Part shown: positions 1-64,000 of the stretch, piece after piece | Layout of the letters: every line of letters begins with the position of its first letter | Position numbering within the stretch: the first letter of the stretch is position 1 | Assembly (NCBI GenBank): GCA_017554325.1 | Contig: JAFZIP010000002.1 | Span: forward strand, 1 to 64,000 | Length of the DNA: 64,000 nucleotides | Direction of reading: 5' to 3' | DNA from: Bacteroidales bacterium | GTDB taxonomy: Bacteria; Bacteroidota; Bacteroidia; Bacteroidales; WCHB1-69 | Made by a program: the position numbers and the translations under genes | Notes under the pieces: generated by a model | What the model was told of the DNA's origin: nothing | Database searches by the model: none | What the model saw: only the letters and a program-made list of their open reading frames with translations

Positions 1-2
1 GA

Positions 3-134
3 AATTCCGAATACATGAGGAAGTCTCCTTCCGAAAGACGAAAAGAACGGAAGAAAAACATAATAATACTCATCATCGCAATTCTGATAGGATTATTGTT
101 AGGCGTTATATACCCCGTCCGTTCAGGCAAATAA
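3..134 (+). CDS. C-terminus of an upstream gene, or a small membrane protein
   Basis: The frame is open from the window edge to a TAA at 132-134. An internal ATG at 15 would give a 39-residue protein: a Lys/Arg-rich stretch (residues 2-14), one hydrophobic helix (about 15-33) and a short tail. Without sequence to the left I cannot tell whether this is the membrane-anchor end of a longer protein or a free-standing small membrane protein. The basic residues before the helix suggest that side stays in the cytoplasm. No function is recognised. Confidence 0.4.
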   Translation, partial: NSEYMRKSPSERRKERKKNIIILIIAILIGLLLGVIYPVRSGK

Positions 135-703
135 ATCATCAAACTACAAATTGTACTGCAAATTTTAGAAATCCTATCTTCACGCCAGGATTTCTACATA
201 TTTTCATAATGAGTTGTCTAGATAATATAAAAATTATTGTCCAGCGTCAAATACGAGTTATAAACCAACAACACTTACAACAACACTTAACACCTTTTCC
301 CTGTATCATCCTCGTCATACCCCTCAACTATCACGAGCCCCCTTTTTTCGCGGCGGTTCGTGCCGTGCTCCGGCGCACATCACACTCGCGTCGCGACCAC
401 ACACACGTGCCCGCCATCCCGGGGATGTCAATCCCCGGCTACCAACCCAGGCACACCTACGGCGTGCCATCTGCGCACCATTCCGCCAGCGGAGCTGGCG
501 GAACCCCCAACGTTAACCGCGTCGCTTCGCTTGCGGCGGAACCCCCAACGTTAACCGCGTCGCTTCGCTTGCGGCGGAACCTCCAACGTTAACCATGTAA
601 CTCTGCACGTGGCGAACCACCCAATACAATACCGTATGTAGTACCCATTGTACCCCATCATCTGTTTTGTGCATAACCTGTTGAAAAAAATATTTTTAAA
701 CAA
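135..703. other. Non-coding region with clustered hairpin repeats
   Basis: No credible gene is seen here. The open frames crossing it are low-complexity readings of repeats. It holds an inverted repeat CCGGGGAT/ATCCCCGG (419-438), a hairpin around ACCTACGG (450-468), a perfect 10-bp inverted repeat TTCCGCCAGC/GCTGGCGGAA with a 3-nt loop (481-503) and a 38-bp tandem repeat (497-594). The style matches the small hairpins at 15631-15678, 43717-43790 and 47140-47210, so this looks like a landing area for REP-like intergenic repeats. Confidence 0.7.
497..594. repeat. 38-bp tandem repeat, about 2.6 copies
   Basis: Two full 38-bp units (497-534 and 535-572) are identical, and a third partial unit (573-594) differs at one base. 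Each unit holds CGTTAACCGCGTCGCTTCGC. The first copy overlaps the inverted repeat at 481-503. There are no spacers, so it is not a CRISPR array. Its role is unknown. Confidence 0.85.
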
Positions 704-733
704 TTGATTGTATAAATTTTTTTTCTATTTTTG
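704..733 (+). promoter_or_regulatory. Promoter of the rplV-rpsE operon
   Basis: TTG at 704-706 and TATTTTTG at 726-733 are 19 bp apart, which matches the Bacteroidetes -33/-7 consensus. It predicts a leader of about 90 nt before rplV. The leader can form a 6-bp stem, AAGGCG (752-757) with CGCCTT (782-787). A promoter here means the operon starts at rplV rather than further upstream. Confidence 0.75.
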
Positions 734-830
734 CCGCCCGATTGATGGGAAAAGGCGAAATGGGGTGATGTGTTGTTGTAACGCCTTGATAATTAAGAGA
801 TTCAAATTAAAAAATAGATTAAATAATAAA

Positions 831-1265
831 ATGAGTGCAAGCAAAAAATTAGCAGCAGATGCGCGAAAAGAAGCCAACAAGACTATCTATATGGCCCGAT
901 TAGTGGATAATCCGACCTCCCCGCGCAAAACCAGAATTATGGCAAACGTGATCCGTGGAAAAAATGTGGATTACGCCATGAATGTATTGAAATACAGCCA
1001 TAAAGAATCAGCAGAGAAATTATTGAAACTTTTGAAGTCCGCAGTGGCCAACTGGCAAGTCAAGAACGAAGGCGCCAGACTGGAGAATGCGGATCTGTAC
1101 GTGAAGACCATCATGGTGGACGGCGGCAGAATGCTGAAACGTATCCGCACGGCTCCCCAAGGCCGCGCCAACCGTATCAGAAAACGCTCCAACCACGTCA
1201 CCCTGATCATCGCCGACAGAAATGCGGAAAAAACAAATACGGAAAATATAACAACAGAAGAATAA
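831..1265 (+). CDS. rplV: 50S ribosomal protein L22
   Basis: L22 binds 23S rRNA and lines the peptide exit tunnel. At 144 residues it has the family core (residues about 20-125) with the signatures SPRKTRIMANVIRGK and the C-terminal hairpin GRANRIRKRSNHVT. The ATG at 831 is chosen because residue 1 onward matches the family; an open frame reaches back to 708 but starts inside the promoter. It is the first gene of the cluster here, whereas the usual order puts rpsS directly before it. The tail after about residue 130 is Asn/Thr/Glu-rich and probably disordered. Confidence 0.97.
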   Translation: MSASKKLAADARKEANKTIYMARLVDNPTSPRKTRIMANVIRGKNVDYAMNVLKYSHKESAEKLLKLLKSAVANWQVKNEGARLENADLYVKTIMVDGGRMLKRIRTAPQGRANRIRKRSNHVTLIIADRNAEKTNTENITTEE

Positions 1266-1284
1266 AAAAATTAATTAATTAAGT

Positions 1285-2028
1285 ATGGGTCAGAAAGTAA
1301 ATCCGGTAGGCTTACGCCTTGGTATTGTAAGAGGCTGGGATTCTAATTGGTACGGCGGCAAAAATTTCGCCGGTAAGATCGTCGAAGATGACAAAATTAG
1401 AAAGTATTTGAATGCAAAGTTCTTCAAAGCCGGTATCTCTAAAATTTACATTGAAAGAACATTGAAGCTGGTCACGGTGACCATCAGCACGGCTCGTCCG
1501 GGCCTCATCATCGGCAAGGGCGGTCAGGAAGTTGACAAAGTGAAGGAAGAGTTGAAGGTCATCACCAACAAGGAAATCCAAATCAACATCGTGGAAGTGA
1601 AACGCCCCGACTTGGATGCCCAGTTGGTTGCCCAGAACATCGCCAAACAGATAGAGGGTCGTGTGGCATACAAGAAAGCCATCAAGACCGCCATCGCATC
1701 CACCATGCGCGCCAACGCAGAGGGCATCAAGATCACCGCTGCCGGCCGTCTGGGTGGTGCCGAAATGGCTCGTAACGAGCATTTCAAAGAGGGTCGTATC
1801 CCGTTGCACACGCTGAGAGCTGACATCGACTATGCTCCGGTTGAGGCACACACGACCTATGGTTGCATCGGTATCAAGGTATGGATCTGCCGCGGTATCG
1901 TTTACGGCAAACGCGACCTGTTCGCCCAGAACGTGGAGAGCAAGGATTCCAAGGGACAGGCCAAACGCATGTTCCGCGGTCCCCGCAAGGGTGGCGCTGC
2001 GCCGAGAGGCAACAGAAACAGCAAGTAA
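1285..2028 (+). CDS. rpsC: 30S ribosomal protein S3
   Basis: S3 forms part of the mRNA entry site of the 30S subunit. The 247 residues show the N-terminal [13 protein letters not shown], a KH domain with the nucleic-acid-binding loop [12 protein letters not shown] (about residues 73-84), and the C-terminal domain with [12 protein letters not shown]. The last 20 residues are Gly/Arg/Lys-rich, which is common for S3. It lies 19 bp after rplV in the standard S10-operon order. Confidence 0.98.
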
Positions 2029-2090
2029 ATAATAAATAGTACCGACGCCAAGATGCCGGTCATCAATAATAATTAAATACACTAAAAACA

Positions 2091-2516
2091 ATGTTACAAC
2101 CGAAAAAAACTAGATACAGAAGGCCGCAGAAGGGCAGAATGAAATCCATCACCAAGCGTGGTGCGAACATTTCTTTCGGCTCGTTCGCCCTCAAGACGCT
2201 CGACCAGTGCTGGATCAGCGCCCGCCAAATTGAAGCTGCCCGTCAGGCTATCACCCGTGAGATGAAGCGTCAGGGTCAGTTGTGGATTCGCATTTTCCCC
2301 GATCGCCCCGTGACCGCCAAGGGTTTGGGTGTCCGTATGGGTAAAGGTAAAGGTACCCCCGAATTCTGGGCCGCACGCGTCAGCCCGGGCCGTATTCTCT
2401 TTGAAGCCGACGGCATCCCCATGGAAGTCGCCAAGGAAGCCATGAGACTCGGAGCCCAGAAGTTGCCCGTGCACACTAAGTTCATCGTAAGAAGAGATTA
2501 TTCACCAGAAATTTAA
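2091..2516 (+). CDS. rplP: 50S ribosomal protein L16
   Basis: L16 organises the A-site region of the 50S subunit and contacts tRNA. The protein is 141 residues, a normal length, with [10 protein letters not shown] near the start, the core [20 protein letters not shown] and the conserved [12 protein letters not shown]. It follows rpsC after 62 bp, one of the longer gaps in the cluster, in the standard order. Confidence 0.98.
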
Positions 2517-2525
2517 CGAGGAGAT

Positions 2526-2726
2526 ATGAAACAGAAAGTCATTAACGAGCTTACCACCGCAGAGGTGAAGGAGAGACTGGATGTCGAAAAAGACCAGCTG
2601 GTCAAGATGAGACTCAACCACGCCATCTCCCCGTTGGAGAACCCCCAACTGATTAAGGAGCAACGCCGCACAATCGCCAGATTGCACACGGAATTGCGCA
2701 AACGCGAATTAAACGATAACAAATAA
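2526..2726 (+). CDS. rpmC: 50S ribosomal protein L29
   Basis: This small 66-residue all-helical protein sits at the exit-tunnel rim and forms part of the docking platform for trigger factor and SRP. The family pattern is seen in [10 protein letters not shown] and the C-terminal [13 protein letters not shown]. The ATG follows a GAGGAG-like Shine-Dalgarno sequence (2518-2523), stronger than most in this window. The gap to rplP is 9 bp, so translation is probably coupled. Confidence 0.95.
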
Positions 2727-2740
2727 TCCACCAGATAGTT

Positions 2741-2995
2741 ATGGAAAGAAACAATAGAAAAGTGAGAGAAGGCGTCGTCGTCAGCGACAAAATGGAGAAA
2801 TCCATCGTGGTTCTGGTTGAGCGCAAAATGAAACACCCCATCTACGGAAAGTTCCTGAAACGCTCCACGAAATTCATGGCCCACGACGAGAAGAACGATT
2901 GCCATATCGGTGACAGAGTAAGAATTATGGAAACCAGACCCTTGAGCAAGAACAAGTGCTGGCGATTAGTAGAAATCATTGAAAGAGCTAAATAG
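2741..2995 (+). CDS. rpsQ: 30S ribosomal protein S17
   Basis: S17 binds the 5' domain of 16S rRNA early in 30S assembly. The 84-residue protein is an OB-fold with the family motifs [23 protein letters not shown] and [15 protein letters not shown]. It lies 14 bp after rpmC and 2 bp before rplN, in canonical order. Nothing unusual is seen. Confidence 0.97.
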
Positions 2996-2997
2996 TT

Positions 2998-3366
2998 ATG
3001 ATACAACAAGAATCAAGATTAGCAGTAGCAGACAACAGCGGTGCTAAGGAAGTCCTCTGCATCCGCGTTCTGGGCGGCACCAAGAAACGCTATGCCGGCG
3101 TGGGCGACAAGATTGTGGTCGCCATCAAGAGTGCCATCCCTTCCGGTCAGGTCAAGGCCGGCACCGTATCCAAGGCAGTGGTCGTGCGCACCAAGAGACA
3201 CGTGCGCCGCAACGACGGCTCGTACATCAAGTTCGATGACAACGCTGTGGTTCTCCTCACCCCCGGTGACGAGCTTCGCGGTACCCGTATCTTCGGACCC
3301 GTTGCACGTGAGCTCCGTGAGAAGCAGTTTATGAAGATCGTGTCTTTGGCTCCGGAAGTATTGTAG
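2998..3366 (+). CDS. rplN: 50S ribosomal protein L14
   Basis: L14 lies at the subunit interface of the 50S and contacts 16S rRNA in bridge B8. At 122 residues it is full length. [19 protein letters not shown] at the start and the signature [13 protein letters not shown] are both present. It begins 2 bp after the rpsQ stop codon, indicating tight co-translation. Confidence 0.98.
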
Positions 3367-3433
3367 CAGATAATTCATTTAAGATACAATTGACAAAGAC
3401 CAATTGGTAAACATTAAAAATCCAAAAAGAACA

Positions 3434-3748
3434 ATGAAACTTAAAATCAAGAAAGGCGACATCGTAAAAGTCATCACCGGCGAGTATAAGGGTACTCAAG
3501 GCAAGGTCCTTGAAGTCCTGCCGAGTGCAAACAAGGCTTTGGTGGAAGGCTGCAACATGGTGTCCAAGAGCACTAAGCCCAACGCCAAGACCCCGAACGG
3601 TGGCATTATCAAGAAAGAGGCCCCTATCCACATCTCCAACCTTATGTTGGTTGACGCTAAAGGAAACGCTACCCGTGTTGGTAGAAGATTGAATGACAAA
3701 GGTAAATTGGTTAGATATTCTAAAAAGTCTGGAGAGGAGATCAAATAA
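3434..3748 (+). CDS. rplX: 50S ribosomal protein L24
   Basis: L24 starts 50S assembly by binding the 5' end of 23S rRNA. The 104-residue protein carries the KOW motif region [20 protein letters not shown] (about residues 4-23). The frame is open back to a TTG at 3404, but the ATG at 3434 matches the family start and is preferred. Its stop overlaps the rplE start by one base (TAATG), so translation is coupled. Confidence 0.96.
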
Positions 3749-4302
3749 TGTACACACCGAGATTCAAAGAAAAATATCAGAATGAAGTGCTTCCCGCACT
3801 GAAGGAACAGTTCGGTTTCAAATCCGTAATGCGTGTTCCCCGCATCACCAAGATCTGCCTCAACCAAGGGTTGGGCAAGTTCGGCATCGCTGACAAGAAG
3901 CTCATCGATGCAGGTGTGCAGGAAATGACCATGATTGCCGGTCAGAAGGCCGTGGCAACCAAATCCAAGAAGGACATTTCCAACTTCAAATTGAGAAAAG
4001 GTATGCCGATCGGCGTCCGCGTGACCCTTCACGGCGACCGTATGTATGAATTCTTAGACAGATTGGTTTCTGTTTCCATTCCTCGTATCCGCGACTTCAG
4101 AGGCATCAGCGACAAGGGTTTCGACGGCAGAGGAAACTACACGTTGGGTGTTCCGGAGCAGATTATCTTCCCGGAGATTGACATTGACAAGGTGGCCAAA
4201 ATCAACGGTATGGACATCACATTCGTGACCACCGCCCAGAACGACAAGGAATGCCTTGCCTTATTGAAAGAATTTGGCTTACCATTTAAAAATCAGAAAT
4301 AA
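3748..4302 (+). CDS. rplE: 50S ribosomal protein L5
   Basis: L5 binds 5S rRNA and P-site tRNA in the central protuberance. The 184 residues are the family length, with [19 protein letters not shown] near the N-terminus and [20 protein letters not shown] in the middle. It is coupled to rplX by a TAATG overlap and sits 2 bp before rpsN. Confidence 0.98.
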
Positions 4303-4304
4303 TT

Positions 4305-4604
4305 ATGGCTAAAGAATCCTTAAAAGCAAGAGAAATAAAAAGAGCAAAATTAGTTGCTAAATATAGTGCGAAACGCGCAGAACTCAAGAAGATCATGAAG
4401 GGTGACGACTATGACGCAAAACGCGCCGCTGACATCGCTCTCCAGAAATTACCCCCCAACTCCAATCCTATCCGTATGCACAACCGCTGCAAACTGACCG
4501 GCCGTCCGAAAGGATACATCCGTCAGTTCGGTCTCTCCCGTATCAATTTCCGGGAAATGGCTATGGCTGGTTTGTTGCCAGGTGTTAAAAAAGCTAGTTG
4601 GTAA
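4305..4604 (+). CDS. rpsN: 30S ribosomal protein S14 (zinc-independent form)
   Basis: S14 is a late-binding protein of the 30S head. The 99-residue length and the absence of the four zinc-binding cysteines identify the long, zinc-independent form (C- form); only one Cys is seen, in [14 protein letters not shown]. The C-terminal [12 protein letters not shown] is the family signature. No zinc-regulated paralogue is present in this window. Confidence 0.97.
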
Positions 4605-4627
4605 AATTAAATTAGAAGTTTACGATT

Positions 4628-5026
4628 ATGAATACCGATCCAATATCAGATTATTTGACTCGTTTGAGAAACGCGATCCGCGCTAATCACAAGGTGGTGG
4701 AGATCCCCGCCTCCAACGAGAAAAGAGCTATCACCAAGATTCTCTTTGAAAAAGGCTATATTCTTAATTACAAGTTTGTCGATGATGTACACCCGAAGAT
4801 GATCAAGATCGCTTTGAAGTACCACCCGACAACCAAACAATCCGCCATCACGACGCTGCAGCGCGTGAGCCGTCCGGGTCTCCGTAAGTACTCCGGAGTG
4901 GAAGAACTCCCCTCCGTGCTCAACGGCCTCGGCATCGCCATCATCTCCACCTCCCGTGGCATGATGACCGACAAGGAAGCCAAAGCGCAGAACGTCGGCG
5001 GTGAAGTCATTTGTTACATTAGTTAA
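4628..5026 (+). CDS. rpsH: 30S ribosomal protein S8
   Basis: S8 binds the central domain of 16S rRNA; in enterobacteria it also represses spc-operon translation (known for that group, not shown here). The 132 residues include DPISDYLTRLRNAI and the C-terminal signature SRGMMTDKEAKAQNVGGE. It lies 23 bp after rpsN in canonical order. Confidence 0.98.
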   Translation: MNTDPISDYLTRLRNAIRANHKVVEIPASNEKRAITKILFEKGYILNYKFVDDVHPKMIKIALKYHPTTKQSAITTLQRVSRPGLRKYSGVEELPSVLNGLGIAIISTSRGMMTDKEAKAQNVGGEVICYIS

Positions 5027-5040
5027 TAGGAGGAATTGAT

Positions 5041-5601
5041 ATGTCAAGAATAGGTAAATTACAAATAGCTATCCCTAGCGGAGTAGAAATCAAGAGAGAC
5101 GAGAAGTCCAACATCGTGACCGTGAAAGGTCCTAAGGGCGAACTCCAACAATATGTCGATCCTCGTATTGAAATGAACATTGAAGACGGTCACCTTCATC
5201 TGACCCGTCCTACCGACAACAAACGCGACAAATCCATGCACGGCCTCTACAGAGCGCTGATCAATAACATGGTGATTGGCGTTTCCGAAGGTTTCCAAAT
5301 CAAGATGGAAGTGATTGGCGTCGGCTACAAGGCTGAAGCCAAAGGCGCTCACCAACTTGACATGGGCCTCGGTTACTCCCACAACATCTTGTTCGACTTC
5401 CCGGAGGAGATTTCTGTGGAGACCATCAACGAGAAAGGTAAGAGCCCCGTCATCATCCTGAAGTGCATTGACAAACAGCTGCTCGGTCAGGTCGCCAACA
5501 AGATCCGCTCCTACAGAAAACCTGAACCTTACAAAGGAAAAGGTATCCGCTTCGAGGGCGAGTATGTTAGAAAGAAAGCTGGTAAATCAGCAGAAAAATA
5601 A
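5041..5601 (+). CDS. rplF: 50S ribosomal protein L6
   Basis: L6 lies near the sarcin-ricin loop and the factor-binding site. The 186 residues contain the two tandem L6 folds, with MSRIGKLQIAIPSGVEI at the start, VIGVGYKAEAKG in the middle and the C-terminal signature KPEPYKGKGIRFEGEYVRKK. An AGGAGG Shine-Dalgarno sequence (5028-5033) precedes the ATG, unusually strong for this genome. Confidence 0.98.
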   Translation: MSRIGKLQIAIPSGVEIKRDEKSNIVTVKGPKGELQQYVDPRIEMNIEDGHLHLTRPTDNKRDKSMHGLYRALINNMVIGVSEGFQIKMEVIGVGYKAEAKGAHQLDMGLGYSHNILFDFPEEISVETINEKGKSPVIILKCIDKQLLGQVANKIRSYRKPEPYKGKGIRFEGEYVRKKAGKSAEK

Positions 5602-5619
5602 TCGTGTAAATTTGTTATT

Positions 5620-5979
5620 ATGGCTTACAATAGAAAAGAATATAGAAGAAAAAGGATTAAAAACCGCATTCGCAAGATTGTCAGCGGTACTCCTGCCCGC
5701 CCCAGACTGTCCGTGTTCAGAAGCAACCGTGACATCTATGTGCAGTTGATCGACGATGTGGCTGGCGTGACGCTGGCTTCCGCATCCTCCAAACTGCCTG
5801 CTATTGCCGAGCAGAAGGTGACCAAGTGCGAGAAATCCGCCCTCGTGGGCAAGGAGATTGCGCAACGCGCTCTCGCCGCCGGTATCAATGAGGTTGTTTT
5901 CGACCGTAATGGTTATTTGTATCATGGTAGAATCAAATCTTTGGCCGAAGCAGCCAGAGAAGGTGGTCTCAAATTTTAA
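5620..5979 (+). CDS. rplR: 50S ribosomal protein L18
   Basis: L18 brings 5S rRNA to the central protuberance with L5. The 119-residue protein has the basic N-terminus [11 protein letters not shown], then [20 protein letters not shown], and ends in the signature [20 protein letters not shown]. It lies 18 bp after rplF in canonical order. Confidence 0.97.
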
Positions 5980-5991
5980 ACATCAAGACTT

Positions 5992-6510
5992 ATGGCTAAC
6001 GTGAATATTAAGAAAGTGAAAGCTACTGACATCGAACTCAAAGAGAGAATGGTGGCAGTGAACAGAGTTACGAAAGTTACCAAGGGTGGTCGAATCTTCA
6101 GCTTCGCAGCCATCATGGTAGTTGGTAATGAAAACGGTATCGTGGGCTATGGCCTTGGTAAAGCAAGGGAAGTCTCGACCGCCATCTCCAAAGGTACGGA
6201 AGATGCAAAGAAGAACCTCATCCAGGTGCCCATCCTCAAAGGTACGATTCCTCACGCACAGGAAGGCAAGTACAGTGGTGCAACCGTGTTCATGAAACCC
6301 GCTGCCCCTGGTACCGGTGTTATCGCCGGTGGTGCTATGCGTGCCGTGCTGGAGAGCGTTGGTGTGAAGAACGTGTTGGCTAAGTCCAAAGGTTCCTCCA
6401 ACCCGCACAGCGTGGTGAAGGCTACCATCGATGCCCTCTCCAAAATGCGCGACGCTTACACCGTGGCACAAGTGCGCGGTGTGGACCTTGACAAGGTTTT
6501 CAGAGGCTAA
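5992..6510 (+). CDS. rpsE: 30S ribosomal protein S5
   Basis: S5 takes part in decoding accuracy and lines the mRNA entry tunnel. The 172 residues contain the double-stranded-RNA-binding-like domain with [19 protein letters not shown] and [14 protein letters not shown], then the C-terminal domain with [19 protein letters not shown]. It is the last gene of the cluster. A terminator follows within 30 bp, so rpmD, rplO and secY, which normally come next, must lie elsewhere. Confidence 0.98.
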
Positions 6511-6535
6511 TCGCAATTTTTAAAAATGCTATTGA

Positions 6536-6572
6536 TAGCGGAATGCCGAGAGGCGTTCCGCTATTTTTTTTT
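6536..6572 (+). terminator. Terminator of the ribosomal operon
   Basis: The 12-nt arms (6536-6547 and 6552-6563) pair as TAGCGGAATGCC / GGCGTTCCGCTA with one G-U pair and a GAGA loop, followed by a run of nine T. This is a strong intrinsic terminator directly after rpsE. Confidence 0.9.
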
Positions 6573-6580
6573 CATTTTTG

Positions 6581-6611
6581 TTGTGATTTAAAAAAATATT
6601 ACTTAGCTTTG
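6581..6611 (+). promoter_or_regulatory. Promoter of the large T9SS protein gene
   Basis: TTG (6581-6583) and TAGCTTTG (6604-6611) are separated by 20 bp and match the Bacteroidetes consensus. This gives a leader of about 50 nt before the ATG at 6670. It lies immediately after the ribosomal terminator, so the two units are transcribed separately. Confidence 0.65.
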
Positions 6612-6669
6612 TGGCCTCTTTTGTTCTTTATCGGAAGCATTTCACTCAATATTAATAAATATTATCGTT

Positions 6670-9600
6670 ATGAAAAGAATTTTACTTTTTCTTTTGTCCG
6701 TCATGCTGACTATTTCGCTGACGTTGCAAGCGCAGAATACCTGTACTGCGCCGACAAATCTTACAGCAGGGTTGCATTATCCCGATTGGCATAATGTGAA
6801 TCTCAACTGGAATTCGGTGGTGGATAGCAGTGAAGCTACTATCAAATGGTCCACTACCACTTTGTCCACCCGCATTGGCTTGAATGCCGCCGGAGATTTT
6901 TCCGGTGTGGTGCGCTTCGAACCATCCGACCTGACAGCATACGCAGGTCGTTACCTCACTGCTGTGTCTTTTATTCCCGGTGAGGCGCAGACCGTCTGCA
7001 CATATTCGATCCGGGTGTGGCAAGGCGGCAGCTTTATCAACAATGTCTTTGATCCCGGCACTTTGCTGATTGATCAAGTCATCACTTCTGCCTTGACTGT
7101 TGAAAGCCTCAACACGATTATGCTTGATACCGCCCTTCTGATTGATGTGACGCAAGAGCTCTGGATCGGTATCCGCTGTAACACTACCGCCGGTTACCCG
7201 TTGGGCGCCAGTAGCAATGGTGTGGTCTCAAACAAGGGTGAACTGCTGAATATGGATACGTTGTGGGAAACTCTCACGGCAAGCTCTCTGACTGATTACA
7301 ACTGGGTGATTATTGGAACTTTGACCGACCCCAGTGTAGATAGAATCTCCGGATACAATGTGTATCGCGACAATACGCTCTTGAGCTCGGTTACGACCAC
7401 TTTCTATCTGGACAGTGTCCCAGCAGGCACTTACACATACGATGTTACAGCCAATTATATCAGCGGTTGCGAATCTTCGCCTATTTCCTTAAGCGTTACT
7501 ATGAACGAGGATCCGTGCGCCAACTGTCTTGACACAGTCGATGTGGGCACGGGAACTACGACGACATACCTGTTGCCGATGAACACATTTTACAATTATT
7601 CATATTCGCAACAGATTTATACCGCTGTGGAAGTCGGCAATATAGTGGGTAGAATCCCATGTATCGGTTTCCAGTACATCTATGGTACACCGCAGACCAA
7701 GAACTTCAAGATTTATATGGGCAACACGAATAAGAGTTCCTTCTCCAGTGGTACCGACTGGGTTCCGTTGAACGACATGTTCTTGGTGTATGACGGGGAC
7801 TACACTTTCACCAATACTGGTGTTGACAACTGGGTGAACATTCCGCTGAACACCCCGTTTGAATGGGATGGCACCAGCAATATCGTGGTGGCCGTGTTGA
7901 ACAATACAGGTTCGTATGTAAGCAGCAGCAACCCCACCTTTAATGTGCATGATGCCAGCTCATTGTCGGTTTATGTGCAGAATGACGGTTCCCCGTATTC
8001 CCCGGGCTCTTCCAATCCGTCTGGTACGGTTGGCTCTGTGCGTAATAACATCCGCTTCTTTGAAGGCACACCTATTGAGTGTCCGCTGCCTTCTCATTAT
8101 GCTGTCTCCCAGGTTACCCATGAGAGTGCATTCCTCAGCTGGAATTCCCGTGGCAGCGAAAGCGGTTACGAAGTGGTGGTGGTGCCTGAGGGTAGCAGTT
8201 TAGGCAACGAGACTGCCATCACGGTTTCCGATACCACGTACAATGTCACCAACTTGCAGCCCAATACGGAATACACCGTTTATATGCGTGCTATCTGCAC
8301 CTTGGAGAATAGCTCTTGGCAACAAGTCACTTTCACTACATTGTGCGTGCCCACAGATGTGCTGCCGTATGTGGTTACCTGTGACAGCATCGGTACTGGC
8401 ACGGCTGTGATTCCCGATTGCTGGACCCGTGGCATCGGTGGAAGTTCTGAAACCTATCCATACGTTTCCAGTACATATCATCACTCTGGCAATGCATCCC
8501 TCTATTTCTATTCCTATACTACCAACTTTGTGATGGCTTGTGGACAGGGACTGGATCTGACTCAGAATTCCGATGTCTTGACCATGAGCTTCTATGCAAT
8601 GAAGACCAGTTCCAGCTACGGCAGACTGGAAGCAGGCTATATGACCGATCCCGCTGACCAAAGCACTTTTGTGTCTTTGAAAAGCCTCTATCCGGCAGAT
8701 TATCCTGCAACCACCACATGGTATGAATTCACGATGGTTCTTCCGGATGCTGTGAATGGTACTGTCATCTATCCTGCGTTCTATTGCCCGGGCAGCTCCA
8801 GCAGCAACTATGTATATGTGGACGACATTGTGGTGAAAACGGGTTGCCCGAATCCGACAAACCTGACAGTCAGTGAGGTTTCCCATAATTTTGCTAGACT
8901 ATCCTGGCTCCCGGCTGCGGGCAGCGCGTTGGATTATATCATCGAATATGGTCCTGAAAACAGTTCTGTAATGAATACTATGACCGTTTCTAACACCGGT
9001 ACATGCTTGCTGACAGGCTTGGATACCAACACGGTGTATGAGGTGTATTTGATGGCAGATTGTGCTTCGGAAGCAGACACGTTGCAGATTACCTTCCAGA
9101 CCTTGCTGCCAAATGACAGCTATTGTGTGTTGGAAGACACCACCCGTCCTGCTATCGTGGGAACCTCTTCTTCCACCAACTACACTATCCCCGTCAACAA
9201 TTTCTACAACTATACTTATTCCCAGCAGATTTTCACACCGACGGAGGTGGGTGCTGCCGGTCTCCTCTCCGGAATCGAATTCCAATATTCCTATTCCTCA
9301 GCCTCTACTCAAAAAACAGATTGCGCGATTTATCTGGCCCACAGAACCAGCAGCACATTTGCTTCCACTACGGATTGGACTCCTATCGCATCAGCTGTGA
9401 AAGTGTATGAAGGACCCATGAATTGTCGTAATGGTTGGAACCGTTTTGACTTCACTACGGATTTCTATTATAATGGAACAGATAACTTGGTTGTGATTGT
9501 GGATGACAACTCGGGACATTACAATGGCAGTTCATACGTGTTTGCTACTCATGCCGCAACGGATATGGCTATGGCATACTATAACGATTCCAACAATCCG

Positions 9601-12600
9601 GATCCGACTGCTCCTCCAACAGGTACAAAATATGCTTATCGTAACAATGTGAAGTTCATAGGATGTGCTCAGAGCGAACAGATTACCTGTATTGCCCCCA
9701 CTGTTTTCGTGGACGAGGCCGGTAACGACTATGTGACCATATCCTGGGTACCTGGCGACTCTGAAAGTGAGTGGGTGCTGGAATATATGGCTGAAAATGA
9801 CAGTGTGTGGACTTACGAGAACAACATTGTGACGAATCCTCCTTATACGATCGAAAACTTGAATCCCTCCACCGAGTATTCCTTCAGACTGAGAGGCGTT
9901 TGCGCCCCCACAGACAGCAGCCTTTGGACCATAGTTACTGCTGCCACTGTTTGCGATTACGTGAATATACCCTACAGCCAAGACTTCGAATCAGCAGCAG
10001 GTTCCGGCAGTGCCTATTTCATCGATTGCTGGTATCGCCAGACGAGCTCTTCAACCAATTATCCTTACGCATCATCCTCTTATCATCAGTCCGGTCAGTA
10101 TTCTCTCTATTTCTATGGAACAAGTTCTATCTATTCGTACGCCACATTGCCGCGTTTTGCCAATGATGTGGTAATGGACAGCTTGATGGTGCGTTTCAGT
10201 ATTTTGGGTACTTCATCGAATTATTTCATAGAGTTTGGCGTGATGCAGAATCCGACCGACTATTCCACTTTTGTTCCGATGGGTACGGCCAGTGTGGGTA
10301 GCACCACCTATAACTGGCTTGAATTCGAGCTTAATACAACGGGATATACAGGCAATGGACATTATCTGGCCTTCAGAATCCCGGCATGGTGCTCATCCTA
10401 TATCTATCTTGATGATATCTATGTGGGATATCAGTCATCTTGTGCGCACTTGACAGCTCTGGCCGCTCAAGATATTACCAGCAATGGCGCAACGTTGACC
10501 TGGACTGCTGGTGGTGAGGAAACCGAATGGGAGTATGTTTATGGCCCTGCTGGCTCCGTGGATCCGAACAATGATATGCCGGAGTCGGCTTATACCAATT
10601 CTGCAATGTTGACGGGCTTGACAGCCAACACCTCTTACGAGGCGTATGTGCGCTCAGTCTGTTCTTCCGCCGAAACGAGCGACTGGATGCACATCGTGTT
10701 TTTAACCGATTGCGATGCATTAACTGCGCTTCCGCTGGTCGAGACTTTTGATTCCGTATGCACGCACACCAGCAATATTACCTCTGGTCCAAACAACCTG
10801 ATGAACTGCTGGAATGCTATCAACACAGGTAGTTCCTATAATGCATATCCTTATATTTACTATTCTTCATCGTATGCTGTGAGCGGAAACTACAGCTTGC
10901 GTTTCTATACCTATGCATCCACTGCATACTCTGATCAGTATGTGGTACTGCCGGCTATTGAAACCACAGTCAATCCGCTCAACTCTTTGCAACTCTCCTT
11001 CGACATGAATCCGGGTACCACATCCTATCCGTTCTGCCTGGTTGTGGGTGTGATGACCGGTGTGGATGCCCAGACTTTTGAGCCTACCGATACCATAACA
11101 CTGCCGATGGGCGCAAGTATGGAGCACCAGACATTCTATTTTGAGAACTACAATGGCAATGGCGACCGTTTTGCTATCATGGCCCCGCGTACCATCCCCA
11201 ATTCATCATACAATTATGGTACAATCGACAATATTGTGCTGGATCTGGCTCCGGCTTGTAGAATACCGCTCCACTTGACGGTGGATTCCGTGTCCTCTAC
11301 TTCGGTTGGCATATCCTGGACCGGTCCGGAAGGAGCATCTTCTTGGAATGTGGAGTTCGGTCCTCACGGCTTTACTCCTGGAACAGGAATCTCTGCCGTT
11401 GTTTCTACCAATAGTATCGTGATAGATACCCTGACGTCAGGTGTCAAGTACGACTTCTATGTCCAGACGGATTGCGGTAGCGGTAGCGAAAGCGAATGGG
11501 TAGGCCCCATCTCTGCTGTGCCGGGTGCATATTCAATGCCTGTTACGGGCAATGTCAGCATTACTACATGCTCTATGGTTGTGTATGACGCCGGTGGCGA
11601 AACCGGAAATTATCCGAACAGTTGCAATGCTACGCTCACCATCTATCCTGAACCCGGTAATTCGATCAGCATTGAAGGTACGGTAAACATAGAATCTTCC
11701 TACGATTATCTCTATATTTACGACGGCCCTGATGTTAATGGTACTGTGTTGGGTTACTATTCTGGTCAAAACCTGACCGTGCCGCAGTTGATATCCAGTA
11801 CAGGTCCTGTCACCTTGTATTTCTATTCAGATCCTTCTGTGTCCTACAGCGGATTTGAGTTGTTTGTGTCATGTGTTTCCAACGCTTGCCCGGCACCCAC
11901 GGGCTTGACGGTCTCCAATGTGGACAACAGTTCTGCTACAGTGTCCTGGACACCTTCTGGTACAGAATCTTCCTGGGATGTGGATTACAAGACTGCGAAC
12001 TCCAGCACATGGAATACGACGGTTGCCACCACGAACAGCTACACGCTTACAGGCTTGTCTCCTCTTACAACATACGATGTCCGCGTGAGGGCTCGTTGTA
12101 CGGAGGAGGACTCCAGATATGTCGAGACATCCTTTACTACGACCAACTGTATCGCTTCGCAGCAGTGTGAATATACATTCGTGATGACAGATGATTTTGG
12201 CGATGGTTGGAATGGTGGATATATGACTGTGACCCAAGGAGCCTTTTCACAACAATTAATGGCGGTAGATTATGACTATTCTTCTGTTTCAACGACAGAT
12301 ACAGTCCGCATGATGCTTTGCACAGGTGATCCTGTGACGGTTACTTGGACCTCCGGAATGTATGACGATGAGGTGTCCATCTCCATTATCGGACCCGATG
12401 GTACGGTGTTATTCAGCCAGGTTGACATGGATAGTTACACCGGTGGTCCTACGCTGGTGACGTTTACGCCTAACTGTGGCGGCGGTGGCGTTGAGGATTG
12501 CGAAACCCCGACCAATGTCCACACCGAGAGTATTGACCATAATAGCGCTGTGATCAGCTGGACGCAGCCGGGCAGCAATGCAGTGAGCTGGAAGTTGGAT

Positions 12601-13020
12601 TACAAGAAAGCCGCTGCCGCTACTTGGACTAGCGTGGACAATATCTCTACTCCGAGTTATACCCTCTCCAACCTTGAACCTGCTACGGAGTATGTCGTCC
12701 GCGTGGCCGCCAACTGCTCCGGCAATAACAGTAGTGAATTCAGTTCAGATTATTCCTTCACCACAACCACAGGTTTGAATGACTATGTGATGAATACGAC
12801 TATCTGGCCGAACCCGACCACAGGACAATTCAGAATTGAAAATTCAGAATTGAGAATTGAGACCGTGGAAGTGTATGATGTGTATGGCAAGTTGATCAAG
12901 ACGGTCAAGGTAGAGGACCACCAGGTGGTCATCGATTTGTCAGACAACGCTTCGGGAGTGTACTTCACTCGCATCATGACAGGCCAAGGTATGGTGACCA
13001 AGCGTGTCGTGAAGAAATAA
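6670..13020 (+). CDS. Giant secreted Fn3/CUB protein with T9SS type A sorting domain
   Basis: The 2116-residue protein starts with a signal peptide (residues 1-21, cleavage near LQAQN). It then alternates fibronectin type III-like modules (about 477-560, 727-815, 1010-1097, 1258-1350, 1537-1620, 1737-1832, 1945-2038, many with a TSYEAYVRS-like strand) with jelly-roll/MAM-like modules (about 572-725, 1098-1258, 1355-1535), each opening with a DCW motif. A CUB-like module lies at about 1622-1735 (DYLYIYDGPD). Residues about 2040-2116 form a type A T9SS C-terminal domain (WPNPTTGQF, VYDVYGK, GVYFTRI). It is probably exported across the outer membrane and anchored to surface glycolipid, perhaps as an adhesin or matrix binder. 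No catalytic motif was recognised. Confidence 0.9.
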   Translation: MKRILLFLLSVMLTISLTLQAQNTCTAPTNLTAGLHYPDWHNVNLNWNSVVDSSEATIKWSTTTLSTRIGLNAAGDFSGVVRFEPSDLTAYAGRYLTAVSFIPGEAQTVCTYSIRVWQGGSFINNVFDPGTLLIDQVITSALTVESLNTIMLDTALLIDVTQELWIGIRCNTTAGYPLGASSNGVVSNKGELLNMDTLWETLTASSLTDYNWVIIGTLTDPSVDRISGYNVYRDNTLLSSVTTTFYLDSVPAGTYTYDVTANYISGCESSPISLSVTMNEDPCANCLDTVDVGTGTTTTYLLPMNTFYNYSYSQQIYTAVEVGNIVGRIPCIGFQYIYGTPQTKNFKIYMGNTNKSSFSSGTDWVPLNDMFLVYDGDYTFTNTGVDNWVNIPLNTPFEWDGTSNIVVAVLNNTGSYVSSSNPTFNVHDASSLSVYVQNDGSPYSPGSSNPSGTVGSVRNNIRFFEGTPIECPLPSHYAVSQVTHESAFLSWNSRGSESGYEVVVVPEGSSLGNETAITVSDTTYNVTNLQPNTEYTVYMRAICTLENSSWQQVTFTTLCVPTDVLPYVVTCDSIGTGTAVIPDCWTRGIGGSSETYPYVSSTYHHSGNASLYFYSYTTNFVMACGQGLDLTQNSDVLTMSFYAMKTSSSYGRLEAGYMTDPADQSTFVSLKSLYPADYPATTTWYEFTMVLPDAVNGTVIYPAFYCPGSSSSNYVYVDDIVVKTGCPNPTNLTVSEVSHNFARLSWLPAAGSALDYIIEYGPENSSVMNTMTVSNTGTCLLTGLDTNTVYEVYLMADCASEADTLQITFQTLLPNDSYCVLEDTTRPAIVGTSSSTNYTIPVNNFYNYTYSQQIFTPTEVGAAGLLSGIEFQYSYSSASTQKTDCAIYLAHRTSSTFASTTDWTPIASAVKVYEGPMNCRNGWNRFDFTTDFYYNGTDNLVVIVDDNSGHYNGSSYVFATHAATDMAMAYYNDSNNPDPTAPPTGTKYAYRNNVKFIGCAQSEQITCIAPTVFVDEAGNDYVTISWVPGDSESEWVLEYMAENDSVWTYENNIVTNPPYTIENLNPSTEYSFRLRGVCAPTDSSLWTIVTAATVCDYVNIPYSQDFESAAGSGSAYFIDCWYRQTSSSTNYPYASSSYHQSGQYSLYFYGTSSIYSYATLPRFANDVVMDSLMVRFSILGTSSNYFIEFGVMQNPTDYSTFVPMGTASVGSTTYNWLEFELNTTGYTGNGHYLAFRIPAWCSSYIYLDDIYVGYQSSCAHLTALAAQDITSNGATLTWTAGGEETEWEYVYGPAGSVDPNNDMPESAYTNSAMLTGLTANTSYEAYVRSVCSSAETSDWMHIVFLTDCDALTALPLVETFDSVCTHTSNITSGPNNLMNCWNAINTGSSYNAYPYIYYSSSYAVSGNYSLRFYTYASTAYSDQYVVLPAIETTVNPLNSLQLSFDMNPGTTSYPFCLVVGVMTGVDAQTFEPTDTITLPMGASMEHQTFYFENYNGNGDRFAIMAPRTIPNSSYNYGTIDNIVLDLAPACRIPLHLTVDSVSSTSVGISWTGPEGASSWNVEFGPHGFTPGTGISAVVSTNSIVIDTLTSGVKYDFYVQTDCGSGSESEWVGPISAVPGAYSMPVTGNVSITTCSMVVYDAGGETGNYPNSCNATLTIYPEPGNSISIEGTVNIESSYDYLYIYDGPDVNGTVLGYYSGQNLTVPQLISSTGPVTLYFYSDPSVSYSGFELFVSCVSNACPAPTGLTVSNVDNSSATVSWTPSGTESSWDVDYKTANSSTWNTTVATTNSYTLTGLSPLTTYDVRVRARCTEEDSRYVETSFTTTNCIASQQCEYTFVMTDDFGDGWNGGYMTVTQGAFSQQLMAVDYDYSSVSTTDTVRMMLCTGDPVTVTWTSGMYDDEVSISIIGPDGTVLFSQVDMDSYTGGPTLVTFTPNCGGGGVEDCETPTNVHTESIDHNSAVISWTQPGSNAVSWKLDYKKAAAATWTSVDNISTPSYTLSNLEPATEYVVRVAANCSGNNSSEFSSDYSFTTTTGLNDYVMNTTIWPNPTTGQFRIENSELRIETVEVYDVYGKLIKTVKVEDHQVVIDLSDNASGVYFTRIMTGQGMVTKRVVKK
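12827..12861. repeat. AATTCAGAATTG-type micro-repeat inside the sorting domain
   Basis: The motif AATTCAGAATTG occurs twice in a row, followed by AGAATTGAG, in frame, encoding FRIENSELRIET. A similar GAATTGAGAATT run covers the 3' end of rsmI at 52229-52245. This is probably a dispersed intergenic-type repeat accommodated in the coding sequence of the T9SS domain. Confidence 0.55.
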
Positions 13021-13064
13021 GCAATCATCGATGATTGATTAGCGATTGTCGATAAAACCAACTC

Positions 13065-13096
13065 AAGGGATTTTCCGAAAGGAGAATCCCTTTTTT
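13065..13096 (+). terminator. Terminator after the giant T9SS gene
   Basis: The arms AAGGGATTTTCC (13065-13076) and GGAGAATCCCTT (13081-13092) pair with one G-U around a GAAA loop, followed by T residues to 13096. This is a stable tetraloop terminator for the plus-strand gene. The converging minus-strand gene ends at 13182. Confidence 0.85.
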
Positions 13097-13181
13097 GATG
13101 TAGCCTGTTGAAGACGAATCGTTGTGATGTGGGTGAAAGAAGATTTATTGGGCTGAGGAGGCAAATGATTATTTGCCTCTA

Positions 13182-15518
13182 CTAGAATCCTCTGGTGGTT
13201 CGGGTTGAGGTGGACACCACGCTGCTCCGGGGCCGCACGTTGCCGTTGCTGGGCACGCTTCGCGCGGGGGCAGGCGCGGTGCTCCGGCTACCAGTGCTGG
13301 ACGACGGCTTTGCCGTTGTGGCCGGTTTGCTGCCTCCGGAGGTCGGCTTGGCCGGCCCCGTAGCATGGGGCGTGCCTGCAGGCTTGGCGGCGGTGGGTTG
13401 CGCGGGCGCTGGCTTCGGCGCAGGCGCCGGGTAGTAGCCGCCCCCACCTCCGGAACCACCGCTGGCCTTGTAGTTCGTGGTGCTGCCCACACGGCTGATC
13501 CTGGAGGAGATGTTGTGCCCGCCCGTGGTCACCATGTCGTTGTAGGTGATGATGACCGACGGCGTCTTCAGATACCGGCCGCCGCTCTTGCTCAGGTTGC
13601 CTACAAAATAGTCCTTCACCTGCGCTAGATCCATCCCGATGAGCTTGAGGTTGTTCTTGCCGATGGCACGCAACAGGTCGTTGACCTTGCGCGCCTGCAA
13701 CATGCGGTTGTAACTCTCCTGGCTGTTGATGGTGGTGCCGCGCGGGTACGCCAGATAGCGCACCAATTCTCCGTAGCTCTCTTCCGACATGCCTTTCAAC
13801 ATACTTCTCACACCCTGCATCTCCTGCATCAGCATCTGCTTCTGACGCTGGTTTACATCCTGGTAGATGTCGCGGCGGTTGTCCTCTGTGTAGGTGAAGT
13901 TATAGCGGTTTTCATTGTCGGCCATCTGCTTGTTGACCTGCTTCTGCCCGTATGCATCAAAATGGATGCGGGCCAGCGTGTCGGCAAACTGCTCAATTTG
14001 AGCATTGTCCATGTTTTTGAAGATGTCCAGCAGGTTGCGGCAGGGTTTTGATAACAGGTAGGGCTTGTTGCCGGGGAATGCGCTGTGCAGCAGCTTGCCC
14101 TTGTAGTGGATGCCGTTGTCCATGAACAGTTGGTACAGCGCAGTGTATTGCACGACCCGTGCGATGTCGGTATTGCCGCAGTTGGCGAAATAATTGCCCG
14201 CCTGCCACTCATAACGGTTGCCGATGCTCTGGTGCGACTCCTGCGAGTTGAAGTAGGAGACCGGCAGCGCACCGGTGCGGTTCAGCGTGTAGATGGTGTG
14301 CTCCGGCAGGTCGATGGCGTACATGGTGTTGGCGGTGTTCCAGTTATAGACTAACTGGTTGATGCCGAGTTTCTGGAACAGCGGACGGTCGAACGGGAAA
14401 TAGCCTGGGGAAGGGTAGTGGTAGGATGCCTCCTGGATGGTGCCGCTCTCCGACCAGTCTTTGAGCAACACGTCGGTGATGGTGAGCAGGTGGCCCAGCT
14501 CGGTGTTTTCCAGCTCGCGGCTGAGGTAGGTAGGACACCAGTCGCGCCCGTCGCCCATCTTGCCGGCCATGCAGTCGTTGATGTCGAGGCTCTGCGACAG
14601 CTCCTTGGCGCTGATGCTGGCGATGAGCAGTACGGTCTCCACGCGCAACGGAGGCAGCACCTCCAGCGGAGCCTCGCGCTCGCGGCCGATGATGACCAGT
14701 GTGGTGCTGTCGCGCAATGCGCCCAGAATGAGGTCTGCGTCCAGCGCAAATTGCCGGATGTCGCGCACCTGGTTGATTAGGTCGCTGTTGCGGCGGATGC
14801 TCCAGGCTACAAGGCCAGGCGCCTTGCTGAAGAAGACACCCTTGCGTTTCTGCTCGAACATCTTTTGGACGGTCAGTGTCTTGGCCGTGTCTTTTTCGTC
14901 AATGAATTCTTCCGCTGCTTGGAAAAACCATTCGTCGAATTCAGCCAGGGAGATCTGGTAGTCGAGGTTCTCGCGGGTGAAATAGTTTCGTTTCTTGTCG
15001 TCTGTCAAGTCCAGCGTGTTGGGTTTGTAGTTGGAGAGATAGAGTTGCTCCGATAGCTTGTCGGTCAGGTTGTTGAGGTTCTCGGTGGTGGCGTTGCCCA
15101 GAAGGATGAGCATGTCGGTGATGCGCCCGTCGTAGCCTATCTTGAAGTGCTTGCTCACGGTCTGGTGCGTGAACTTTGCGCAGATTTTCTCCAAGCTATC
15201 GGGCTCGAAGAACGGGGCCGGCTCCGCGATGAGGATGATTCGGCTGCTGTCTGGGAATGTGGCCGTCCCGATGGTCTGGTAATGCATTCGGAAATGTTTG
15301 CGGAACGTGTCGTAGAGGGAGTCCGCTTTCTGGTAGGCCATCGTGTTTTCCATCTCCACATGCTGGTCGGGGATGAACTCTTTTTTCATCAGCGTGGCGG
15401 TCTGCTTCTTGATGCCCTCCACTACCTTGGTGTGTTTGCCGAACGTGAACAGGCAAACCGCCAGCGCTATAAACGAACCGGCCACTGCCAATGTGATATT
15501 TCTTCCCCGTGATGTCAT
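13182..15518 (-). CDS. Membrane-anchored protein of unknown function with Ala/Pro-rich tail
   Basis: The 778-residue protein has one N-terminal hydrophobic segment (residues about 8-27), consistent with an uncleaved anchor or signal. A long periplasmic-type region follows (about 30-680), with a stretch rich in Asp, Gln and Arg near 560-640. The last roughly 90 residues are low-complexity Ala/Pro/Ser/Gly/Thr. The gene is GC-richer than its neighbours, mainly through this tail. I recognise no catalytic motif or family with confidence. It is flanked by convergent and divergent genes, so it appears monocistronic and its role cannot be inferred from context. Confidence 0.85.
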   Translation of the reverse strand: MTSRGRNITLAVAGSFIALAVCLFTFGKHTKVVEGIKKQTATLMKKEFIPDQHVEMENTMAYQKADSLYDTFRKHFRMHYQTIGTATFPDSSRIILIAEPAPFFEPDSLEKICAKFTHQTVSKHFKIGYDGRITDMLILLGNATTENLNNLTDKLSEQLYLSNYKPNTLDLTDDKKRNYFTRENLDYQISLAEFDEWFFQAAEEFIDEKDTAKTLTVQKMFEQKRKGVFFSKAPGLVAWSIRRNSDLINQVRDIRQFALDADLILGALRDSTTLVIIGREREAPLEVLPPLRVETVLLIASISAKELSQSLDINDCMAGKMGDGRDWCPTYLSRELENTELGHLLTITDVLLKDWSESGTIQEASYHYPSPGYFPFDRPLFQKLGINQLVYNWNTANTMYAIDLPEHTIYTLNRTGALPVSYFNSQESHQSIGNRYEWQAGNYFANCGNTDIARVVQYTALYQLFMDNGIHYKGKLLHSAFPGNKPYLLSKPCRNLLDIFKNMDNAQIEQFADTLARIHFDAYGQKQVNKQMADNENRYNFTYTEDNRRDIYQDVNQRQKQMLMQEMQGVRSMLKGMSEESYGELVRYLAYPRGTTINSQESYNRMLQARKVNDLLRAIGKNNLKLIGMDLAQVKDYFVGNLSKSGGRYLKTPSVIITYNDMVTTGGHNISSRISRVGSTTNYKASGGSGGGGGYYPAPAPKPAPAQPTAAKPAGTPHATGPAKPTSGGSKPATTAKPSSSTGSRSTAPAPARSVPSNGNVRPRSSVVSTSTRTTRGF

Positions 15519-15535
15519 GATTTGAAAAACGATTG

Positions 15536-15543
15536 CAAAAATA
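15536..15543 (-). promoter_or_regulatory. -7 box of the minus-strand gene ending at 13182
   Basis: TATTTTTG on the minus strand lies 17 bp before the ATG at 15518. No clear TTG -33 element is visible. Confidence 0.5.
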
Positions 15544-15630
15544 CGTTTTTTCGTTTATTATCGCGGCGTGCTGGTTTTGAGCTTCGGCTCTGGTGTATTT
15601 CACGCCGCGACACACGGACCATCCCACATC

Positions 15631-15678
15631 CCAGGGATTTACGTCCCTGGCTACAGATATGTAACGCCTGATGGCGTT
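15631..15678. repeat. Pair of REP-like hairpins
   Basis: CCAGGGA/TCCCTGG with loop TTTACG (15631-15650) is followed by AACGCC/GGCGTT with loop TGAT (15663-15678). They lie between divergent genes. The loop style resembles the hairpins at 419-468 and 43717-43790. Confidence 0.7.
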
Positions 15679-15762
15679 AGTTTCATTCCCATTCACCCCC
15701 TTTCACCTCCTTCACCCCATGCACCCCATGTTCCTCTTTCACCTCTTTCACCTATTTTTTTG

Positions 15763-15770
15763 TATCTTTG
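15763..15770 (+). promoter_or_regulatory. -7 box for the yqeY-lpxB unit
   Basis: TATCTTTG lies 25 bp before the ATG at 15796 and fixes that start over the longer open frame, which reaches back to 15568. The region before it is CACC/TTTC-rich with no clear TTG. Confidence 0.6.
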
Positions 15771-15795
15771 CACCCAATATATAAATTTCAAAACG

Positions 15796-16245
15796 ATGAA
15801 TCTGGAACAAAGAATAAACGACGACATCAAGGCCGCGATGCTGGCCAAGGAAAAAGATAAACTCAACGCGTTGAGAGCCATTAAATCCGCTATTTTGCTG
15901 GCCAAAACCCAAAAGGGTGCCGCCGAAGAGATTAGCGAAGAAGGTGAAATCAAGATTTTGAAACAGCTGGTCAAGCAGCGTCAGGACTCTGCGGAGATGT
16001 ACAAACAGCAGAACCGCGACGACCTGTATCAGGAGGAAAAATTCCAACTGGATATCATTTCCACCTACCTGCCGCAGATGATGTCCGCCGAAGAGGTAGA
16101 GGCTGCCCTCAAGCAGATCATTGCTGACAACGGCTTCAGTGGCATGAAGGACATGGGCAAGGTGATGGGTCAGGCTACGAAGGCTTTTGCCGGAAAAGCT
16201 GACAACAAGATGGTCTCCGATATTGTAAAACGCTTGCTCTCATAG
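15796..16245 (+). CDS. GatB/YqeY domain protein
   Basis: The 149-residue protein is a stand-alone YqeY domain, related to the tRNA-binding C-terminal region of GatB. Family features are the N-terminal helical part (LEQRINDDIKAAMLAKEKDK), the central ISTYLPQMMSAEEVE and the C-terminal MGKVMGQATKAFAGKADNK. Its in vivo role is not established; a part in amidotransferase or tRNA metabolism is inferred from homology. It sits 2 bp before lpxB and is probably co-transcribed with it. The start was chosen by family alignment and by the promoter at 15763. Confidence 0.92.
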   Translation: MNLEQRINDDIKAAMLAKEKDKLNALRAIKSAILLAKTQKGAAEEISEEGEIKILKQLVKQRQDSAEMYKQQNRDDLYQEEKFQLDIISTYLPQMMSAEEVEAALKQIIADNGFSGMKDMGKVMGQATKAFAGKADNKMVSDIVKRLLS

Positions 16246-16247
16246 TC

Positions 16248-17372
16248 ATGAAATACTACATCATTGCCGGCGAGGCGTCGGGCGACTTGCACGCGTCCAA
16301 CCTGATGAAGGCCTTGAAGGAACGCGACCCGCAGGCGGATTTCCGCTGCTGGGGTGGCGACCTTATGGCGCAAGCCGGCGGTGATATCGTAAAACACTAC
16401 AAGGATCTCGCCTTTATGGGCTTCTGGGAGGTTTTCACCCATCTGAATACAATCTTCCGCAATATGAGCATCTGCCAAGTGGATATGCTGCTCTATGAAC
16501 CGGATGCGGTGATACTGGTGGACTATCCCGGCTTCAACCTGCGCATGGCGAAGTTTGCCAAAGAGCATGGCCTCAAGGTTATCTATTACATCTCTCCCCA
16601 GATTTGGGCTTGGAAGAAGGGTAGAATCAAGATAATCAAGAAATATGTGGATGAGATGATGGTGATTCTGCCTTTCGAAGAAGATTTCTATGCCAAAAAC
16701 GACATGAAGGTGCACTATGTGGGGCATCCGCTACTTGACGCGGTGAGCAAGAATCTGCATGACAGTCCGGAGGTGGTCGGGTTCCGCAAGCAGCACAATT
16801 TGGATGACCGCGAGATTGTAGCCCTGTTGCCCGGCAGTCGCAAGCAGGAAATCACCGCCATTCTGCCGCAGATGCTCAAGATGGTCTCCTTGTTTCCACA
16901 GTATCAGTTCGTGGTTTCTGTGGTGGAGTGGCAATCGAGAAGCTTGTATGACAAGTATTTGAAAAAAGCGGATGTCAAGACGGTGAGCGGCAGTGCGTAT
17001 CCGTTGCTGGCCAATGCCAAGGCCGCCATCGTGGCTTCCGGCACGGCAACGTTGGAGGCGGCCATGATCGGCACCCCGCAGGTAGTATGTTACGCGGGCA
17101 GCGAGCTCTCCTACATCATTGCCAAACAGCTCATTTCAGGTATCCATTTCATCTCTCTGCCCAACCTGATCATGGACAAACAGGTGGTGACGGAACTCAT
17201 ACAGCACGATTTCAACACGTTCCATCTCAGAAAGGAATTGGAGAAGATAACAGGGAATGAAGCGTTTTTGGCTACATTGAAAGAGGATTACAGGCAGTTG
17301 TACGCTCTGCTTGGAGATGGATCAGCTTCAGTAAAAGCTGCCGATGTGGTGATGGAGGCGATGAAGAGATGA
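16248..17372 (+). CDS. lpxB: Lipid-A-disaccharide synthase
   Basis: LpxB joins 2,3-diacylglucosamine-1-phosphate to UDP-2,3-diacylglucosamine, giving the lipid A disaccharide at the inner face of the inner membrane. The 374-residue protein is family length. It begins YYIIAGEASGDLHASNLM, has DYPGFNLRMAKFAK and YYISPQIWAWKKGRI in the N-terminal domain, and VALLPGSRKQEI with SGTATLEAAMIGTPQVVCY in the C-terminal GT-B domain. Together with the downstream kdsD-type gene it supports a lipopolysaccharide-bearing cell. Confidence 0.96.
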   Translation: MKYYIIAGEASGDLHASNLMKALKERDPQADFRCWGGDLMAQAGGDIVKHYKDLAFMGFWEVFTHLNTIFRNMSICQVDMLLYEPDAVILVDYPGFNLRMAKFAKEHGLKVIYYISPQIWAWKKGRIKIIKKYVDEMMVILPFEEDFYAKNDMKVHYVGHPLLDAVSKNLHDSPEVVGFRKQHNLDDREIVALLPGSRKQEITAILPQMLKMVSLFPQYQFVVSVVEWQSRSLYDKYLKKADVKTVSGSAYPLLANAKAAIVASGTATLEAAMIGTPQVVCYAGSELSYIIAKQLISGIHFISLPNLIMDKQVVTELIQHDFNTFHLRKELEKITGNEAFLATLKEDYRQLYALLGDGSASVKAADVVMEAMKR

Positions 17373-17381
17373 AAAAAACAT

Positions 17382-17389
17382 TATTTTTG
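17382..17389 (+). promoter_or_regulatory. -7 box before the type-B T9SS gene cluster
   Basis: TATTTTTG lies 48 bp before the ATG at 17438, just after the lpxB stop. It suggests a new transcription unit starting with the small T9SS protein. Confidence 0.5.
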
Positions 17390-17437
17390 CAACATATAAA
17401 AAACACATTCGTTATATAGGTTACTTAATTTATAAAG

Positions 17438-17875
17438 ATGAAAAAGATTATCTTCTTATACGCTTTTGTACTGGCCGGCTGTATGGCTTTTGCCGCATCA
17501 GATAATGATTTCACCTCGTCCTCCCCGAGCAAGGTGTGTGTGGCGGCAGGCGATACCGTGCCCTTTTATGTGCCGAATGCCTTCTCTCCGAATTATGACG
17601 GTATCAACGAGCATTTCATGCTGAAATATGAATTGACACCTGAGGAGACATTCTCCACCTTCTTCATGATGATCAGTGATCGTTATGGGAATGTGCTTTT
17701 CAAAACATACAATCCTACCGCATATTGGGACGGTAAGGATAAAAACGGAACTCTGTGCCCAGCCGGAGTATATACTTACGTGATCAAGTACAAACTCAGA
17801 AACCGAAACAAGGCGGAAGAGGTGAGCAAAGATGCCTTGGAAGTGAGAACCGGTAATGTGGTGCTGATCCGATAA
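17438..17875 (+). CDS. Minimal secreted protein: signal peptide plus type-B T9SS domain
   Basis: The 145-residue protein has a signal peptide (about 1-20, ending AFAAS). After a linker of about 25 residues it is nearly all a type-B T9SS sorting domain (gliding-motility C-terminal, CHU_C type): VPNAFSPNYDGINEHF, then RYGNVLFKT, YWDGKDKNGTLCPAGVYTYVI. Type-B domains normally sit at the end of large cargo proteins, and here there is almost no cargo. It precedes a 952-residue protein with the same domain by 16 bp, so the two probably form an operon. A structural or partner role is inference. Confidence 0.85.
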   Translation: MKKIIFLYAFVLAGCMAFAASDNDFTSSSPSKVCVAAGDTVPFYVPNAFSPNYDGINEHFMLKYELTPEETFSTFFMMISDRYGNVLFKTYNPTAYWDGKDKNGTLCPAGVYTYVIKYKLRNRNKAEEVSKDALEVRTGNVVLIR

Positions 17876-17891
17876 ATCCAATTTCTCGAAG

Positions 17892-20750
17892 ATGAAAAGA
17901 CTTTATTTTATTCTGACGATGTTATTGGCTGGAACCGCGATAGCTGTCGGACAGCCGATTATTATGTCCAATACACACGTTGTGCAGGGTATAACGGAAG
18001 ATATTCGTGCTTTCTATGATCCGGGTGGCCAATATGGTGATTTCGGTCTGGGCATCAGAGATACGCTCACCATGCGTAATACCGTTTCGGGTGCTGGCCG
18101 TTTGGTGGTGTCTTTTGATGATTTTGCGTTGGGTTATGGCGATACACTTTTTATATACGAAGGCCAAACTTGCGACAGTAACGCGCTTGTGGGCGCCTAT
18201 AACTCCGTGACGTCACCTGAAGAAATCTCCACTACCAATATCTATCTTACGTTCGTGTTCCACTCTGACAGTATCAACGACTATGGCATTCTGAAGTCAG
18301 GATGGATTGCAAGCGTATATGTGGTGCCCAACGCCCCGGAGTCTCTGTGGCTTTCGGAGGACTGGACTGGCACTACGGTGTTGTCATGCAATGCCAAATT
18401 TTATGATTCTGGTGGACCTAATGGAAATATGACCTCCAATAGCGGAACCAATTGGTGCGAATTTTCTTCACCAGTATCCCATGTGAAGATGGAATTCCAG
18501 ACCTTTTCCGTGAGCGGAGTGATGAAAATCTATGATGGACAATACAATGATCCGAACAAGCGCCTGATTGGGCAGTTCCATTCCAGCACGCTGGATGCAA
18601 CCACTGGCAACAAGCCGCCGGTGCTCTTTTCATCCGGATCGACCTTGACAGTCGTATATGTTGGCGCTTCCGGTGATATGAGCAAGGCCGGTTGGGAAGC
18701 TACGATAAGTTGTGTTTCGGATTTGTTCGAGAGTCCGGACGGGTCAGCTTGCCCTGAGGTGGTTATCCAGGATGAAAACGGAGAAGATTTGCCTTCTTTG
18801 CCGGATTCGATAATCCATACTTGCGGGGTGCCCATCATCATGTCTGCAAAGATAACCGCCACAGGTCGCTATACCAATGACTATACGGTGAAGTCCATAC
18901 CCTATAATGAAGCAAACATGTTGTTTGCTTACAATGCAGGTACCAGTATGAATGCATCTTCCGACGATAGCTGGCTTTCAGGTGTGCAACTTCCATTTAC
19001 ATTCACTTTCTTTGGGAAACCTTACAACACCGTATATCCGGGTACCAATGGCTTGATTTCCATGAATGCGCAGTCTGGTTACTGTACTTACAGTTATTCT
19101 GCTCCTGCCACTACACCGCCATATTCCTCTATTCCGTATGTATATAAAAATTGTATCTATGGGGTTTATGAGGATATTGATCCCAGATATTATATCAATA
19201 AAAACGATGGATTGGGAATGGGTGATGTGCGCGTGGATGTGTTAGGTAGCTATCCTTGCCGTGCATTTGTGTTCAACTACTTGAATGTAGGCCTTTATGG
19301 ACATTCGCCTTCAAGCGACCAGAATAATTATAATACGTATCAGATGGTGTTGTATGAAGGGACCAATATCATTGATGTTTATGTGAAACATAGACGTTGC
19401 TGTGCAACTACAAACAGTAGTGGAGAAGGTATTATTGGGTTGCATAACAATACATCTTCGCAGATATTGTTGGCTCCAGGACGTGGGGTGAGCAGTTGGA
19501 GTGCGGACAATGAAGCTTGGCGTTTCACTCCCATCACTCCGATGGATGAGAATGCCACCATTGAATGGTTCGAGAACACTGTCTCTGATTCTACGTCAAT
19601 AGGTCACTCTAAGAAATTGGCAGTGGATCCGCAGGAAACCACCGATTACATTATCAAATACCACTTCACCAATGCGGGTAATAACTCGTTCGACTTGTAT
19701 GATACCGTCCATGTGAGTGTGGAGGTTCCGGATTTGGCATTGGATACATTCACCGTGTGCCCGGGCAAGACCGTGGACCTTGTGCCGATTTTCAGTGACA
19801 CAACGGAAATTCATCCTCTGAATTACTATTGGAGTACGTCGGATACTACCGACACACTGAGTTTGGTCGCAAGAGCAACACAAGAATATGAGTTGAAAGT
19901 CCTTTTCGACAACAACTGTCAGCGTACTGCCAAAACGGTGGTCAATGTGGACACCATGGCGGTGCCCGTCATTACCGGCGACACGGTGATCTGTTACGGT
20001 GATATGCTCCGGTTGGTGGCGGCGGTGGATTCACCCTCCTATATTCTGCGCTGGTATAACGGTTTGGAAAACGATGTCCTCGTGTTGCGCCCCACAGCCA
20101 CTGCAGAGTATGTGGTCAAGGCCGTGCATCCTGACGACGAGGAGTGCTTTACCACGGATACGATCGAAGTGGTGGTGAATCCGCTTCCAGAGCTCTCCTT
20201 TACCTATTCGCCCGAAGAGGTTGTCATTGAGCATGGAAAGGGAACCCTTACCTGCTATACCGACTGCGACCCAGACTATGATATTGTATGGAATTTCAAC
20301 GACAGGTATAATCCGGAGAACAACATCGTGGAGGGCCTGCGCGCCGTATCGCACGATTTTGTGCATGTGGGCTCGTATGATATCACCCTTTCAGGTACAA
20401 ATGAGTATGAATGCCGGGATTCTGTGACCGAACATGTGCGTGTGTATGTGCCCGTCTCTTTCGTGATGCCCAATGCCTTTACACCCAACGATGATGGTCT
20501 CAACGATGTTTTCAAACCAGTATATGAGGGTGTTGAGCTTGCCAAATATTTGATGCTGGTTTACGACCGTGCCGGCAGACTCGTGTTCAAGTCCTCCAAC
20601 CCTGAAGAAGGTTGGGATGGCCGTGATCCCAACGGCTTGATGATGCCTACCGGGGTGTATGTTTACTACATTCACCATTGGACACAGATGGATGATTTGC
20701 GCGGCAGCGGCCAGCCGGCTGTCACGGGTACCTTCACGCTTGTCCGATAA
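17892..20750 (+). CDS. Secreted CUB-like protein with type-B T9SS sorting domain
   Basis: The 952-residue protein has a signal peptide (about 1-20) and two CUB-like modules, about 30-145 (YGDTLFIYEGQ) and about 160-275 (SGVMKIYDGQYNDPNK). A central region (about 290-560) carries a SWLSGVQLPFTFTFFGKPYN motif like a nidogen-type beta domain. Ig-like or PKD-like modules follow (about 620-850; FVHVGSYDITLSG). Residues about 865-952 are the type-B sorting domain (FVMPNAFTPNDDGLNDVF, GWDGRDPNGLMMPTGVYVY). It is probably displayed or released through the type IX system. The stop overlaps the next start (TAATG). No enzyme motif was seen. Confidence 0.88.
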   Translation: MKRLYFILTMLLAGTAIAVGQPIIMSNTHVVQGITEDIRAFYDPGGQYGDFGLGIRDTLTMRNTVSGAGRLVVSFDDFALGYGDTLFIYEGQTCDSNALVGAYNSVTSPEEISTTNIYLTFVFHSDSINDYGILKSGWIASVYVVPNAPESLWLSEDWTGTTVLSCNAKFYDSGGPNGNMTSNSGTNWCEFSSPVSHVKMEFQTFSVSGVMKIYDGQYNDPNKRLIGQFHSSTLDATTGNKPPVLFSSGSTLTVVYVGASGDMSKAGWEATISCVSDLFESPDGSACPEVVIQDENGEDLPSLPDSIIHTCGVPIIMSAKITATGRYTNDYTVKSIPYNEANMLFAYNAGTSMNASSDDSWLSGVQLPFTFTFFGKPYNTVYPGTNGLISMNAQSGYCTYSYSAPATTPPYSSIPYVYKNCIYGVYEDIDPRYYINKNDGLGMGDVRVDVLGSYPCRAFVFNYLNVGLYGHSPSSDQNNYNTYQMVLYEGTNIIDVYVKHRRCCATTNSSGEGIIGLHNNTSSQILLAPGRGVSSWSADNEAWRFTPITPMDENATIEWFENTVSDSTSIGHSKKLAVDPQETTDYIIKYHFTNAGNNSFDLYDTVHVSVEVPDLALDTFTVCPGKTVDLVPIFSDTTEIHPLNYYWSTSDTTDTLSLVARATQEYELKVLFDNNCQRTAKTVVNVDTMAVPVITGDTVICYGDMLRLVAAVDSPSYILRWYNGLENDVLVLRPTATAEYVVKAVHPDDEECFTTDTIEVVVNPLPELSFTYSPEEVVIEHGKGTLTCYTDCDPDYDIVWNFNDRYNPENNIVEGLRAVSHDFVHVGSYDITLSGTNEYECRDSVTEHVRVYVPVSFVMPNAFTPNDDGLNDVFKPVYEGVELAKYLMLVYDRAGRLVFKSSNPEEGWDGRDPNGLMMPTGVYVYYIHHWTQMDDLRGSGQPAVTGTFTLVR

Positions 20751-21394
20751 TGTCAGCAGTATATAAATATATTGTATGCTTCTTCTATATAGGCATCTTT
20801 TGCGGGGTGCCTATATTTGCATTTTCGCAGGAACCTGTTGACACACTTCCGGCGCAGCCGGATACTACTCTTACGGTTTGGGATTCTTTGCCGCCGATGG
20901 CAGCCGGTTACCAGTGGATTTCCTATCGTGGTAAGGCCGACATTGTGGATACGGGCGGCACACGTACCTGCAATTTTTTCATGGTGAATCGTGTGGACAG
21001 TATCATCTATCTGAATGTCAGTGCATACGGCATCGAAGTGATGCGCGCGGTGCTCACGCCAGACAGCATCAAGTATGTGAACAAGCTCACGTACCAGTAC
21101 TACTGTGGCACCTACGCGCCGCTGAAGTTGCTGCTGAAAATGCCAATGGATTTTGCTTTTGTGCAGGATGTACTCAACGGGCGTGGCGACGAACGGCTGG
21201 AGCATTCGCGCTATGCCTGCGAGTATTACGACTTTGCCCCCGTGGATTCCACGCAGTCGTTTTTCACTGAACTGGTGCTGAAGGATTTGCATCAGCTGAT
21301 GGAGGTCCGGGCTCATCTCAAGGTTATCCGCTTCAATGTGCCGGGTCCTACGGGCATCCGTATTCCCGAGAAATTCAAAGAGTTGAAACTGTAG
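20750..21394 (+). CDS. DUF4292-like envelope protein
   Basis: The 214-residue protein has an N-terminal signal or anchor (about 7-26) without a clear lipobox cysteine. It shows the pattern I associate with DUF4292 (LolB-like fold): WISYRGKADI, MVNRVDSIIYLNVSAYGIEVMRAVLTPDSIKY, then LNGRGDERL. It is probably periplasmic, perhaps in outer-membrane lipoprotein or LPS handling, but no function is established. It is coupled to the upstream T9SS gene by a TAATG overlap and lies 3 bp before queG. Confidence 0.65.
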   Translation: MSAVYKYIVCFFYIGIFCGVPIFAFSQEPVDTLPAQPDTTLTVWDSLPPMAAGYQWISYRGKADIVDTGGTRTCNFFMVNRVDSIIYLNVSAYGIEVMRAVLTPDSIKYVNKLTYQYYCGTYAPLKLLLKMPMDFAFVQDVLNGRGDERLEHSRYACEYYDFAPVDSTQSFFTELVLKDLHQLMEVRAHLKVIRFNVPGPTGIRIPEKFKELKL

Positions 21395-21397
21395 GCT

Positions 21398-22309
21398 ATG
21401 ATGCAGGCGCAGCAGGTAAAGACATGGTGTGGAGAGGCGGGCTTCTCTCATGCGGGTGTGGCCCGTGCGCACGTGCTGCGCGACGCCGAAGAGCAGTTCA
21501 AGGCTGCCATAGGGGAGGGGAGACACGCCGACATGCACTTCTTGGAAAGGGATGTCGATAAGCGCTTTAACCCAGAAGATCTGCTTCCGGGTTGCCGCAG
21601 TGTCATTGTGGGCGCCCTCGACTACCGCATTGCCGAACAACCCGCCAGCGACAAATACCGGATGGCGCGCTACACATGGATTGAGGATTACCACCAGTTG
21701 GTGAAACGCATGTTGCAGACAGTGGTTGAAAAAATGACAGCAGTTGACCCTTCGGTGCATTGCCGTATTACGGTGGACAGTTCCTGCATATCGGAGAAAA
21801 ACTGGGCCGTGGAGGCCGGTGTGGGCTGCTATGGCAAAAACGGGCTGATCCACAACGACGAAGGTTCCTATTTCGTGTTCGGCACCATACTGACGACTTG
21901 CGAGTTTGATGTGTACGATTCTCCGAAAAAGTCCGACTGCGGTGACTGCATGTTGTGTGTGAACAGCTGTCCGGCGCACGCGCTTTCACCCTACAAAGTG
22001 GATGCCAACAAATGCTTTGCCTATCAGACGGTGGAGAATAAAACACCTGATAATTCGGTACTTGCGGATGCTCCATTGGTGTTTGGCTGCGATCGCTGCC
22101 AGGAGGTTTGCCCTAAAAATAAAAAAAATATCGGTCTGCGTCCGAATGTATTGAAAAGTTCATTATTTTTGCAGCTCCAAAATGAGGAGATGGAAAACCT
22201 CTCTCGGGAGGACTTCAAGACCTATTTTGGAGACACTGCGATGGCACGAAGGAAGTATGAGAGATTTAGCCGTGCCATATCTGCTAAAAAGTCTAAAAAT
22301 TCAGAATAA
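21398..22309 (+). CDS. queG: Epoxyqueuosine reductase
   Basis: QueG performs the last step of queuosine tRNA modification, reducing epoxyqueuosine to queuosine with cobalamin and two 4Fe-4S clusters. The 303-residue protein shows the N-terminal catalytic part with DYHQLVKRML and WAVEAGVGCYGKNGLI, then the ferredoxin clusters DCGDCMLCVNSCP and FGCDRCQEVCP. It lacks the C-terminal HEAT-repeat domain of longer QueG proteins (about 370-390 residues), so it is a short form. The first two residues are Met-Met and either could be the start. Confidence 0.92.
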   Translation: MMQAQQVKTWCGEAGFSHAGVARAHVLRDAEEQFKAAIGEGRHADMHFLERDVDKRFNPEDLLPGCRSVIVGALDYRIAEQPASDKYRMARYTWIEDYHQLVKRMLQTVVEKMTAVDPSVHCRITVDSSCISEKNWAVEAGVGCYGKNGLIHNDEGSYFVFGTILTTCEFDVYDSPKKSDCGDCMLCVNSCPAHALSPYKVDANKCFAYQTVENKTPDNSVLADAPLVFGCDRCQEVCPKNKKNIGLRPNVLKSSLFLQLQNEEMENLSREDFKTYFGDTAMARRKYERFSRAISAKKSKNSE

Positions 22310-22315
22310 GGAATC

Positions 22316-23290
22316 GTGGATTTGAAAGACAACAACAGCATAATCAACTACGCCGCAAAGGTGTTGCAGGAGGAGGCCGATGCCGTGCAGAAACTCCAAC
22401 AGTATCTTTCGGATGATTTTGCGAAAAGTGTGGGAACGATTCTGCATTCAAAAGGCCGGGTCATCGTAACCGGAATCGGGAAGAGCGCGATTATAGGACA
22501 GAAGATTGTCGCCACGCTCAACTCCACGGGAACACCGGCGGTCTTCATGCACGCGGCGGATGCCATTCATGGGGATCTGGGCATGATTCAGCCCGACGAT
22601 GTGGTTCTTTGCATATCCAAGAGCGGCAACACACCTGAAATTTCATTGTTGACGCCCTTTCTGAAGAAAAATGGCAACATCCTGATTGCAATGGTCGGCA
22701 ATACGGAGTCGCATCTGGCCCGCGAAGCGCATTACGTGCTCAACTGCACGGTGGCGCGCGAGGCGAGCCCCAACAACCTGGCCCCCACCTGCAGCTCCAC
22801 GGCGCAGCTGGCCCTGGGCGACGCCCTTGCCTCCACCCTGATCAAGCTGCGCGGCTTCACTTCCGAAGACTTCGCACAGCTCCACCCGGGTGGTATTCTG
22901 GGAAAACGCCTCTATATGAAGGTCAAGGACTTGTACAAGTTCAATGACGTTCCCATGGTGGCCCCCACAGACCCGATGCACACGGTGATTCTGGAAATCT
23001 CTGGCAAGTGCCTCGGAGTCACAGCCGTGGTTGAGAATGATAAGGTGGTGGGTGCCATCACCGACGGCGATCTCCGGCGAATGCTGGAACGCAATCCCGA
23101 CTACAGCCAGCTTACCGCACAGGATGTGATGACCAAACAACCGAAATCGGTCCACGAAGACACCCTCGTCGTGGACGCGCTGGAACTGATGAAGAGCAAG
23201 AACATCACGAACCTCTTCGTTTTGGACAGCGGCGACCGGTATCTTGGAGTGATTCATCTCCACGATATCATCAAGGAGGGTATTTACTAA
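22316..23290 (+). CDS. kdsD: D-arabinose 5-phosphate isomerase (KpsF/GutQ family)
   Basis: The enzyme converts ribulose 5-phosphate to arabinose 5-phosphate, the first step to Kdo of LPS. The 324 residues comprise a SIS domain (about 35-170; VIVTGIGKSAIIGQKIVATL and CISKSGNTPE) and two C-terminal CBS domains (about 205-324; GAITDGDLRRML). ATSSTAQLALGDA-like residues in CSSTAQLALGDALA complete the family pattern. The start is a GTG, 6 bp after queG; no in-frame ATG would keep the N-terminus. It ends 2 bp before tRNA-Leu. Confidence 0.93.
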   Translation: MDLKDNNSIINYAAKVLQEEADAVQKLQQYLSDDFAKSVGTILHSKGRVIVTGIGKSAIIGQKIVATLNSTGTPAVFMHAADAIHGDLGMIQPDDVVLCISKSGNTPEISLLTPFLKKNGNILIAMVGNTESHLAREAHYVLNCTVAREASPNNLAPTCSSTAQLALGDALASTLIKLRGFTSEDFAQLHPGGILGKRLYMKVKDLYKFNDVPMVAPTDPMHTVILEISGKCLGVTAVVENDKVVGAITDGDLRRMLERNPDYSQLTAQDVMTKQPKSVHEDTLVVDALELMKSKNITNLFVLDSGDRYLGVIHLHDIIKEGIY

Positions 23291-23292
23291 TT

Positions 23293-23374
23293 GCCCGGAT
23301 GGCGGAAGTGGTAGACGCGCACGTTTCAGGTGCGTGTGCCGAAAGGCGTGCAGGTTCAAGTCCTGTTCCGGGCA
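23293..23374 (+). tRNA. tRNA-Leu (anticodon CAG)
   Basis: The acceptor arms GCCCGGA and TCCGGGC (23367-23373) pair, with discriminator A and no encoded CCA. The long variable arm (class II) and the D-arm GCGGAAGTGGTAGACGC are typical of tRNA-Leu. The anticodon stem is CACGT/GCGTG around loop TTCAGGT, giving CAG. The T-arm is GGTTCAAGTCC. Its last 15 bases are part of the integration repeat, so the 3' end is now supplied by the mobile element. Confidence 0.97.
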
Positions 23375-23436
23375 CTGAAGGATTTTGCGAGTATCTGTAA
23401 CACAGAGAATTGCAAAATCCTTTTTCTTTTATATTC
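23360..23436. repeat. attL: 77-bp tRNA-end direct repeat, copy 1
   Basis: It covers the last 15 bases of tRNA-Leu and the terminator-like hairpin behind it (AAGGATTTTGC with GCAAAATCCTT, then a T-run). It is identical over 77 bp to 46478-46554 and differs at five positions from 48917-48987. A tRNA 3' end repeated in direct orientation is the classic product of tyrosine-recombinase integration. Confidence 0.92.
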
Positions 23437-23441
23437 CAATT

Positions 23442-23461
23442 TTGGTCACCTTTTGGACACC
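23442..23461. promoter_or_regulatory. Putative integrase arm-type site, left end
   Basis: TTGGTCACC and TTGGACACC occur in tandem 11 bp apart, 6 bp inside attL. The same tandem arrangement appears at 46355-46374 and 48794-48813 near the two right ends. Same-orientation tandem boxes at both ends of an element fit arm-type sites of a tyrosine integrase. Confidence 0.6.
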
Positions 23462-23527
23462 TTTTTGAACTTTATACAAAAATGGGGCGTATTTTTACAC
23501 CCCATGATAAGATATCCATTTGCAATT

Positions 23528-24895
23528 TTAGAACAGCCCATCTACGGCTGCACTTGCCACACTTTCTGCATATTCGTCCAACGATAGTTTTACATATTTG
23601 AAGAACATAGCTTCTGTCTTGTGGCCGCTTACACTCATCATCTGTGGAATCGTAAACTTTTTGGATAGATACATATTGGTAATGCATGACCGTCTTGCCG
23701 TATGGCTTGCAACCAATTCCCATCTTGGTTTTAATGGATAACCTTGTTCATCGTATTCATATAACACTTTCCCTTTCTTTTGGGCATTTGACTCGGCTCT
23801 TTTCTCTTTTAATGTCAATATGGTTCTTTCCTTCTTTTGAAGACTTGGAACAGATTCCGACAGATTCTTACAGATTTCTTTGATAGTCCGATTGAGGTTC
23901 TGATCCCATATCTTGGGAACATTGTAATCATATTTCTTCAATAATACTTCCAACCTGTCGTCCATAATGGGAACGACCACGACTTTGGCGGTTTTCTCTT
24001 GTTTAAGTCTGATTACTTTTGTACCATTATGTGTAAAACCAATATTTGCCTTTTTAATTCTACTATAATCTGAAAATCTCATTCCGGTAAAGCAACCAAT
24101 GAGAAAAACATCTCTAACTTGTTCTTGAAAACCGTTCAATGGCATTTCATACAATGCCGACAATTCTTCCTTTGTTAGATATATCTTCTTCGCTTTGTCA
24201 TCCTCTGTGATTTTTGGGCTCCTCAATAGACTGCAAGCGATATGGTTGGTGTGAAGACCTTGCCTCTCTGCAGCACCAATCAGTGTTTTGAAGAGACTGA
24301 TATGTTTATCAAGGGTGTATTTCATATAACCTAAACTTTCCAAATAGGAAATATACCTATCCGCTAATGCTTCGTTTATGTTGTCCCATTCAAAAGGCAT
24401 GATTTTGTAAAAATCCAAAAATACTCGTCTGAACTGTTGCCAATTTTTAATGGATTCCTTGGCATATTTCCCCTTTGTCGAAGTCCTGATGGTACCGTTT
24501 TCTATCCCATGGACATGCTCAATGACAAAGTTTTTAATGTTCGTTTTCTTATTATACTCAATGTCTTTTTTCAGAGCTTCGGCGCGTTTCAGCCCCTCTC
24601 TCTTATCTGCGAGTACGACATTTTCAATAACTTCATCAAGGTTGTCCTTGGTCAGTCTATGATGTCTTCTCATATCTGTGATGGCATCTTCGATCAAGGC
24701 AATTTTCTTGCTAATACCTTTCTTGTTGAGATAATTTTTCTGTTTTCTCTCGGACTTTGATACTTCATTCCACTCTGCGGCGTCAACCGTCATTAGCAGA
24801 TTGCACCAATAGGCAGATCCCCCAATTTTCAATCGGACATAAAGAGGGTGTTCGCCGTCAGTCTTCTCGGTTCTTAATACTAATTTCATTAACAT
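23528..24895 (-). CDS. Tyrosine recombinase (integrase) of element A
   Basis: The 455-residue protein has an N-terminal arm-binding/SAM-like region (about 1-230) and a C-terminal catalytic domain. Catalytic residues seen are Arg273 (FTGMRFSDYSR), His398 and Arg401 (HTARRSC), His425 (SGHKT) and Tyr434 (FFKYVK); the beta-hairpin lysine is probably Lys298 or Lys301. All active-site positions are intact, so it should be functional. It is the Bacteroides conjugative-element type of integrase by layout. Its 3' end lies about 90 bp from attL and its start overlaps the excisionase-like gene by 7 bp. Confidence 0.95.
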   Translation of the reverse strand: MLMKLVLRTEKTDGEHPLYVRLKIGGSAYWCNLLMTVDAAEWNEVSKSERKQKNYLNKKGISKKIALIEDAITDMRRHHRLTKDNLDEVIENVVLADKREGLKRAEALKKDIEYNKKTNIKNFVIEHVHGIENGTIRTSTKGKYAKESIKNWQQFRRVFLDFYKIMPFEWDNINEALADRYISYLESLGYMKYTLDKHISLFKTLIGAAERQGLHTNHIACSLLRSPKITEDDKAKKIYLTKEELSALYEMPLNGFQEQVRDVFLIGCFTGMRFSDYSRIKKANIGFTHNGTKVIRLKQEKTAKVVVVPIMDDRLEVLLKKYDYNVPKIWDQNLNRTIKEICKNLSESVPSLQKKERTILTLKEKRAESNAQKKGKVLYEYDEQGYPLKPRWELVASHTARRSCITNMYLSKKFTIPQMMSVSGHKTEAMFFKYVKLSLDEYAESVASAAVDGLF

Positions 24896-25209
24896 ACAAT
24901 TTTAACGAGACCGTTAGATTCTGCATTCAACACATCCTTCATGGAGTATATTTTCCGTCTACCACCGAGAGGTAAAGGTTCAATAATCCCTTCCTTTTCC
25001 CAATTGTAAAGTGTACTTTTGGAAATGTCCCATCTTTCACAAAGTTCATCTGCGTTCAATCTTTTGTCTTCAATGTTCATAGTGAACATTTTGTCGGTGA
25101 CGACTTCTTCAACAACCTCTCTGACCCATTCTTTGAAGGTGTATTTCAAACCCTCAATCACGTTTAACCAACACTTGGGGTCAATATGTACCAATTCATT
25201 ATTGTTCAT
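24889..25209 (-). CDS. Excisionase-like HTH protein
   Basis: The 106-residue protein has a C-terminal MerR/excisionase-type winged helix: LNADELCERWDISKSTLYNW (about residues 50-69), then EGIIEPLPLGGRRKIYSMKDV. This is the helix-turn-helix (HTH_17) pattern of Bacteroidetes element excisionases. The N-terminal 45 residues are acidic and helical. It overlaps the integrase start by 7 bp, so the two are translated together, which supports a directionality-factor role. It could also repress the operon. Confidence 0.8.
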   Translation of the reverse strand: MNNNELVHIDPKCWLNVIEGLKYTFKEWVREVVEEVVTDKMFTMNIEDKRLNADELCERWDISKSTLYNWEKEGIIEPLPLGGRRKIYSMKDVLNAESNGLVKIVC

Positions 25210-25352
25210 GTGTGATTCTTTTAATTAATTAATTCGTCTTGTTTTCTAAAAAGATAACAAAAGCGAATGCCTTTGAAGCACTTTTTTGCACTTTTCTCTA
25301 AAAATAATTCTATCTATCTGACAATCAATGCAAAAAAAGATGCACAATGTAG

Positions 25353-25505
25353 TCATCTCACAAACATTGCGCGCAACTTTCGTAAGGTTCCAATGGCGCG
25401 ACCCGTCCGGCTCCGAACTCGCCGGAGCGAGAGGCCATCCCTCAACATTATAATCTCGTAATTGTACTCGATCCAATAATCAAATCTCAATTTCTTTCGT
25501 CCCAT
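25353..25505 (-). CDS. Small HTH protein downstream of the serine recombinase
   Basis: This 50-residue basic peptide starts at an ATG preceded by AGGAGA seven bases upstream, one of the better ribosome sites in the element. A longer frame to 25589 overlaps the recombinase and is rejected. The second half, GLSLRRVRSRTGRAIGTL, has the spacing of the HTH found at the end of resolvases (compare GYPIRMIAKNEGVGISTVQ in the neighbour). It starts 13 bp after the recombinase stop, so the pair is probably an operon. Its function is unknown; it may modulate recombinase binding. Confidence 0.55.
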   Translation of the reverse strand: MGRKKLRFDYWIEYNYEIIMLRDGLSLRRVRSRTGRAIGTLRKLRAMFVR

Positions 25506-25518
25506 AGCAATTCTCCTT

Positions 25519-26160
25519 TTAGGCGATATCCACGAACTTTCTCTTAATTCTCTGAACGGTACTGATGCCCACACCTTCGTTTTTGGCAATCATCCTGATT
25601 GGGTATCCCTTTCGTAATTGCTTGATTACTCCGGCATATTCTTCTTGCAGTTTCTCGTCTGGTTTCTTATAGCCGACCTTACGACCGACCTTGCCGCCTT
25701 CGGCTACATACTTTTCCTTGCCGCTATTCAATCTGAACTTTATATTTTCCCTCTCCATCTGAGCACAGGTACCAAGCACGGCGATGAAGATGGTCAGAAA
25801 CGGGTGTTCCTTGCCATCGGCGTTGAAGATTGACAACTGCTCTTTCTGGAAATAGACATTGAGATGGTGTTCCTTACAGCGCTGAACGTTCGCCAGCACA
25901 TCATCAACATTACGACCGAGGCGGGAAAGTTCAGAGATGAGAAGCGTGTTAATGTCGTTGCTGAAACAGTAGTCAAGGCATTCCGTCAGGACGGGACGAT
26001 CCTTGGTCTTCTTTGCACCGCTGATATGCTCTTCAAATGTCTTTTCTACGATAAGAGAATTGTCGATGGCATACTTCTCCAAATCTCTAATTTGTCTTGT
26101 GGTGTCCTGACGATCTCCAATTGAAGACACCCTTGCATAAATGGCTGCTTTCATATTCAT
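25519..26160 (-). CDS. Serine recombinase (resolvase/invertase family)
   Basis: The 213-residue protein is a full small serine recombinase. The catalytic Ser12 is in AAIYARVSS, and the domain has ISELSRLGRNVDDVL, FLTIFIAVLGTCAQMERE and the C-terminal HTH GYPIRMIAKNEGVGISTVQRI. It resembles Pin/Hin or Tn3-type resolvases rather than large serine integrases. In element A it could resolve dimers or multimers or invert a segment. TTGAACACA repeats directly upstream (26191-26246) are a candidate binding site. No inverted pair flanking a switchable promoter was found. Confidence 0.92.
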   Translation of the reverse strand: MNMKAAIYARVSSIGDRQDTTRQIRDLEKYAIDNSLIVEKTFEEHISGAKKTKDRPVLTECLDYCFSNDINTLLISELSRLGRNVDDVLANVQRCKEHHLNVYFQKEQLSIFNADGKEHPFLTIFIAVLGTCAQMERENIKFRLNSGKEKYVAEGGKVGRKVGYKKPDEKLQEEYAGVIKQLRKGYPIRMIAKNEGVGISTVQRIKRKFVDIA

Positions 26161-26190
26161 ATAATTCTTTGAGTTATCTGAATGCTAATA

Positions 26191-26246
26191 TGTGTATTCA
26201 AAGTGGTTTATAACCTATTATTTGAACACAAAATGGATTGAACACA
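26191..26246. promoter_or_regulatory. Candidate recombinase binding site upstream of the resolvase gene
   Basis: TTGAACACA occurs twice in direct orientation (26222-26230 and 26238-26246). An imperfect inverted copy, TGTGTATTCAAA, lies at 26191-26202. The site starts 31 bp upstream of the recombinase ATG, the usual place for a res site or autoregulatory operator. Confidence 0.4.
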
Positions 26247-26249
26247 TTT

Positions 26250-26453
26250 TCATTGTCCTGCAGTAGCTTCTTTCTCTTCTTCTTTGAGTCTCTTTACCAA
26301 AGTGTCCGCCAGACTTATTGCGTCGGAAACGATGGAATTATCACCCCACTCACTTAAATGAAAGTTAGCAGTTTTCCCAGCGATGACGGCACAGATGGCG
26401 TTCTCGTGCAAGCGACGCCATTCTTCTTCTGTTCTTTGTTTCTGTTTTTCCAT
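26250..26453 (-). CDS. Small hypothetical protein
   Basis: The 67-residue protein is highly charged and probably helical: Lys/Glu/Arg-rich at both ends with a middle part ICAVIAGKTANFHLSEWGD. No signal peptide or membrane segment is present. It sits upstream of the recombinase on the same strand, with the candidate recombinase site between them. The ribosome-binding sequence is weak (AAAAGAT). Function is unrecognised; codon use looks normal for this element. Confidence 0.5.
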   Translation of the reverse strand: MEKQKQRTEEEWRRLHENAICAVIAGKTANFHLSEWGDNSIVSDAISLADTLVKRLKEEEKEATAGQ

Positions 26454-26542
26454 ATCTTTTCAGTTTTAAATTCCAGGCAAATATACGAAAAATTTTAATA
26501 CTAACACCTTGAGACTAAGATGATTAGCATTTTCGAAATAAC

Positions 26543-26577
26543 TACAAAAATAAAACGCCCGCCAAAAGGCGAGCGTT
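26543..26577 (-). terminator. Terminator for the minus-strand pair 27450-26633
   Basis: On the minus strand AACGCTCGCC and GGCGGGCGTT (26577-26568 and 26563-26554) pair with one mismatch around TTTT and run into a T-rich stretch. It lies 55 bp after the stop at 26633. Confidence 0.75.
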
Positions 26578-26632
26578 CAAGATATGGTTAAGGAATTTGA
26601 AAATATTGCGCTGCGATATTGCAATGGTATTA

Positions 26633-27109
26633 TTATAATAGAATACCATCGTCCTCTGACGCGTCGATGCTGCACCAGCAGATGTCGTTGGGGTTGGCTT
26701 CTATTATGGAATAGTAGAATGCCTGATTTATAATGTAGTCTTCGAGATTGGTGTGGGCCATCTTGAGAGGTACCCATCCACTCAATAGGGCGACACTACT
26801 GGAGGGTAGTCTACAACCCTGAACGAATTGGTCAGGGACAGGGTCATATCCAAGATTGAAGGTGTACCTATCTTTGTCGTAAGACCACCAAGCCTTCGAT
26901 CCGTCCGTGCTGTGTATCAAGGTCCACCCCTCCTGCAGCCTGAATTTCTCTCCAAGTTCATCCTCCCATTGCTCCCTTATCAGCAAAGTTTTGAAATCGG
27001 CACGGGCGGCAATCAAAATGTCTTTTTCGGTGTCGCCGCCGTATAATCTGCCGTATAGTTCTTCTCCATTACTAACGACTGGATTCAAAAAAATTACAAC
27101 CCTGTGCAT
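26633..27109 (-). CDS. Hypothetical protein
   Basis: The 158-residue protein is soluble and acidic, with many Trp and Tyr (GSKAWWSYDKDRYTFNLGYD, ANPNDICWCSIDAS). There is no signal peptide, membrane helix or recognised motif. It starts 2 bp after the upstream 112-residue gene, so both are one operon ending at the terminator at 26543. A small two-gene operon between the recombinase and the replication-type gene could be a stability or defence module, but the sequence gives no direct support for that. Confidence 0.6.
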   Translation of the reverse strand: MHRVVIFLNPVVSNGEELYGRLYGGDTEKDILIAARADFKTLLIREQWEDELGEKFRLQEGWTLIHSTDGSKAWWSYDKDRYTFNLGYDPVPDQFVQGCRLPSSSVALLSGWVPLKMAHTNLEDYIINQAFYYSIIEANPNDICWCSIDASEDDGILL

Positions 27110-27111
27110 AA

Positions 27112-27450
27112 TTACTCTTTTTCCTTTTTCTCTGATTCCTTCATTCTCTTAACTTCCAGTTCAACTAACAGCCACGAAACCAACCCTGCCAGCATCCCGT
27201 CATAGTCAAAACCATTTTGAAACAACTCCGGCCGTTCTACTTGATCCAAATAGGGCTGTAAATTCCGGACTATGTATTGTTGGATATGGTCTACGCCACG
27301 TTTCTTGGCTGTTTCCAAAAACGCTTCGTTAGTGTCTCCAAATTCTCTTTTCAGTTTTTTTACGACCGATTCTATCGTTTCACTTCTGTGGGATCTCTCT
27401 TCAAGAATGTAGTTCTCGAATTTCAATAACTTTTCCAGCTTTTTCATCAT
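27112..27450 (-). CDS. Hypothetical helical protein
   Basis: The 112-residue protein starts Met-Met-Lys-Lys and is mostly charged helix, with a more hydrophobic stretch near the C-terminus (YDGMLAGLVSWLLVELEVK) and a Lys/Glu tail. The hydrophobic stretch is too polar for a clear membrane helix. It is the first gene of a two-gene operon with the 158-residue protein. No family is recognised. Confidence 0.55.
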   Translation of the reverse strand: MMKKLEKLLKFENYILEERSHRSETIESVVKKLKREFGDTNEAFLETAKKRGVDHIQQYIVRNLQPYLDQVERPELFQNGFDYDGMLAGLVSWLLVELEVKRMKESEKKEKE

Positions 27451-27875
27451 TTCTTTTTTCTTTATATAGTATTTATGGCGGTTACGGCAAAAATTATTCC
27501 CTGAAAAAATGGCTCATTTGTAATAATATAAAATAAAGGAAAGAAAGTGGATGTCGAAAATCGGCATTTTCTGTATCAACTATAGACCACGATATAACAT
27601 AATAAAAAGACAAAATCCTGAATTTCAACAAATTGAATTTAATCGACAGGAGAGGTGTATCCATTTTGCAGTATGTAGCACGGAAGTGGGGTGATGTCCT
27701 CAAACACACTTTTTTTTCACTTTTGTTATATTTACTATAGTCGGGGATGATACCGATCACAATCATTTGACTTCATTTACCGGCAGGACCCATCTGCCGA
27801 ACAAGATTATGAAACTTAACCCTTGCATAGGTGGGAATGGGTCTCCCCCTGTGTGGGGGTTTCTTTTTTAAAGGA
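27451..27875. other. Intergenic region between divergent genes of element A
   Basis: AT-rich DNA without a convincing gene. Near its right end a GC stem CCCCC/GGGGG with a 5-nt loop (27845-27859) is followed by a T-rich run to 27869. This is a terminator- or attenuator-like hairpin ending 7 bp before the ATG at 27876. Such a site directly before a replication-type gene may limit its expression. Confidence 0.45.
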
Positions 27876-29303
27876 ATGAAATATACCATTGACAAGAAAT
27901 TCAGAGGCCGTATGTTGGTGGGCGACACCACCTACGACTCAAAGCCGCCAAAATGGATGGGCGGGAAGATCAAGAACGAGGTTTGCAGGGAAGTCTTCGT
28001 TACCAACAGCACGCTGGCCGAAATGATAGGTGACGGTCTGCCCTACTGCCCTGCCGAAAAGAATCTTGAGGATGTCTCAACCAGCGACTATATCTGCATT
28101 GACATAGACTTCTCGACAGAACCGATGGACAAGTTCGTCTCCGCTCTCGCTTTTCAACCGACAATCTACTACGAGACCGAGTCTAACAACACCAACTATT
28201 CAGTGGGGAAATCTCTAAAGCACTTTAATGACAGAGACCACAAGTACCGTTTCAGGCTGATTTACGCTTTGAAAACGCCAACCACTTCCGTCGGTGAGTA
28301 CATTGCCGCCTTCGACTATATCGTCAAAGAGAATAATATTGACGAGGAGTTAGTGGATGGTAGAACCGCTAACCAGTTATACTTCGGAAGCTATAATTGC
28401 AAATGCAGAGTAACCGACTTTGTCTATGAGTTGCCAGAGGAATATAAAGAAAACATAGAAAAGGAAGAGAAAACAAAAAAGTGTCAAAAGCAAACTAATA
28501 GTCTACCAACCAATACATATACATTTACTTCTGACACTTTTTTTGAGAAGGAAGTCCTGTCTTCTTTCTTCAAGCTGGAATACTTGGAGTTCCTTGAATG
28601 GTATGACAGGCGGCACGGAAGACCTTTCCTGCTTGTTGAGACCGAATATGTTCAGTCAGAAGAGGACGAGAGGAAAAAAGTGCTGAAGGATAAGTACTAC
28701 ACCGTACCGGTAAAAAAGTACTGGGACAAAGAAATGAAACGCTTTGTCACCGAGAAATGGAATGACGGAGAGCAAAGACACAAAAGAATCTTTCTTTCCG
28801 GTCTCATTCTAAGAAAGCTGAACAAAGACATTGACCACAATGTTATGCTATATGCTATCGTCAACACACTTCTGTGCCACTATGATCTTGTTGATCCTGA
28901 CGGGAGCATCAAATTCACACACAAGTATATCATAGACTTAGTGGACAGGATAATGAAAGCCGGGATAAGGGAAATGAAGGAAGTCAAACATTCTTCGTTC
29001 AAGGTGAGCGACAAATATTGCAGAGAACATAGCGTGAGCAAAAAACAGGTGCTGGGTAGCCTTCTCGGCGAGAAGAACAGAGAAAGGAAAGAAGAGCGAT
29101 ATAGAGAAATAGACTGCTTCTTTGACCCTTCCCTAACGTTGGGTGACGGGAAGAAAATCACTCATAAACAATGGATAGGAATACTTGAAGAGAATGGTGT
29201 TAAAGTGAGCATTGAAACATTCAAGAGATACTTGAAAGAAAGAGGGTTTTCTAAAACAAACAAAGAAAGGAAAAAAAGTGTCAGAAGCAAACTAATAGTC
29301 TAA
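27876..29303 (+). CDS. Primase-like replication protein
   Basis: The 475-residue protein is read from the ATG at 27876; the open frame extends to 27831 but runs through the hairpin there. Its N-terminal half resembles archaeo-eukaryotic-type primase domains: YICIDIDFS (Asp-x-Asp), HKYRFRLIYALKTP and VDGRTANQLYFGSYN in order (residues about 73-190). A linker made of the repeat at 28475 follows, then a C-terminal region with possible wHTH character (GKKITHKQWIGILEENG). The assignment is by motif order only. The gene ends inside the second repeat copy, just after an A7 run; a -1 shift there would add 53 residues. Confidence 0.6.
   Translation: MKYTIDKKFRGRMLVGDTTYDSKPPKWMGGKIKNEVCREVFVTNSTLAEMIGDGLPYCPAEKNLEDVSTSDYICIDIDFSTEPMDKFVSALAFQPTIYYETESNNTNYSVGKSLKHFNDRDHKYRFRLIYALKTPTTSVGEYIAAFDYIVKENNIDEELVDGRTANQLYFGSYNCKCRVTDFVYELPEEYKENIEKEEKTKKCQKQTNSLPTNTYTFTSDTFFEKEVLSSFFKLEYLEFLEWYDRRHGRPFLLVETEYVQSEEDERKKVLKDKYYTVPVKKYWDKEMKRFVTEKWNDGEQRHKRIFLSGLILRKLNKDIDHNVMLYAIVNTLLCHYDLVDPDGSIKFTHKYIIDLVDRIMKAGIREMKEVKHSSFKVSDKYCREHSVSKKQVLGSLLGEKNRERKEERYREIDCFFDPSLTLGDGKKITHKQWIGILEENGVKVSIETFKRYLKERGFSKTNKERKKSVRSKLIV
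28475..28541. repeat. 67-bp palindromic repeat, copy 1 (inside the primase-like gene)
   Basis: It matches 29272-29338 with three differences, 797 bp apart. Its ends GTGTCAAAAGCAAA and TTTACTTCTGACAC form an imperfect stem around a loop of about 29 nt. It is read through in frame, giving CQKQTNSLPTNTYTFTSDTF. Confidence 0.85.
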
Positions 29304-29338
29304 CAACTAATACATATACATTTACTTCTGACACTTTT
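29272..29338. repeat. 67-bp palindromic repeat, copy 2 (at the end of the primase-like gene)
   Basis: The arms GTGTCAGAAGCAAA (29278-29291) and TTTACTTCTGACAC (29321-29334) pair at 13 of 14 positions. The copy begins in an A7 run and contains the stop codon of the primase-like gene in a frame shifted relative to copy 1. In the frame used by copy 1 it stays open to TGA at 29435. Confidence 0.85.
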
Positions 29339-29606
29339 CCCGAGAACGAAGAAGACGAATGTTCTGCCGGTCAGGACAGACAGCTCAGAGAGATTGTTGG
29401 GAGAATCCACGGCACCGATGAGTTCAAAAAGAAATGAGCGTGATTATTTTTGTTATGTTTATAATAAAGAACCTCAGATGAAGAAACCGAGACATCGGTG
29501 GTATGGACGACCCGAAATTTATGACAGTCGGTTTTGTGTAGTTAATACTTATAACAAGAAATATAAAGTGTATTATCAATTATTTTTTAACCAATTTTTT
29601 AGACCA

Positions 29607-30305
29607 ATGAAAAATTTAATTTCAAATGAAGCGCCAAGCGCCAACAATGCTTTCAGGGTTATGTTGAATGCTAACACACAGACAACAATGAAAGAAAAAA
29701 TTGAAAGACTCAACGACAATGCCGCCCACTTGCCTTTTGCTGAACTTGAGAATCATATTGAACAGAGCGGTTTAGTGGCAGGTGATGTGTTCTATGTCCT
29801 GAAAAGAGACGAACATTTACTTTGTGCCTACAGTAATGAATGTTTGGCAGAGAGTAGTTACGATTGTGAATGGGTTCACTCTACGGACAAAAAGCAATCA
29901 AGAAAAACGACCGACTGGGGTAAAGTCACAATTGTTGAAGCCAAAGGACTTCTTGACAACACCTATCTAACCACATCTTTTGTTTCGCTCAAGAAGGAGA
30001 AAGTAAAAATGACTCAAGAGGAACTCGACGAACTCAATATGAATGAGGATATGGAGTTCAACGATTACGATTTTTCCGGACTTGATTTCTCAAGTAGAGA
30101 AATCTGTGGCGAGTTCAATGGCTGTAGCTTTGAAAATGCAAAGTTCAAATTTGCCAGGTTTGGAACCAGTTGTATGTATTGTGATTTTGAGAACGCTGAT
30201 TTTGAAGCGGCGACTATAAGTGGAGATTTTTCGGAGTGTTGCTTCAGAAATGTGAACAGTAAGAATGCATTTTTGGATCATCTCAATATAGAAGACTGTT
30301 GGTAA
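29607..30305 (+). CDS. Pentapeptide-repeat-type protein
   Basis: The 232-residue protein is read from ATG 29607; the frame is open to 29394, but that part overlaps the extension of the previous gene and looks non-coding. Residues about 155-232 show phenylalanine-spaced repeats of pentapeptide type (YDFSGLDFSS, GCSFENAKFKFARF, CDFENADFEAATISGDF). The N-terminal part (GLVAGDVFYVLKRDEHLLCA) is unassigned. Pentapeptide proteins fold as a right-handed beta helix, and some mimic DNA to protect gyrase; that role is not shown here. No signal peptide is seen, so it is cytoplasmic. Confidence 0.6.
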   Translation: MKNLISNEAPSANNAFRVMLNANTQTTMKEKIERLNDNAAHLPFAELENHIEQSGLVAGDVFYVLKRDEHLLCAYSNECLAESSYDCEWVHSTDKKQSRKTTDWGKVTIVEAKGLLDNTYLTTSFVSLKKEKVKMTQEELDELNMNEDMEFNDYDFSGLDFSSREICGEFNGCSFENAKFKFARFGTSCMYCDFENADFEAATISGDFSECCFRNVNSKNAFLDHLNIEDCW

Positions 30306-30456
30306 TAACGCGCCCAGTTTGTGGCACTGTCATAAGTGGGTTTATATTGACACAGATGAACAATATAAAAAGGGGAAAAATAGATACTAACATTTTGAAT
30401 ATTCATTATTTACAATTTAGGACCTTATGGTGTATTTAGGTTAACCAACTAAAATT

Positions 30457-31059
30457 ATGGCAAATTGGTGCTTTAACGAATACGCAGTGAAGGCTGCAAC
30501 AAAAAATGTCCTCAACTTTGTGAATAGAGGACTTGAGAACCTTGGCTTGGAACCCAAGGACAATATCAAAGACGCCATCGAAAGTCTTTGGAATGACGAC
30601 AACAAAGTGTTGATGTCCTCTTTCATTGTTTCTGAGACATTTAAGAAGTTGGGAAGTGATGTTGGGAACGAAGAAGGAAGACCTGCTTTAGAGTCAAATG
30701 AAAAAGTCGGATTGAGTTCTTACCTCATTGACGATGCCACTGGAAACACTACCATCTATATGTGGGGACATACCCCTTGGCGTTTCCCTTATCATTGGCT
30801 GGCATATGTCAAGAACACATATGACTTAAAAGTCTATTTATGTTCACACGAAGAAGCAGATGCCTTTAACGTCTATGGGGAAATCGACAGTTTGGATTTT
30901 GAATTTGCCGAAAAGTACTTTCTCGAAAATGGCCCCGACTGGGATGACTATGGTGATGAGCGTGTGGTAGAGTATTATGAGGCCTATTTCAAATGCAGCA
31001 GTGACCTGAAGGAAGAATTATTAGCACGGTTCAAAGACTGTGTGGAAGGAAGGATGTAG
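30457..31059 (+). CDS. YubB/Api92-like protein
   Basis: The 200-residue protein begins MANWCFNEYAVKA, the hallmark start of the DUF1281/YubB ferredoxin-like (Api92-like) family found on plasmids, phages and conjugative elements. Later parts include WGHTPWRFPYHWLAYVK and NGPDWDDYGDERVVEYYEAY, matching the family's mixture of aromatic and acidic residues. It is cytoplasmic with no membrane segment. Its function is unknown in the family as a whole. Its presence supports the mobile nature of the region. Confidence 0.6.
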   Translation: MANWCFNEYAVKAATKNVLNFVNRGLENLGLEPKDNIKDAIESLWNDDNKVLMSSFIVSETFKKLGSDVGNEEGRPALESNEKVGLSSYLIDDATGNTTIYMWGHTPWRFPYHWLAYVKNTYDLKVYLCSHEEADAFNVYGEIDSLDFEFAEKYFLENGPDWDDYGDERVVEYYEAYFKCSSDLKEELLARFKDCVEGRM

Positions 31060-31210
31060 AAGAACCACCACTGTTGTATCAATTGTTTTAGTTCAATACC
31101 AATAGTTATCATCTCGAGGGTGCGCCAAAAGTCACGCACCCTCATTTTTTGTACGGATCATCGTCATCAATGATTTCCCAATGCCGCCTTCGCTGGTCCG
31201 ATTTTTGAAC

Positions 31211-31241
31211 TTGCTATTTAAAAACTAATTATGTATTTTTG
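31211..31241 (+). promoter_or_regulatory. Strong promoter before the putative RNA gene
   Basis: TTG (31211-31213) and TATTTTTG (31234-31241) are 20 bp apart, a near-ideal Bacteroidetes promoter. There is no start codon of a plausible gene within 350 bp downstream, so it most likely drives the structured RNA or a long leader. Confidence 0.75.
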
Positions 31242-31247
31242 CCCTGT

Positions 31248-31510
31248 CGTTCTAGCCAAATCCCCAAAAGGGCTGCGGGTGGGCGACAGACATATAAAAA
31301 GGCGTTGAGTCAACGTCTTATCTGCGGCGTACAGAATCTGGTACATTCTACTTCTTCCGCACGGTAAGGCAATGGCCAATGCCCATGGTTGTGTATATTA
31401 TCGTATATACATACAGCGTGGGCTTCGGCATTGCTTATCCTCGGAAGATGGGCAGTACCAGAGCCTTGTACGCGGGATGAGCGATGATTTCAGATTCCCG
31501 CGCTTTTTTT
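31248..31510 (+). ncRNA. Putative structured RNA of about 260 nt
   Basis: It lies between a strong promoter and an intrinsic terminator (CGCGGGA 31471-31477 with TCCCGCG 31496-31502, then seven T). Hairpins in order: CTGTCG/CGACAG (31244-31289); GGCGTT/AACGTC (31301-31317); TGCGG/CCGCA enclosing AGAAT/ATTCT (31323-31361); a long stem of 31369-31387 with 31417-31434 (about 16 pairs, one bulge), topped by TGTATAT/ATATACA; and the terminator. It does not show the conserved cores of RNase P RNA, tmRNA or SRP RNA. It may be an independent RNA of the element or a terminating leader of the sigma operon that starts 98 bp later. The exact 5' end is estimated. Confidence 0.6.
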
Positions 31511-31608
31511 ATGTACTTGATTTGAAACTGTATTGTCTGGAATTGGTGAATCGCCAGATATGAAATGCTGACGGCAAGCCTCTTGCCTGTTAACGATGAC
31601 ATTTTATC

Positions 31609-32178
31609 ATGGGAACCTACTCTGGCCATGCAATCTACAACGGACTTCTCCAAAATGACGAGCAGGTAATCCAATATGTTTTCTACAACCACTTTAACGC
31701 CTTGTTGCACCACAACGCCTACAAAACTTGCGGAAACAAAAACATAGATTTTGAGGACTTAATCCAGGAGCTTTATCTCTATATTAGCAAAAACAACTGG
31801 GAAAAACTGCGCAAATACAATCCTGAAATGCCGTTTGAGAACTGGTTTTCCGTAGTGTCTTATCGCTTTTTCAAAGATTTCACCGCTTCAATGATAGATT
31901 CTTCTCGTAATCTCCCTATTGAAAATATGGAAGAGCGATCTCTTTTGTTTCAACAGAATCAGATTGAAAAGATGATGGCGGAGGACATCAAGAAAGCCAT
32001 CGGAAAGGTTACACCTCCGAGAAATGCACAGATATTGAAAGCGTTGATTGTTGATGAGGAAGACCCTGCCACAGTGGCTGAACGGTTTGATGTGACCGTG
32101 GACAACCTCTACAATATCAAACGGAGAGCTCTTGCAAAACTGATTAAAGAACAGCTTCAGGAATATGTGACTAAATAG
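31609..32178 (+). CDS. Sigma-70 family (ECF-type) RNA polymerase sigma factor
   Basis: The 189-residue protein has a region 2-like part (NIDFEDLIQELYLYIS and MPFENWFSVVSYRFFKDF) and a region 4 HTH (PATVAERFDVTVDNLYNIKRRALAKL). Length and layout fit an extracytoplasmic-function sigma factor. It is followed after 6 bp by a single-pass membrane protein of anti-sigma type, then by envelope protein genes, so it probably controls this same operon. Region 2.3-2.4 is more diverged than in typical ECF factors. It lies behind the putative RNA gene, which may be part of its control. Confidence 0.85.
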   Translation: MGTYSGHAIYNGLLQNDEQVIQYVFYNHFNALLHHNAYKTCGNKNIDFEDLIQELYLYISKNNWEKLRKYNPEMPFENWFSVVSYRFFKDFTASMIDSSRNLPIENMEERSLLFQQNQIEKMMAEDIKKAIGKVTPPRNAQILKALIVDEEDPATVAERFDVTVDNLYNIKRRALAKLIKEQLQEYVTK

Positions 32179-32184
32179 AAAGCT

Positions 32185-32940
32185 ATGGCGGATAAACAAC
32201 AAATATCAGACGAAATGCTTGCCAAATATATGAGCGGCATGGCCACTCCCGAAGAGGAAGAGGCTGTTCTCGCTTATTTGAGCGAAAACGAGGAGAATCT
32301 GGAAGATTTCAAAAATATGGGCGAGGCGGTGATGTTGAATGATTTCGCCTCAAAGAAAGAAACAAAAAGCCGGCAACGATTCACCCGCTACCTCTATGCG
32401 GCAGCAGCTATCGCTCTTTTAGTCATTGTTTGTCTGGTTGCCATAAACCGCAATCCCAATCAGAACGATCAGTTTGCACAACAATCCCCAAATAAAGAAA
32501 CTACAGACACAACAGTTGTTCAATCCACAAACAACATTAAGGAACCTACAAACTCGGAGGCACAATCTCAAATCAGCACTTCAGAGCGGATGCCCAGCAC
32601 GATGGAACCGAAACATTATGCCGACAGTTCACACAAGTCCAACTATGCCAACATGGTATATCCGACAAAGAAACGCACCATGATTTCAAAAGAAAAGAAG
32701 AATGTAAACTTCCGTTGGAATACAGATGCTGTGGGTGTTCATTTGAGCGTGAGATCCGATGATGGGAAATGGGTAAAAGATATGCAACTTGCTAAAGAGA
32801 AATACTTTACAGTTTCTTTGCCGGAAAATGTGGATACGCTGATGTGGCATGTGGTGTTTACATACGACGATGGTACCTCGTCAGAAGAAAGCGGAATGAT
32901 TATGCGTTGGGATATGGGACTAAAGCTTAATGAAAAATAA
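32185..32940 (+). CDS. Putative anti-sigma membrane protein
   Basis: The 251-residue protein has an N-terminal acidic cytoplasmic part (1-65; SDEMLAKYMSGMATPEEEEAV), as in Bacteroidetes anti-sigma proteins, one membrane helix (about 69-87) and a periplasmic part. The latter begins with a low-complexity Asn/Gln/Thr/Ser stretch and ends with a probable beta domain (NVNFRWNTDAVGVHLSVRSD, DTLMWHVVFTYDDGTSSEES). Pairing with the sigma gene 6 bp upstream is the main support for the role. No zinc-binding HxxxCxxC motif is visible. Confidence 0.65.
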   Translation: MADKQQISDEMLAKYMSGMATPEEEEAVLAYLSENEENLEDFKNMGEAVMLNDFASKKETKSRQRFTRYLYAAAAIALLVIVCLVAINRNPNQNDQFAQQSPNKETTDTTVVQSTNNIKEPTNSEAQSQISTSERMPSTMEPKHYADSSHKSNYANMVYPTKKRTMISKEKKNVNFRWNTDAVGVHLSVRSDDGKWVKDMQLAKEKYFTVSLPENVDTLMWHVVFTYDDGTSSEESGMIMRWDMGLKLNEK

Positions 32941-33002
32941 AAATTCAACAATGATGATAGATTGACCCTGCATATCTCCTATTTCAGGTTAAAAAGCAAA
33001 AG

Positions 33003-34514
33003 ATGATGAAAAAATATATTGGCATATTAGTGATAGTTCTCCTTCCTTTGTTGGCATGGTCGCAACAGGATGACGACTGGAACAACTTTCTCCAACGCCG
33101 CAATTTCAATGAGTGGAAGCAGCAGAGAAATGCCAGCTTCAAAGCCTATAAGGATTCTGTCAACCGTGAGTTTGCCAAAGCGATGGAAAAACGATGGGAA
33201 GAATTTCAGGTGTTTACGGGACAAAGACGGCCCATAAAACCCGAACCCGAACAACTGCCTGTTGCTATCCATGATACTGTGGCCAAAGAACCCGTTAGTT
33301 TGCCAGTGGATCAGATCATTCCCACTCCCGAAGCTCGTCCCGTTCCACCCACTGAAAATGAATATGATAACTATGCCGACAGTGCAACCCAAACTACATA
33401 TCGTGATGTGGATGTAAACTTCTATATGCACACCATCAAATTTGAGGTTCCTGTTTCTGGTGAAACTATGGTATTGGGTGGAATTTCCGAACGGGCCGTT
33501 GCTAAATTGTGGTCCGATTTGTCAGAAAACGGTTTTGAGAAATGTGTAATCCAACTGAAAGAAAAGTCAAGAGAATACCATTTGAACGATTGGGCAATAT
33601 ATGATATGATAACCGCCGTGGCCGCTGAAACATTCCCCAAACGGTATGCTGAACAAACCGTGTTTGTGGTATGGCTGGCCAATCAACTCGGCATGGACGC
33701 CAAAGTGGGCAGAACTGGCAACCAATTGTTGGTCCTGCTGTCGGCCAAAACAACCCTGTATGCTGTATCGTATGTGCGTTGCAATAACGAGACCTACTAT
33801 ATTTTCAGTTGCTATCCGACTGAATCTCAAGAACAATCTTCAATCAGTACCTATCCGGTGACTTTTCCTACCCCGACATACCCGCTGGATATGAATATTG
33901 ATGAACCAATTCATTTTCTCCGTCAGCCCTCATCCGTTACCTATCGCTCTGATTTCTGGGGTGATGTGCTGCCCTTTCAGGTCAACCAAAACGCTATTGA
34001 CTTCTACAGCCGATACCCTCAAGTGGATATAGGGATTTATGCCAATGCCGAAATGTCGGAAGAACTGAAAATATGGGCCGAACGGCAAATGAAACCGTTC
34101 CTTGATGAATTGGATGAATATGAGGCCGTCAATGTATTGCTGTTTTATGTGCAAACTGAATTTGACTATGCAACAGATATTCAGCAGTTTGGTTATGAAA
34201 AACCTTTCTTTTGCGAAGAAAACTTCTACTATGCCAAAAACGATTGTGAGGATCGCGCCATTCTGTTTGCATATCTGATTCGCAATCTGGTGGGTGCGCG
34301 CATCGTGCTGTTGGATTATCCTGACCACATCGCCACGGCAGTGGCCTTTGAGGATGACAGCGAGATAAAAGGCGACTACTATCTGATAGACGGAAGAAAA
34401 TATTTCGTGTGCGACCCCACATACATAGGCGCGAACATCGGCGAAACCATGCCTCAATATCGCACCCAACGGGCAAATGTGATTTTGCTCAAACATCAGA
34501 ATAACAAACAATAG
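33003..34514 (+). CDS. Secreted transglutaminase-like protein
   Basis: The 503-residue protein has a signal peptide (about 1-20, ending AWSQQ). Residues about 30-200 are Gln/Arg/Glu-rich and then Pro-rich. The C-terminal part has the Cys-His-Asp triad of the transglutaminase-like/cysteine protease fold: Cys415 (KNDCEDRA), His442 (YPDHIATAV) and Asp471 (FVCDPTYIGAN). It could cross-link or cleave peptides in the periplasm; members of this fold do either. It sits in the sigma/anti-sigma operon before two lipoprotein-type genes. Met-Met at the start leaves two possible first residues. Confidence 0.78.
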   Translation: MMKKYIGILVIVLLPLLAWSQQDDDWNNFLQRRNFNEWKQQRNASFKAYKDSVNREFAKAMEKRWEEFQVFTGQRRPIKPEPEQLPVAIHDTVAKEPVSLPVDQIIPTPEARPVPPTENEYDNYADSATQTTYRDVDVNFYMHTIKFEVPVSGETMVLGGISERAVAKLWSDLSENGFEKCVIQLKEKSREYHLNDWAIYDMITAVAAETFPKRYAEQTVFVVWLANQLGMDAKVGRTGNQLLVLLSAKTTLYAVSYVRCNNETYYIFSCYPTESQEQSSISTYPVTFPTPTYPLDMNIDEPIHFLRQPSSVTYRSDFWGDVLPFQVNQNAIDFYSRYPQVDIGIYANAEMSEELKIWAERQMKPFLDELDEYEAVNVLLFYVQTEFDYATDIQQFGYEKPFFCEENFYYAKNDCEDRAILFAYLIRNLVGARIVLLDYPDHIATAVAFEDDSEIKGDYYLIDGRKYFVCDPTYIGANIGETMPQYRTQRANVILLKHQNNKQ

Positions 34515-34538
34515 TAATAACAATAAAAACAACCGATT

Positions 34539-35120
34539 ATGAAAAAAGTTTCTTTAGTAATGATGATTATCGCAGCGGCTTTGGCCTTTGCATCTTGTAA
34601 ATCCAGCAAACAAGTAGTCCAGACACCTCCTCCGGGAAGGACCGAAATAGAACTCCCCTGTGTGGACGAGTCAATGGACAACGATGAGTATTTCCGTGCT
34701 ATGGGTACTGCCACCAACATGAATATGCAGAATGCCCGTTCTGCCGCTTTTGATGCAGCCAAGAGTATGCTGAACAAACGCCTGGGTGGCTTTATCACAG
34801 GATTGTCCACTGACTATTCCCGTACCGTGGCCGGAGATGCCCAGATGGAAAAAGTGCAGCGTATGATGGAGGGCGAATTCTATCAGGTTGTGGAAAGAAT
34901 GCTGAACGATGCCGCCAAGACTTGTGAGAAAATGTACCAAAATCAAACGGGCAATTACGAATCCTTCATTGCCATTCAAGTTTCCAAGAAGGAATTGGTG
35001 AACAAAATGGCCGATCGCCTTTCCGACAACCAAGAATTGGAAATTGAATTCAACCGCGACCAATTCCGCAAGTTTGCTGAAAAGAAAATGAAGGAACTCC
35101 AAGATATGCAGAACCGCTAA
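34539..35120 (+). CDS. LPP20-like lipoprotein
   Basis: The 193-residue protein has a lipoprotein signal with lipobox FASC (Cys20) and a C-terminal coiled-coil tail (EFNRDQFRKFAEKKMKELQD). The central part, FRAMGTATNMNMQNARSAAFDAAKSML, matches the LPP20 family pattern of a beta strand followed by a helix rich in Ala. It is probably anchored to the outer membrane facing the periplasm. It lies 1 bp before the next gene, which has a related N-terminal domain, so the two products may interact. Confidence 0.75.
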   Translation: MKKVSLVMMIIAAALAFASCKSSKQVVQTPPPGRTEIELPCVDESMDNDEYFRAMGTATNMNMQNARSAAFDAAKSMLNKRLGGFITGLSTDYSRTVAGDAQMEKVQRMMEGEFYQVVERMLNDAAKTCEKMYQNQTGNYESFIAIQVSKKELVNKMADRLSDNQELEIEFNRDQFRKFAEKKMKELQDMQNR

Positions 35121-35121
35121 T

Positions 35122-35949
35122 ATGATGAAAAGAACTGCCATTCTTACGCTTGTGCTTTGTTTGTTCAGCGTGATGCAGGCACAGGATTTGCCGGCATGGG
35201 TAACAAAACTGCCCAAAGCCGGCAATGGCACCTATATGTATGTGAAAGAATCCGCTGTGGGAAACACCGAAAACGAAGCCCGTAACCAGGCCATCTCTCT
35301 GGTGTTCCAAACCACTGCCAACCGATTGGGACAGGCGGTATCATCTGCAGCCATTTATGAAGCCGTGCAACGGGGAACCGATCTGCAAGTGGTTGCACAG
35401 GAGTTTAAAATCCCCATTAACAAGGTTTGTGAACACAAGGAGTTACTCAAAGACGGAAAAGTCCGAGTATATGTGCTTTGCCAAGTGGCACAAGCCGGAA
35501 ATATAACTCCCGTATGGGACGATTTTCGGGGCTGCGAAGAGCGTAAACAGTACAAAGACGGTGTGGCTCTTGTGGAATCCATTTTCATTCCGGGATTGGG
35601 ACAGATGAGCAAACGGCATTATGGCGAAGGTGCTGTTACTTTGGTGGGTGAAGTGTTGTTGGTAAGTGCCGGTTTTGGAACCTATTTTGTGGCCAGAGAA
35701 GAACTCAACATCATGCGGACACCCAATATTTCCTACGAACAGTTTTCGCAAGCATACAAAACATACAACACGATGCGCACCACAGGTTATGTGGTCTGGG
35801 GCGCTGCCGCAGCTTTTTACATTTACAATCTTTGCAGGGCATATACATTGCAACCCAAATACAAGAACTCCCTTTCGGTGCATCCCGCCATTGTGCCGGT
35901 TAACCACAACACCGCCTACGGCATCGGTATTACCTATCATATCCAATAA
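35122..35949 (+). CDS. LPP20-like domain plus membrane domain protein
   Basis: The 275-residue protein has a signal peptide (about 1-20, MQAQD), then an LPP20-like domain (about 22-130; MYVKESAVGNTENEARNQAI). It ends in a region with hydrophobic segments, ESIFIPGLGQMSKRHYGEGA (about 152-171) and VVWGAAAAFYIYNLCRAY, which resembles the DUF5683-type membrane part where PGLGQ precedes two helices. It begins 1 bp after the LPP20-like lipoprotein. The fusion of a periplasmic and a membrane module suggests it links the lipoprotein system to a membrane. Function unknown. Confidence 0.7.
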   Translation: MMKRTAILTLVLCLFSVMQAQDLPAWVTKLPKAGNGTYMYVKESAVGNTENEARNQAISLVFQTTANRLGQAVSSAAIYEAVQRGTDLQVVAQEFKIPINKVCEHKELLKDGKVRVYVLCQVAQAGNITPVWDDFRGCEERKQYKDGVALVESIFIPGLGQMSKRHYGEGAVTLVGEVLLVSAGFGTYFVAREELNIMRTPNISYEQFSQAYKTYNTMRTTGYVVWGAAAAFYIYNLCRAYTLQPKYKNSLSVHPAIVPVNHNTAYGIGITYHIQ

Positions 35950-35964
35950 TCCACACACAATAAT

Positions 35965-37212
35965 ATGAAAAAAAATCTGCCATTGCTACTCTGCATACTT
36001 TCCGTCTTGCTGACAGGATGTATCAAGAATTTGGAAAAAGAAGGCATATTTATGACAACCAAATGCCACGGGATGCTGATAGAGCAGCGTACTAACCAGC
36101 CTGTATGCGGTATGCGGATCATGCTCACCAACGGGGATAAAATTCCTGTGTATGCAGTCTCTTCTATGGATGGTTCCTTTGAGATTGAGGTGACCGCCGA
36201 GCAAGTGAGCCAGAAGTACTATTTGCAGATTACAGCAGACTCTCTATATGAAGAAAAGCAGGTCTCATTGCAGGAAGTGGGCTATGGCAAACAGAACTTT
36301 GATTTAGGCACAATATATATTGTTGGACCGGATGTGCCGGTGGTAACCACGGCGGCAGTGACAGACATTGATGCGGTTTCGGCACATGGAGGTGGAGAAG
36401 TGCTTGATGGCGGTAAATCTTCTGTTGGTTCCAGAGGATTGTGTTGGAGCACCCATCAGTATCCCACAATCTCGGATGCCCATACTGTAAATGGAGATGG
36501 ATTAGGACTGTTTCAGGGTGAAATGACGGGATTGCAAGTGGGTACAGTGTATTATGTGCGGGCATACGCCACCAACGGGGTGGGGACAGGATACGGAGAA
36601 CAGAGAAGTTTTACCACCTTGAGCGGTTTGCCAACCGTAAATACCTGTGTTTTGAGCGGCATACAGCCCACCTCTGCGGTATGTAGTGGTACTGTTGTGG
36701 CGGATGGCGGTTTTGCCGTAACGGCCCGGGGTGTTTGCTGGAGCACAGTTCCGCAACCCACCGTAGCCAATGCTCACACCACTAACGGTGCAGGATTGGG
36801 CGATTTTATTGGCAACTTGACAGGATTACAACCCAGCACTACTTATTATGTACGGGCGTATGCCACCAATGCAAACGGGACAGCGTATGGTGAACAGCGG
36901 TTGCTGATCACGGCTACGGGATTGCCGGTGGTGACAACTGCACAGGTAACGAATATTGCAGGAGGCACGGCCACTTGCGGAGGTGTGGTACAAAGCGATG
37001 GGGGTTTTACGGTGACGGCGCGTGGCGTTTGCTACAGTTCCACACCCAATCCCACATTATCTGGCCCACACACCTCCGACGGTGCAGGGTTGGGCTCTTT
37101 TGTAAGCCAGCTAACGGGCTTGACTCACGGTGTGACTTATTATGTGCGTGCCTACGCCACCAATGGGGTTGGATCAGTGTATGGGGAGGAAAAGGTGTTT
37201 GTGGGAGAATAA
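35965..37212 (+). CDS. Lipoprotein with three Fn3-like repeats
   Basis: The 415-residue protein has a lipoprotein signal with lipobox LTGC (Cys19). A carboxypeptidase-regulatory-like module follows (about 30-115; SSMDGSFEIEV). Then come three repeats of about 95 residues (about 123-218, 219-315, 316-412), each with GLCWS/GVCWS/GVCYS and ending YYVRAYATN plus YGE. Repeats 2 and 3 are the closest, suggesting recent duplication. The repeats resemble Bacteroidetes fibronectin-type surface modules. It is the last gene of the sigma operon (15 bp after the previous gene) and probably lies at the cell surface. Confidence 0.78.
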   Translation: MKKNLPLLLCILSVLLTGCIKNLEKEGIFMTTKCHGMLIEQRTNQPVCGMRIMLTNGDKIPVYAVSSMDGSFEIEVTAEQVSQKYYLQITADSLYEEKQVSLQEVGYGKQNFDLGTIYIVGPDVPVVTTAAVTDIDAVSAHGGGEVLDGGKSSVGSRGLCWSTHQYPTISDAHTVNGDGLGLFQGEMTGLQVGTVYYVRAYATNGVGTGYGEQRSFTTLSGLPTVNTCVLSGIQPTSAVCSGTVVADGGFAVTARGVCWSTVPQPTVANAHTTNGAGLGDFIGNLTGLQPSTTYYVRAYATNANGTAYGEQRLLITATGLPVVTTAQVTNIAGGTATCGGVVQSDGGFTVTARGVCYSSTPNPTLSGPHTSDGAGLGSFVSQLTGLTHGVTYYVRAYATNGVGSVYGEEKVFVGE

Positions 37213-37238
37213 AGAAACATTTCAAGTAATATAACATT

Positions 37239-38093
37239 ATGATAGAATTAATTAAAAATCTAGAATCAATCAATCTTGCTGAACAGGAAGCTGCTGATAA
37301 AGTAATGCAGGAATTGAAAAAATGTAAATCTTATGTCTTGCCGATAGCAGAAATAAATGAAGGATATCGTATATATCGTGCAACCATTCTTGGGAAAAAT
37401 GAAACTATAATAACAAAAAAGCGCTTGTCATATAGAAGCGCAAAGGATAATCACAATTACCAGAGAGCTAGCAAGCCGCAAAGCACTGCTTTTTATGGAA
37501 CAGTTCACTCCGAAGACAATCTGATTGGTACAAATAAGAAAAGTGTTAATTTAGCGCTTTGTGAAGTGAGTTCTTTATTAAGGAAACCGTTTGATCCAAA
37601 TCAAATTGAAAATGCCATAATTGGCGAATGGACCGTGACAAAGAAACTGTCTCTGTTCGCATTGGCGAAAACGGACGAGACAAATAAATCCTCATATTTT
37701 AATGTGCTCGGAGCAGATTTTGTTCCTTTTCTGAATAGAAAAGGTTGTTTTAATGATGAAATAGCTAAATATAATGATTTTCAAGAATTTATAACAGGAG
37801 AGTTTAATAAATTGGTTGCAGAAAACCAAAACCACGAATATATAATTAGTGCATTGTTTGCTGAAAAATTAAAACAAGATTGTCAGATTCCCAAAAAAAT
37901 AGATGGGTTAATTTGGCAAAGTACAATCAATAAAGATCCTATGTTTAATGACACTCTGTGCGTGGCTCTATTTCCGGAATCAGTGGCTAAATTGAATCTT
38001 AATAGATGTTATCAAACGACAATCCGACCCGACAACAAGTGCGTTAAAATAGGTGCTCTTCAAGATATTACAACAACTATTTTTGATATTTAA
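37239..38093 (+). CDS. RES-domain-like protein
   Basis: The 284-residue cytoplasmic protein resembles the RES fold (named for Arg-Glu-Ser; NAD-degrading toxins). Seen are YRIYRATIL (first Arg), KRLSYRSAKDNHNYQRAS, STAFYGTVHSED, then ALCEVSSLL (Glu) and, near the end, GLIWQSTINKDPMFNDTLCVALFP, the place where RES proteins have a DG-x-x-YPS motif. It is longer than simple RES toxins (about 150-230). It is AT-richer than the preceding operon. The classic antitoxin (Xre type) is not next to it; a DUF2971 gene follows instead. The assignment is tentative. Confidence 0.45.
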   Translation: MIELIKNLESINLAEQEAADKVMQELKKCKSYVLPIAEINEGYRIYRATILGKNETIITKKRLSYRSAKDNHNYQRASKPQSTAFYGTVHSEDNLIGTNKKSVNLALCEVSSLLRKPFDPNQIENAIIGEWTVTKKLSLFALAKTDETNKSSYFNVLGADFVPFLNRKGCFNDEIAKYNDFQEFITGEFNKLVAENQNHEYIISALFAEKLKQDCQIPKKIDGLIWQSTINKDPMFNDTLCVALFPESVAKLNLNRCYQTTIRPDNKCVKIGALQDITTTIFDI

Positions 38094-38164
38094 CATTTAT
38101 TTCTTGGAGATTGGACACTTTGAGGTTTTAGCATACAGAAAAGTATAATCAAACATTTTGCGCT

Positions 38165-39130
38165 ATGCGGCAGAAATTCTTTAACTGGACATATATTTAC
38201 GAAAACGGTAGATATGATATTATTCCTGATAGGAATATTGATAGGCCGAAAACCTTTTACAAGTATTATGCGTTAAAAGATACTTCAGTGGACGCGTTAA
38301 CCCACACCTACATCTACGCCACGCATCCACGACAACTTAATGACCTGTTTGATTGTAATCCCAATATCTTGGATTTTGATAATGTAAAGGCTGTTCGTGA
38401 TGCATTAAATTGTTCTCGTTTTGCTCAAATGAGTGACGAAGAGATTTTTACAGATGACTATAGGACATTAGCCCAAATGACCTTTACGACTCTTATCTAC
38501 AAGAATTTAGGAATCTTTTCTATGGCGAAAAAGCCAGACAATCCTCTGATGTGGGCATATTACACCAACAATTGTGGCTTTTGTGTGGAATACGACCTTT
38601 CACAATTTGGATTTAAACATCATGGTCCATTCCCAATTAATTATTGTGATGTGTCTGAACCAATTCGGATGAGTCAGATTCGTGATGCTCATTTAGCGAT
38701 GTTAGCGCAAACTAATATTAAACAGCCATATTGGAAACATGAAGATGAGTGGCGTTTGTTAGTGGAGTCACCAGACGATGTAAACCTGACATGTTACGGG
38801 ATAAAAGACTATGAACTGTTTGGCGGATATGATCGCAAGTTTTCCATACCTGTTGGATCAATAAAACGAGTTGTGTTAGGAATGTCCTTTTTTGACTTTA
38901 CTGAACGGAAATCTTCTTTAAATGATCTTGCCAAAACAAATAAATGTATGTTTCAGTTAAAAGAAACAAGCAATAAGAAACTGAAAAAACAAATTTTGGA
39001 TTTTTTGAGTATGCATAAAATCAGAGTTGATTATACTTTTGTGATGAATACCAATACGATATCATCAATATCAATGATAATTAATAGAAAAAACGAAAAT
39101 CAATATGAAGGAACTTATTGTGACAAATAA
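38165..39130 (+). CDS. DUF2971 family protein
   Basis: The 321-residue protein carries the family hallmarks TFYKYYALKD, YIYATHPRQLNDLFDCNP, GIFSMAKKPDNPLMWAYYTN and YWKHEDEWRLLVE. DUF2971 proteins are common in accessory DNA of gut and other bacteria and have no settled function; some occur in defence-like settings. It is cytoplasmic. It overlaps the start of the next large gene by 26 bp in another frame and follows the RES-like gene after 71 bp. Confidence 0.75.
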   Translation: MRQKFFNWTYIYENGRYDIIPDRNIDRPKTFYKYYALKDTSVDALTHTYIYATHPRQLNDLFDCNPNILDFDNVKAVRDALNCSRFAQMSDEEIFTDDYRTLAQMTFTTLIYKNLGIFSMAKKPDNPLMWAYYTNNCGFCVEYDLSQFGFKHHGPFPINYCDVSEPIRMSQIRDAHLAMLAQTNIKQPYWKHEDEWRLLVESPDDVNLTCYGIKDYELFGGYDRKFSIPVGSIKRVVLGMSFFDFTERKSSLNDLAKTNKCMFQLKETSNKKLKKQILDFLSMHKIRVDYTFVMNTNTISSISMIINRKNENQYEGTYCDK

Positions 39131-42100
39131 CAATTGGACAAGAAATTTTATATTGTTGTTTACTTTGGTCTTTGTTATTGTAAATGATATTTTTTCATTT
39201 AATATTACAATAGACGGAAAAATCTGGTATTTTAGGATAATTAATTCAACAGAAGTGTCAGTAGTTTACCAGAATTATGGTCAGTCAGGTTCTTCTTCGA
39301 GTTATAATCCCTCCAACAATCGTCTTTCTGGGGTTCATACAATTCCAGAGAGTGTTACATATGGGGGAGTTGTATATTCTGTGGTTGAAATTCAAGATCA
39401 CGCTTTTTACGGTCTTTACTTATCTGGGACATTTATTATTCCGAACTCAATTAGAAAAATTGGGGGGCAGGCGTTTGGGAGTACCGGTATAGACACACTT
39501 ATCATAGGAGATAATGTGATACTACTTGGGGAAAAACTGTTTTTGCGTGATAATTATGTTGATCCTTTCAGCGGTAACTCTAGTGTTCCTGAAAATACAT
39601 CTCTAAAATATTGTTATATTGGTTGTGAAAACACAGCACAATGGGGAGGCAATCCCTTTGCAAAGTGTACTGGTTTAAACACAGTTTTTTTTAATGCAAA
39701 AAAATACAATGGCAGCTTCAGTTCCTTAAATGTGCAACATCTTATTATTGGCGATAGCGTCAATATCATACCAGCTTCTGCTTTTAAAGATTGTGGTTTA
39801 ATAGGCAAACTAAGTATACCTAATAATGTTGATAGTATTTTAGAAAATGCATTTTCCAATTGTCCTATTGATACTTTAGTGTTAGGAGATTCTATATGTT
39901 TTATTGGAGCAAATGCTTTTAAAAATTGCACTCATATAAAAGGTGCATTAGTGTTACCAAACAAGTTAGAATCCATACAAAGCAATGCTTTTTTTGGTTG
40001 TTCTTCCATTGAATCTATTGTATCCAATGAAACACTTCCTTTTATCGGAGAGTCAGCCTTCCAAAACTGCACCGCTGTGACATCTTTAATATTAGGAGAT
40101 TCAATAGAAGACATTGGGGATTTTGCTTTTAAAAATTGTAGTCAAATTATGGGATATTTGAATTTTCCAGGCTCCATAGAAACTATAGGAACACAAGCAT
40201 TTTCAAATTGCGATAATATTATTGGAATCCGTATCAATGATGCGGTTGTTGTGGTTGGTGAAAGTGCCTTTCAAGATTGTGATCGGTTAGTAATGGTGGA
40301 TTTAGGAGATAGTGCAACATCAATCGGAGAAAGTGCATTCCAGAATTGTTTCCGATTGAACAGTATGCAAATGGGCAATGCCGTTACTTCTATTGGCGAT
40401 AATGCATTCAACGGTTGCGTAAGATTACCCTTCCCCACTTTGTCATCATCGCTGGTGTCCATTGGGACTTCGGCCTTTCAAGGGTGTAGTGTGGTCCAAG
40501 GAAATCTTACATTTCCATCAAATATCTCCACAATTGGTAATAATGCCTTTGCCCAATGTGGAAATATCACTTCCCTAACTATGAAATCAGCCACACCTCC
40601 TACAATATTTGCAAACACTTTTTCAGGCATTAGTACAAGTATACCTGTGTATGTTCCTTGTGGCTGTGTTTTAAACTACTATGTCACCAATTATTGGGAG
40701 AACTTTTCAAATATATTGGAAGCTCAACCTTACGAAATCACAACATCTGTTAATGAAAATCTTATGGGTGTGGCACAAGTTACCACCGGTCCAACCTGTG
40801 CTAATCATTCGGCTGTAATAACAGCCTCGGCCAATTCGGGGTTCCATTTTGTTCGATGGAGCGATGGGAATAGCATTAACCCACGCTTGGTATATCTCAC
40901 ACAAGACACCTCTTTTACGGCCATATTTGCTGTCAATAACATCTATATTACCGTGCATAGTTCGGATTCGGTAAAAGGAACGGTAGAGGGTAGCGGCGTT
41001 TACTCTTATAACGGACTCGCCGTGTTGTCGGCCACCGCTAATGCCACCTACCATTTTTTGCGTTGGAACGATGGCAACACGGACAACCCTCGTTATGTAT
41101 TTGCCACGCAAGATTCCTCTTTCACCGCCATCTTCGTTTCCAACGCCTCGTATATTACCGTAGGCAACTACAACCCCGAGATGGGAACCGTGAGCGGCGG
41201 CGGTTTGTACTACTATATGCAGCAGATTTCCATCATGGCCATTCCGAATTACGGATACCATTTCTTCCAATGGAACGATGGCAATATGCAAAACCCGAGA
41301 CCTATCATCGTGAATTGCGATACATCTTTCATGGCCTATTTCGCTCCCAATATTTACTCCATCGCCGTCAATAGCAACAATACCACCATGGGTACGGTTA
41401 CGGGAAGCGGAAACTACAATTACAATATGTTCATCTCCATTACGGCAACAGCCAATTACGGTTATCATTTCACTCAATGGAATGATGGAAACACCAACAA
41501 TCCCAGGTCATTGACCGTTACCTGCGATTCGGCCTTTACCGCCCAATTTGCCGCCAATACCTATCAAATCACAGTCACGCCCAACGATCCGTTAATGGGT
41601 GGTGCGTATGGTTCGGGCACATACACCTATAATTCGCAGACCACTATTTCCGCATCCCCAACATACGGTTATCATTTCGTGCAGTGGAACGATGGTAGCA
41701 CCGAGAATCCCCGAACGATTTCTGTAACCCATAATGCACAATATGAGGCACAGTTTGCCGTGAACTTTTATACTATCAATGTCGCGAGCAACAATCCGGC
41801 CATCGGTACAGCGTCCGGAGGTGGCAACTATAGTTACAACTCCATTATCAATCTGGTGGCCACGCCCAACTATGGTTATCACTTCACTCAATGGAGCGAT
41901 GGAAATACAGACAATCCGAGAACGGTCACCGTAATGCAAAACGCCACTTATACAGCTCAATTCGCCATCAACACCTATACGGTTTCTGTAGGTCAGAACA
42001 ATGCTTCCATGGGAGTGGTATCTGGTAGCGGCAACTACATCTACAACACCCTTGCCACTATTTCAGCCACACCATATTACGGTTACCATTTCACTCAATG

Positions 42101-43664
42101 GAACGACGGCAACACAGAGAATCCTCGTACAGTGTTGGTCTCCCAGAATATGACCTTTACCGCTCAATTTGATGTTAACACCTACAATTTATCTGTTATC
42201 AGCAACAATATCACGGCCGGCTATACCACTGGAAGCGGCACATACAATTACAATGACATTGTAGCCATAACGGCAATCCCCGCTCCGCATTATCATTTTG
42301 TGGCATGGAGCGATAGTGTGATGGAGAATCCTCGCAATGTGATTATTACAAAAGACACGCTTTATACAGCCCTTTTCACCATTGATGCCCACACTGTCTC
42401 GGCCACTCCGAACAATTCCGTCATGGGATCGGTTCAGGGTGCCGGTTCATACGATTACGGAACCAATGTGGCTTTGCGCGCTATTCCGAATTATGGATAT
42501 CATTTCGTGCAGTGGAATGATGGTGTCACCCAGAATCCACGGCATTTTACGCTTTTCACAGACACCTCGTTCGTGGCCCAATTTGGGGTGAATACCTATA
42601 CTGCCACCATATTGAGCGGAGATACTTTGATGGGTAGTGTGTCAAACTCGGGTACTTACAATTATTTGACGCAGTTGACTTTGACGGCAACGCCTGTCTT
42701 TGGTTATCATTTTGATCATTGGAGCGACGGCAGCACCGATAATCCTCGCACTCTGACACTGACACGGGATACGGTAATCATGGCCTATTTCGCCATCAAT
42801 ATGTATCAAGTTGATTTGGCCGTGAATGATTCTACTCTGGGGAATGTATCAGGAGCGGGAACATACCCATATTTGACTCAAGTGATTGTTTCAGCATCTG
42901 CCAACGAACATTGTCATTTCGTTCAGTGGAGTGACGGTAGCACTTCCAATCCGCGTCAATTCTCCATCATCGGAGATGTTTCCTTGACTGCTGAATTTGC
43001 AGAAGATGACAAATTCACCATACAGGTGTTCAGTTCCGATGAGAATATGGGCTATGTGTCCGTTGGTGGCGAATATTATGTGGGTACTCAAATCAGCATA
43101 TCTGCATTTCCGTTTGAACACTATCAATTCCTGCATTGGTCGGATGGTGTGACGGATAATCCCCGGACGGTTACAGTACTTGAGAACGCTGTATTTACAG
43201 CGGTTTTTGCTCCTGTGATGTATGATATTACGGTGCTTTCATCCAATGAAACAATGGGCAATGTGTACGGTGGTGGTAGTTTTGCATACGGCACCACCAT
43301 TGAAATCTCCGCCACGCCCAATGAGGGTTATCATTTTGAATGTTGGAGCGACGGGGACAGCACACCAGTGCGATCGGTAATCGTTGACGGCAACCAGACA
43401 TACATTGCTAATTTTGCCGAAGGTGTTTCCATAGATGAATGGAACGCGGAAACAGTCAAAGTGTTTCCCAATCCCACAACTGACAATGTTTTCATCACAC
43501 ACCCGGAAGTAGAGAGAGTTGAAGTTTTGGGCATTTCAGGTCAAATTGTGAAATACAACCAAGGCATGAACCAAATTTCAATAGGTGATTTACCTCCTGG
43601 AATCTATGTTTTACGAGTGTATATCGGAAACCAAGAATTTCATAGGCGGATTATAAAACAATAA
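39105..43664 (+). CDS. Giant LRR and B-repeat surface protein with T9SS type A sorting domain
   Basis: The 1519-residue protein starts with a signal peptide (about 1-33, with a longer polar N-region than usual). Residues about 60-540 are BspA-like leucine-rich repeats (LRR_5 type; repeated AF-NC- and IG-AF patterns). Residues about 543-1441 hold 13 tandem repeats of about 69 residues resembling divergent InlB B-repeats, each with YGYHFxQWxDGxTxNPR and ending TAQFA. The last 75 residues form a type A T9SS sorting domain (VFPNPTTDNVFIT, GIYVLRV). It is probably a surface adhesin. The LRR part is AT-richer than the repeat part, suggesting mosaic origin. Confidence 0.9.
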   Translation: MKELIVTNNNWTRNFILLFTLVFVIVNDIFSFNITIDGKIWYFRIINSTEVSVVYQNYGQSGSSSSYNPSNNRLSGVHTIPESVTYGGVVYSVVEIQDHAFYGLYLSGTFIIPNSIRKIGGQAFGSTGIDTLIIGDNVILLGEKLFLRDNYVDPFSGNSSVPENTSLKYCYIGCENTAQWGGNPFAKCTGLNTVFFNAKKYNGSFSSLNVQHLIIGDSVNIIPASAFKDCGLIGKLSIPNNVDSILENAFSNCPIDTLVLGDSICFIGANAFKNCTHIKGALVLPNKLESIQSNAFFGCSSIESIVSNETLPFIGESAFQNCTAVTSLILGDSIEDIGDFAFKNCSQIMGYLNFPGSIETIGTQAFSNCDNIIGIRINDAVVVVGESAFQDCDRLVMVDLGDSATSIGESAFQNCFRLNSMQMGNAVTSIGDNAFNGCVRLPFPTLSSSLVSIGTSAFQGCSVVQGNLTFPSNISTIGNNAFAQCGNITSLTMKSATPPTIFANTFSGISTSIPVYVPCGCVLNYYVTNYWENFSNILEAQPYEITTSVNENLMGVAQVTTGPTCANHSAVITASANSGFHFVRWSDGNSINPRLVYLTQDTSFTAIFAVNNIYITVHSSDSVKGTVEGSGVYSYNGLAVLSATANATYHFLRWNDGNTDNPRYVFATQDSSFTAIFVSNASYITVGNYNPEMGTVSGGGLYYYMQQISIMAIPNYGYHFFQWNDGNMQNPRPIIVNCDTSFMAYFAPNIYSIAVNSNNTTMGTVTGSGNYNYNMFISITATANYGYHFTQWNDGNTNNPRSLTVTCDSAFTAQFAANTYQITVTPNDPLMGGAYGSGTYTYNSQTTISASPTYGYHFVQWNDGSTENPRTISVTHNAQYEAQFAVNFYTINVASNNPAIGTASGGGNYSYNSIINLVATPNYGYHFTQWSDGNTDNPRTVTVMQNATYTAQFAINTYTVSVGQNNASMGVVSGSGNYIYNTLATISATPYYGYHFTQWNDGNTENPRTVLVSQNMTFTAQFDVNTYNLSVISNNITAGYTTGSGTYNYNDIVAITAIPAPHYHFVAWSDSVMENPRNVIITKDTLYTALFTIDAHTVSATPNNSVMGSVQGAGSYDYGTNVALRAIPNYGYHFVQWNDGVTQNPRHFTLFTDTSFVAQFGVNTYTATILSGDTLMGSVSNSGTYNYLTQLTLTATPVFGYHFDHWSDGSTDNPRTLTLTRDTVIMAYFAINMYQVDLAVNDSTLGNVSGAGTYPYLTQVIVSASANEHCHFVQWSDGSTSNPRQFSIIGDVSLTAEFAEDDKFTIQVFSSDENMGYVSVGGEYYVGTQISISAFPFEHYQFLHWSDGVTDNPRTVTVLENAVFTAVFAPVMYDITVLSSNETMGNVYGGGSFAYGTTIEISATPNEGYHFECWSDGDSTPVRSVIVDGNQTYIANFAEGVSIDEWNAETVKVFPNPTTDNVFITHPEVERVEVLGISGQIVKYNQGMNQISIGDLPPGIYVLRVYIGNQEFHRRIIKQ

Positions 43665-43674
43665 TTGCCTGCAC

Positions 43675-43804
43675 CATACTCCATTAACAACTCTAACATA
43701 TTCGTTTGAGAATCATCCCCGCACACCTACGGCGTGCGATTCCCCACGCACATACCCAATCCACCGAGCCATGCAGTCCTACGGACTGCGAAAGGAGGGT
43801 GGGA
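43675..43804. repeat. About 127-bp hairpin-rich repeat, copy in element A
   Basis: It is nearly identical to 47098-47227 in element B, differing at a few positions near the right end. It contains GCACACCTACGGCGTGC and GCAGTCCTACGGACTGC, two hairpins with a CTACGG-type loop. It lies between two genes, directly upstream of a lipoprotein gene. Confidence 0.85.
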
Positions 43805-43869
43805 AAACAATGCCAAATATTGAAATAAAACTGATTAATAATCTTTGTAAAACCTCAATAAAAAACACA

Positions 43870-44661
43870 ATGAAAAAGATAATAATTGCGATTGCCGTGG
43901 CCCTGCTGGCCATTGCTCACACGGGATGTGCCACCAAACAAGTCCACAGCCAAGTTTCAACCGAGCCCAACTATGAATTTGACGAGGCACGAATGAACGC
44001 CATATTCAATTTGTGTGATTCAACCCAAAATATGCTTTACGACGAAACAACTCCTGCAACGACGCTGAACGCACAGATGAACCGGGTCATTGACACCTTG
44101 AAATATGCCTTGCGCCATTGCGAAAACTTGAAATTCAATATCTGGATGAGAGGGTATGCACGACATATTCTGGAACCCGTCATATTGGACGGCAGACTGA
44201 AGGATGACGTGAAAAACAAAGTCATGTCTCTTCCCTTTGAATGGACCGTTATGGAAGATGACACCTCGGTTTACGCCATTACCATCATGTACATGAGACC
44301 GGAGGAAATGTTCGACCGCTACGCCACCATTGACTTGTATTCAGACAACCAGTTCCAGAAATGCACATTCGTGATAGAAGATTATATTGACCCGATTTTC
44401 AATGATGTTAGGATAGACTTTCTTGATGAAAACAATGGCAAAACAACCTTGCATGCAGCCGACGCTGAAAAAACCGATTATGATTCTTCCGGCGTCTCCC
44501 GACTGATATTCCCGTTGGAACAGATCATGCCACTTTTGGAAAAATCCGAAGGAGTGAATATTTCATATAAAACCAAAAATGAAGAGATTCTGTTCATGCA
44601 TGCCTTTCCTTTAGTGGAAAAACGCCATATCAAGAGGCTGTTTGATGGCAAGCGGAAGTAG
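43870..44661 (+). CDS. Lipoprotein of unknown function
   Basis: The 263-residue protein starts at ATG 43870 with a typical lipoprotein signal (lipobox HTGC, Cys19). The frame is open to 43771 but that part runs through the hairpin repeat. The mature part is acidic, with MNRVIDTLKYALRHCENLKF and a probable beta-rich region (YAITIMYMRPEEMFDRYATI). No family is recognised. It stands alone between the giant T9SS gene and the convergent AlbA gene. Confidence 0.7.
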   Translation: MKKIIIAIAVALLAIAHTGCATKQVHSQVSTEPNYEFDEARMNAIFNLCDSTQNMLYDETTPATTLNAQMNRVIDTLKYALRHCENLKFNIWMRGYARHILEPVILDGRLKDDVKNKVMSLPFEWTVMEDDTSVYAITIMYMRPEEMFDRYATIDLYSDNQFQKCTFVIEDYIDPIFNDVRIDFLDENNGKTTLHAADAEKTDYDSSGVSRLIFPLEQIMPLLEKSEGVNISYKTKNEEILFMHAFPLVEKRHIKRLFDGKRK

Positions 44662-44690
44662 TTCGCTACTTGGTTATCATCTGGTCACAC

Positions 44691-46214
44691 TCAATTCTTG
44701 TCTTGACTACCGTCATCAACGATTTCCCAATGGCCTCCTTTGTCACCTCCTACTCGCCGGATGATGTTATTCTTTCTCAACTTCTTGGTGTTCCAATACA
44801 CTCCATCCTCGGTAATACCGCAAGCATCTGCCAATTCTTTATTGGTGATTTCAGGGTTCTCCTTTATCAACCTTAATATTTTCTCCGTAGTTTTCTCCGT
44901 AGTTTTCTCCGTAGTTTTCTCTGAATCATTCTTGGCAACAATCGTATCACCGAATCCAGTATGTGATGGAATGTGGATAAGGAAAGTCAGCCGGTCTTCA
45001 GTGGTTTCAAAAGAAGCACGAGGGGACCCATTCCCCGCAAGTTTTTCTTGAATGGTGGGAATGCCTGTTGAACGCCCTTCGGTCAAATCCAATTCCTTTA
45101 AAAAATCACCAAGGCGACGGTTCCGGTAGCGGCGGCTTCTCAAGTTGTCGCCTTTGTCAATGGCGGACTGGGGAATGCTACGATCCGGACCGGGACAATT
45201 AAGAATTGATAAACCATCAGGTTCAATGGTGATTTCTACTGGCTCGTGCTGGCTATAATCCCTATGATAAAGCGAATTGACTACCGCTTCTTCCAAAGCA
45301 TCGTAGGGGTAATTCCAAAAACGATTGGCTTCCGCTTGACCTGTGACTTTCTGCACATTCTCATAAAGGATATTTGTCCGAAGATAATCCATTGTTTGTT
45401 TCACCAATTGAGGAACGCTTCCCCTGAAAGTCTTTTCTGTGAAATTACGAGGATTCTTTATCTTTCCTTCAGGGAACACAACAATCTCGACTTGAGTGTA
45501 CGGGAAAAACTTTTCAGGATGTTCGCAGAACATCATTGCCGCCACATTCCTGATCATGCGTTTTTCCGTAGGGCCAACAAACAAAACCATTTGATCCAGA
45601 ATGTCTTCCAATGGCTTGGTGTAGAGTTCATTGGCCAATTTGCTGCCAACAGCCACCAAATATTCCCGAAGCAATAGGATGGAAATGTCCTCAATCCTGA
45701 TGTCGGGGTTGCCTCGTTCGTCAAAAGGCACACGACTTGCCAGCTCCCGTAGTTCGTCAAGTACTTCGCCCTTGGCGATGATACTGCTTGTACCGCACCT
45801 TACATAGAAGTACTCTTTTGATTTTTTGGATGTCACATCCTCCGGAACGGAATAGGGTCTGTTGATTCCGGCAGGACACCAAATCACAAGCACTTGCTTG
45901 CCGTCCACATCCTCGACACTCGTTCTGGGCATATAGAAGGGTGAAAGCTTGTTGTTATAGCCAATCATATCTTGCAGAATGCCGTCGATTTTCTCAATGG
46001 GAACACCCTCCACAGGCCGAATAGCCAAGCCCGTATTGTCATCGGAATCCACGCCGACTATGATATAACCACCGCCAAGATCGTCGATATCGTTGGCGAA
46101 AGCACACACGCTGTGGTAGATGCTCGCCGGATTCCACCCCTTCTTAAACTCCACTCTATTGGACTCAATTTTCTGCTTGTTCAGTAGGTCTTCTATATTG
46201 ATTGGTAATGCCAT
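44691..46214 (-). CDS. AlbA-type ATP-binding transcriptional regulator
   Basis: The 507-residue protein has an N-terminal Schlafen AlbA_2 domain (about 5-130; ESNRVEFKKGW, GGGYIIVGVDSDD), a GHKL-type ATPase region (about 290-400; EEAVVNSLYHRDYS with a DGLSILNCPGP strand) and a C-terminal winged helix (ITNKELADACGITEDGVYWNTKKL). Between them lies EKTTEKTTEKTTEK, coded by a 12-bp repeat. The frame opens at 46289, but the -7 box at 46236-46243 excludes that start and the Met at 46214 fits the family. Such proteins often regulate their own operon. It is the last gene before attR of element A. Confidence 0.82.
   Translation of the reverse strand: MALPINIEDLLNKQKIESNRVEFKKGWNPASIYHSVCAFANDIDDLGGGYIIVGVDSDDNTGLAIRPVEGVPIEKIDGILQDMIGYNNKLSPFYMPRTSVEDVDGKQVLVIWCPAGINRPYSVPEDVTSKKSKEYFYVRCGTSSIIAKGEVLDELRELASRVPFDERGNPDIRIEDISILLLREYLVAVGSKLANELYTKPLEDILDQMVLFVGPTEKRMIRNVAAMMFCEHPEKFFPYTQVEIVVFPEGKIKNPRNFTEKTFRGSVPQLVKQTMDYLRTNILYENVQKVTGQAEANRFWNYPYDALEEAVVNSLYHRDYSQHEPVEITIEPDGLSILNCPGPDRSIPQSAIDKGDNLRSRRYRNRRLGDFLKELDLTEGRSTGIPTIQEKLAGNGSPRASFETTEDRLTFLIHIPSHTGFGDTIVAKNDSEKTTEKTTEKTTEKILRLIKENPEITNKELADACGITEDGVYWNTKKLRKNNIIRRVGGDKGGHWEIVDDGSQDKN
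44881..44922. repeat. 12-bp tandem repeat in the AlbA gene
   Basis: The unit TTCTCCGTAGTT is repeated 3.5 times and encodes EKTT repeats on the minus strand. The unit is a multiple of three, so copy changes would alter length without shifting the frame. Confidence 0.9.
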
Positions 46215-46235
46215 ATCTTGTCTCTTTTCAATCGG

Positions 46236-46243
46236 CAAAGATA
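46236..46243 (-). promoter_or_regulatory. -7 box of the AlbA-type regulator
   Basis: TATCTTTG on the minus strand lies 22 bp before ATG 46214. GGTATTTTTGGATA and GGTATTTTCGGATG (46295-46308 and 46328-46341) are 33 bp apart upstream and may be operators. Confidence 0.55.
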
Positions 46244-46351
46244 CTCCTTTTTCGGATAAGTCTGTCGGTACTTCATTTTGAGCTTCCAAAAAATGGTATT
46301 TTTGGATAAAACGACAAATTAAATTTCGGTATTTTCGGATGATTGTTTTTT

Positions 46352-46554
46352 TTCTTGGTCACCTTTTGGTCACCATTTTGGCGATTCCTTGGTTTATGAT
46401 GGTATTATTGATGTGTTGGAATGTCCGTAACATCACGAATTACAAGTATATACATCCAAGGAGCCGTAAAGCCAGCGGTCCTGTTCCGGGCACTGAAGGA
46501 TTTTGCGAGTATCTGTAACACAGAGAATTGCAAAATCCTTTTTCTTTTATATTC
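46352..46554. repeat. Element A right end: arm sites plus attR core
   Basis: The arm-like box pair TTGGTCACC x2 lies at 46355-46374 and the 77-bp core at 46478-46554. The 126 bp before the core align with 48791-48916 at roughly 90 percent by eye. The core is identical to attL at 23360-23436, so A and the flanking core recombined recently or remain interchangeable. Confidence 0.85.
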
Positions 46555-46853
46555 TGTTTTTTAAGGTGAAAAATGCACCTTATGGAAACCCGCATTAAGT
46601 TGTCGTCGATATTGAACACGGCATACCCGCTGGCGTTTTTAGGGTCCATTACCAAAGCAATCTTCAAATCTGTGATGAATCCTTTAGGATTATAGACATG
46701 TATATACCCTTCTGCTAATTTTTTCAAATTTTCTTTTGTCTCCTCAATATTTTTTTTAAATTTTGCCCCGTCATTTTCTTGAGAAGCTCTAGTGACTAAA
46801 GGTCTGCTTATCAGTTCAGGAGAATGACTTTTTTGTTTCATGTTATCTTGCAT
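46440..46853 (-). CDS. Hypothetical gene whose 3' end runs through the att site
   Basis: The 137-residue frame starts near 46853 (or the Met at 46841), with a -7 box TATCTTTG at 46876-46883 upstream. Residues about 1-95 look like a soluble helical protein (FKKNIEETKENLKKLAEGYI). From about residue 100 the frame reads through the minus strand of the att core and into element A, so the tail depends on what is integrated beside it. It is probably a gene of element B truncated or re-tailed by recombination. No function is recognised. Confidence 0.4.
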   Translation of the reverse strand: MQDNMKQKSHSPELISRPLVTRASQENDGAKFKKNIEETKENLKKLAEGYIHVYNPKGFITDLKIALVMDPKNASGYAVFNIDDNLMRVSIRCIFHLKKQNIKEKGFCNSLCYRYSQNPSVPGTGPLALRLLGCIYL

Positions 46854-47293
46854 TTTAATTTCATGAGTTCATCTGCAAAGATAATATATATTGCAATGTG
46901 TGTGAAGAACCACATATAATTTTCACTGCCCTGAACCTCAATTAACTATAATTTTTATTTAACAATTAATATTATTAATTGTTAAAATTTTATATGCGAT
47001 TTAGCAGAAATGAATTGATTTTTGGCGAAGAAGAAACAGCGAAAATAATGGTTGGTGATTTATAATCGACTTCCATGGTAGCATCTTCCTGCTTTTGCAT
47101 ACTCCATTAACAACTCTAACATATTCGTTTGAGAATCATCCCCGCACACCTACGGCGTGCGATTCCCCACGCACATACCCAATCCACCGAGCCATGCAGC
47201 CCTACGGACTGCAGAAGGAGGGCAGGGAAAATAGTCACTACTTGCTCACTTTTTGTATGTGTTGCTGTTTCGTTCGGGTTGGTTCCATACAAG
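46854..47293. other. Intergenic region of element B
   Basis: AT-rich and without a convincing gene. It holds a perfect palindrome AACAATTAAT/ATTAATTGTT with a 3-nt centre (46961-46983) and the second copy of the hairpin-rich repeat (47098-47227). Confidence 0.7.
47098..47227. repeat. About 127-bp hairpin-rich repeat, copy in element B
   Basis: It corresponds to 43675-43804 with a few changes. Both copies lie in intergenic DNA in the right part of their elements, in the same orientation and about 3.4 kb apart. Confidence 0.85.
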
Positions 47294-48661
47294 TCAGAAC
47301 ATCTCTAATGCCGGTAAAATAACTGCATCATCCGGAGCGTTGTTATGAAGAAACATACAATAATAAACAGGCATATAAGTAACGCCATTCTTCCTATACA
47401 CTTGTCGCTCGTTAGAGAAGACGATTGCCCTCGTGATGCCATATTCCGGAGTGTTCAAGAATTTTGTAAGTGCGCTGTGTTCCGTATAGTCTTTTCCCGA
47501 TTTGATTTCCAAAGGCAAAACCTGGAGGCTGCTGTAGTCATCGATAAGGAAATCCACCTCACCCTTTTGCTTATTATCGTAATAATGCAGTTTGAATTGA
47601 TGGGCGGCGAGTTCCTGTGCAACTGCCGACTCGTAAACCGTTCCGAGATTGATGCTGCGAATGTCCTGTAACACAGCATTCACATTAATACCATAAAGCA
47701 AATAGGTCAGCAATCCAACATCGTTAAGATAGAGCTTTATCAGTTTCTTCTGCTGTGACTCGGCCAAAGGGAAGCGAGGATTACTGATGGCCAACACATC
47801 CAAAGCAACACCGGAATTGGTCAAATATTCAAACTCGTCAGCATAATCGGAAAAATGCTTTCCTGTTTTATTTTCTATTTTATTGTAAACAATGCGTTTT
47901 TTTCTGTTTTCAAGATTGCTAGGAATAAGGTCGTAGATAAGTCGAATCTTCAGTTTGTGGTTCTCATCATATTGAGACGCATCAATGCGGTAAAGTTCGT
48001 GGATGTCCTTGTGAACATTCCTTACACGAACCATATTTCTGTCTTCCAAATACTTGTTAACGGCTTCTGGCAATCCACCCACCAATAAATAGTATTGGAA
48101 ACGCTTCAACAGCATCTCGTGTGTACTTTCATCCAAACTCTCCTCACGTTCAAATGAATTGCGAATGTGTTTTATCCAATCCTTGCTGACACCTGTGGCC
48201 CATAAGAACTCCTCGAAATCGAGAGGATACATCTGCTCAACCGTGATGCTGCCAATCGGAACGGATGGCGTTTCCGACAAGGCAACGCCCAGTTGTGAGC
48301 CGCTGGCAATAAAGCGGTATTTCCCCTCTAGATTTAGAAACTTCAGCATAGTCATCAGATGGGGATAGCTTTGTATTTCATCGAGAAACACAAGTGTATT
48401 GGTCTTGTCACCCAAGGGCGTTGAATAATAATTTCCAAGACGCATATACAAGTCGTTTGTGGTCTTTACACCTGCAAAAACCTGATCGCCCTCCTTGTCC
48501 TCCTTAAGGTTGATTTCCACGAAATGTTTGAATAGACGATTCCCCACATAGCGGACAAGATAAGACTTTCCAATCTGCCTGGCACCATTTACCAACAGAA
48601 TTTTGCCGGGTTCATTGGTCAGGAAATGTTCAATATACTGTGTGAATTTGCGCTCTAACAT
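47294..48661 (-). CDS. AAA ATPase with DUF4143 domain
   Basis: The 455-residue protein has an N-terminal AAA_14 domain with Walker A GARQIGKS (26-33), Walker B TLVFLDEIQ (about 90) and RFIASGSQLG, and a C-terminal DUF4143 domain (about 200-420) with QELAAHQFKLHYYDNKQKGEVDFLI, a restriction-like nuclease fold pattern (E-V-D-F then E-I-K). The family is common and duplicated in Bacteroidetes and its function is open; links to DNA or to defence have been suggested but not established. It is the only long gene of element B and has a promoter with three operator-like repeats upstream. Confidence 0.88.
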   Translation of the reverse strand: MLERKFTQYIEHFLTNEPGKILLVNGARQIGKSYLVRYVGNRLFKHFVEINLKEDKEGDQVFAGVKTTNDLYMRLGNYYSTPLGDKTNTLVFLDEIQSYPHLMTMLKFLNLEGKYRFIASGSQLGVALSETPSVPIGSITVEQMYPLDFEEFLWATGVSKDWIKHIRNSFEREESLDESTHEMLLKRFQYYLLVGGLPEAVNKYLEDRNMVRVRNVHKDIHELYRIDASQYDENHKLKIRLIYDLIPSNLENRKKRIVYNKIENKTGKHFSDYADEFEYLTNSGVALDVLAISNPRFPLAESQQKKLIKLYLNDVGLLTYLLYGINVNAVLQDIRSINLGTVYESAVAQELAAHQFKLHYYDNKQKGEVDFLIDDYSSLQVLPLEIKSGKDYTEHSALTKFLNTPEYGITRAIVFSNERQVYRKNGVTYMPVYYCMFLHNNAPDDAVILPALEMF

Positions 48662-48689
48662 ATCCTTTTCTGATTACTGAATTGCGGTG

Positions 48690-48697
48690 CAAAGATA
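48690..48697 (-). promoter_or_regulatory. -7 box of the AAA/DUF4143 ATPase gene
   Basis: TATCTTTG on the minus strand lies 28 bp before ATG 48661. Upstream lie three copies of the operator-like repeat at 48717-48793. Confidence 0.6.
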
Positions 48698-48716
48698 TAA
48701 TCTTTTTACAAAAATA

Positions 48717-48793
48717 ACCACTTATTCCATTTTTTTATATCCAAAAAATACCACTTATTCCATTTTTAGACATCAGAAATAAACCACTTATTC
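48717..48793. repeat. Three 33-bp-spaced ACCACTTATTCC repeats
   Basis: ACCACTTATTCCATTTTT occurs at 48717-48734 and 48750-48767, and ACCACTTATTC at 48783-48793. Starts are exactly 33 bp apart, about three helical turns, so proteins bound to them would face the same side. They begin about 20 bp upstream of the -7 box of the ATPase gene and look like operators. Confidence 0.75.
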
Positions 48794-48987
48794 TTGGTCA
48801 CCTTTTGGTCACCATTTTGACGATTCCTTGGTTTATGATGGTAATATTGATGTGTTGGAATATCCGTAATATCACGAATTACAAGTAAATAAAAACAAGG
48901 AGCCGTAAAGCCAGCAGTCCTGTTCCGGGCACTGAAGGATTTTGCAAGTATTTGTAATACAGAGAAATGCAAAATTCTTTTTCTTTT
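48791..48987. repeat. Right end of element B plus third att core
   Basis: Arm-like boxes lie at 48794-48813 and the core (71 bp recognisable) at 48917-48987. The core differs from copies 1 and 2 at five positions but keeps the terminator stem. This is the probable ancestral tRNA-Leu 3' flank of the chromosome. Confidence 0.82.
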
Positions 48988-49031
48988 GGCTTCTTTGGCC
49001 CGTTCAGATGAACGAACAGGCTGTGGCGGCC

Positions 49032-49889
49032 TTAGTGGACCGAACGCCATACGATGAAGTTCACTTCCGAAATCCTATTCCACCTTTTCAAATCCCCGCC
49101 CCATGTCTGAAGGCCGTTTTTAGTGTCGTGCCGGAATCCGAAGGCGTCTCCACCCGTGAGCGCGATCGCGTTCAGTACCCCCAAATCTACAAGCGCTTGC
49201 GCAAAATCATGGAACGACTCGCGAGAGGTGCTGCTGACCACAACAATCTGACCGTCCAGTTCGCATAGAGCATGACGTATTGCCTTGTTTTTTGGATTGT
49301 TTTCCACCAGAATGCCTTGGTTTACAAGCGGATATTGACGGAAAAAATAGCCGTTTTGGGCGGTTGTCTCCTCAAAAAGAGGGGTGCTTTCGGCCATTCC
49401 GAGTTGAATCTTTCCGTCAAGGATGGCACAAAATCCCTTCTTGGCCACACCGCGCGCGAGCAGTTCACCCTTGAGGACAAAAGCACCCACTATCTTGTTG
49501 TTGTCGGCACGGATGTCGGCGGCTTGGAGTGCAAGGATGAGTGAAGGGTCAGCGGTGTCGGGAATGCCGAGGGAGAGTTCCGGTATGGCGTTCACGGGCG
49601 TGAGCAGGCTCAGCGGTACATCATTGATGACCGTGTCTCGCACAAGCACTTCAGCGGGCCCTAATTTCATGAGGGTAGGAGCCACGGCCACAGGACTATC
49701 GGAGTAGGTCACGGTGTCAGAGCCGCTTTCAGGATGCCTGAGACAAAGCACGAGCACAACGGCTAGCATCAGCAATACAGCAGCAAGCGCCACCCAGAAC
49801 CACCAGCGGTGGTAAATCGGCCTGCGCATCGTCTCCTGACGGTTGATGATGCGGATTTCATCGTCTTTTATATCGTCAAAATGCTTCAT
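49032..49889 (-). CDS. Phosphodiester-glycosidase-like membrane-anchored protein
   Basis: The 285-residue protein has a cytoplasmic N-terminus (1-28), one membrane helix (about 29-49) and an extracytoplasmic domain resembling the NAGPA/phosphodiester glycosidase family. Motifs seen are CAILDGKIQLGMAEST, GYFFRQYPLVNQG and QIVVVSSTSRESFHDFAQAL followed by AIALTGGDAFGF. The family removes sugar from phosphodiesters or acts on other glycans; the substrate here is unknown. Its start overlaps the LytTR gene stop by 4 bp, so they form an operon. Confidence 0.75.
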   Translation of the reverse strand: MKHFDDIKDDEIRIINRQETMRRPIYHRWWFWVALAAVLLMLAVVLVLCLRHPESGSDTVTYSDSPVAVAPTLMKLGPAEVLVRDTVINDVPLSLLTPVNAIPELSLGIPDTADPSLILALQAADIRADNNKIVGAFVLKGELLARGVAKKGFCAILDGKIQLGMAESTPLFEETTAQNGYFFRQYPLVNQGILVENNPKNKAIRHALCELDGQIVVVSSTSRESFHDFAQALVDLGVLNAIALTGGDAFGFRHDTKNGLQTWGGDLKRWNRISEVNFIVWRSVH

Positions 49890-50251
49890 TGTTCGCTGTG
49901 TTTTTCAAAATAATCCTTCAACTGTCGTAACGCCTCTTTGGAAGCCTCCAGACTGAACTTGAAAGTGTGATTGTCAGACAGGATGATTTGTTTTTTTGTC
50001 GGGTTGATCAAATGCACGAAGCGCAGGTTCACGATCAGGCTCTTGCCAATGCGCACGCATTCGTTCTCGTTGGATTTGAACTGCCGGTGAATGAGCTCTT
50101 CTATTATGCCCAATTGCACAGTCACTGTGCGTTTTTCACCATCGCGGGTACGAATGTCCGAATAGTTCCCCTCGGAAGCTACATAGACCAAGCTGTCCGC
50201 TGCAATGCGGACCAGCTCGTTGGCATTGGAAAGGGTCAGAAAGTCGGACAT
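49886..50251 (-). CDS. LytTR-type DNA-binding regulator
   Basis: The 121-residue protein is nearly all a LytTR DNA-binding domain: the VRIAADSLVYVASEGNYSDI strand region, FVRIGKSLIVN-like CVRIGKSLIVNLRFVHLI and the C-terminal FSLEASKEALRQL. There is no receiver or sensor domain. The open frame extends to 50275, but the -7 box at 50273-50280 overlaps that ATG, so the Met at 50251 is used. It is translationally coupled to the phosphodiester-glycosidase-like gene and likely regulates it. Confidence 0.88.
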   Translation of the reverse strand: MSDFLTLSNANELVRIAADSLVYVASEGNYSDIRTRDGEKRTVTVQLGIIEELIHRQFKSNENECVRIGKSLIVNLRFVHLINPTKKQIILSDNHTFKFSLEASKEALRQLKDYFEKHSEQ

Positions 50252-50272
50252 GCGCTTCGGTATTTCAGGCGA

Positions 50273-50280
50273 CAAAAATA
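50273..50280 (-). promoter_or_regulatory. -7 box of the LytTR operon
   Basis: TATTTTTG on the minus strand lies 21 bp before ATG 50251 and decides that start. Confidence 0.6.
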
Positions 50281-50290
50281 GGAAAAAATG

Positions 50291-51325
50291 TTATTTCGAG
50301 ACCTTCGAGAGCACATTCCCCTTCTGGTCAATGATCACCATGGATGTCCAGTCTTGCAGTTGCGCCTTGAACAAGGTGGGCGTTATGCCGGATATGTCGG
50401 TGTAGATGGGAGGAGTGATGATATTTCCCTCGCTGTCAACAAGACCTGAGTAGCCCCCGACACGGTATTCGTAATAATCATTTATTTTGGCCTCTCCGAC
50501 TTTTTGCTCCCCTGTCTGCAAATCCGTGTAATTCACCTCATAATAAAGATTGTTGATATAGTCGATAATCCCGTCTTGCAGGACATTTCCCTTGAAATCA
50601 ATCTGCTTTTTGAATTCCCCGTCCTTGTACACGATGGCATAATCTTTGGCCAATTCAATGTTGTCATAAAGCGGTTTGATGACCCAACGGCCTTTATGGT
50701 CAATGACCCCGATCTTGTTGGAGGAATCGGCCACAACGCAGTGCCCGTTATGGAAAACGAATTCAAAAAGAGGGTTGCCACGGTAGGAATACTTGAATTT
50801 GATGGCAACATCGCCTTTGGCATTCACAAAACCGATATAACCATTCTTTTCCACAGCGGCCAAACCTTCTGAGAATACCCAGGCCTTGGTGTAGGTTGTG
50901 GGCTGCACAATGACTTCGTTGGTGACAATGTTGCAAAATCCCCTTTTCCCGTTCTTGGCAAACAGCACAATGGGATCTTCGTCGTTGTTGCTGGAGTAGT
51001 GGCACCAGTCGATGTCCTTGACAATGACTTCCTTGGTGACTGGATTGATGATGTTGCTTTTGCCGTTGTTGTATGATACAGGGCCGTCCATTGGTTCATC
51101 CCCGTACTCGTAGCCATACTCGGACTTTTGATGACATGCTCGGATGATCAGCGTTGCCGACACACCTGCAACTGCAGCGATTATCAAAATGATGACCAAT
51201 CGTTTGATACGGCGTTTCTTTTTCGGTTGAGCTTCTGTGTCCTTGACCGCCGACTCCTCTGTTTTTGGGTTTTGTTGAGTCAGTTCTTGCGCATTTGCCG
51301 CGGTGAATTTTTCTTCTTTTTCCAT
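50291..51325 (-). CDS. WG-repeat membrane protein
   Basis: The 344-residue protein has an acidic N-terminus, a KKKRR stop-transfer stretch, one membrane helix (about 42-62) and an extracytoplasmic domain of WG/KWG-type beta repeats: GKRGFCNIVTNEVIVQPTTY, NGYIGFVNAKGDVAIKFKY, NKIGVIDHKGRWVIKPLYDN and a last GYSGLVDSEGNIITPPIY. The repeats probably form a beta-sheet binding surface; no ligand is known. The long frame opens at 51523, but the -7 box at 51368-51375 and the family-like start put the ATG at 51325. Confidence 0.82.
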   Translation of the reverse strand: MEKEEKFTAANAQELTQQNPKTEESAVKDTEAQPKKKRRIKRLVIILIIAAVAGVSATLIIRACHQKSEYGYEYGDEPMDGPVSYNNGKSNIINPVTKEVIVKDIDWCHYSSNNDEDPIVLFAKNGKRGFCNIVTNEVIVQPTTYTKAWVFSEGLAAVEKNGYIGFVNAKGDVAIKFKYSYRGNPLFEFVFHNGHCVVADSSNKIGVIDHKGRWVIKPLYDNIELAKDYAIVYKDGEFKKQIDFKGNVLQDGIIDYINNLYYEVNYTDLQTGEQKVGEAKINDYYEYRVGGYSGLVDSEGNIITPPIYTDISGITPTLFKAQLQDWTSMVIIDQKGNVLSKVSK

Positions 51326-51367
51326 GATGAGATGATTTTTTATGTTTGTGAAATGAAATATCGGCGG

Positions 51368-51375
51368 CAAAAATA
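51368..51375 (-). promoter_or_regulatory. -7 box of the WG-repeat gene
   Basis: TATTTTTG on the minus strand, 42 bp before ATG 51325. Confidence 0.5.
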
Positions 51376-51542
51376 GCACTTCAAAACACCTGAAAATACC
51401 GCAAAACCGGCCATTGTATGAAATGGCGGTTGTGGTGTATGAAATGTTGCGGATAGCTCGATGCCGTCTCAAAATATGCCCGAAAGAACTCGCAGGCCAA
51501 TATGAAAGTGTTGTTTTTGTCATGCATTAAGGAGAGAATGTG

Positions 51543-51550
51543 TATCTTTG
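51543..51550 (+). promoter_or_regulatory. -7 box of rsmI
   Basis: TATCTTTG lies 19 bp before ATG 51570; a TTG at 51517-51519 is 23 bp upstream of it. It excludes the longer frame that opens at 51540. Confidence 0.6.
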
Positions 51551-51569
51551 CACTCTAAATGCGATCACA

Positions 51570-52241
51570 ATGAAACTCTTTATCGTTCCTACTCCCATCG
51601 GCAATCTGGAGGATATCACCCTTCGGGCGCTCAATGTGTTGCGCTCCGTGGACCTGATCCTCTGCGAGGATACCCGCACAACTGCCAAACTGCTGAAACA
51701 CTATGAGATAGAAAAACGCTGCATGGCGTACCACATTTTCAATGAGCATGGCCAGATGGCGCGGTTTATTGCCGAAATCAAAACCCATGAGCAGGTGGCC
51801 CTTGTGAGCGACGCCGGCACCCCCGGCATCTCCGATCCCGGATTCCTCCTCGTGCGCGAGTGCGTGGCCAACGACATCGAGGTGGAGTGCCTGCCCGGCG
51901 CCACCGCCTTCGTGCCGGCGCTCGTGCAGTCGGGACTCCCGTGCAGCAGCTTCTATTTCTATGGCTTCCTTCCGCACAAGAAGGGCAAGGAAACCCTCCT
52001 CAAACGAGTGGCCGGAATGGAAGAGACTGTCGTCTTCTATGAATCACCCCACCGCTTGCTCAAATCTCTGCAGAAGATGATGGAGATAATGGGCCCGGAC
52101 AGAAAAGTTTCTGTTTCCAAGGAAATCTCCAAAATCTACGCGCATACCTTCCGCGGCACACTTTCCGAAGCTGTCGCATACTTCTCCCAATCCGAAGTGA
52201 AAGGGGAGTTCGTGATTATAATTGAGGGAATTGAGAATTGA
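51570..52241 (+). CDS. rsmI: 16S rRNA (cytidine1402-2'-O)-methyltransferase
   Basis: RsmI methylates the ribose of C1402 in the decoding centre using S-adenosylmethionine. The 223-residue protein has the tetrapyrrole-methylase fold: LFIVPTPIGNLEDITLRAL, LCEDTRTTAKLLKHY, ALVSDAGTPGISDPGFLLVR, then GFLPHKKGKE and VFYESPHRL. It is somewhat shorter than E. coli RsmI (about 286), lacking the C-terminal extension, as in other Bacteroidetes. Its stop codon lies inside a GAATTGAGAATT micro-repeat. Confidence 0.95.
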   Translation: MKLFIVPTPIGNLEDITLRALNVLRSVDLILCEDTRTTAKLLKHYEIEKRCMAYHIFNEHGQMARFIAEIKTHEQVALVSDAGTPGISDPGFLLVRECVANDIEVECLPGATAFVPALVQSGLPCSSFYFYGFLPHKKGKETLLKRVAGMEETVVFYESPHRLLKSLQKMMEIMGPDRKVSVSKEISKIYAHTFRGTLSEAVAYFSQSEVKGEFVIIIEGIEN

Positions 52242-52290
52242 GAATTCAAGGTTCAAAGTTCAAAAACTTAATCTCCTATTCACCACCTTA

Positions 52291-52318
52291 TCTCCTAATC
52301 TCCTAATCTCCTAATCTT
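52291..52318. repeat. 8-bp tandem repeat TCTCCTAA
   Basis: Three perfect copies plus a partial one lie in the gap between rsmI and eno. They are preceded by a GAATTGAGAATTCAAGGTTC-type repeat spilling from the rsmI end. No function is visible. Confidence 0.8.
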
Positions 52319-52374
52319 CTCCTTTAATCTCTTTCACCTCTTTTCCCCATGCACCTCATTCACCAAAAAAATAT

Positions 52375-52382
52375 TATCTTTG
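52375..52382 (+). promoter_or_regulatory. -7 box of eno
   Basis: TATCTTTG lies 22 bp before ATG 52405. Confidence 0.65.
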
Positions 52383-52392
52383 CACGTTTTAA

Positions 52393-53694
<1,302 letters not shown>

Positions 53695-53783
53695 TATTAA
53701 TGAACGATTAGCGTTTATCGATTATTGAAACGATATATTTCCCTAATCTATAATCGCAAATCTATAATCTATAATCGTATATC

Positions 53784-54464
53784 ATGGAACCTGTTAAAAT
53801 TCTTTTCGCAGAAGACGATGTCAATCTGGGCAAGGTGCTCACCACGTACTTGACGGGCAAGGGCTACCAGATTCAACATGCCACCAATGGAGAAATCGCA
53901 TACGAGATGTTCTGTAAAGGCGATTTCGATATCTGCATCATTGACGTGATGATGCCGTTGATGGATGGTTTTACACTGGCTCAGGAAATCCGGAAGTTGG
54001 ATAAGAAGATTCCAATCATATTCCTGACGGCCAAGAATTTGCAGGAGGATATGATAAAAGGTCTTTCCATCGGTGGTGACGACTATATCACAAAACCCTT
54101 CTCTATCGATGTGCTGGTGGCCCGCATACAGGCATTGTTGCGCCGTACCACCAGCCAGGAACCGGAGGAGGAAATCATCCAACTGGGCAGTATTCAGTTC
54201 GATAAGAAACGTCAGCTGCTGGTTATCAACGGTGAAGAACGGAAAATCACGACCCGTGAGGCTGAACTGTTGCAAATGCTGCTGGATAAGAAAAACGATG
54301 TACTGGAGCGCGGCTATGCCCTTAAGAAGATTTGGGGTGACGACAGTTACTACAACGCCCGGAACATGGACGTGTATATCACGAAGTTACGCAAATACTT
54401 CAAGAGTGAACCGAGCATCCAGATTATCAACGTTCACGGAATCGGCTTCAAATTCGTGATGTAG
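53784..54464 (+). CDS. OmpR-type response regulator, RprY-like
   Basis: The 226-residue protein has an N-terminal receiver domain with acidic pocket EDD (10-12), phosphoacceptor Asp54 (CIIDVMMP) and conserved FLTAKN...DDYITKPF, and a C-terminal winged helix (about 130-226; ITTREAELLQMLL, NVHGIGFKFVM). It resembles RprY of Bacteroides and Porphyromonas, which I name from memory. Unusually, the kinase gene lies convergent, 2 bp beyond its stop, rather than in the same operon. AATCTATAATCG repeats precede the start (about 53739-53778). Confidence 0.88.
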   Translation: MEPVKILFAEDDVNLGKVLTTYLTGKGYQIQHATNGEIAYEMFCKGDFDICIIDVMMPLMDGFTLAQEIRKLDKKIPIIFLTAKNLQEDMIKGLSIGGDDYITKPFSIDVLVARIQALLRRTTSQEPEEEIIQLGSIQFDKKRQLLVINGEERKITTREAELLQMLLDKKNDVLERGYALKKIWGDDSYYNARNMDVYITKLRKYFKSEPSIQIINVHGIGFKFVM

Positions 54465-54466
54465 TC

Positions 54467-56011
54467 CTATTTGGCGGTTTTCAAAGGCAGATAGACCACA
54501 AACGTACTGCCTTTGCCCTCTTCACTTTGAACTTCAATATGGCCGTGGTGCAGGGATACGATTTTCTTGACGTACCCTAATCCAAGGCCATATCCTTTTA
54601 CGTTGTGTACATTGCCCTTGGGCACGCGGTAGAAGTTGTCGAAGATGCTGCCCAACGCTTTCTTGGGAATGCCGATGCCTTTATCGGTGACGGAGAGCAT
54701 GAATTCCTTTTTCCCGGATTGGGTGTTAATCAAAATTTCCGGCTTGTCGGAAGAGTATTTGATGCCGTTCTCCACCAGGTTGATGATGACATTCTCCAGA
54801 TGGTGACGGTCGCCGAATATCTTGCAGGTGTCTGCGTTGAGCGCTAAATTCAGTGTCCCGTTCACGGAACTGATTTGCAGTGCAACACTGTCGGTGACCT
54901 TGCGGATGAGCTCGTGCATGTCCAGAAGTTCCACATTCATCTTCACCTGCCCTTTTTTCAACTGTGCTATTTGCAGAATGTTGTTGACCATGTCTTTCAG
55001 TCGGTTGTTCTCATCGCGGATAATGGTGATGTATGCTTCACGCATGGCAGCGTCACTGTGCAGCGTCGGGTCTGACAGGGCTTCACAGGCCAGCGAGATG
55101 GTGGAAATCGGGGTCTTGAACTCATGCGTCATGTTGTTGACAAACTCGTTGGTGACTTCCGACAATTTTTTCTGGCGGTAAAGAGAATAGAGCGCGACGA
55201 AAGAAATGGTGAAGCAAACGATTAACAAACAGATGATTAACGTGACAATAGTGCTCATTCGCTGGAGGAAGATTCCGCGCTCGGAAGGGAAGTACAGGAT
55301 GATGTAGTTGGGAGATGTGACTTTCTCGTTGTACTTCAACCTGAACACATATTCGCTTTGCAACATGGTCTCCTCGTCTGTGAACTGTGGTTGGATGGCG
55401 AAGTCGGTGGTAAAGGCGTTGTACAGGGCAAAGTCGAAGCGCGCGTCAATGTTTTCCTCTGCCAGACATGCCTTGATGAGGCGTGACAGGTTCTCTACAC
55501 TGAGCAGCTGCAAGGTGGTGCTGTCCATTTCCACAAGATTGGCATCCATGTTGGCGACCATGGAGGAGACGTTGCCCTTGGCGTTTTTCGGCGACCATGG
55601 GTCGTTGTTCAAGGGGAACATCTTGCGGTATGCATCGCTGAAATAGGTGGTGTCGTCTTCTACTACCCGAGAGTTGTTCTCTTTGACAAAGATGACTGTC
55701 TGGATGATGCCGATAGGGTCGAAGGAGGCGGTGTCCAGAAGGAAACGGCGTGCTCGTTGCACGGATACCACCGCCGTGGTGTCGGGCAACTGATTGTTCA
55801 CGCTGTCAGTTTGGCTCTCGGGCAGCGTGTCGTTCTTGATGAGCGCGTCAATGCGCTCCACCAATTCATCTCCGGCGGTCAGCACCTCGTTGACAAAGAT
55901 GCTGCGCTGCACCTTTTCCGCCTCTGTGTAGAGCTTGAAGATGGCGAGAATCAGCAGGATGGAGGTGATGCCTACGATGAAGAACAGCGATACGATGATT
56001 CTTTTTTTCAT
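54467..56011 (-). CDS. Sensor histidine kinase, RprX-like
   Basis: The 514-residue protein has two membrane helices (about 7-27 and 248-274) flanking a sensor domain of about 220 residues, then HisKA with phospho-acceptor His296 (MTHEFKTPIST) and an ATPase domain with N-box NLVENGIKYSSD, G1 TDKGIGIP and G2 GYGLGLGYVKKIV. All catalytic boxes are intact. The start overlaps the malic enzyme stop by 4 bp (ATGA), so it is translated from the malic enzyme transcript. The gene converges on the response regulator, the likely partner. Confidence 0.93.
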   Translation of the reverse strand: MKKRIIVSLFFIVGITSILLILAIFKLYTEAEKVQRSIFVNEVLTAGDELVERIDALIKNDTLPESQTDSVNNQLPDTTAVVSVQRARRFLLDTASFDPIGIIQTVIFVKENNSRVVEDDTTYFSDAYRKMFPLNNDPWSPKNAKGNVSSMVANMDANLVEMDSTTLQLLSVENLSRLIKACLAEENIDARFDFALYNAFTTDFAIQPQFTDEETMLQSEYVFRLKYNEKVTSPNYIILYFPSERGIFLQRMSTIVTLIICLLIVCFTISFVALYSLYRQKKLSEVTNEFVNNMTHEFKTPISTISLACEALSDPTLHSDAAMREAYITIIRDENNRLKDMVNNILQIAQLKKGQVKMNVELLDMHELIRKVTDSVALQISSVNGTLNLALNADTCKIFGDRHHLENVIINLVENGIKYSSDKPEILINTQSGKKEFMLSVTDKGIGIPKKALGSIFDNFYRVPKGNVHNVKGYGLGLGYVKKIVSLHHGHIEVQSEEGKGSTFVVYLPLKTAK

Positions 56012-57456
56012 AATTCACTGCATACCTGACGTACGATGTTTCGGATTTCCTCTTCCGGAAACTCAGGGATAACGCCGTTGGATTCGAATTGTTGCACGAT
56101 GGCGTGGGTTTCGTCAATGTCATGTTTGGCGATGTCATAGACCTCCTGCCAGGTGCGCTGTTTGCGCGCCACGCCGTCAGCCATGGCCTGCATGGCCACA
56201 TCGGCGGCCACGGTGGGGAAGAGGTCGCTGTCCATCATGGTGGGCATGATGTGCTCGGCAGTGATGCCCTGGTTTTCCGCATACTTGGCGATGGAGTGCG
56301 CCGCACATATTGCCATGCTGTCGGTGATCTTGCTGGCGGACACCAGTAGCGTGCCTTTCAAAATGGCCGGGAAGCAGACGGAGTTGTTGACTTGGTTGGG
56401 GAAGTCGCCACGCCCGGTGGCCACGATGTACGCACCTGCCTCCTTGGCCTTGTAGGGATAGATTTCCGGCACGGGGTTGGCGCAGACGAAGACGATAGCC
56501 TTGTCTGCCATCAGCTGGATCCACTCCGGCTTGATGGTGTCTGGCCCCGGCTTGGAGAGCGCAATGAGCACGTCGGCATCCTTGAAGGCCTCTTCGTGGG
56601 TTTCGATGCAGTTAGGATTGGTGGTTTCGCACAATTCCCACTTGCGGTAGAAGCGTTTGTCATCGCGGTACTGTGTGCGGTTTTTGTGCAGCGTGCCTTT
56701 GGTGTCGAAGATGATGAAGTTCTCCGGCTTCACGCCGTCGGTGATCATCAGTCTGGCGATGGTGGTGTTGGCAGCGCCGGCACCGTAGAGCACCACTTTG
56801 ATGTCTTCCATTTTCTTGCCCACGATTTTAAGCGCGTTGATGAGTCCGGCCAGTGTCACGCAGGCGGTGCCTTGCGCGTCATCGTGCCACACGGGGATGA
56901 CACATTCCTCGCGCAGCGTGTCCAGCACGCGGTAGCAGTTGGGCTGAGAGATGTCCTCCAGATTGATGGCGCCGAAGCTGTGCTGTACCATCTTCACGAA
57001 ATCAATCAGCTTGTCGGCTTGGTGCTCGCCGTTTTCGTCGCGGCTATCGATACAGAGGGGCACGGAATCCACGCCGCCCAAGTACTTCATCAGCATGGCT
57101 TTGCCTTCCATCACACCCAGTCCGCCGGGAGGGGTGCAGTCGCCGTCGCCCAACACGCGCGTGCTGTCACTCACCACCGCCACCAGATTGGAGCGGTTGC
57201 TGAGATAGAACGACTGGTCGTTGTCGTCGCGGATGGTGGTGGACACGGCGGATACGCCAGGTGTGTACCACACGTTGAACCAGTTGAACCCATAGATGGG
57301 CGCTTTGGGTAAGGTTTGCATTTTGCCGCTGTAGAATTTATGCGCGGCTATGGACATTTTCTTGTAGAAAAGGGTTTTGGCTTTGGCTTTTTGTTCTTCC
57401 GTGAAATCGGCGGGGAACAGATCTTCGATGTTGTCGAGTGTGGGATGGGTATTCAT
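56008..57456 (-). CDS. Malic enzyme (NAD(P)-dependent malate dehydrogenase, decarboxylating)
   Basis: The enzyme oxidatively decarboxylates malate to pyruvate and CO2. The 482-residue protein has the N-terminal malic domain with YTPGVSAVSTTIRDD and GDGDCTPPGGLGVMEGK, the catalytic segment VPLCIDSRDENGEHQ and VWHDDAQGTACVTLAGLINAL, then the NAD-binding fold VVLYGAGAANTTIARLM. There is no phosphotransacetylase extension (long forms exceed 700 residues). The frame opens at 57516, but the Met at 57456 is the family-like start. It is coupled to the kinase gene by a 4-bp overlap. Confidence 0.93.
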   Translation of the reverse strand: MNTHPTLDNIEDLFPADFTEEQKAKAKTLFYKKMSIAAHKFYSGKMQTLPKAPIYGFNWFNVWYTPGVSAVSTTIRDDNDQSFYLSNRSNLVAVVSDSTRVLGDGDCTPPGGLGVMEGKAMLMKYLGGVDSVPLCIDSRDENGEHQADKLIDFVKMVQHSFGAINLEDISQPNCYRVLDTLREECVIPVWHDDAQGTACVTLAGLINALKIVGKKMEDIKVVLYGAGAANTTIARLMITDGVKPENFIIFDTKGTLHKNRTQYRDDKRFYRKWELCETTNPNCIETHEEAFKDADVLIALSKPGPDTIKPEWIQLMADKAIVFVCANPVPEIYPYKAKEAGAYIVATGRGDFPNQVNNSVCFPAILKGTLLVSASKITDSMAICAAHSIAKYAENQGITAEHIMPTMMDSDLFPTVAADVAMQAMADGVARKQRTWQEVYDIAKHDIDETHAIVQQFESNGVIPEFPEEEIRNIVRQVCSEL

Positions 57457-57484
57457 CGTGAGTGTTTTTTTATGAAAAAATGAT

Positions 57485-60400
57485 TTAATATCGTTCGTCT
57501 GCAGTGCAACGGTCATAGTGCATGCTTACTTTATGGACGAGTTTGCCACTCTTGTCGTACTTCTTGAAGTCGCCGTGGGCAAGTCCGTAATAATAGTTGC
57601 CTTCGTAGGCTTTTTGGCCGTTTTCGTAATAGTATTCCATAGCCCCGTGCAACTCCCCGAGACTGAAATTGCGTATCGCGGAGGTTTTGCCATTGGGGAA
57701 GAAGAAGGATTCCTGTCCGTCTTTGTGGCCTTCCGCATATTGGTCGATGAATGCGGCTTGACCATTAGCATAATAGATGATGAAACTTCCGTGAAGGATG
57801 CCGTTTTCAAAATCTACCACCATGCCGGTCTTGCCATTAGGATAGCAGGCGTTGATCTGGATATGCTCTTTGGGGAGCACCTTAACTTCGGAAAGGTTGC
57901 CGTCATTCTGTCTGAATCTGTATTGGTAGGGACTGCCGTGATCATAGATGATTTCCATTAGCAGCGTCTTTCCATCAGGGGCAAAATACGATACAGGACC
58001 ATGTGCTTCGCTGTTGATGTGGTTGCCTTCACACATTTTCTTTCCATCCGGATAGAAATAGAGGTAAGGACCTTGGGCCTGTTCATCTCCGCTGTAAAAA
58101 ACGGAAGAAATAGGCTGTCCAAGCGGGTTGAAACAGATATAATCTCCGTCAATGACATCAAGAGAGGCCGAACAGGAGTCCTTCAATTCGCCGGTGGGGA
58201 AAAATGTTTTATGAACGCCAACTGCCATACCGGACATTTGTTGTTGTGTGTTGATGATTTTGCCGTCAAGGGAATATTCAATGATGGTTCCGTCCGGTTG
58301 GCCGCCCTTGATTTCCCGACTGATCCACAGGTTGCCATTGGGATAGTAATAATCGCTATGTCCGTTGCCGAAAAGTATTGTGTCGCGATGTGCCAGTTGT
58401 CCATCCAAGTCAAAGGTGCTGATCAGAATAGGCAGACCGTTGAAATAGCGAATTTCACGAGTCATCTTCCCGTCGGGTGTGTAATAGGCACAATATATCT
58501 GTTTGCCATCTTGGTCAAGCAATTCTTTGCAGCTAAGAGAGCCATCGTTAAGGTATGTGTATTTGGCCCCCACCATAGTGTCGTTGCGGAATTGGCACTC
58601 CTGGGCAACTGTGTGTGCCTTGTCATCAAAATATCGCACCAACAATCCGTTTTTGGCATTGTTCTTGAATTCAGTATAGGAGCTTACCCGACCTGAGGGG
58701 TAAAACTCTCTGGATGTGCCATTCTTTTCGCCTTTTTTGTAGTTGTCCTCTATGAATCTCATGCCGTTGGCATAATAGCCAATTCGTTTTCCGTCTAATT
58801 TGAAATTGGCGTTTCGAGTGGCCGTTATAAGGAGGCTTCCAAGTGAGGAATAGATGTCAGTGGTTATGTGGTTGTCTTTCAGAGAATGTGTGGCGCGGAC
58901 GGTGCCATCGGGCATGTAGGTCTCGGCAGCGGTGTATTGTCCGTCTATGATATGATAAGTTACATAGGGTTTCCCGTCATAGTCATATTCGATGTAGTCT
59001 CCGGCGAATTCACCATCTTTGTATGTTGTCTTAGTCTCAAGATTTCCATTGGGATAATAATAAATATTCTCGCCGTCTAATTCCTCGTTGTTGTTATAAT
59101 GGTATGATTCCTTGATGGTTCCGCTTGGATATAGTTCTATAAATTGTCCTGTGCGTTTGGAATTGGTGACGAATCCCTGTGTTTTCACTTTCCCATTGGG
59201 ATAGTAGGTGATGAAAGGATGTTGTGTGGTGGTGTCGGTTACGTAGGTGCCCTCCAACTGGCCGTTGGGATAATATTGGTTTTGGAGGCCAAATGGTAAT
59301 CCATCAACATAATTTTCCACAGTGATTAGATGTCCCTGCTCGTCGTATGAACGCAGCTCGCCGTCTTGTTCTCCGTTGGAGTTGAACAATCCTTCGGCTT
59401 TGAGTATTCCTGATTCGTAGTAGTATTTGAAGGGGCCTTGAGGATTATTGTTTACGGCATTCATTTCAATGGTTAACACCGTCTCGACACCTAGAGGATG
59501 ATAAGTGAAAGTGCGGATAAAACCGTTTACCTTGTCTTCCGACATTAGGACTTCTGTAGTTTTCCGATTGTTGGTATAGCCGATGCCGATGCCGTTAGCT
59601 TCGCCATCCTTGTAGGAAGCTATCTCATCAAGCTGGCCGTTCTGGTCAATAGTGGTCCATTGCCCTTGCTTCAACAATTTTCCTTTCTCATTTTGTGAAA
59701 CTTTTCCCCACATCTTCAGGAGATAATTATCGTACACGTAGTATAAGTTGTCTGGGTTGTCTTGGTTCAGACCTTGTTCGATGACTTCGTCAAGATGATC
59801 GATGATGATTTGAACGAAGGCGCTCAACTCTTTTTCCATCTTTTTTGCTTTTTTTGCCACCTTGTCGTTTTGGATATCAGTACCGGAAAGTTGATAGTAG
59901 CAAAATGTATTGAAAAGTTGCTTGTCCATAACCTGCTTGAAGAAGGGGATGTAGAGCTGGTCCTCCGCAGCATGGGAGTTGGGACGCACCTGGACATTTT
60001 GAAAAACTACCTGGTTGCCTCGGGTGATGGGGTGGTCAATCTTGGACAGACACCGCTCCTTCTTGTGGGAGAATATGGAGTTGTTTAGGGTCTTGACCAC
60101 ATCAGCATAGAATTCATTCAGTTCCACGTAGTCCTCATGCAGAGTGAGGTTGTTGTTGGCGTTAAAAGAGCCCACTCCCGATTCGTAGATTTCGTTCAAG
60201 GTCCTCAGGGCCATAATAGTGTAATTAGAGGAAGGGTTGATGAGGGTGCAGTAGTTGAGGGCCATGATGCCCGGTACGGTGTATCCGAGACGCAGACATG
60301 CCATCCCGTATTGAAAGTGGCTGCCTTGATGGGTAGGGCTCAAAAACATGGAGGTCTTGAAACATTCTATTGCCTCAGTGTACTTTTCCTGACGCATCAG

Positions 60401-60835
60401 GGACACACCCTTGTTGAAGTGAAGGTGATAATAATAGGGGTTGGTTTCCAGTCCTTTTTCGTAGTATAAAACTGCCTTGTCGAAATCCTCCAGCTCGTCG
60501 TAGCAATTGCCCAATTCAGTGTAGATGTTGGCCAGTGGCTGGCTGCAGGATGGATTTTCCAACAGCTCGTTGAAAATCTGTATGGCTTCCTTATAGCGTT
60601 CAGCAATCTCCAGGGCGTAGGCTTTCTCATACTGGGCATACTCGTAGTTGGAATCGCCGTAGGGAACTTGGTTGTACAGCGCGATGGCATCGTCAATTTT
60701 ACCGTTGTCAGTAAGATTGAGGGCCTTTCGGATGATTTGTTCGGAATTCTTGATGATTTTCAGGCTCTTGGTCTCCTGTCCATGCAGACAGAAAGTGAGC
60801 ATGACAAGACAAAGAACAAAAATGGTCCGTTTCAT
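57485..60835 (-). CDS. Large secreted TPR and MORN/YwqK-repeat protein
   Basis: The 1116-residue protein starts at the Met at 60835 with a signal peptide (about 1-20, CLHGQE); the frame to 60931 is rejected for lack of a signal. Residues about 30-230 hold TPR-like helices (YEKAYALEIAERYKEAIQIF, KAVLYYEKGLETNPYYYHLH). From about 380 to the end run more than twenty repeats of the YwqK/MORN_2 type (G-YYPNG-LE--T-YKDG), forming a long beta structure. It is probably periplasmic or surface-exposed; no enzyme motif was seen. The malic enzyme gene follows after 28 bp on the same strand. Confidence 0.85.
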   Translation of the reverse strand: MKRTIFVLCLVMLTFCLHGQETKSLKIIKNSEQIIRKALNLTDNGKIDDAIALYNQVPYGDSNYEYAQYEKAYALEIAERYKEAIQIFNELLENPSCSQPLANIYTELGNCYDELEDFDKAVLYYEKGLETNPYYYHLHFNKGVSLMRQEKYTEAIECFKTSMFLSPTHQGSHFQYGMACLRLGYTVPGIMALNYCTLINPSSNYTIMALRTLNEIYESGVGSFNANNNLTLHEDYVELNEFYADVVKTLNNSIFSHKKERCLSKIDHPITRGNQVVFQNVQVRPNSHAAEDQLYIPFFKQVMDKQLFNTFCYYQLSGTDIQNDKVAKKAKKMEKELSAFVQIIIDHLDEVIEQGLNQDNPDNLYYVYDNYLLKMWGKVSQNEKGKLLKQGQWTTIDQNGQLDEIASYKDGEANGIGIGYTNNRKTTEVLMSEDKVNGFIRTFTYHPLGVETVLTIEMNAVNNNPQGPFKYYYESGILKAEGLFNSNGEQDGELRSYDEQGHLITVENYVDGLPFGLQNQYYPNGQLEGTYVTDTTTQHPFITYYPNGKVKTQGFVTNSKRTGQFIELYPSGTIKESYHYNNNEELDGENIYYYPNGNLETKTTYKDGEFAGDYIEYDYDGKPYVTYHIIDGQYTAAETYMPDGTVRATHSLKDNHITTDIYSSLGSLLITATRNANFKLDGKRIGYYANGMRFIEDNYKKGEKNGTSREFYPSGRVSSYTEFKNNAKNGLLVRYFDDKAHTVAQECQFRNDTMVGAKYTYLNDGSLSCKELLDQDGKQIYCAYYTPDGKMTREIRYFNGLPILISTFDLDGQLAHRDTILFGNGHSDYYYPNGNLWISREIKGGQPDGTIIEYSLDGKIINTQQQMSGMAVGVHKTFFPTGELKDSCSASLDVIDGDYICFNPLGQPISSVFYSGDEQAQGPYLYFYPDGKKMCEGNHINSEAHGPVSYFAPDGKTLLMEIIYDHGSPYQYRFRQNDGNLSEVKVLPKEHIQINACYPNGKTGMVVDFENGILHGSFIIYYANGQAAFIDQYAEGHKDGQESFFFPNGKTSAIRNFSLGELHGAMEYYYENGQKAYEGNYYYGLAHGDFKKYDKSGKLVHKVSMHYDRCTADERY

Positions 60836-60920
60836 AATATGGGGAATTATATATGATAAATTGAATTTGTGAGAAATATGGTGTTGCGAATGACGATATT
60901 GGTTTTTACTGCGGCAATGA

Positions 60921-61610
60921 TTATTTCCCAACTAGGTGGTTCACCCGTCTGATGGCCAGTTTCGCGAGGAAACTGAAGAAGATGAAGAATCCGAAGTTGA
61001 GTAAAGCGGCAATGACAGTATCCGTGTTCTGGATGAGGTTGGAATACATCAATATGAAATCGTAAGTGCCGTGCAAGAAGACAGGACAGAGGAAGGCGAG
61101 AAGCAGATACCATGTTTTCTTTTCAGGCCTGAACTTGGCGAATGCGAAGAAATAGCCCATGATGATGGCGAAGAAGAAGTGTGCCGGCACCGCGAACATC
61201 GCCCGGCTTACGGCCACACCTAAGCCGCCTTGCCATACGTACATGATGTTTTCTAATCCGGCAAAGCCCAACCCCACGAAGGCGGCGTACTCAATGCCGT
61301 CGTAATACTCGTCAAAATACCGGCTTTTCCAGATGAAAAGGTAGAGAAACAGTAGCTTGAATAGCTCCTCCGGAATTCCCGCCAAAAAGAAAGCCTGATA
61401 GAATGCTTGCCCGTGTGCACCCGGGAAAGGATGGAGATCGCTGCCCCCCAGTACACTCAGTATTAGCACATCCACGAGACCCGCCAGAATACCGCCCAGG
61501 AACGCTTTCATCAGCTGCCCGAACGGCTCTCTCTGGTATCTGTCTTTCAGATAAATGTATAGCAACAGTAAAAAAACCGGCGTAAGCGAAGCAGTCAGTA
61601 TAATAATCAT
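60921..61610 (-). CDS. PrsW-type intramembrane glutamic protease
   Basis: The 229-residue protein has about seven hydrophobic helices. The PrsW family signature is intact: Glu81-Glu82 in GIPEELFKLL, Glu120 in FVGLGFAGLENIMYV, His144 in VPAHFFFAIIMGY and His180 in LHGTYDF. In Bacillus PrsW cleaves an anti-sigma factor; the substrate here is unknown and the anti-sigma-like protein of element A is only one speculative candidate. It lies 85 bp upstream of the large MORN protein gene on the same strand. Confidence 0.88.
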   Translation of the reverse strand: MIIILTASLTPVFLLLLYIYLKDRYQREPFGQLMKAFLGGILAGLVDVLILSVLGGSDLHPFPGAHGQAFYQAFFLAGIPEELFKLLFLYLFIWKSRYFDEYYDGIEYAAFVGLGFAGLENIMYVWQGGLGVAVSRAMFAVPAHFFFAIIMGYFFAFAKFRPEKKTWYLLLAFLCPVFLHGTYDFILMYSNLIQNTDTVIAALLNFGFFIFFSFLAKLAIRRVNHLVGK

Positions 61611-61650
61611 AACCTTTAACTATTGTCTTTAATCTCTAATCTCTCATCTC

Positions 61651-63024
61651 TCATCTAATCTCCATCCACTCATCAAAATCCTTCTCACTCACCAGTCCCA
61701 ATTCCAGCGCGGCTTCTTTCAGGGTGATGCCTTTGGCGTGGGCGTGCTGCGCAATCTTGGCGGCGTTGTAGTAGCCAATGTGCGGGTTGAGCTTGGTGAC
61801 CAGCATCAGCGAGTTGTTCAGGTGCATGGCGATGCGCTCCCGGTTGGCCACAACCCCTTGCAGGCAATGGTCGTTGAAGGAGTTGATGACATCGGCCAGG
61901 AGTCGGGAAGATTGAAGGAGATTTCGTCCGATGAGCGGCATGAACACGTTGAGTTGCAAGTGGCCCTGCATGGCTCCGGTGGTAATGGCCACGTCGTTGC
62001 CGATGACTTGGCAGCATACTTGCGACAGGGCCTCGCACTGCGTGGGATTCACCTTGCCGGGCATGATGGAAGAACCGGGTTCGTTGGCGGGCAATATCAC
62101 CTCGCCCAAACCGCAGCGTGGACCGGAGTTCAACAGCCGGAAGTCGTTGGCGATCTTCATCAGCGACACGGCCAGGCGCTTCAAGCTTCCCGACATCTCC
62201 GCCAGAGAGTCGTGCGTGGCCATGGCCTCGAATTTGTTCGGTGTGTTGGAGAAGTTCAATCCCGTGTACTTATTAATATATTGTAACGCCAGTCTGTCGT
62301 AGCCCTCCGGTGTGTTGATGCCGTTGCCCACGGCTGTGCCACCGATAGGCAGCTCCATGAGATGGACCATGCTGCCGCGGATGGCTTCCAGTCCGTGCTC
62401 CAGTTGCGAGAGATGTCCCGATAGCTCTTGCCCCAGCGTCAAGGGCGTGGCATCCATCAGGTGCGTGCGACCAATCTTCTTGATGTCGGCAAACTCGTTT
62501 ATCTTGGTGCGGTAGGTCGCCATCAGCCGCTCGATAGCAGGGATGGTGTGCTCCAAGAGCATCTTGGCGGCAGCAATCCTCATGCCCGTCGGGAAGATGT
62601 CGTTGGTGGACTGCGACTTGTTGACATCGTCGTTGGGCGAGAGGTAGAGTGGGGTATCGTCCAGTTTGCCGCCGTTCATCAGCTGCCCGAGGTGGGCGAT
62701 GACTTCGTTGACGTTCATGTTGGTTTGCGTGCCCGAGCCGGTCTGCCAAATACGCAAGGGGAACTGCTCGTCCCATTTGCCCGCTAAAATCTCGTCGCAG
62801 GCCTGCACAATGAGGTTTCGCTTGTCTTCCGGCAGTACACCGAGGTCGCAGTTGGCACACGCCGCCGCCTTTTTGGCCGTGGCAATGCCGTAGATGATCT
62901 CAATGGGCATCCGCTTTTTGCCGATGACGAAATTCTCCATGGCGCGTTGCGTCTGCGCCCCCCAAAGCTTGTCACTCTCCACCCTCATCTCTCCCAGGGT
63001 GTCTTTTTCTATTCTATATGACAT
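61651..63024 (-). CDS. fumC: Class II fumarate hydratase
   Basis: The enzyme reversibly hydrates fumarate to malate without an iron-sulfur cluster. The 457-residue protein is full length, with the substrate-binding QTGSGTQTNMNVNEV, RTHLMDATPLTLGQELSGH and the signature GSSIMPGKVNPTQCEAL. Together with the nearby malic enzyme it points to C4-acid metabolism in this organism. It ends 40 bp before the PrsW-type gene; a common transcript is possible. Confidence 0.97.
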   Translation of the reverse strand: MSYRIEKDTLGEMRVESDKLWGAQTQRAMENFVIGKKRMPIEIIYGIATAKKAAACANCDLGVLPEDKRNLIVQACDEILAGKWDEQFPLRIWQTGSGTQTNMNVNEVIAHLGQLMNGGKLDDTPLYLSPNDDVNKSQSTNDIFPTGMRIAAAKMLLEHTIPAIERLMATYRTKINEFADIKKIGRTHLMDATPLTLGQELSGHLSQLEHGLEAIRGSMVHLMELPIGGTAVGNGINTPEGYDRLALQYINKYTGLNFSNTPNKFEAMATHDSLAEMSGSLKRLAVSLMKIANDFRLLNSGPRCGLGEVILPANEPGSSIMPGKVNPTQCEALSQVCCQVIGNDVAITTGAMQGHLQLNVFMPLIGRNLLQSSRLLADVINSFNDHCLQGVVANRERIAMHLNNSLMLVTKLNPHIGYYNAAKIAQHAHAKGITLKEAALELGLVSEKDFDEWMEIR

Positions 63025-63051
63025 ATCTAAAATGTTATTGTCGTTATTCGC

Positions 63052-64000
63052 CTAATCGTAGAACTTCCACGTAATCCCCAACTCCAAATTCCGTCCTTGC
63101 ATGGGATAGAACGGTGTGGTCATGTAATTGAATCCAAATACGCCGGCCAGCAGGTTGCCTCCTCTGACGTAAAAAGCGATGCGTTCCACGCGCAAGGTGA
63201 GGTTCAAGTCGAAATACAGATAATTGCCCACCTGCTCGTTGTCCTCGTGATAGAATTGGTGCATCAGCGGATTGTAGGCGTCGCCGTAGTACAACGTGTT
63301 GTACATCAGGTCGCCGCCCAGTTGGATGTGAAGCCTGTTCCTGAAAATCTTGAATTGGTAAGCCACGTATAGTTTGCCGGCAAAGAGCGGCACTGCAACG
63401 CAGGACTGGGTGGAATGTTGCAAAGCTACGTTGAGGTCCATGTAGAAATGCTTGACCCGAAGCGGGGCGAACAGGTTGAGTTGGATGAGATTGACGGCCT
63501 TGTCGCAGACCTGAGGCTCACAGCTGCTGTTCAAATACACATAGTTCTTCAACATGAAATAGTTGAAACTGATCTTGTAGTCGAAAATGGTGTAGAAGGC
63601 ATCCAGCTTGAGAATGTTCTGCTTTTTCCAAGTGTGTGTCCATGAGTTGTTGTTGCCCACGTAGTGTGACAGGATGAAGTCGGGTGACCGGCGGTAGAAG
63701 TCTGCTTCAAAGCCAATATAATGTCTGCGTTTCCTGTTCAGGGCAAAAGTGGCGGTCCCGCCTGCGTGGGCATCGTTCTTGGTGTACCTAAGGAAAGAAT
63801 AAGAGATGTTGCCGTAAATGTCCCAAACCTTGAAAAGCCTGATGGAGGTTCGGGCGAACAGCGAGAAACTGTTGGCCGTGTATCGGGGCATGCGGGCGTG
63901 GACGAACTCATGCTGGATGCCGCCGGCAAAACGGAACGAGTAGTCGTTTTCGCTCTGCCGCATCGTAGGGTCGTAGTTGGACCACTGCAGGGTGTTGGCT
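63052..64000 (-). CDS. Putative outer-membrane beta-barrel protein, 5' end outside window
   Basis: The frame is open through the window edge (residues ANTLQWSNYDPT precede the first visible Met, codon 63961-63963), so the true start lies beyond 64000. At least 316 residues are visible, with alternating polar and aromatic strands of a barrel (YHEDNEQVGNYLYFDLNLTL, YVRGGNLLAGVFGFNYM) and a terminal NLELGITWKFYD strand. This resembles the putative porin family of Bacteroidetes outer membranes. It lies 27 bp before fumC. Confidence 0.8.
   Translation of the reverse strand, partial: ANTLQWSNYDPTMRQSENDYSFRFAGGIQHEFVHARMPRYTANSFSLFARTSIRLFKVWDIYGNISYSFLRYTKNDAHAGGTATFALNRKRRHYIGFEADFYRRSPDFILSHYVGNNNSWTHTWKKQNILKLDAFYTIFDYKISFNYFMLKNYVYLNSSCEPQVCDKAVNLIQLNLFAPLRVKHFYMDLNVALQHSTQSCVAVPLFAGKLYVAYQFKIFRNRLHIQLGGDLMYNTLYYGDAYNPLMHQFYHEDNEQVGNYLYFDLNLTLRVERIAFYVRGGNLLAGVFGFNYMTTPFYPMQGRNLELGITWKFYD

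Follow-up and report, generated by a model that had tools for sequence, protein, structure and literature searches.

Two copies of a palindrome lie within one replication-type gene

Why should a replication-type gene carry the same palindrome twice within its own coding sequence? The question is raised by a gene located at positions 27876–29303 (+ strand) of the 64-kb stretch of Bacteroidales DNA analysed here (hereafter, the window), which in its present frame encodes a protein of 475 amino acids with a DxD motif, an RxR motif and a C-terminal helix-turn-helix. The two 67-nt copies of the repeat occupy positions 28475–28541 and 29272–29338, with a start-to-start offset of 797 nt; they are identical at 64 of 67 positions (the mismatches being at positions 13, 32 and 37), and each is palindromic, its inverted arms measuring about 20 nt (complementarity in copy 1, 90%). 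The duplicated hairpin repeat of 67 bp, with an offset of 797 bp and three differences, described in the original prediction is thus borne out. Between the copies, likeness reaches 80 nt at 91% and drops soon beyond the palindrome. More specifically, the palindrome of copy 1 (the 67-nt repeat plus two T, 28475–28543, + strand) lies in linker 1, which leads from the N-terminal domain to the next helical domain, with GTGTCA (28481) and TGACAC (28532) as its cores; that of copy 2 (29272–29338, + strand) lies in linker 2, which joins the helix-turn-helix to the C-terminal tail, with the same cores at 29278 and 29329.

On the top strand, the folding of copy 1 was equalled by one of 200 dinucleotide shuffles and that of copy 2 by none of 200, and on the bottom strand no shuffle out of 200 equalled either copy. 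Similarly, synonymous-codon shuffles of the coding sequence never matched the palindrome score (0/300 for each copy), and a 33-nt repeat pattern allowing up to three mismatches was matched twice in the window and never in 100 shuffles. Two Rfam matches, both far under the gathering scores, were set aside as chance. Note that single core motifs also occur upstream of the gene (GTATCA and TGATAC, at 27573 and 27748) and that a single TGACAC (TATTGACACAGATG) lies about 0.9 kb downstream of it, at 30348.

Palindromes translated in frame inside genes are familiar from the Rickettsia palindromic elements, and the presence of near-identical copies at non-homologous places of one gene, with a likeness that fades just outside the palindrome, would fit two in-frame insertions of a mobile element of this kind or of a very short MITE. 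However, the search for other copies that had been suggested, once run, returned only these two in the 2.56-Mb genome, even with a looser pattern. In contrast to Rickettsia palindromic elements and MITEs, the palindrome of the window is thus not dispersed in the genome but linked to one gene family; moreover, distant relatives use the same linkers, and linker 1 also exists in a form devoid of the palindrome, in the relative L019. These observations do not bear out the idea of an inserted element tolerated by the protein, and we hold a mobile palindromic element to be highly improbable.

The encoded protein

The gene product was initially labelled primase-like, a label whose basis is the motifs alone. 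All ten aligned relatives keep the DxD and RxR motifs without exception, a feature that would suit a primase-type domain. The window protein belongs to no Pfam family at an E-value of 0.001, to no PHROG family at the cut-off used and to no NCBIfam family; Pfam at E-values up to 1 yields a weak helix-turn-helix signal alone. When a profile of the relatives is compared with the PDB, the top matches are helix-turn-helix structures, with weak E-values (0.0025–0.022) against the helix-turn-helices of RpoN and Sleeping Beauty. A structure model predicted from two sequences is poor (mean pLDDT of 40.5), except for a block of pLDDT 62–78 at the helix-turn-helix region (approximately 29088–29256, + strand), which is both the best-modelled part of the protein and the sole one with a weak PDB match. 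Finally, kinship with AEP proteins is unsupported, since an hhalign comparison with two AEP-PriCT proteins returned a probability of 0.8%. Given this comparison and the poor structure model, the primase assignment stands unconfirmed and we refer to the protein as replication-type.

The gene is preceded by a terminator-like hairpin located just 5' of the start codon (27839–27868, + strand), separate from the repeat, which may have a role in expression control. Within the leader (27800–27876), a CTCCCCC-TGTGT-GGGGG hairpin is followed by a T-rich stretch, and a rival pairing, GCATAGG/CCTGTGT, overlaps the hairpin. This leader looks like a transcription attenuation device for copy control. A comparable leader precedes L019 and the remnant of the gene found in genome G026 (L007).

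The reading frame is broken at copy 2

Copy 1 is translated in frame within the gene, as had been proposed. The annotated stop codon does lie inside copy 2, as also proposed, but it is not in the frame in which copy 1 is read; its position there results from a broken frame. Read in the frame of copy 1, copy 2 encodes KCQKQTNSLTTNTYTFTSDTF and coding goes on to a TGA at 29435–29437. The continuation beyond the palindrome (29339–29437, + strand) is a C-terminal tail homologous to the tails of the relatives L019 and L020: none of 5000 shuffles scored as high against either. Because of this homology, we ascribe the stop inside copy 2 to a frame break in the A-run found at the start of the copy (29271–29277, + strand), where the frame is broken relative to the tail. 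Candidate causes of the break are mutation, slippage and an assembly error.

An A-rich slippery run together with a hairpin could constitute a programmed −1 frameshift signal yielding two forms of the protein. By direct reading, copy 1 has A AAA AAG in the zero frame and linker 2 of L019 has A AAA AAC, both of which we take to be slippery motifs, and the tail that follows copy 2 is indeed homologous coding sequence in another frame. However, the L009 group (described below) and L020 are devoid of such a run, the stem overlaps the A-run so that a spacer is absent, and a plain frameshift mutation or an assembly error accounts for copy 2. Such a signal therefore has very little likelihood.

Relatives of the gene and specificity of the palindrome

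Relatives of the gene are rare. They were found in two of 40 genomes of the genus and two of 104 of the family, these being in each case the own genome and one remnant; in the order sample, five of 393 genomes gave a match at an E-value of 0.01, two of which are spurious; and in family f79, relatives occur in 12 of 190 genomes. The intact genes of the near groups are L009 and L014–L018, which are about 28% identical to the window gene, and L019, its closest intact relative (45%). L020 corresponds to a C-terminal half, and L021–L024 are distant relatives. The decayed remnant in G026 (L007, L045) was left out of the counts; L013 and L028 duplicate L009, L032 and L039 duplicate L019, and L025–L027 are additional pieces of L022–L024. 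The tblastn matches in G353 and G206 (L010, L011) were dropped, as they are located in unrelated genes. Neither the gene nor the repeat was found in phage and plasmid databases at the DNA or protein level, and there was no result from genome contigs queried with the window protein alone or from viral contigs queried with the protein, the alignment or the full repeat. The palindrome and the gene family are unreported in the literature searched, a search mostly without reach into subscription journals.

The specificity of the palindrome was assessed with an exact arm pattern, AAAGTGTCAN{28,48}TGACACTTT, with a gap of 28–48 nt. In the order set, two of 393 genomes contain it, namely the own genome (two copies) and G444 (one A+T-rich place); in f79, four of 190 do, three of them in this gene and one, G650, at three places outside the gene. 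The backwards-control pattern matched one genome in each set. Altogether, the exact pattern is almost restricted to this replication-type gene family. The G650 boxes (AAAGTGTCAC...GTGACACTTT; L052, L053 and L054) are on three contigs, and the ORFs around those of L052 and L054 look like ordinary chromosomal genes. The arm pattern also matched 60 viral stretches. A profile search of the ORFs from these stretches and from the other pattern loci gave one weak match (E-value of 0.046), the protein not being encoded there; the 60 viral matches reflect chance or something else.

The palindrome is conserved at the nucleotide level

The proposed comparison of homologues was carried out by determining the best inverted repeat with a span of 58–70 nt in each gene, for 14 sequences (12 loci plus the window in two pieces). 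This repeat lies in linker 1 in L009, L014–L018 and window copy 1, and in linker 2 in L019, L020 and window copy 2. Thus, the close subfamilies have their best repeat in one of the two linkers in all ten sequences (nine genes), with spans of 62–69 nt; in the four distant genes, the best 58–70 nt repeat is outside linkers 1 and 2. Synonymous shuffles reached the observed score in none of 300 trials for L017 and L018, one for L015 and three each for L019 and L020; the corresponding numbers for L016, L014 and L009 (23, 51 and 53 out of 300) are not significant. Six genes hence show a strong palindrome signal, whereas that of three closely related ones is weak. Linker 1 of L019, though present, has no palindrome (best score of 6).

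The reading frame of the arms is informative. The 5' arm core, AAAGTRTCA, is codon-phased (Lys-Val-Ser) in L009, L014–L018 and L020, and off that phase in both window copies, so that the full core AAAGTRTCA...TGAYACTTT recurs among relatives in another reading frame; the phase of the 3' arm is kept in window copy 1. Identical letters in different frames point to selection on DNA or RNA. Less favourable to this view, synonymous positions within the arms of the L009 group are conserved in 54 of 64 comparisons (84%) versus 61.5% overall, a level that is only moderately high, being equalled by 20 of 411 same-shaped windows. Given these data, in which arm pairings across the palindromes were counted by script, we consider it very probable that the palindrome is a real, conserved nucleotide element. 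Note that codons ~386–396 of the L009-group alignment (LYDYQLTDKEN) display about 100% synonymous identity, versus 61.5% overall; this run is possibly a second embedded DNA element.

If the palindrome were instead the by-product of a protein-level repeat, the two linkers would share a functional peptide ending in [SN]DTF. The 3' arm does encode (S/N)DTF, in the same frame for window copy 1 as for the L009 group, and DDTF in L020; in addition, of the three positions at which the window copies differ, two are, by direct reading, silent in the frame of copy 1. On the other hand, the core of the 5' arm is kept across two reading frames, linker 1 of L019 lacks the DTF peptide as well as the palindrome, and linker 1 has very low confidence in the structure model, with neither helix nor strand predicted anywhere in it. 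What is observed is therefore the opposite of a peptide shared by all homologues with no conservation of the DNA repeat, the outcome named in the original prediction as speaking against it: the DNA arms are kept and the frame of the 5' arm differs. A protein-level origin of the repeat is thus very improbable.

A putative origin embedded in the linkers

In five of the six members of the L009 group, GTRTCA is repeated three or four times within 350 nt 3' of the gene, between convergent gene ends, a number equalled by 2–9 of 2000 shuffles. No such repeats are present within 350 nt 3' of the gene in the window, L018 or L019, and shared 10-mers, screened as candidate iterons, showed no general pattern. 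The favoured explanation, to which we give about an even chance when judging from the sequence data, is that the palindrome is an in-gene replication origin or an initiator-binding site of the element, i.e. a nucleotide-level control site within the element's own replication-type gene, probably part of the origin. It is favoured because of the nucleotide-level conservation, the use of the same linkers, the similar span and the iteron-like cores found 3' of the gene in five of six L009-group members. Points that weigh against it are that no known replication domain is recognised in the protein, that the palindromes of L009, L014 and L016 do not stand out from synonymous shuffles, and that the iteron-like repeats are missing 3' of the gene in the window and L018. 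Of the two readings offered by the original prediction, an origin or a tolerated insertion, the former has more support.

We infer that the product of the replication-type gene binds the palindrome, and that the element excises and replicates. The site would comprise two inverted half-sites with the core AAAGTRTCA, their centres separated by about 53 bp, around an A+T-rich stretch; the helix-turn-helix of the gene product would contact the half-sites, whereby the DNA between them would be distorted or opened, and the opened site would allow replication to start on the excised element. The two linkers would be suitable places for such a site, as the protein presumably tolerates a fixed DNA sequence there, and the near-identical sites of the window, 797 bp apart, would have arisen by copying or conversion of one linker from the other.

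A comparison of the recognition stretches gives a hint as to the binding partner. In L019, the core consists of other letters (CGACAT) with the palindrome geometry kept, and its recognition stretch reads ITLRSFQRY versus VS[VI]xT[IFL]KR[WY] in L009, L014–L017 and the window; L018 has an intermediate stretch, ISLSTLKRW, yet retains the core GTGTCA. This is only a hint, coming from one lineage (L019), that the recognition helix and the core may change together. Note that the L019 sequence ACGACATCA recurs 3 nt past its stop codon.

Some other product of the element could also bind the half-sites, such as a regulator or the small serine recombinase, with a role in resolution or repression for example. 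A relative of the window's small serine recombinase is encoded close to the gene in all six L009-group loci, which share the GTRTCA core. However, GTGTCA is absent from the surroundings of the recombinase gene in the window and in L038, and the spacing of the half-sites (~53 bp) is far above that of a resolvase dimer site, which is about 28 bp long. The integrase is an unlikely binder too, since integrase types differ among the elements. Altogether, we deem it quite improbable that another protein is the partner.

One feature counts against a double-stranded site: in seven of nine members, folding is stronger for the bottom strand than for the top strand, with, for example, z-scores of −6.7 versus −4.0, −7.3 versus −5.2 and −6.8 versus −3.0 (L009, whose arms are the same as those of L014, was left out). 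This asymmetry would be expected if the bottom strand formed a single-stranded hairpin acting as a priming or strand-initiation site, an antisense RNA or an in-gene antisense terminator. Consistent with this, A.C mismatches, which correspond to wobble pairs on the bottom strand alone, outnumber G.T mismatches (about nine versus two, shared ones being counted once), and T-runs follow the bottom-strand stem in the window and L019, as in a terminator. However, the mismatch bias is weak (9/11, one-sided ~0.03), the strand bias is missing or reversed in L016 and L020, the stems of the L009 group are devoid of T-runs and retain a 2x2 A.A mismatch, and the core letters are conserved between relatives that are 28% identical, which a hairpin does not necessitate. 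We consider a bottom-strand hairpin, the strongest competitor of the origin reading, rather unlikely. A top-strand intrinsic terminator is rejected, as linker 1 is located mid-gene and the L009-group arms have no T-runs.

In a strand-specific version, bottom-strand single-stranded DNA would be recognised by the protein to prime synthesis, with the hairpin copied between linkers and its letters co-changing with the DNA-binding helix. This combination we regard as unlikely; if it is true, initiation by helicase-less replication proteins becomes directly testable.

Comparison with known replication systems

Origins inside initiator genes are already known in a few plasmid families. In the available part of its description, the origin of pSK41, the nearest parallel in function, is placed in linker-coding DNA of rep, and the linker is reported to be deletable (PMC5703833). 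The likeness between RepA_N plasmids such as pSK41 and the present locus, where the sites are putative, resides in repeated sites located mid-gene in linker-coding DNA. However, the proteins are unrelated, as the RepA_N domain (PF06970) is absent from the window protein according to Pfam; the sites form an inverted pair spanning 62–69 nt where pSK41 has four Rep boxes; and here two linkers are used, in an integrative element of Bacteroidales. In the repABC plasmid p42d, oriV is located within the repC coding sequence, which, as far as the available part of the source goes, contains no iterons and no repeats over 8 bp (PMC3155836); here, in contrast, the palindrome is the main feature. By Pfam, the window protein matches neither the pSK41 family nor the repC family.

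The AEP-PriCT-1-HTH initiators, which lack a helicase according to the accessible part of PMC5862659, are a lead for the window protein, tempered by the negative search for PriCT_1 (PF08708), found neither in the window protein nor in its own genome. As regards ColE2 and RepE/RepS, the window protein possibly has the same order, with a DxD domain, a helical domain, a C-terminal helix-turn-helix and no helicase, but it has no PriCT_1 or AEP family match. In pAMbeta1, the origin is immediately 3' of repE, outside the gene, in the part of its description available.

Should the origin reading be true, the present locus would add an independent example, from integrative elements of Bacteroidales, relying on an inverted pair, an uncharacterised protein family and either of two linkers. 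Paired half-sites in linker DNA would then provide a ready origin marker for elements with unstudied replication, and a single DNA stretch would be under two simultaneous constraints.

The surrounding mobile element

The replication-type gene is preceded by genes, all on the − strand, that encode a tyrosine integrase (23528–24895), an excisionase-type helix-turn-helix protein (24889–25209) and a small serine recombinase (25519–26160). On its left, the element is bounded by the 3' end of tRNA-Leu(CAG), whose gene occupies 23293–23375; this 3' end is repeated at 46478 and 48916; the left attachment site (23360–23410, + strand, the end being approximate) comprises this 3' end and the bases that follow. 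In this respect the element resembles NBU1-type mobilizable elements, which likewise integrate at a tRNA-Leu 3' end. Since this 3' end occurs three times (23360, 46478 and 48916), a second segment, of 2.4 kb, seems to follow the element; it contains a gene (47294–48661) that reads as ATPase-like.

Finally, a tRNA-Leu locus of another genome (L044 in G527) contains an integrase and an excisionase of the window type (77% and 68%, respectively) beside a distant relative of the replication-type gene and a relative of the window ORF 30457–31059 (40%), a mix of genes which suggests that modules are exchanged between elements.

Follow-up and report, generated by a model that had tools for sequence, protein, structure and literature searches.

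The locus and its predicted fold

The window analysed here is a whole stretch of 64,000 nucleotides of Bacteroidales DNA (contig JAFZIP010000002.1). It contains a 23-kb integrative island (23293-46554) with a 77-bp exact direct repeat (23360-23436 and 46478-46554), the first copy of which begins in the 3' end of a tRNA-Leu gene. The RNA described below lies on this island, upstream of a gene for an ECF sigma-70-like factor. The features, in window coordinates, are as follows.

23293-23375, tRNA-Leu gene at the island edge
23528-24895, tyrosine recombinase gene, adjoining the tRNA-Leu gene
25519-26160, resolvase gene
31234-31514, + strand, full extent of the window copy, comprising promoter, stable RNA and terminator
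31234-31241, + strand, promoter -7 box TATTTTTG (Bacteroidetes consensus TAnnTTTG)
31245-31288, + strand, 5' hairpin P0 (UGUCG...CGACA), from the fold; z -1.4, weak by itself
31290-31514, + strand, core RNA according to covariance model R1, with ends ACAUAUAAAAAGGCGU and CGCGCUUUUUUUAUGU
31299-31319, + strand, P1 hairpin AAGGCGUU..AACGUCUU, model helix 1
31327-31473, + strand, long rod made up of P2-P4, the A:B helix and an apical variable stem (model helices 3-8), with unpaired core GAAUCUCGCAAAUUC / GGCAAUGCGAGAGCC and GCGUGGGCUUC
31327-31332/31468-31473, + strand, rod helix P2
31337-31343/31456-31462, + strand, rod helix P3 (helix 4 of alignment A3)
31352-31359/31442-31449, + strand, rod helix P4
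31363-31374, + strand, strand A GGTAAGGCAATG, partner of B within the rod
31429-31440, + strand, strand B CATTGCTTATCC (also given as CAUUGCUUAUCC), partner of A or C
31472-31510, + strand, intrinsic terminator, GCGGGA (31472-31477) and UCCCGC (31496-31501) followed by seven U (31504-31510)
31475-31486, + strand, strand C GGATGAGCGATG, within the terminator loop
31536-31558, + strand, post-terminator hairpin with loop GGUGAAUC (consensus GGGARUC)
31609-32178, + strand, first gene, ECF sigma-70-like factor of 189 residues (NCBIfam sigma70-ECF, E = 4e-13)
32185-37212, + strand, likely rest of the operon, its extent judged from spacing

The likely rest of the operon encodes a membrane anti-sigma-like protein, secreted proteins, lipoproteins and a fibronectin-type III protein. 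Elsewhere on the island (39105-43664), a surface protein of 1519 residues is encoded which has many repeats, of the BspA leucine-rich type by eye, and a T9SS type A sorting tail (Por_Secre_tail, E = 4.8e-11). An additional, 30-bp copy of the direct repeat at 48916 suggests a second, adjacent insertion that comprises the AAA/DUF4143 gene at 47.3-48.7 kb.

Judging from the position of the -7 box, transcription of the window copy would start at about 31246. The calculated minimum free energy of 31246-31512 is -112.9 kcal/mol, compared to -78.0 +/- 4.9 in dinucleotide shuffles (z = -7.15), and none of 200 shuffles folded equally well. The predicted shape is a single long rod hairpin with a short 5' hairpin ahead of it. 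This differs from the chain of at least five hairpins proposed in the initial annotation, as the 31369/31417 stem named there is the upper part of the one long rod. The surrounding elements were described correctly, i.e. the near-consensus promoter, the clean terminator, the absence of a plausible gene (ORF 31372-31563 overlaps the conserved structure and has no gene signs) and the 98 bp before the sigma operon, of which the first ORF begins at 31609.

In the window copy, strands B and C can form 12 contiguous pairs. The optimum calculated for the finished RNA is not the terminator form but a closed rod in which the U tract is paired. The three competing folds, at -116.6 kcal/mol (closed rod), -107.6 kcal/mol (terminator with A:B) and -103.6 kcal/mol (B:C), are at most 13 kcal/mol apart, which is the kind of energy spread that a switch needs.

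Distribution of the RNA family

A BLASTN search of relatives (n=100) identified copies in 25 genomes, several per genome, and a first alignment of 32 of these copies showed compensatory change on both sides in 19 of 56 consensus pairs. Covariance model R1, which scores the window copy at 255 bits (E ~5e-63), matched 41 of 104 genomes of the family, the other 63 being without a match, and 65 of 393 genomes of the order, representing 39 of its 206 genera. Genomes with matches carry 1-11 copies, the maximum being reached when more candidates were scored. In a class-wide sample of 395 genomes, seven had matches, all of them in the same order, and the single match outside the order was 45 nt long and scored 27 bits. 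Database records containing a conserved 22-mer are from Bacteroidales or unclassified Bacteroidetes, mostly from rumen and gut; one Paraburkholderia record with the exact 22-mer (L207) was rejected as a copy, since R1 finds nothing there. The RNA family is essentially confined to Bacteroidales. The suggestion that it is element-borne applies to the copy on the 23-kb island, but apart from this copy the family is chromosomal, with members across the order. No copy was found in the plasmid and phage records searched, and one contig labelled viral carries the RNA.

This contig (IMG/VR, 85.7 kb; L300:384-8125) has the RNA before an operon of which the first gene encodes a divergent EF-Tu-like GTPase (GTP_EFTU, E = 5e-40), followed by genes for a 648-residue protein, Hsp70-like by eye but without a Pfam match, and for a HerA-like ATPase. 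It looks like an accessory conflict operon.

Several variants were observed. Some genomes (G374, G427, G074, G095, G308, G336) have several shorter and weaker matches to the full model, of 175-190 nt, which may represent another subfamily that lacks the long rod tip. In many copies, including L049, L051, L054, L056 and L059, a REP-like palindrome GTAGAGACGC..GCGTCTCTAC is inserted in the rod tip, showing that the tip tolerates insertions. Just upstream of the RNA, genes on the opposite strand recur at L031, L037, L052, L053, L057 and L066, and these either start with ...GEIILYQPD..LEVRMEEETVWLTQAQMA.. (RhuM-like by eye) or are ORF6N-like.

At the gathering score, the 4227 families of Rfam 15 gave only a tRNA match in the whole window. 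At E <= 10, the 601-nt stretch around the RNA gave only chance-level matches to miRNA, sRNA and viral-pseudoknot families, far below their cut-offs. We found no description of the RNA family in the open literature, a scope that excludes subscription journals and preprints, nor in the text of three surveys of candidate RNAs from 2010, 2021 and 2024 (PMC2864571, PMC8632094, PMC11109978).

Promoter, gene position and target genes

The copies share a common layout, which consists of a promoter, a 5' hairpin, a rod with variable tip, a terminator, usually a further hairpin, and the start of an operon; P0-like hairpins 5' of the RNA are visible in many homologues. The motif TAnnTTTG was found 20-90 nt upstream in 90 of 99 homologues, compared to 4.4 expected from shuffles, while in the 90 nt after the core a motif scan alone gave 3 of 99, compared to 4.7 expected. 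A same-strand ORF starts within 150 nt downstream in 87 of 96 cases, at a median distance of 67 nt. With a promoter motif upstream and none beyond chance after the terminator, the operon appears to depend on read-through. These observations strongly favour one of the options considered in the initial annotation, a conditional terminator leader, as homologues are found in the same orientation before operons unrelated to each other, have no second promoter motif and harbour the covarying, mutually exclusive helices described below.

First genes were secreted-looking in 37 of 54 cases, against 40 of 137 control ORFs (Fisher p = 1.2e-6), where secretion was called by a simple N-terminal rule and the controls were ORFs upstream of the RNA at the same loci. 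Pfam matches among the targets include BspA-type LRR, Fib_succ_major, type IX sorting tails, LPP20 and PEGA, and also caspase-like proteins, a protein kinase, restriction-modification proteins and helicases. A sigma-like gene does follow the window copy, as had been pointed out, but this link is incidental, as most copies precede other genes. Comparison of the target genes by Pfam revealed no common pathway that would name a ligand.

Covariation and mutually exclusive helices

The covariance search suggested in the initial annotation did reveal covariation. Alignment A3 contains 99 copies fitted to the structure of the covariance model, and this structure is paired in 96.1% of its cells, compared to 33.9-46.9% after the partners were shifted by 1-3 columns. 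Two-sided compensatory changes occur in 42 of the 56 pairs, and 944 cells carry a two-sided change, against 266 in shuffles. P1 is paired in 94.6% of cells with two-sided changes in 6 of 9 pairs, rod helices 3-8 are paired in 90-99.9% with many two-sided changes, and the terminator stem is paired in 94.2% of homologous cells with two-sided changes in 5 of 6 pairs. The stretch encodes a genuine RNA of about 270 nt that has been conserved in evolution.

As A3 was fitted to the model, helices outside the model provide a cleaner test. B:C is absent from the model used for alignment, and is paired in 93.9% of cells, with a two-sided change in 72 cells against 26 in shuffles; for A:B, which is part of the rod, the values are 94.4%, and 94 cells against 32. 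The helices that share strand B, A:B and B:C, are therefore mutually exclusive and each is conserved. Such conservation of helices that exclude each other around a terminator is the hallmark of an attenuator.

Several helices compete for strand C. Weaker alternatives pair the P1 strands with C (87.5%) or with the segment before the terminator arm (71.6%). The 5' strand of P1 has the U tract as an alternative partner, and the closing helix ACAUAUAAAAAGGCGU:CGCGCUUUUUUUAUGU covers the U tract and extends beyond it; this helix is paired in 82.8% of cells and its complementarity exceeds that in all permutations, although permutation counts here and below are not true probabilities, as the homologues are related. 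There is moderate support for this helix shutting the rod over the U tract.

Helix 4 of A3 (31337-31343/31456-31462) occurs in a few block-swapped forms, UCUCGCA, CUUCGCA, UCUGGUA and UCUAGCA, with matching partners, and is flanked by nearly invariant unpaired bases. The best candidates for a sensing site are the barely changing unpaired parts around UCUCGCA/UGCGAGA and around GCGUGGGCUUC.

A hairpin beyond the terminator

In many copies, the terminator is followed at about 20-50 nt by a hairpin whose loop, GGGARUC, is complementary to the terminator 3' arm GAUUCCC (31493-31499 in the window copy). In the window copy the loop pairing is imperfect, with 5 contiguous pairs (GAUUC/GAAUC). Among 45 copies in which the arm differs from GAUUCCC the complementarity is kept, with a mean score of 14.8 compared to 12.3 +/- 0.36 when downstream stretches were exchanged between loci, and none of 2000 such permutations scored as high. 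Clear arm/loop pairs are GGCUCC/GGAGCC (L121), GACACCC/GGGUGUC (L151), GAUACCC/GGGUGUC (L050, L102) and CCGCUC/GAGCGG (L119); a minority, e.g. L106, L115, L124 and L128, have no convincing loop partner. The hairpin past the terminator and the terminator 3' arm coevolve. As this hairpin is transcribed only once the terminator has been passed, it cannot be the cause of the initial read-through, and it may rather lock the open form or act on translation.

Proposed mechanism and alternative explanations

We propose that this undescribed Bacteroidales leader RNA is probably a cis-acting transcription attenuator which controls read-through into the operon. Transcription would start some 45-50 nt before the core, and the nascent RNA would fold the 5' hairpin, P1 and the long rod with A:B. 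As long as the rod is closed, the G-rich arm and the C-rich arm behind it would form the terminator, and transcription would stop before the operon. A signal, for which a metabolite, a protein or an RNA is a candidate, would shift the fold such that C is paired with B or with the P1 region; the two arms of the terminator would then separate and RNA polymerase would read into the operon, making the form with paired C the putative ON state. Once released, the terminator 3' arm of the read-through RNA could pair with the loop of the hairpin before the first gene, which would lock the open form or tune translation. Ligand binding by the leader is putative. The targets are as diverse as BspA LRR, Fib_succ_major, caspase-like, LPP20 and restriction-modification proteins. 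On a wider view, which we consider evenly balanced, the leaders form an order-wide class in which one common signal releases up to a dozen accessory operons per genome through a three-strand switch and a post-terminator lock. These operons would be unrelated to each other and encode surface, secreted and conflict proteins. Leader-peptide attenuation was rejected, as the leader alignment has no conserved start codon.

The long, diverse accessory surface operons that follow the RNA are also the usual targets of processive antitermination, exemplified by put RNA, EAR and the LoaP/UpxY systems. The rod, or a protein recruited by it, would then modify the polymerase so that terminators are ignored along the long operon, and the very high conservation of the unpaired rod parts does suggest a bound partner. 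However, the conserved switching of B to C is more in line with a local decision than with a passive recruiting site. Moreover, a NusG paralogue is not required, as a single NusG-domain protein is encoded by G013 and G374, genomes that carry 6-11 copies, and by the window's own genome. We regard processive antitermination as unlikely.

Alternatively, an independent small RNA, 6S-like or otherwise trans-acting, could end at the terminator, the operon having its own promoter. This is improbable, as a same-strand ORF follows at a median distance of 67 nt and the interval lacks a promoter motif, and the post-terminator hairpin coevolves with the terminator. The RNA has its own promoter motif and clean terminator, and its rod resembles 6S RNA in outline; a 6S-like RNA was also among the options of the initial annotation. 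The 6S model (RF00013) nevertheless matched neither window nor genome, whereas the control was matched in 5 genomes; 6S-Flavo (RF01685) gave no match in either, a weak negative since its control was matched nowhere. Furthermore, 6S RNA is a near-universal housekeeping RNA present in 1-2 copies, while the RNA family described here is multi-copy (up to 11) and found in 41 of 104 family genomes.

The closing helix, which pairs the U tract and runs past it, and the pairing of the terminator arm with a hairpin immediately ahead of the start codon are both properties of the read-through RNA. They would agree with a constitutive structured leader that controls only RNA stability or translation, the apparent terminator being a leaky part of its fold. 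Conservation of the terminator stem and the seven-U run with compensatory changes goes beyond what such a leader needs, and makes this explanation highly improbable. Finally, a MITE-like mobile repeat structured as DNA rather than RNA, to which the multiple copies, the inverted ends ACATATAAAAGGCG/CGCTTTTTTTATGT and the contig-end copies in draft genomes might point, is scarcely credible, as it predicts random orientation and copies without promoter or gene, while the actual copies are oriented toward genes between a promoter motif and a start codon, have frequent G-U pairs and compensatory changes in internal helices, and have diverged across many families of the order with their structure intact.

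We file the RNA family as a cis-acting transcription-attenuation leader that belongs to no named family. To our knowledge, few cis-acting RNA switches are known in Bacteroidales, a dominant gut order. If the attenuator reading is true, a multi-copy leader before diverse surface-protein operons would constitute a regulon-wide layer of RNA control, and identification of its signal would reveal when these bacteria alter their surface. It is uncommon for an attenuator that a terminator arm pairs with a hairpin located past the terminator, and this pairing is testable. The alignment and covariance model make a ligand search and reporter tests directly possible.

Comparison with known systems

Bacteroidales-1 RNA (RF01693; 179 model positions) is known from Bacteroidales only, has a Bacteroidetes promoter at one end and a terminator at the other, and is associated with the L20 gene. 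The new RNA is similar in its restriction to Bacteroidales and in its promoter and terminator ends; identity is not supported, as the model matched neither the window nor the genome. With 6S and 6S-Flavo RNA it has in common a long rod-like hairpin, but it differs from them in being multi-copy, linked in cis to operons and absent in most relatives.

Like the UpxY, LoaP and RfaH-type systems, the new RNA would control read-through into long accessory operons for surface proteins. It differs in being a structured RNA with a switch, and in that several many-copy genomes lack a NusG paralogue. Among genomes with the RNA, G000, G013, G345, G374, G099 and G076 each have a single NusG-domain protein. 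The T-box is comparable as an attenuator with alternative terminator and antiterminator helices before many operons; in contrast, the new RNA has no Rfam match, its targets are not amino-acid genes, and the conserved T-box sequences were not seen.

The new RNA also resembles orphan riboswitch or attenuator leaders, which likewise have their own promoter, a large conserved receptor-like domain, mutually exclusive helices, an intrinsic terminator, a same-strand operon and copies before many operons. It falls outside Rfam 15 and has no common pathway among its targets that would suggest a ligand, and it is set apart from these leaders by the strand common to rod and terminator loop and by the coevolving hairpin beyond the terminator.
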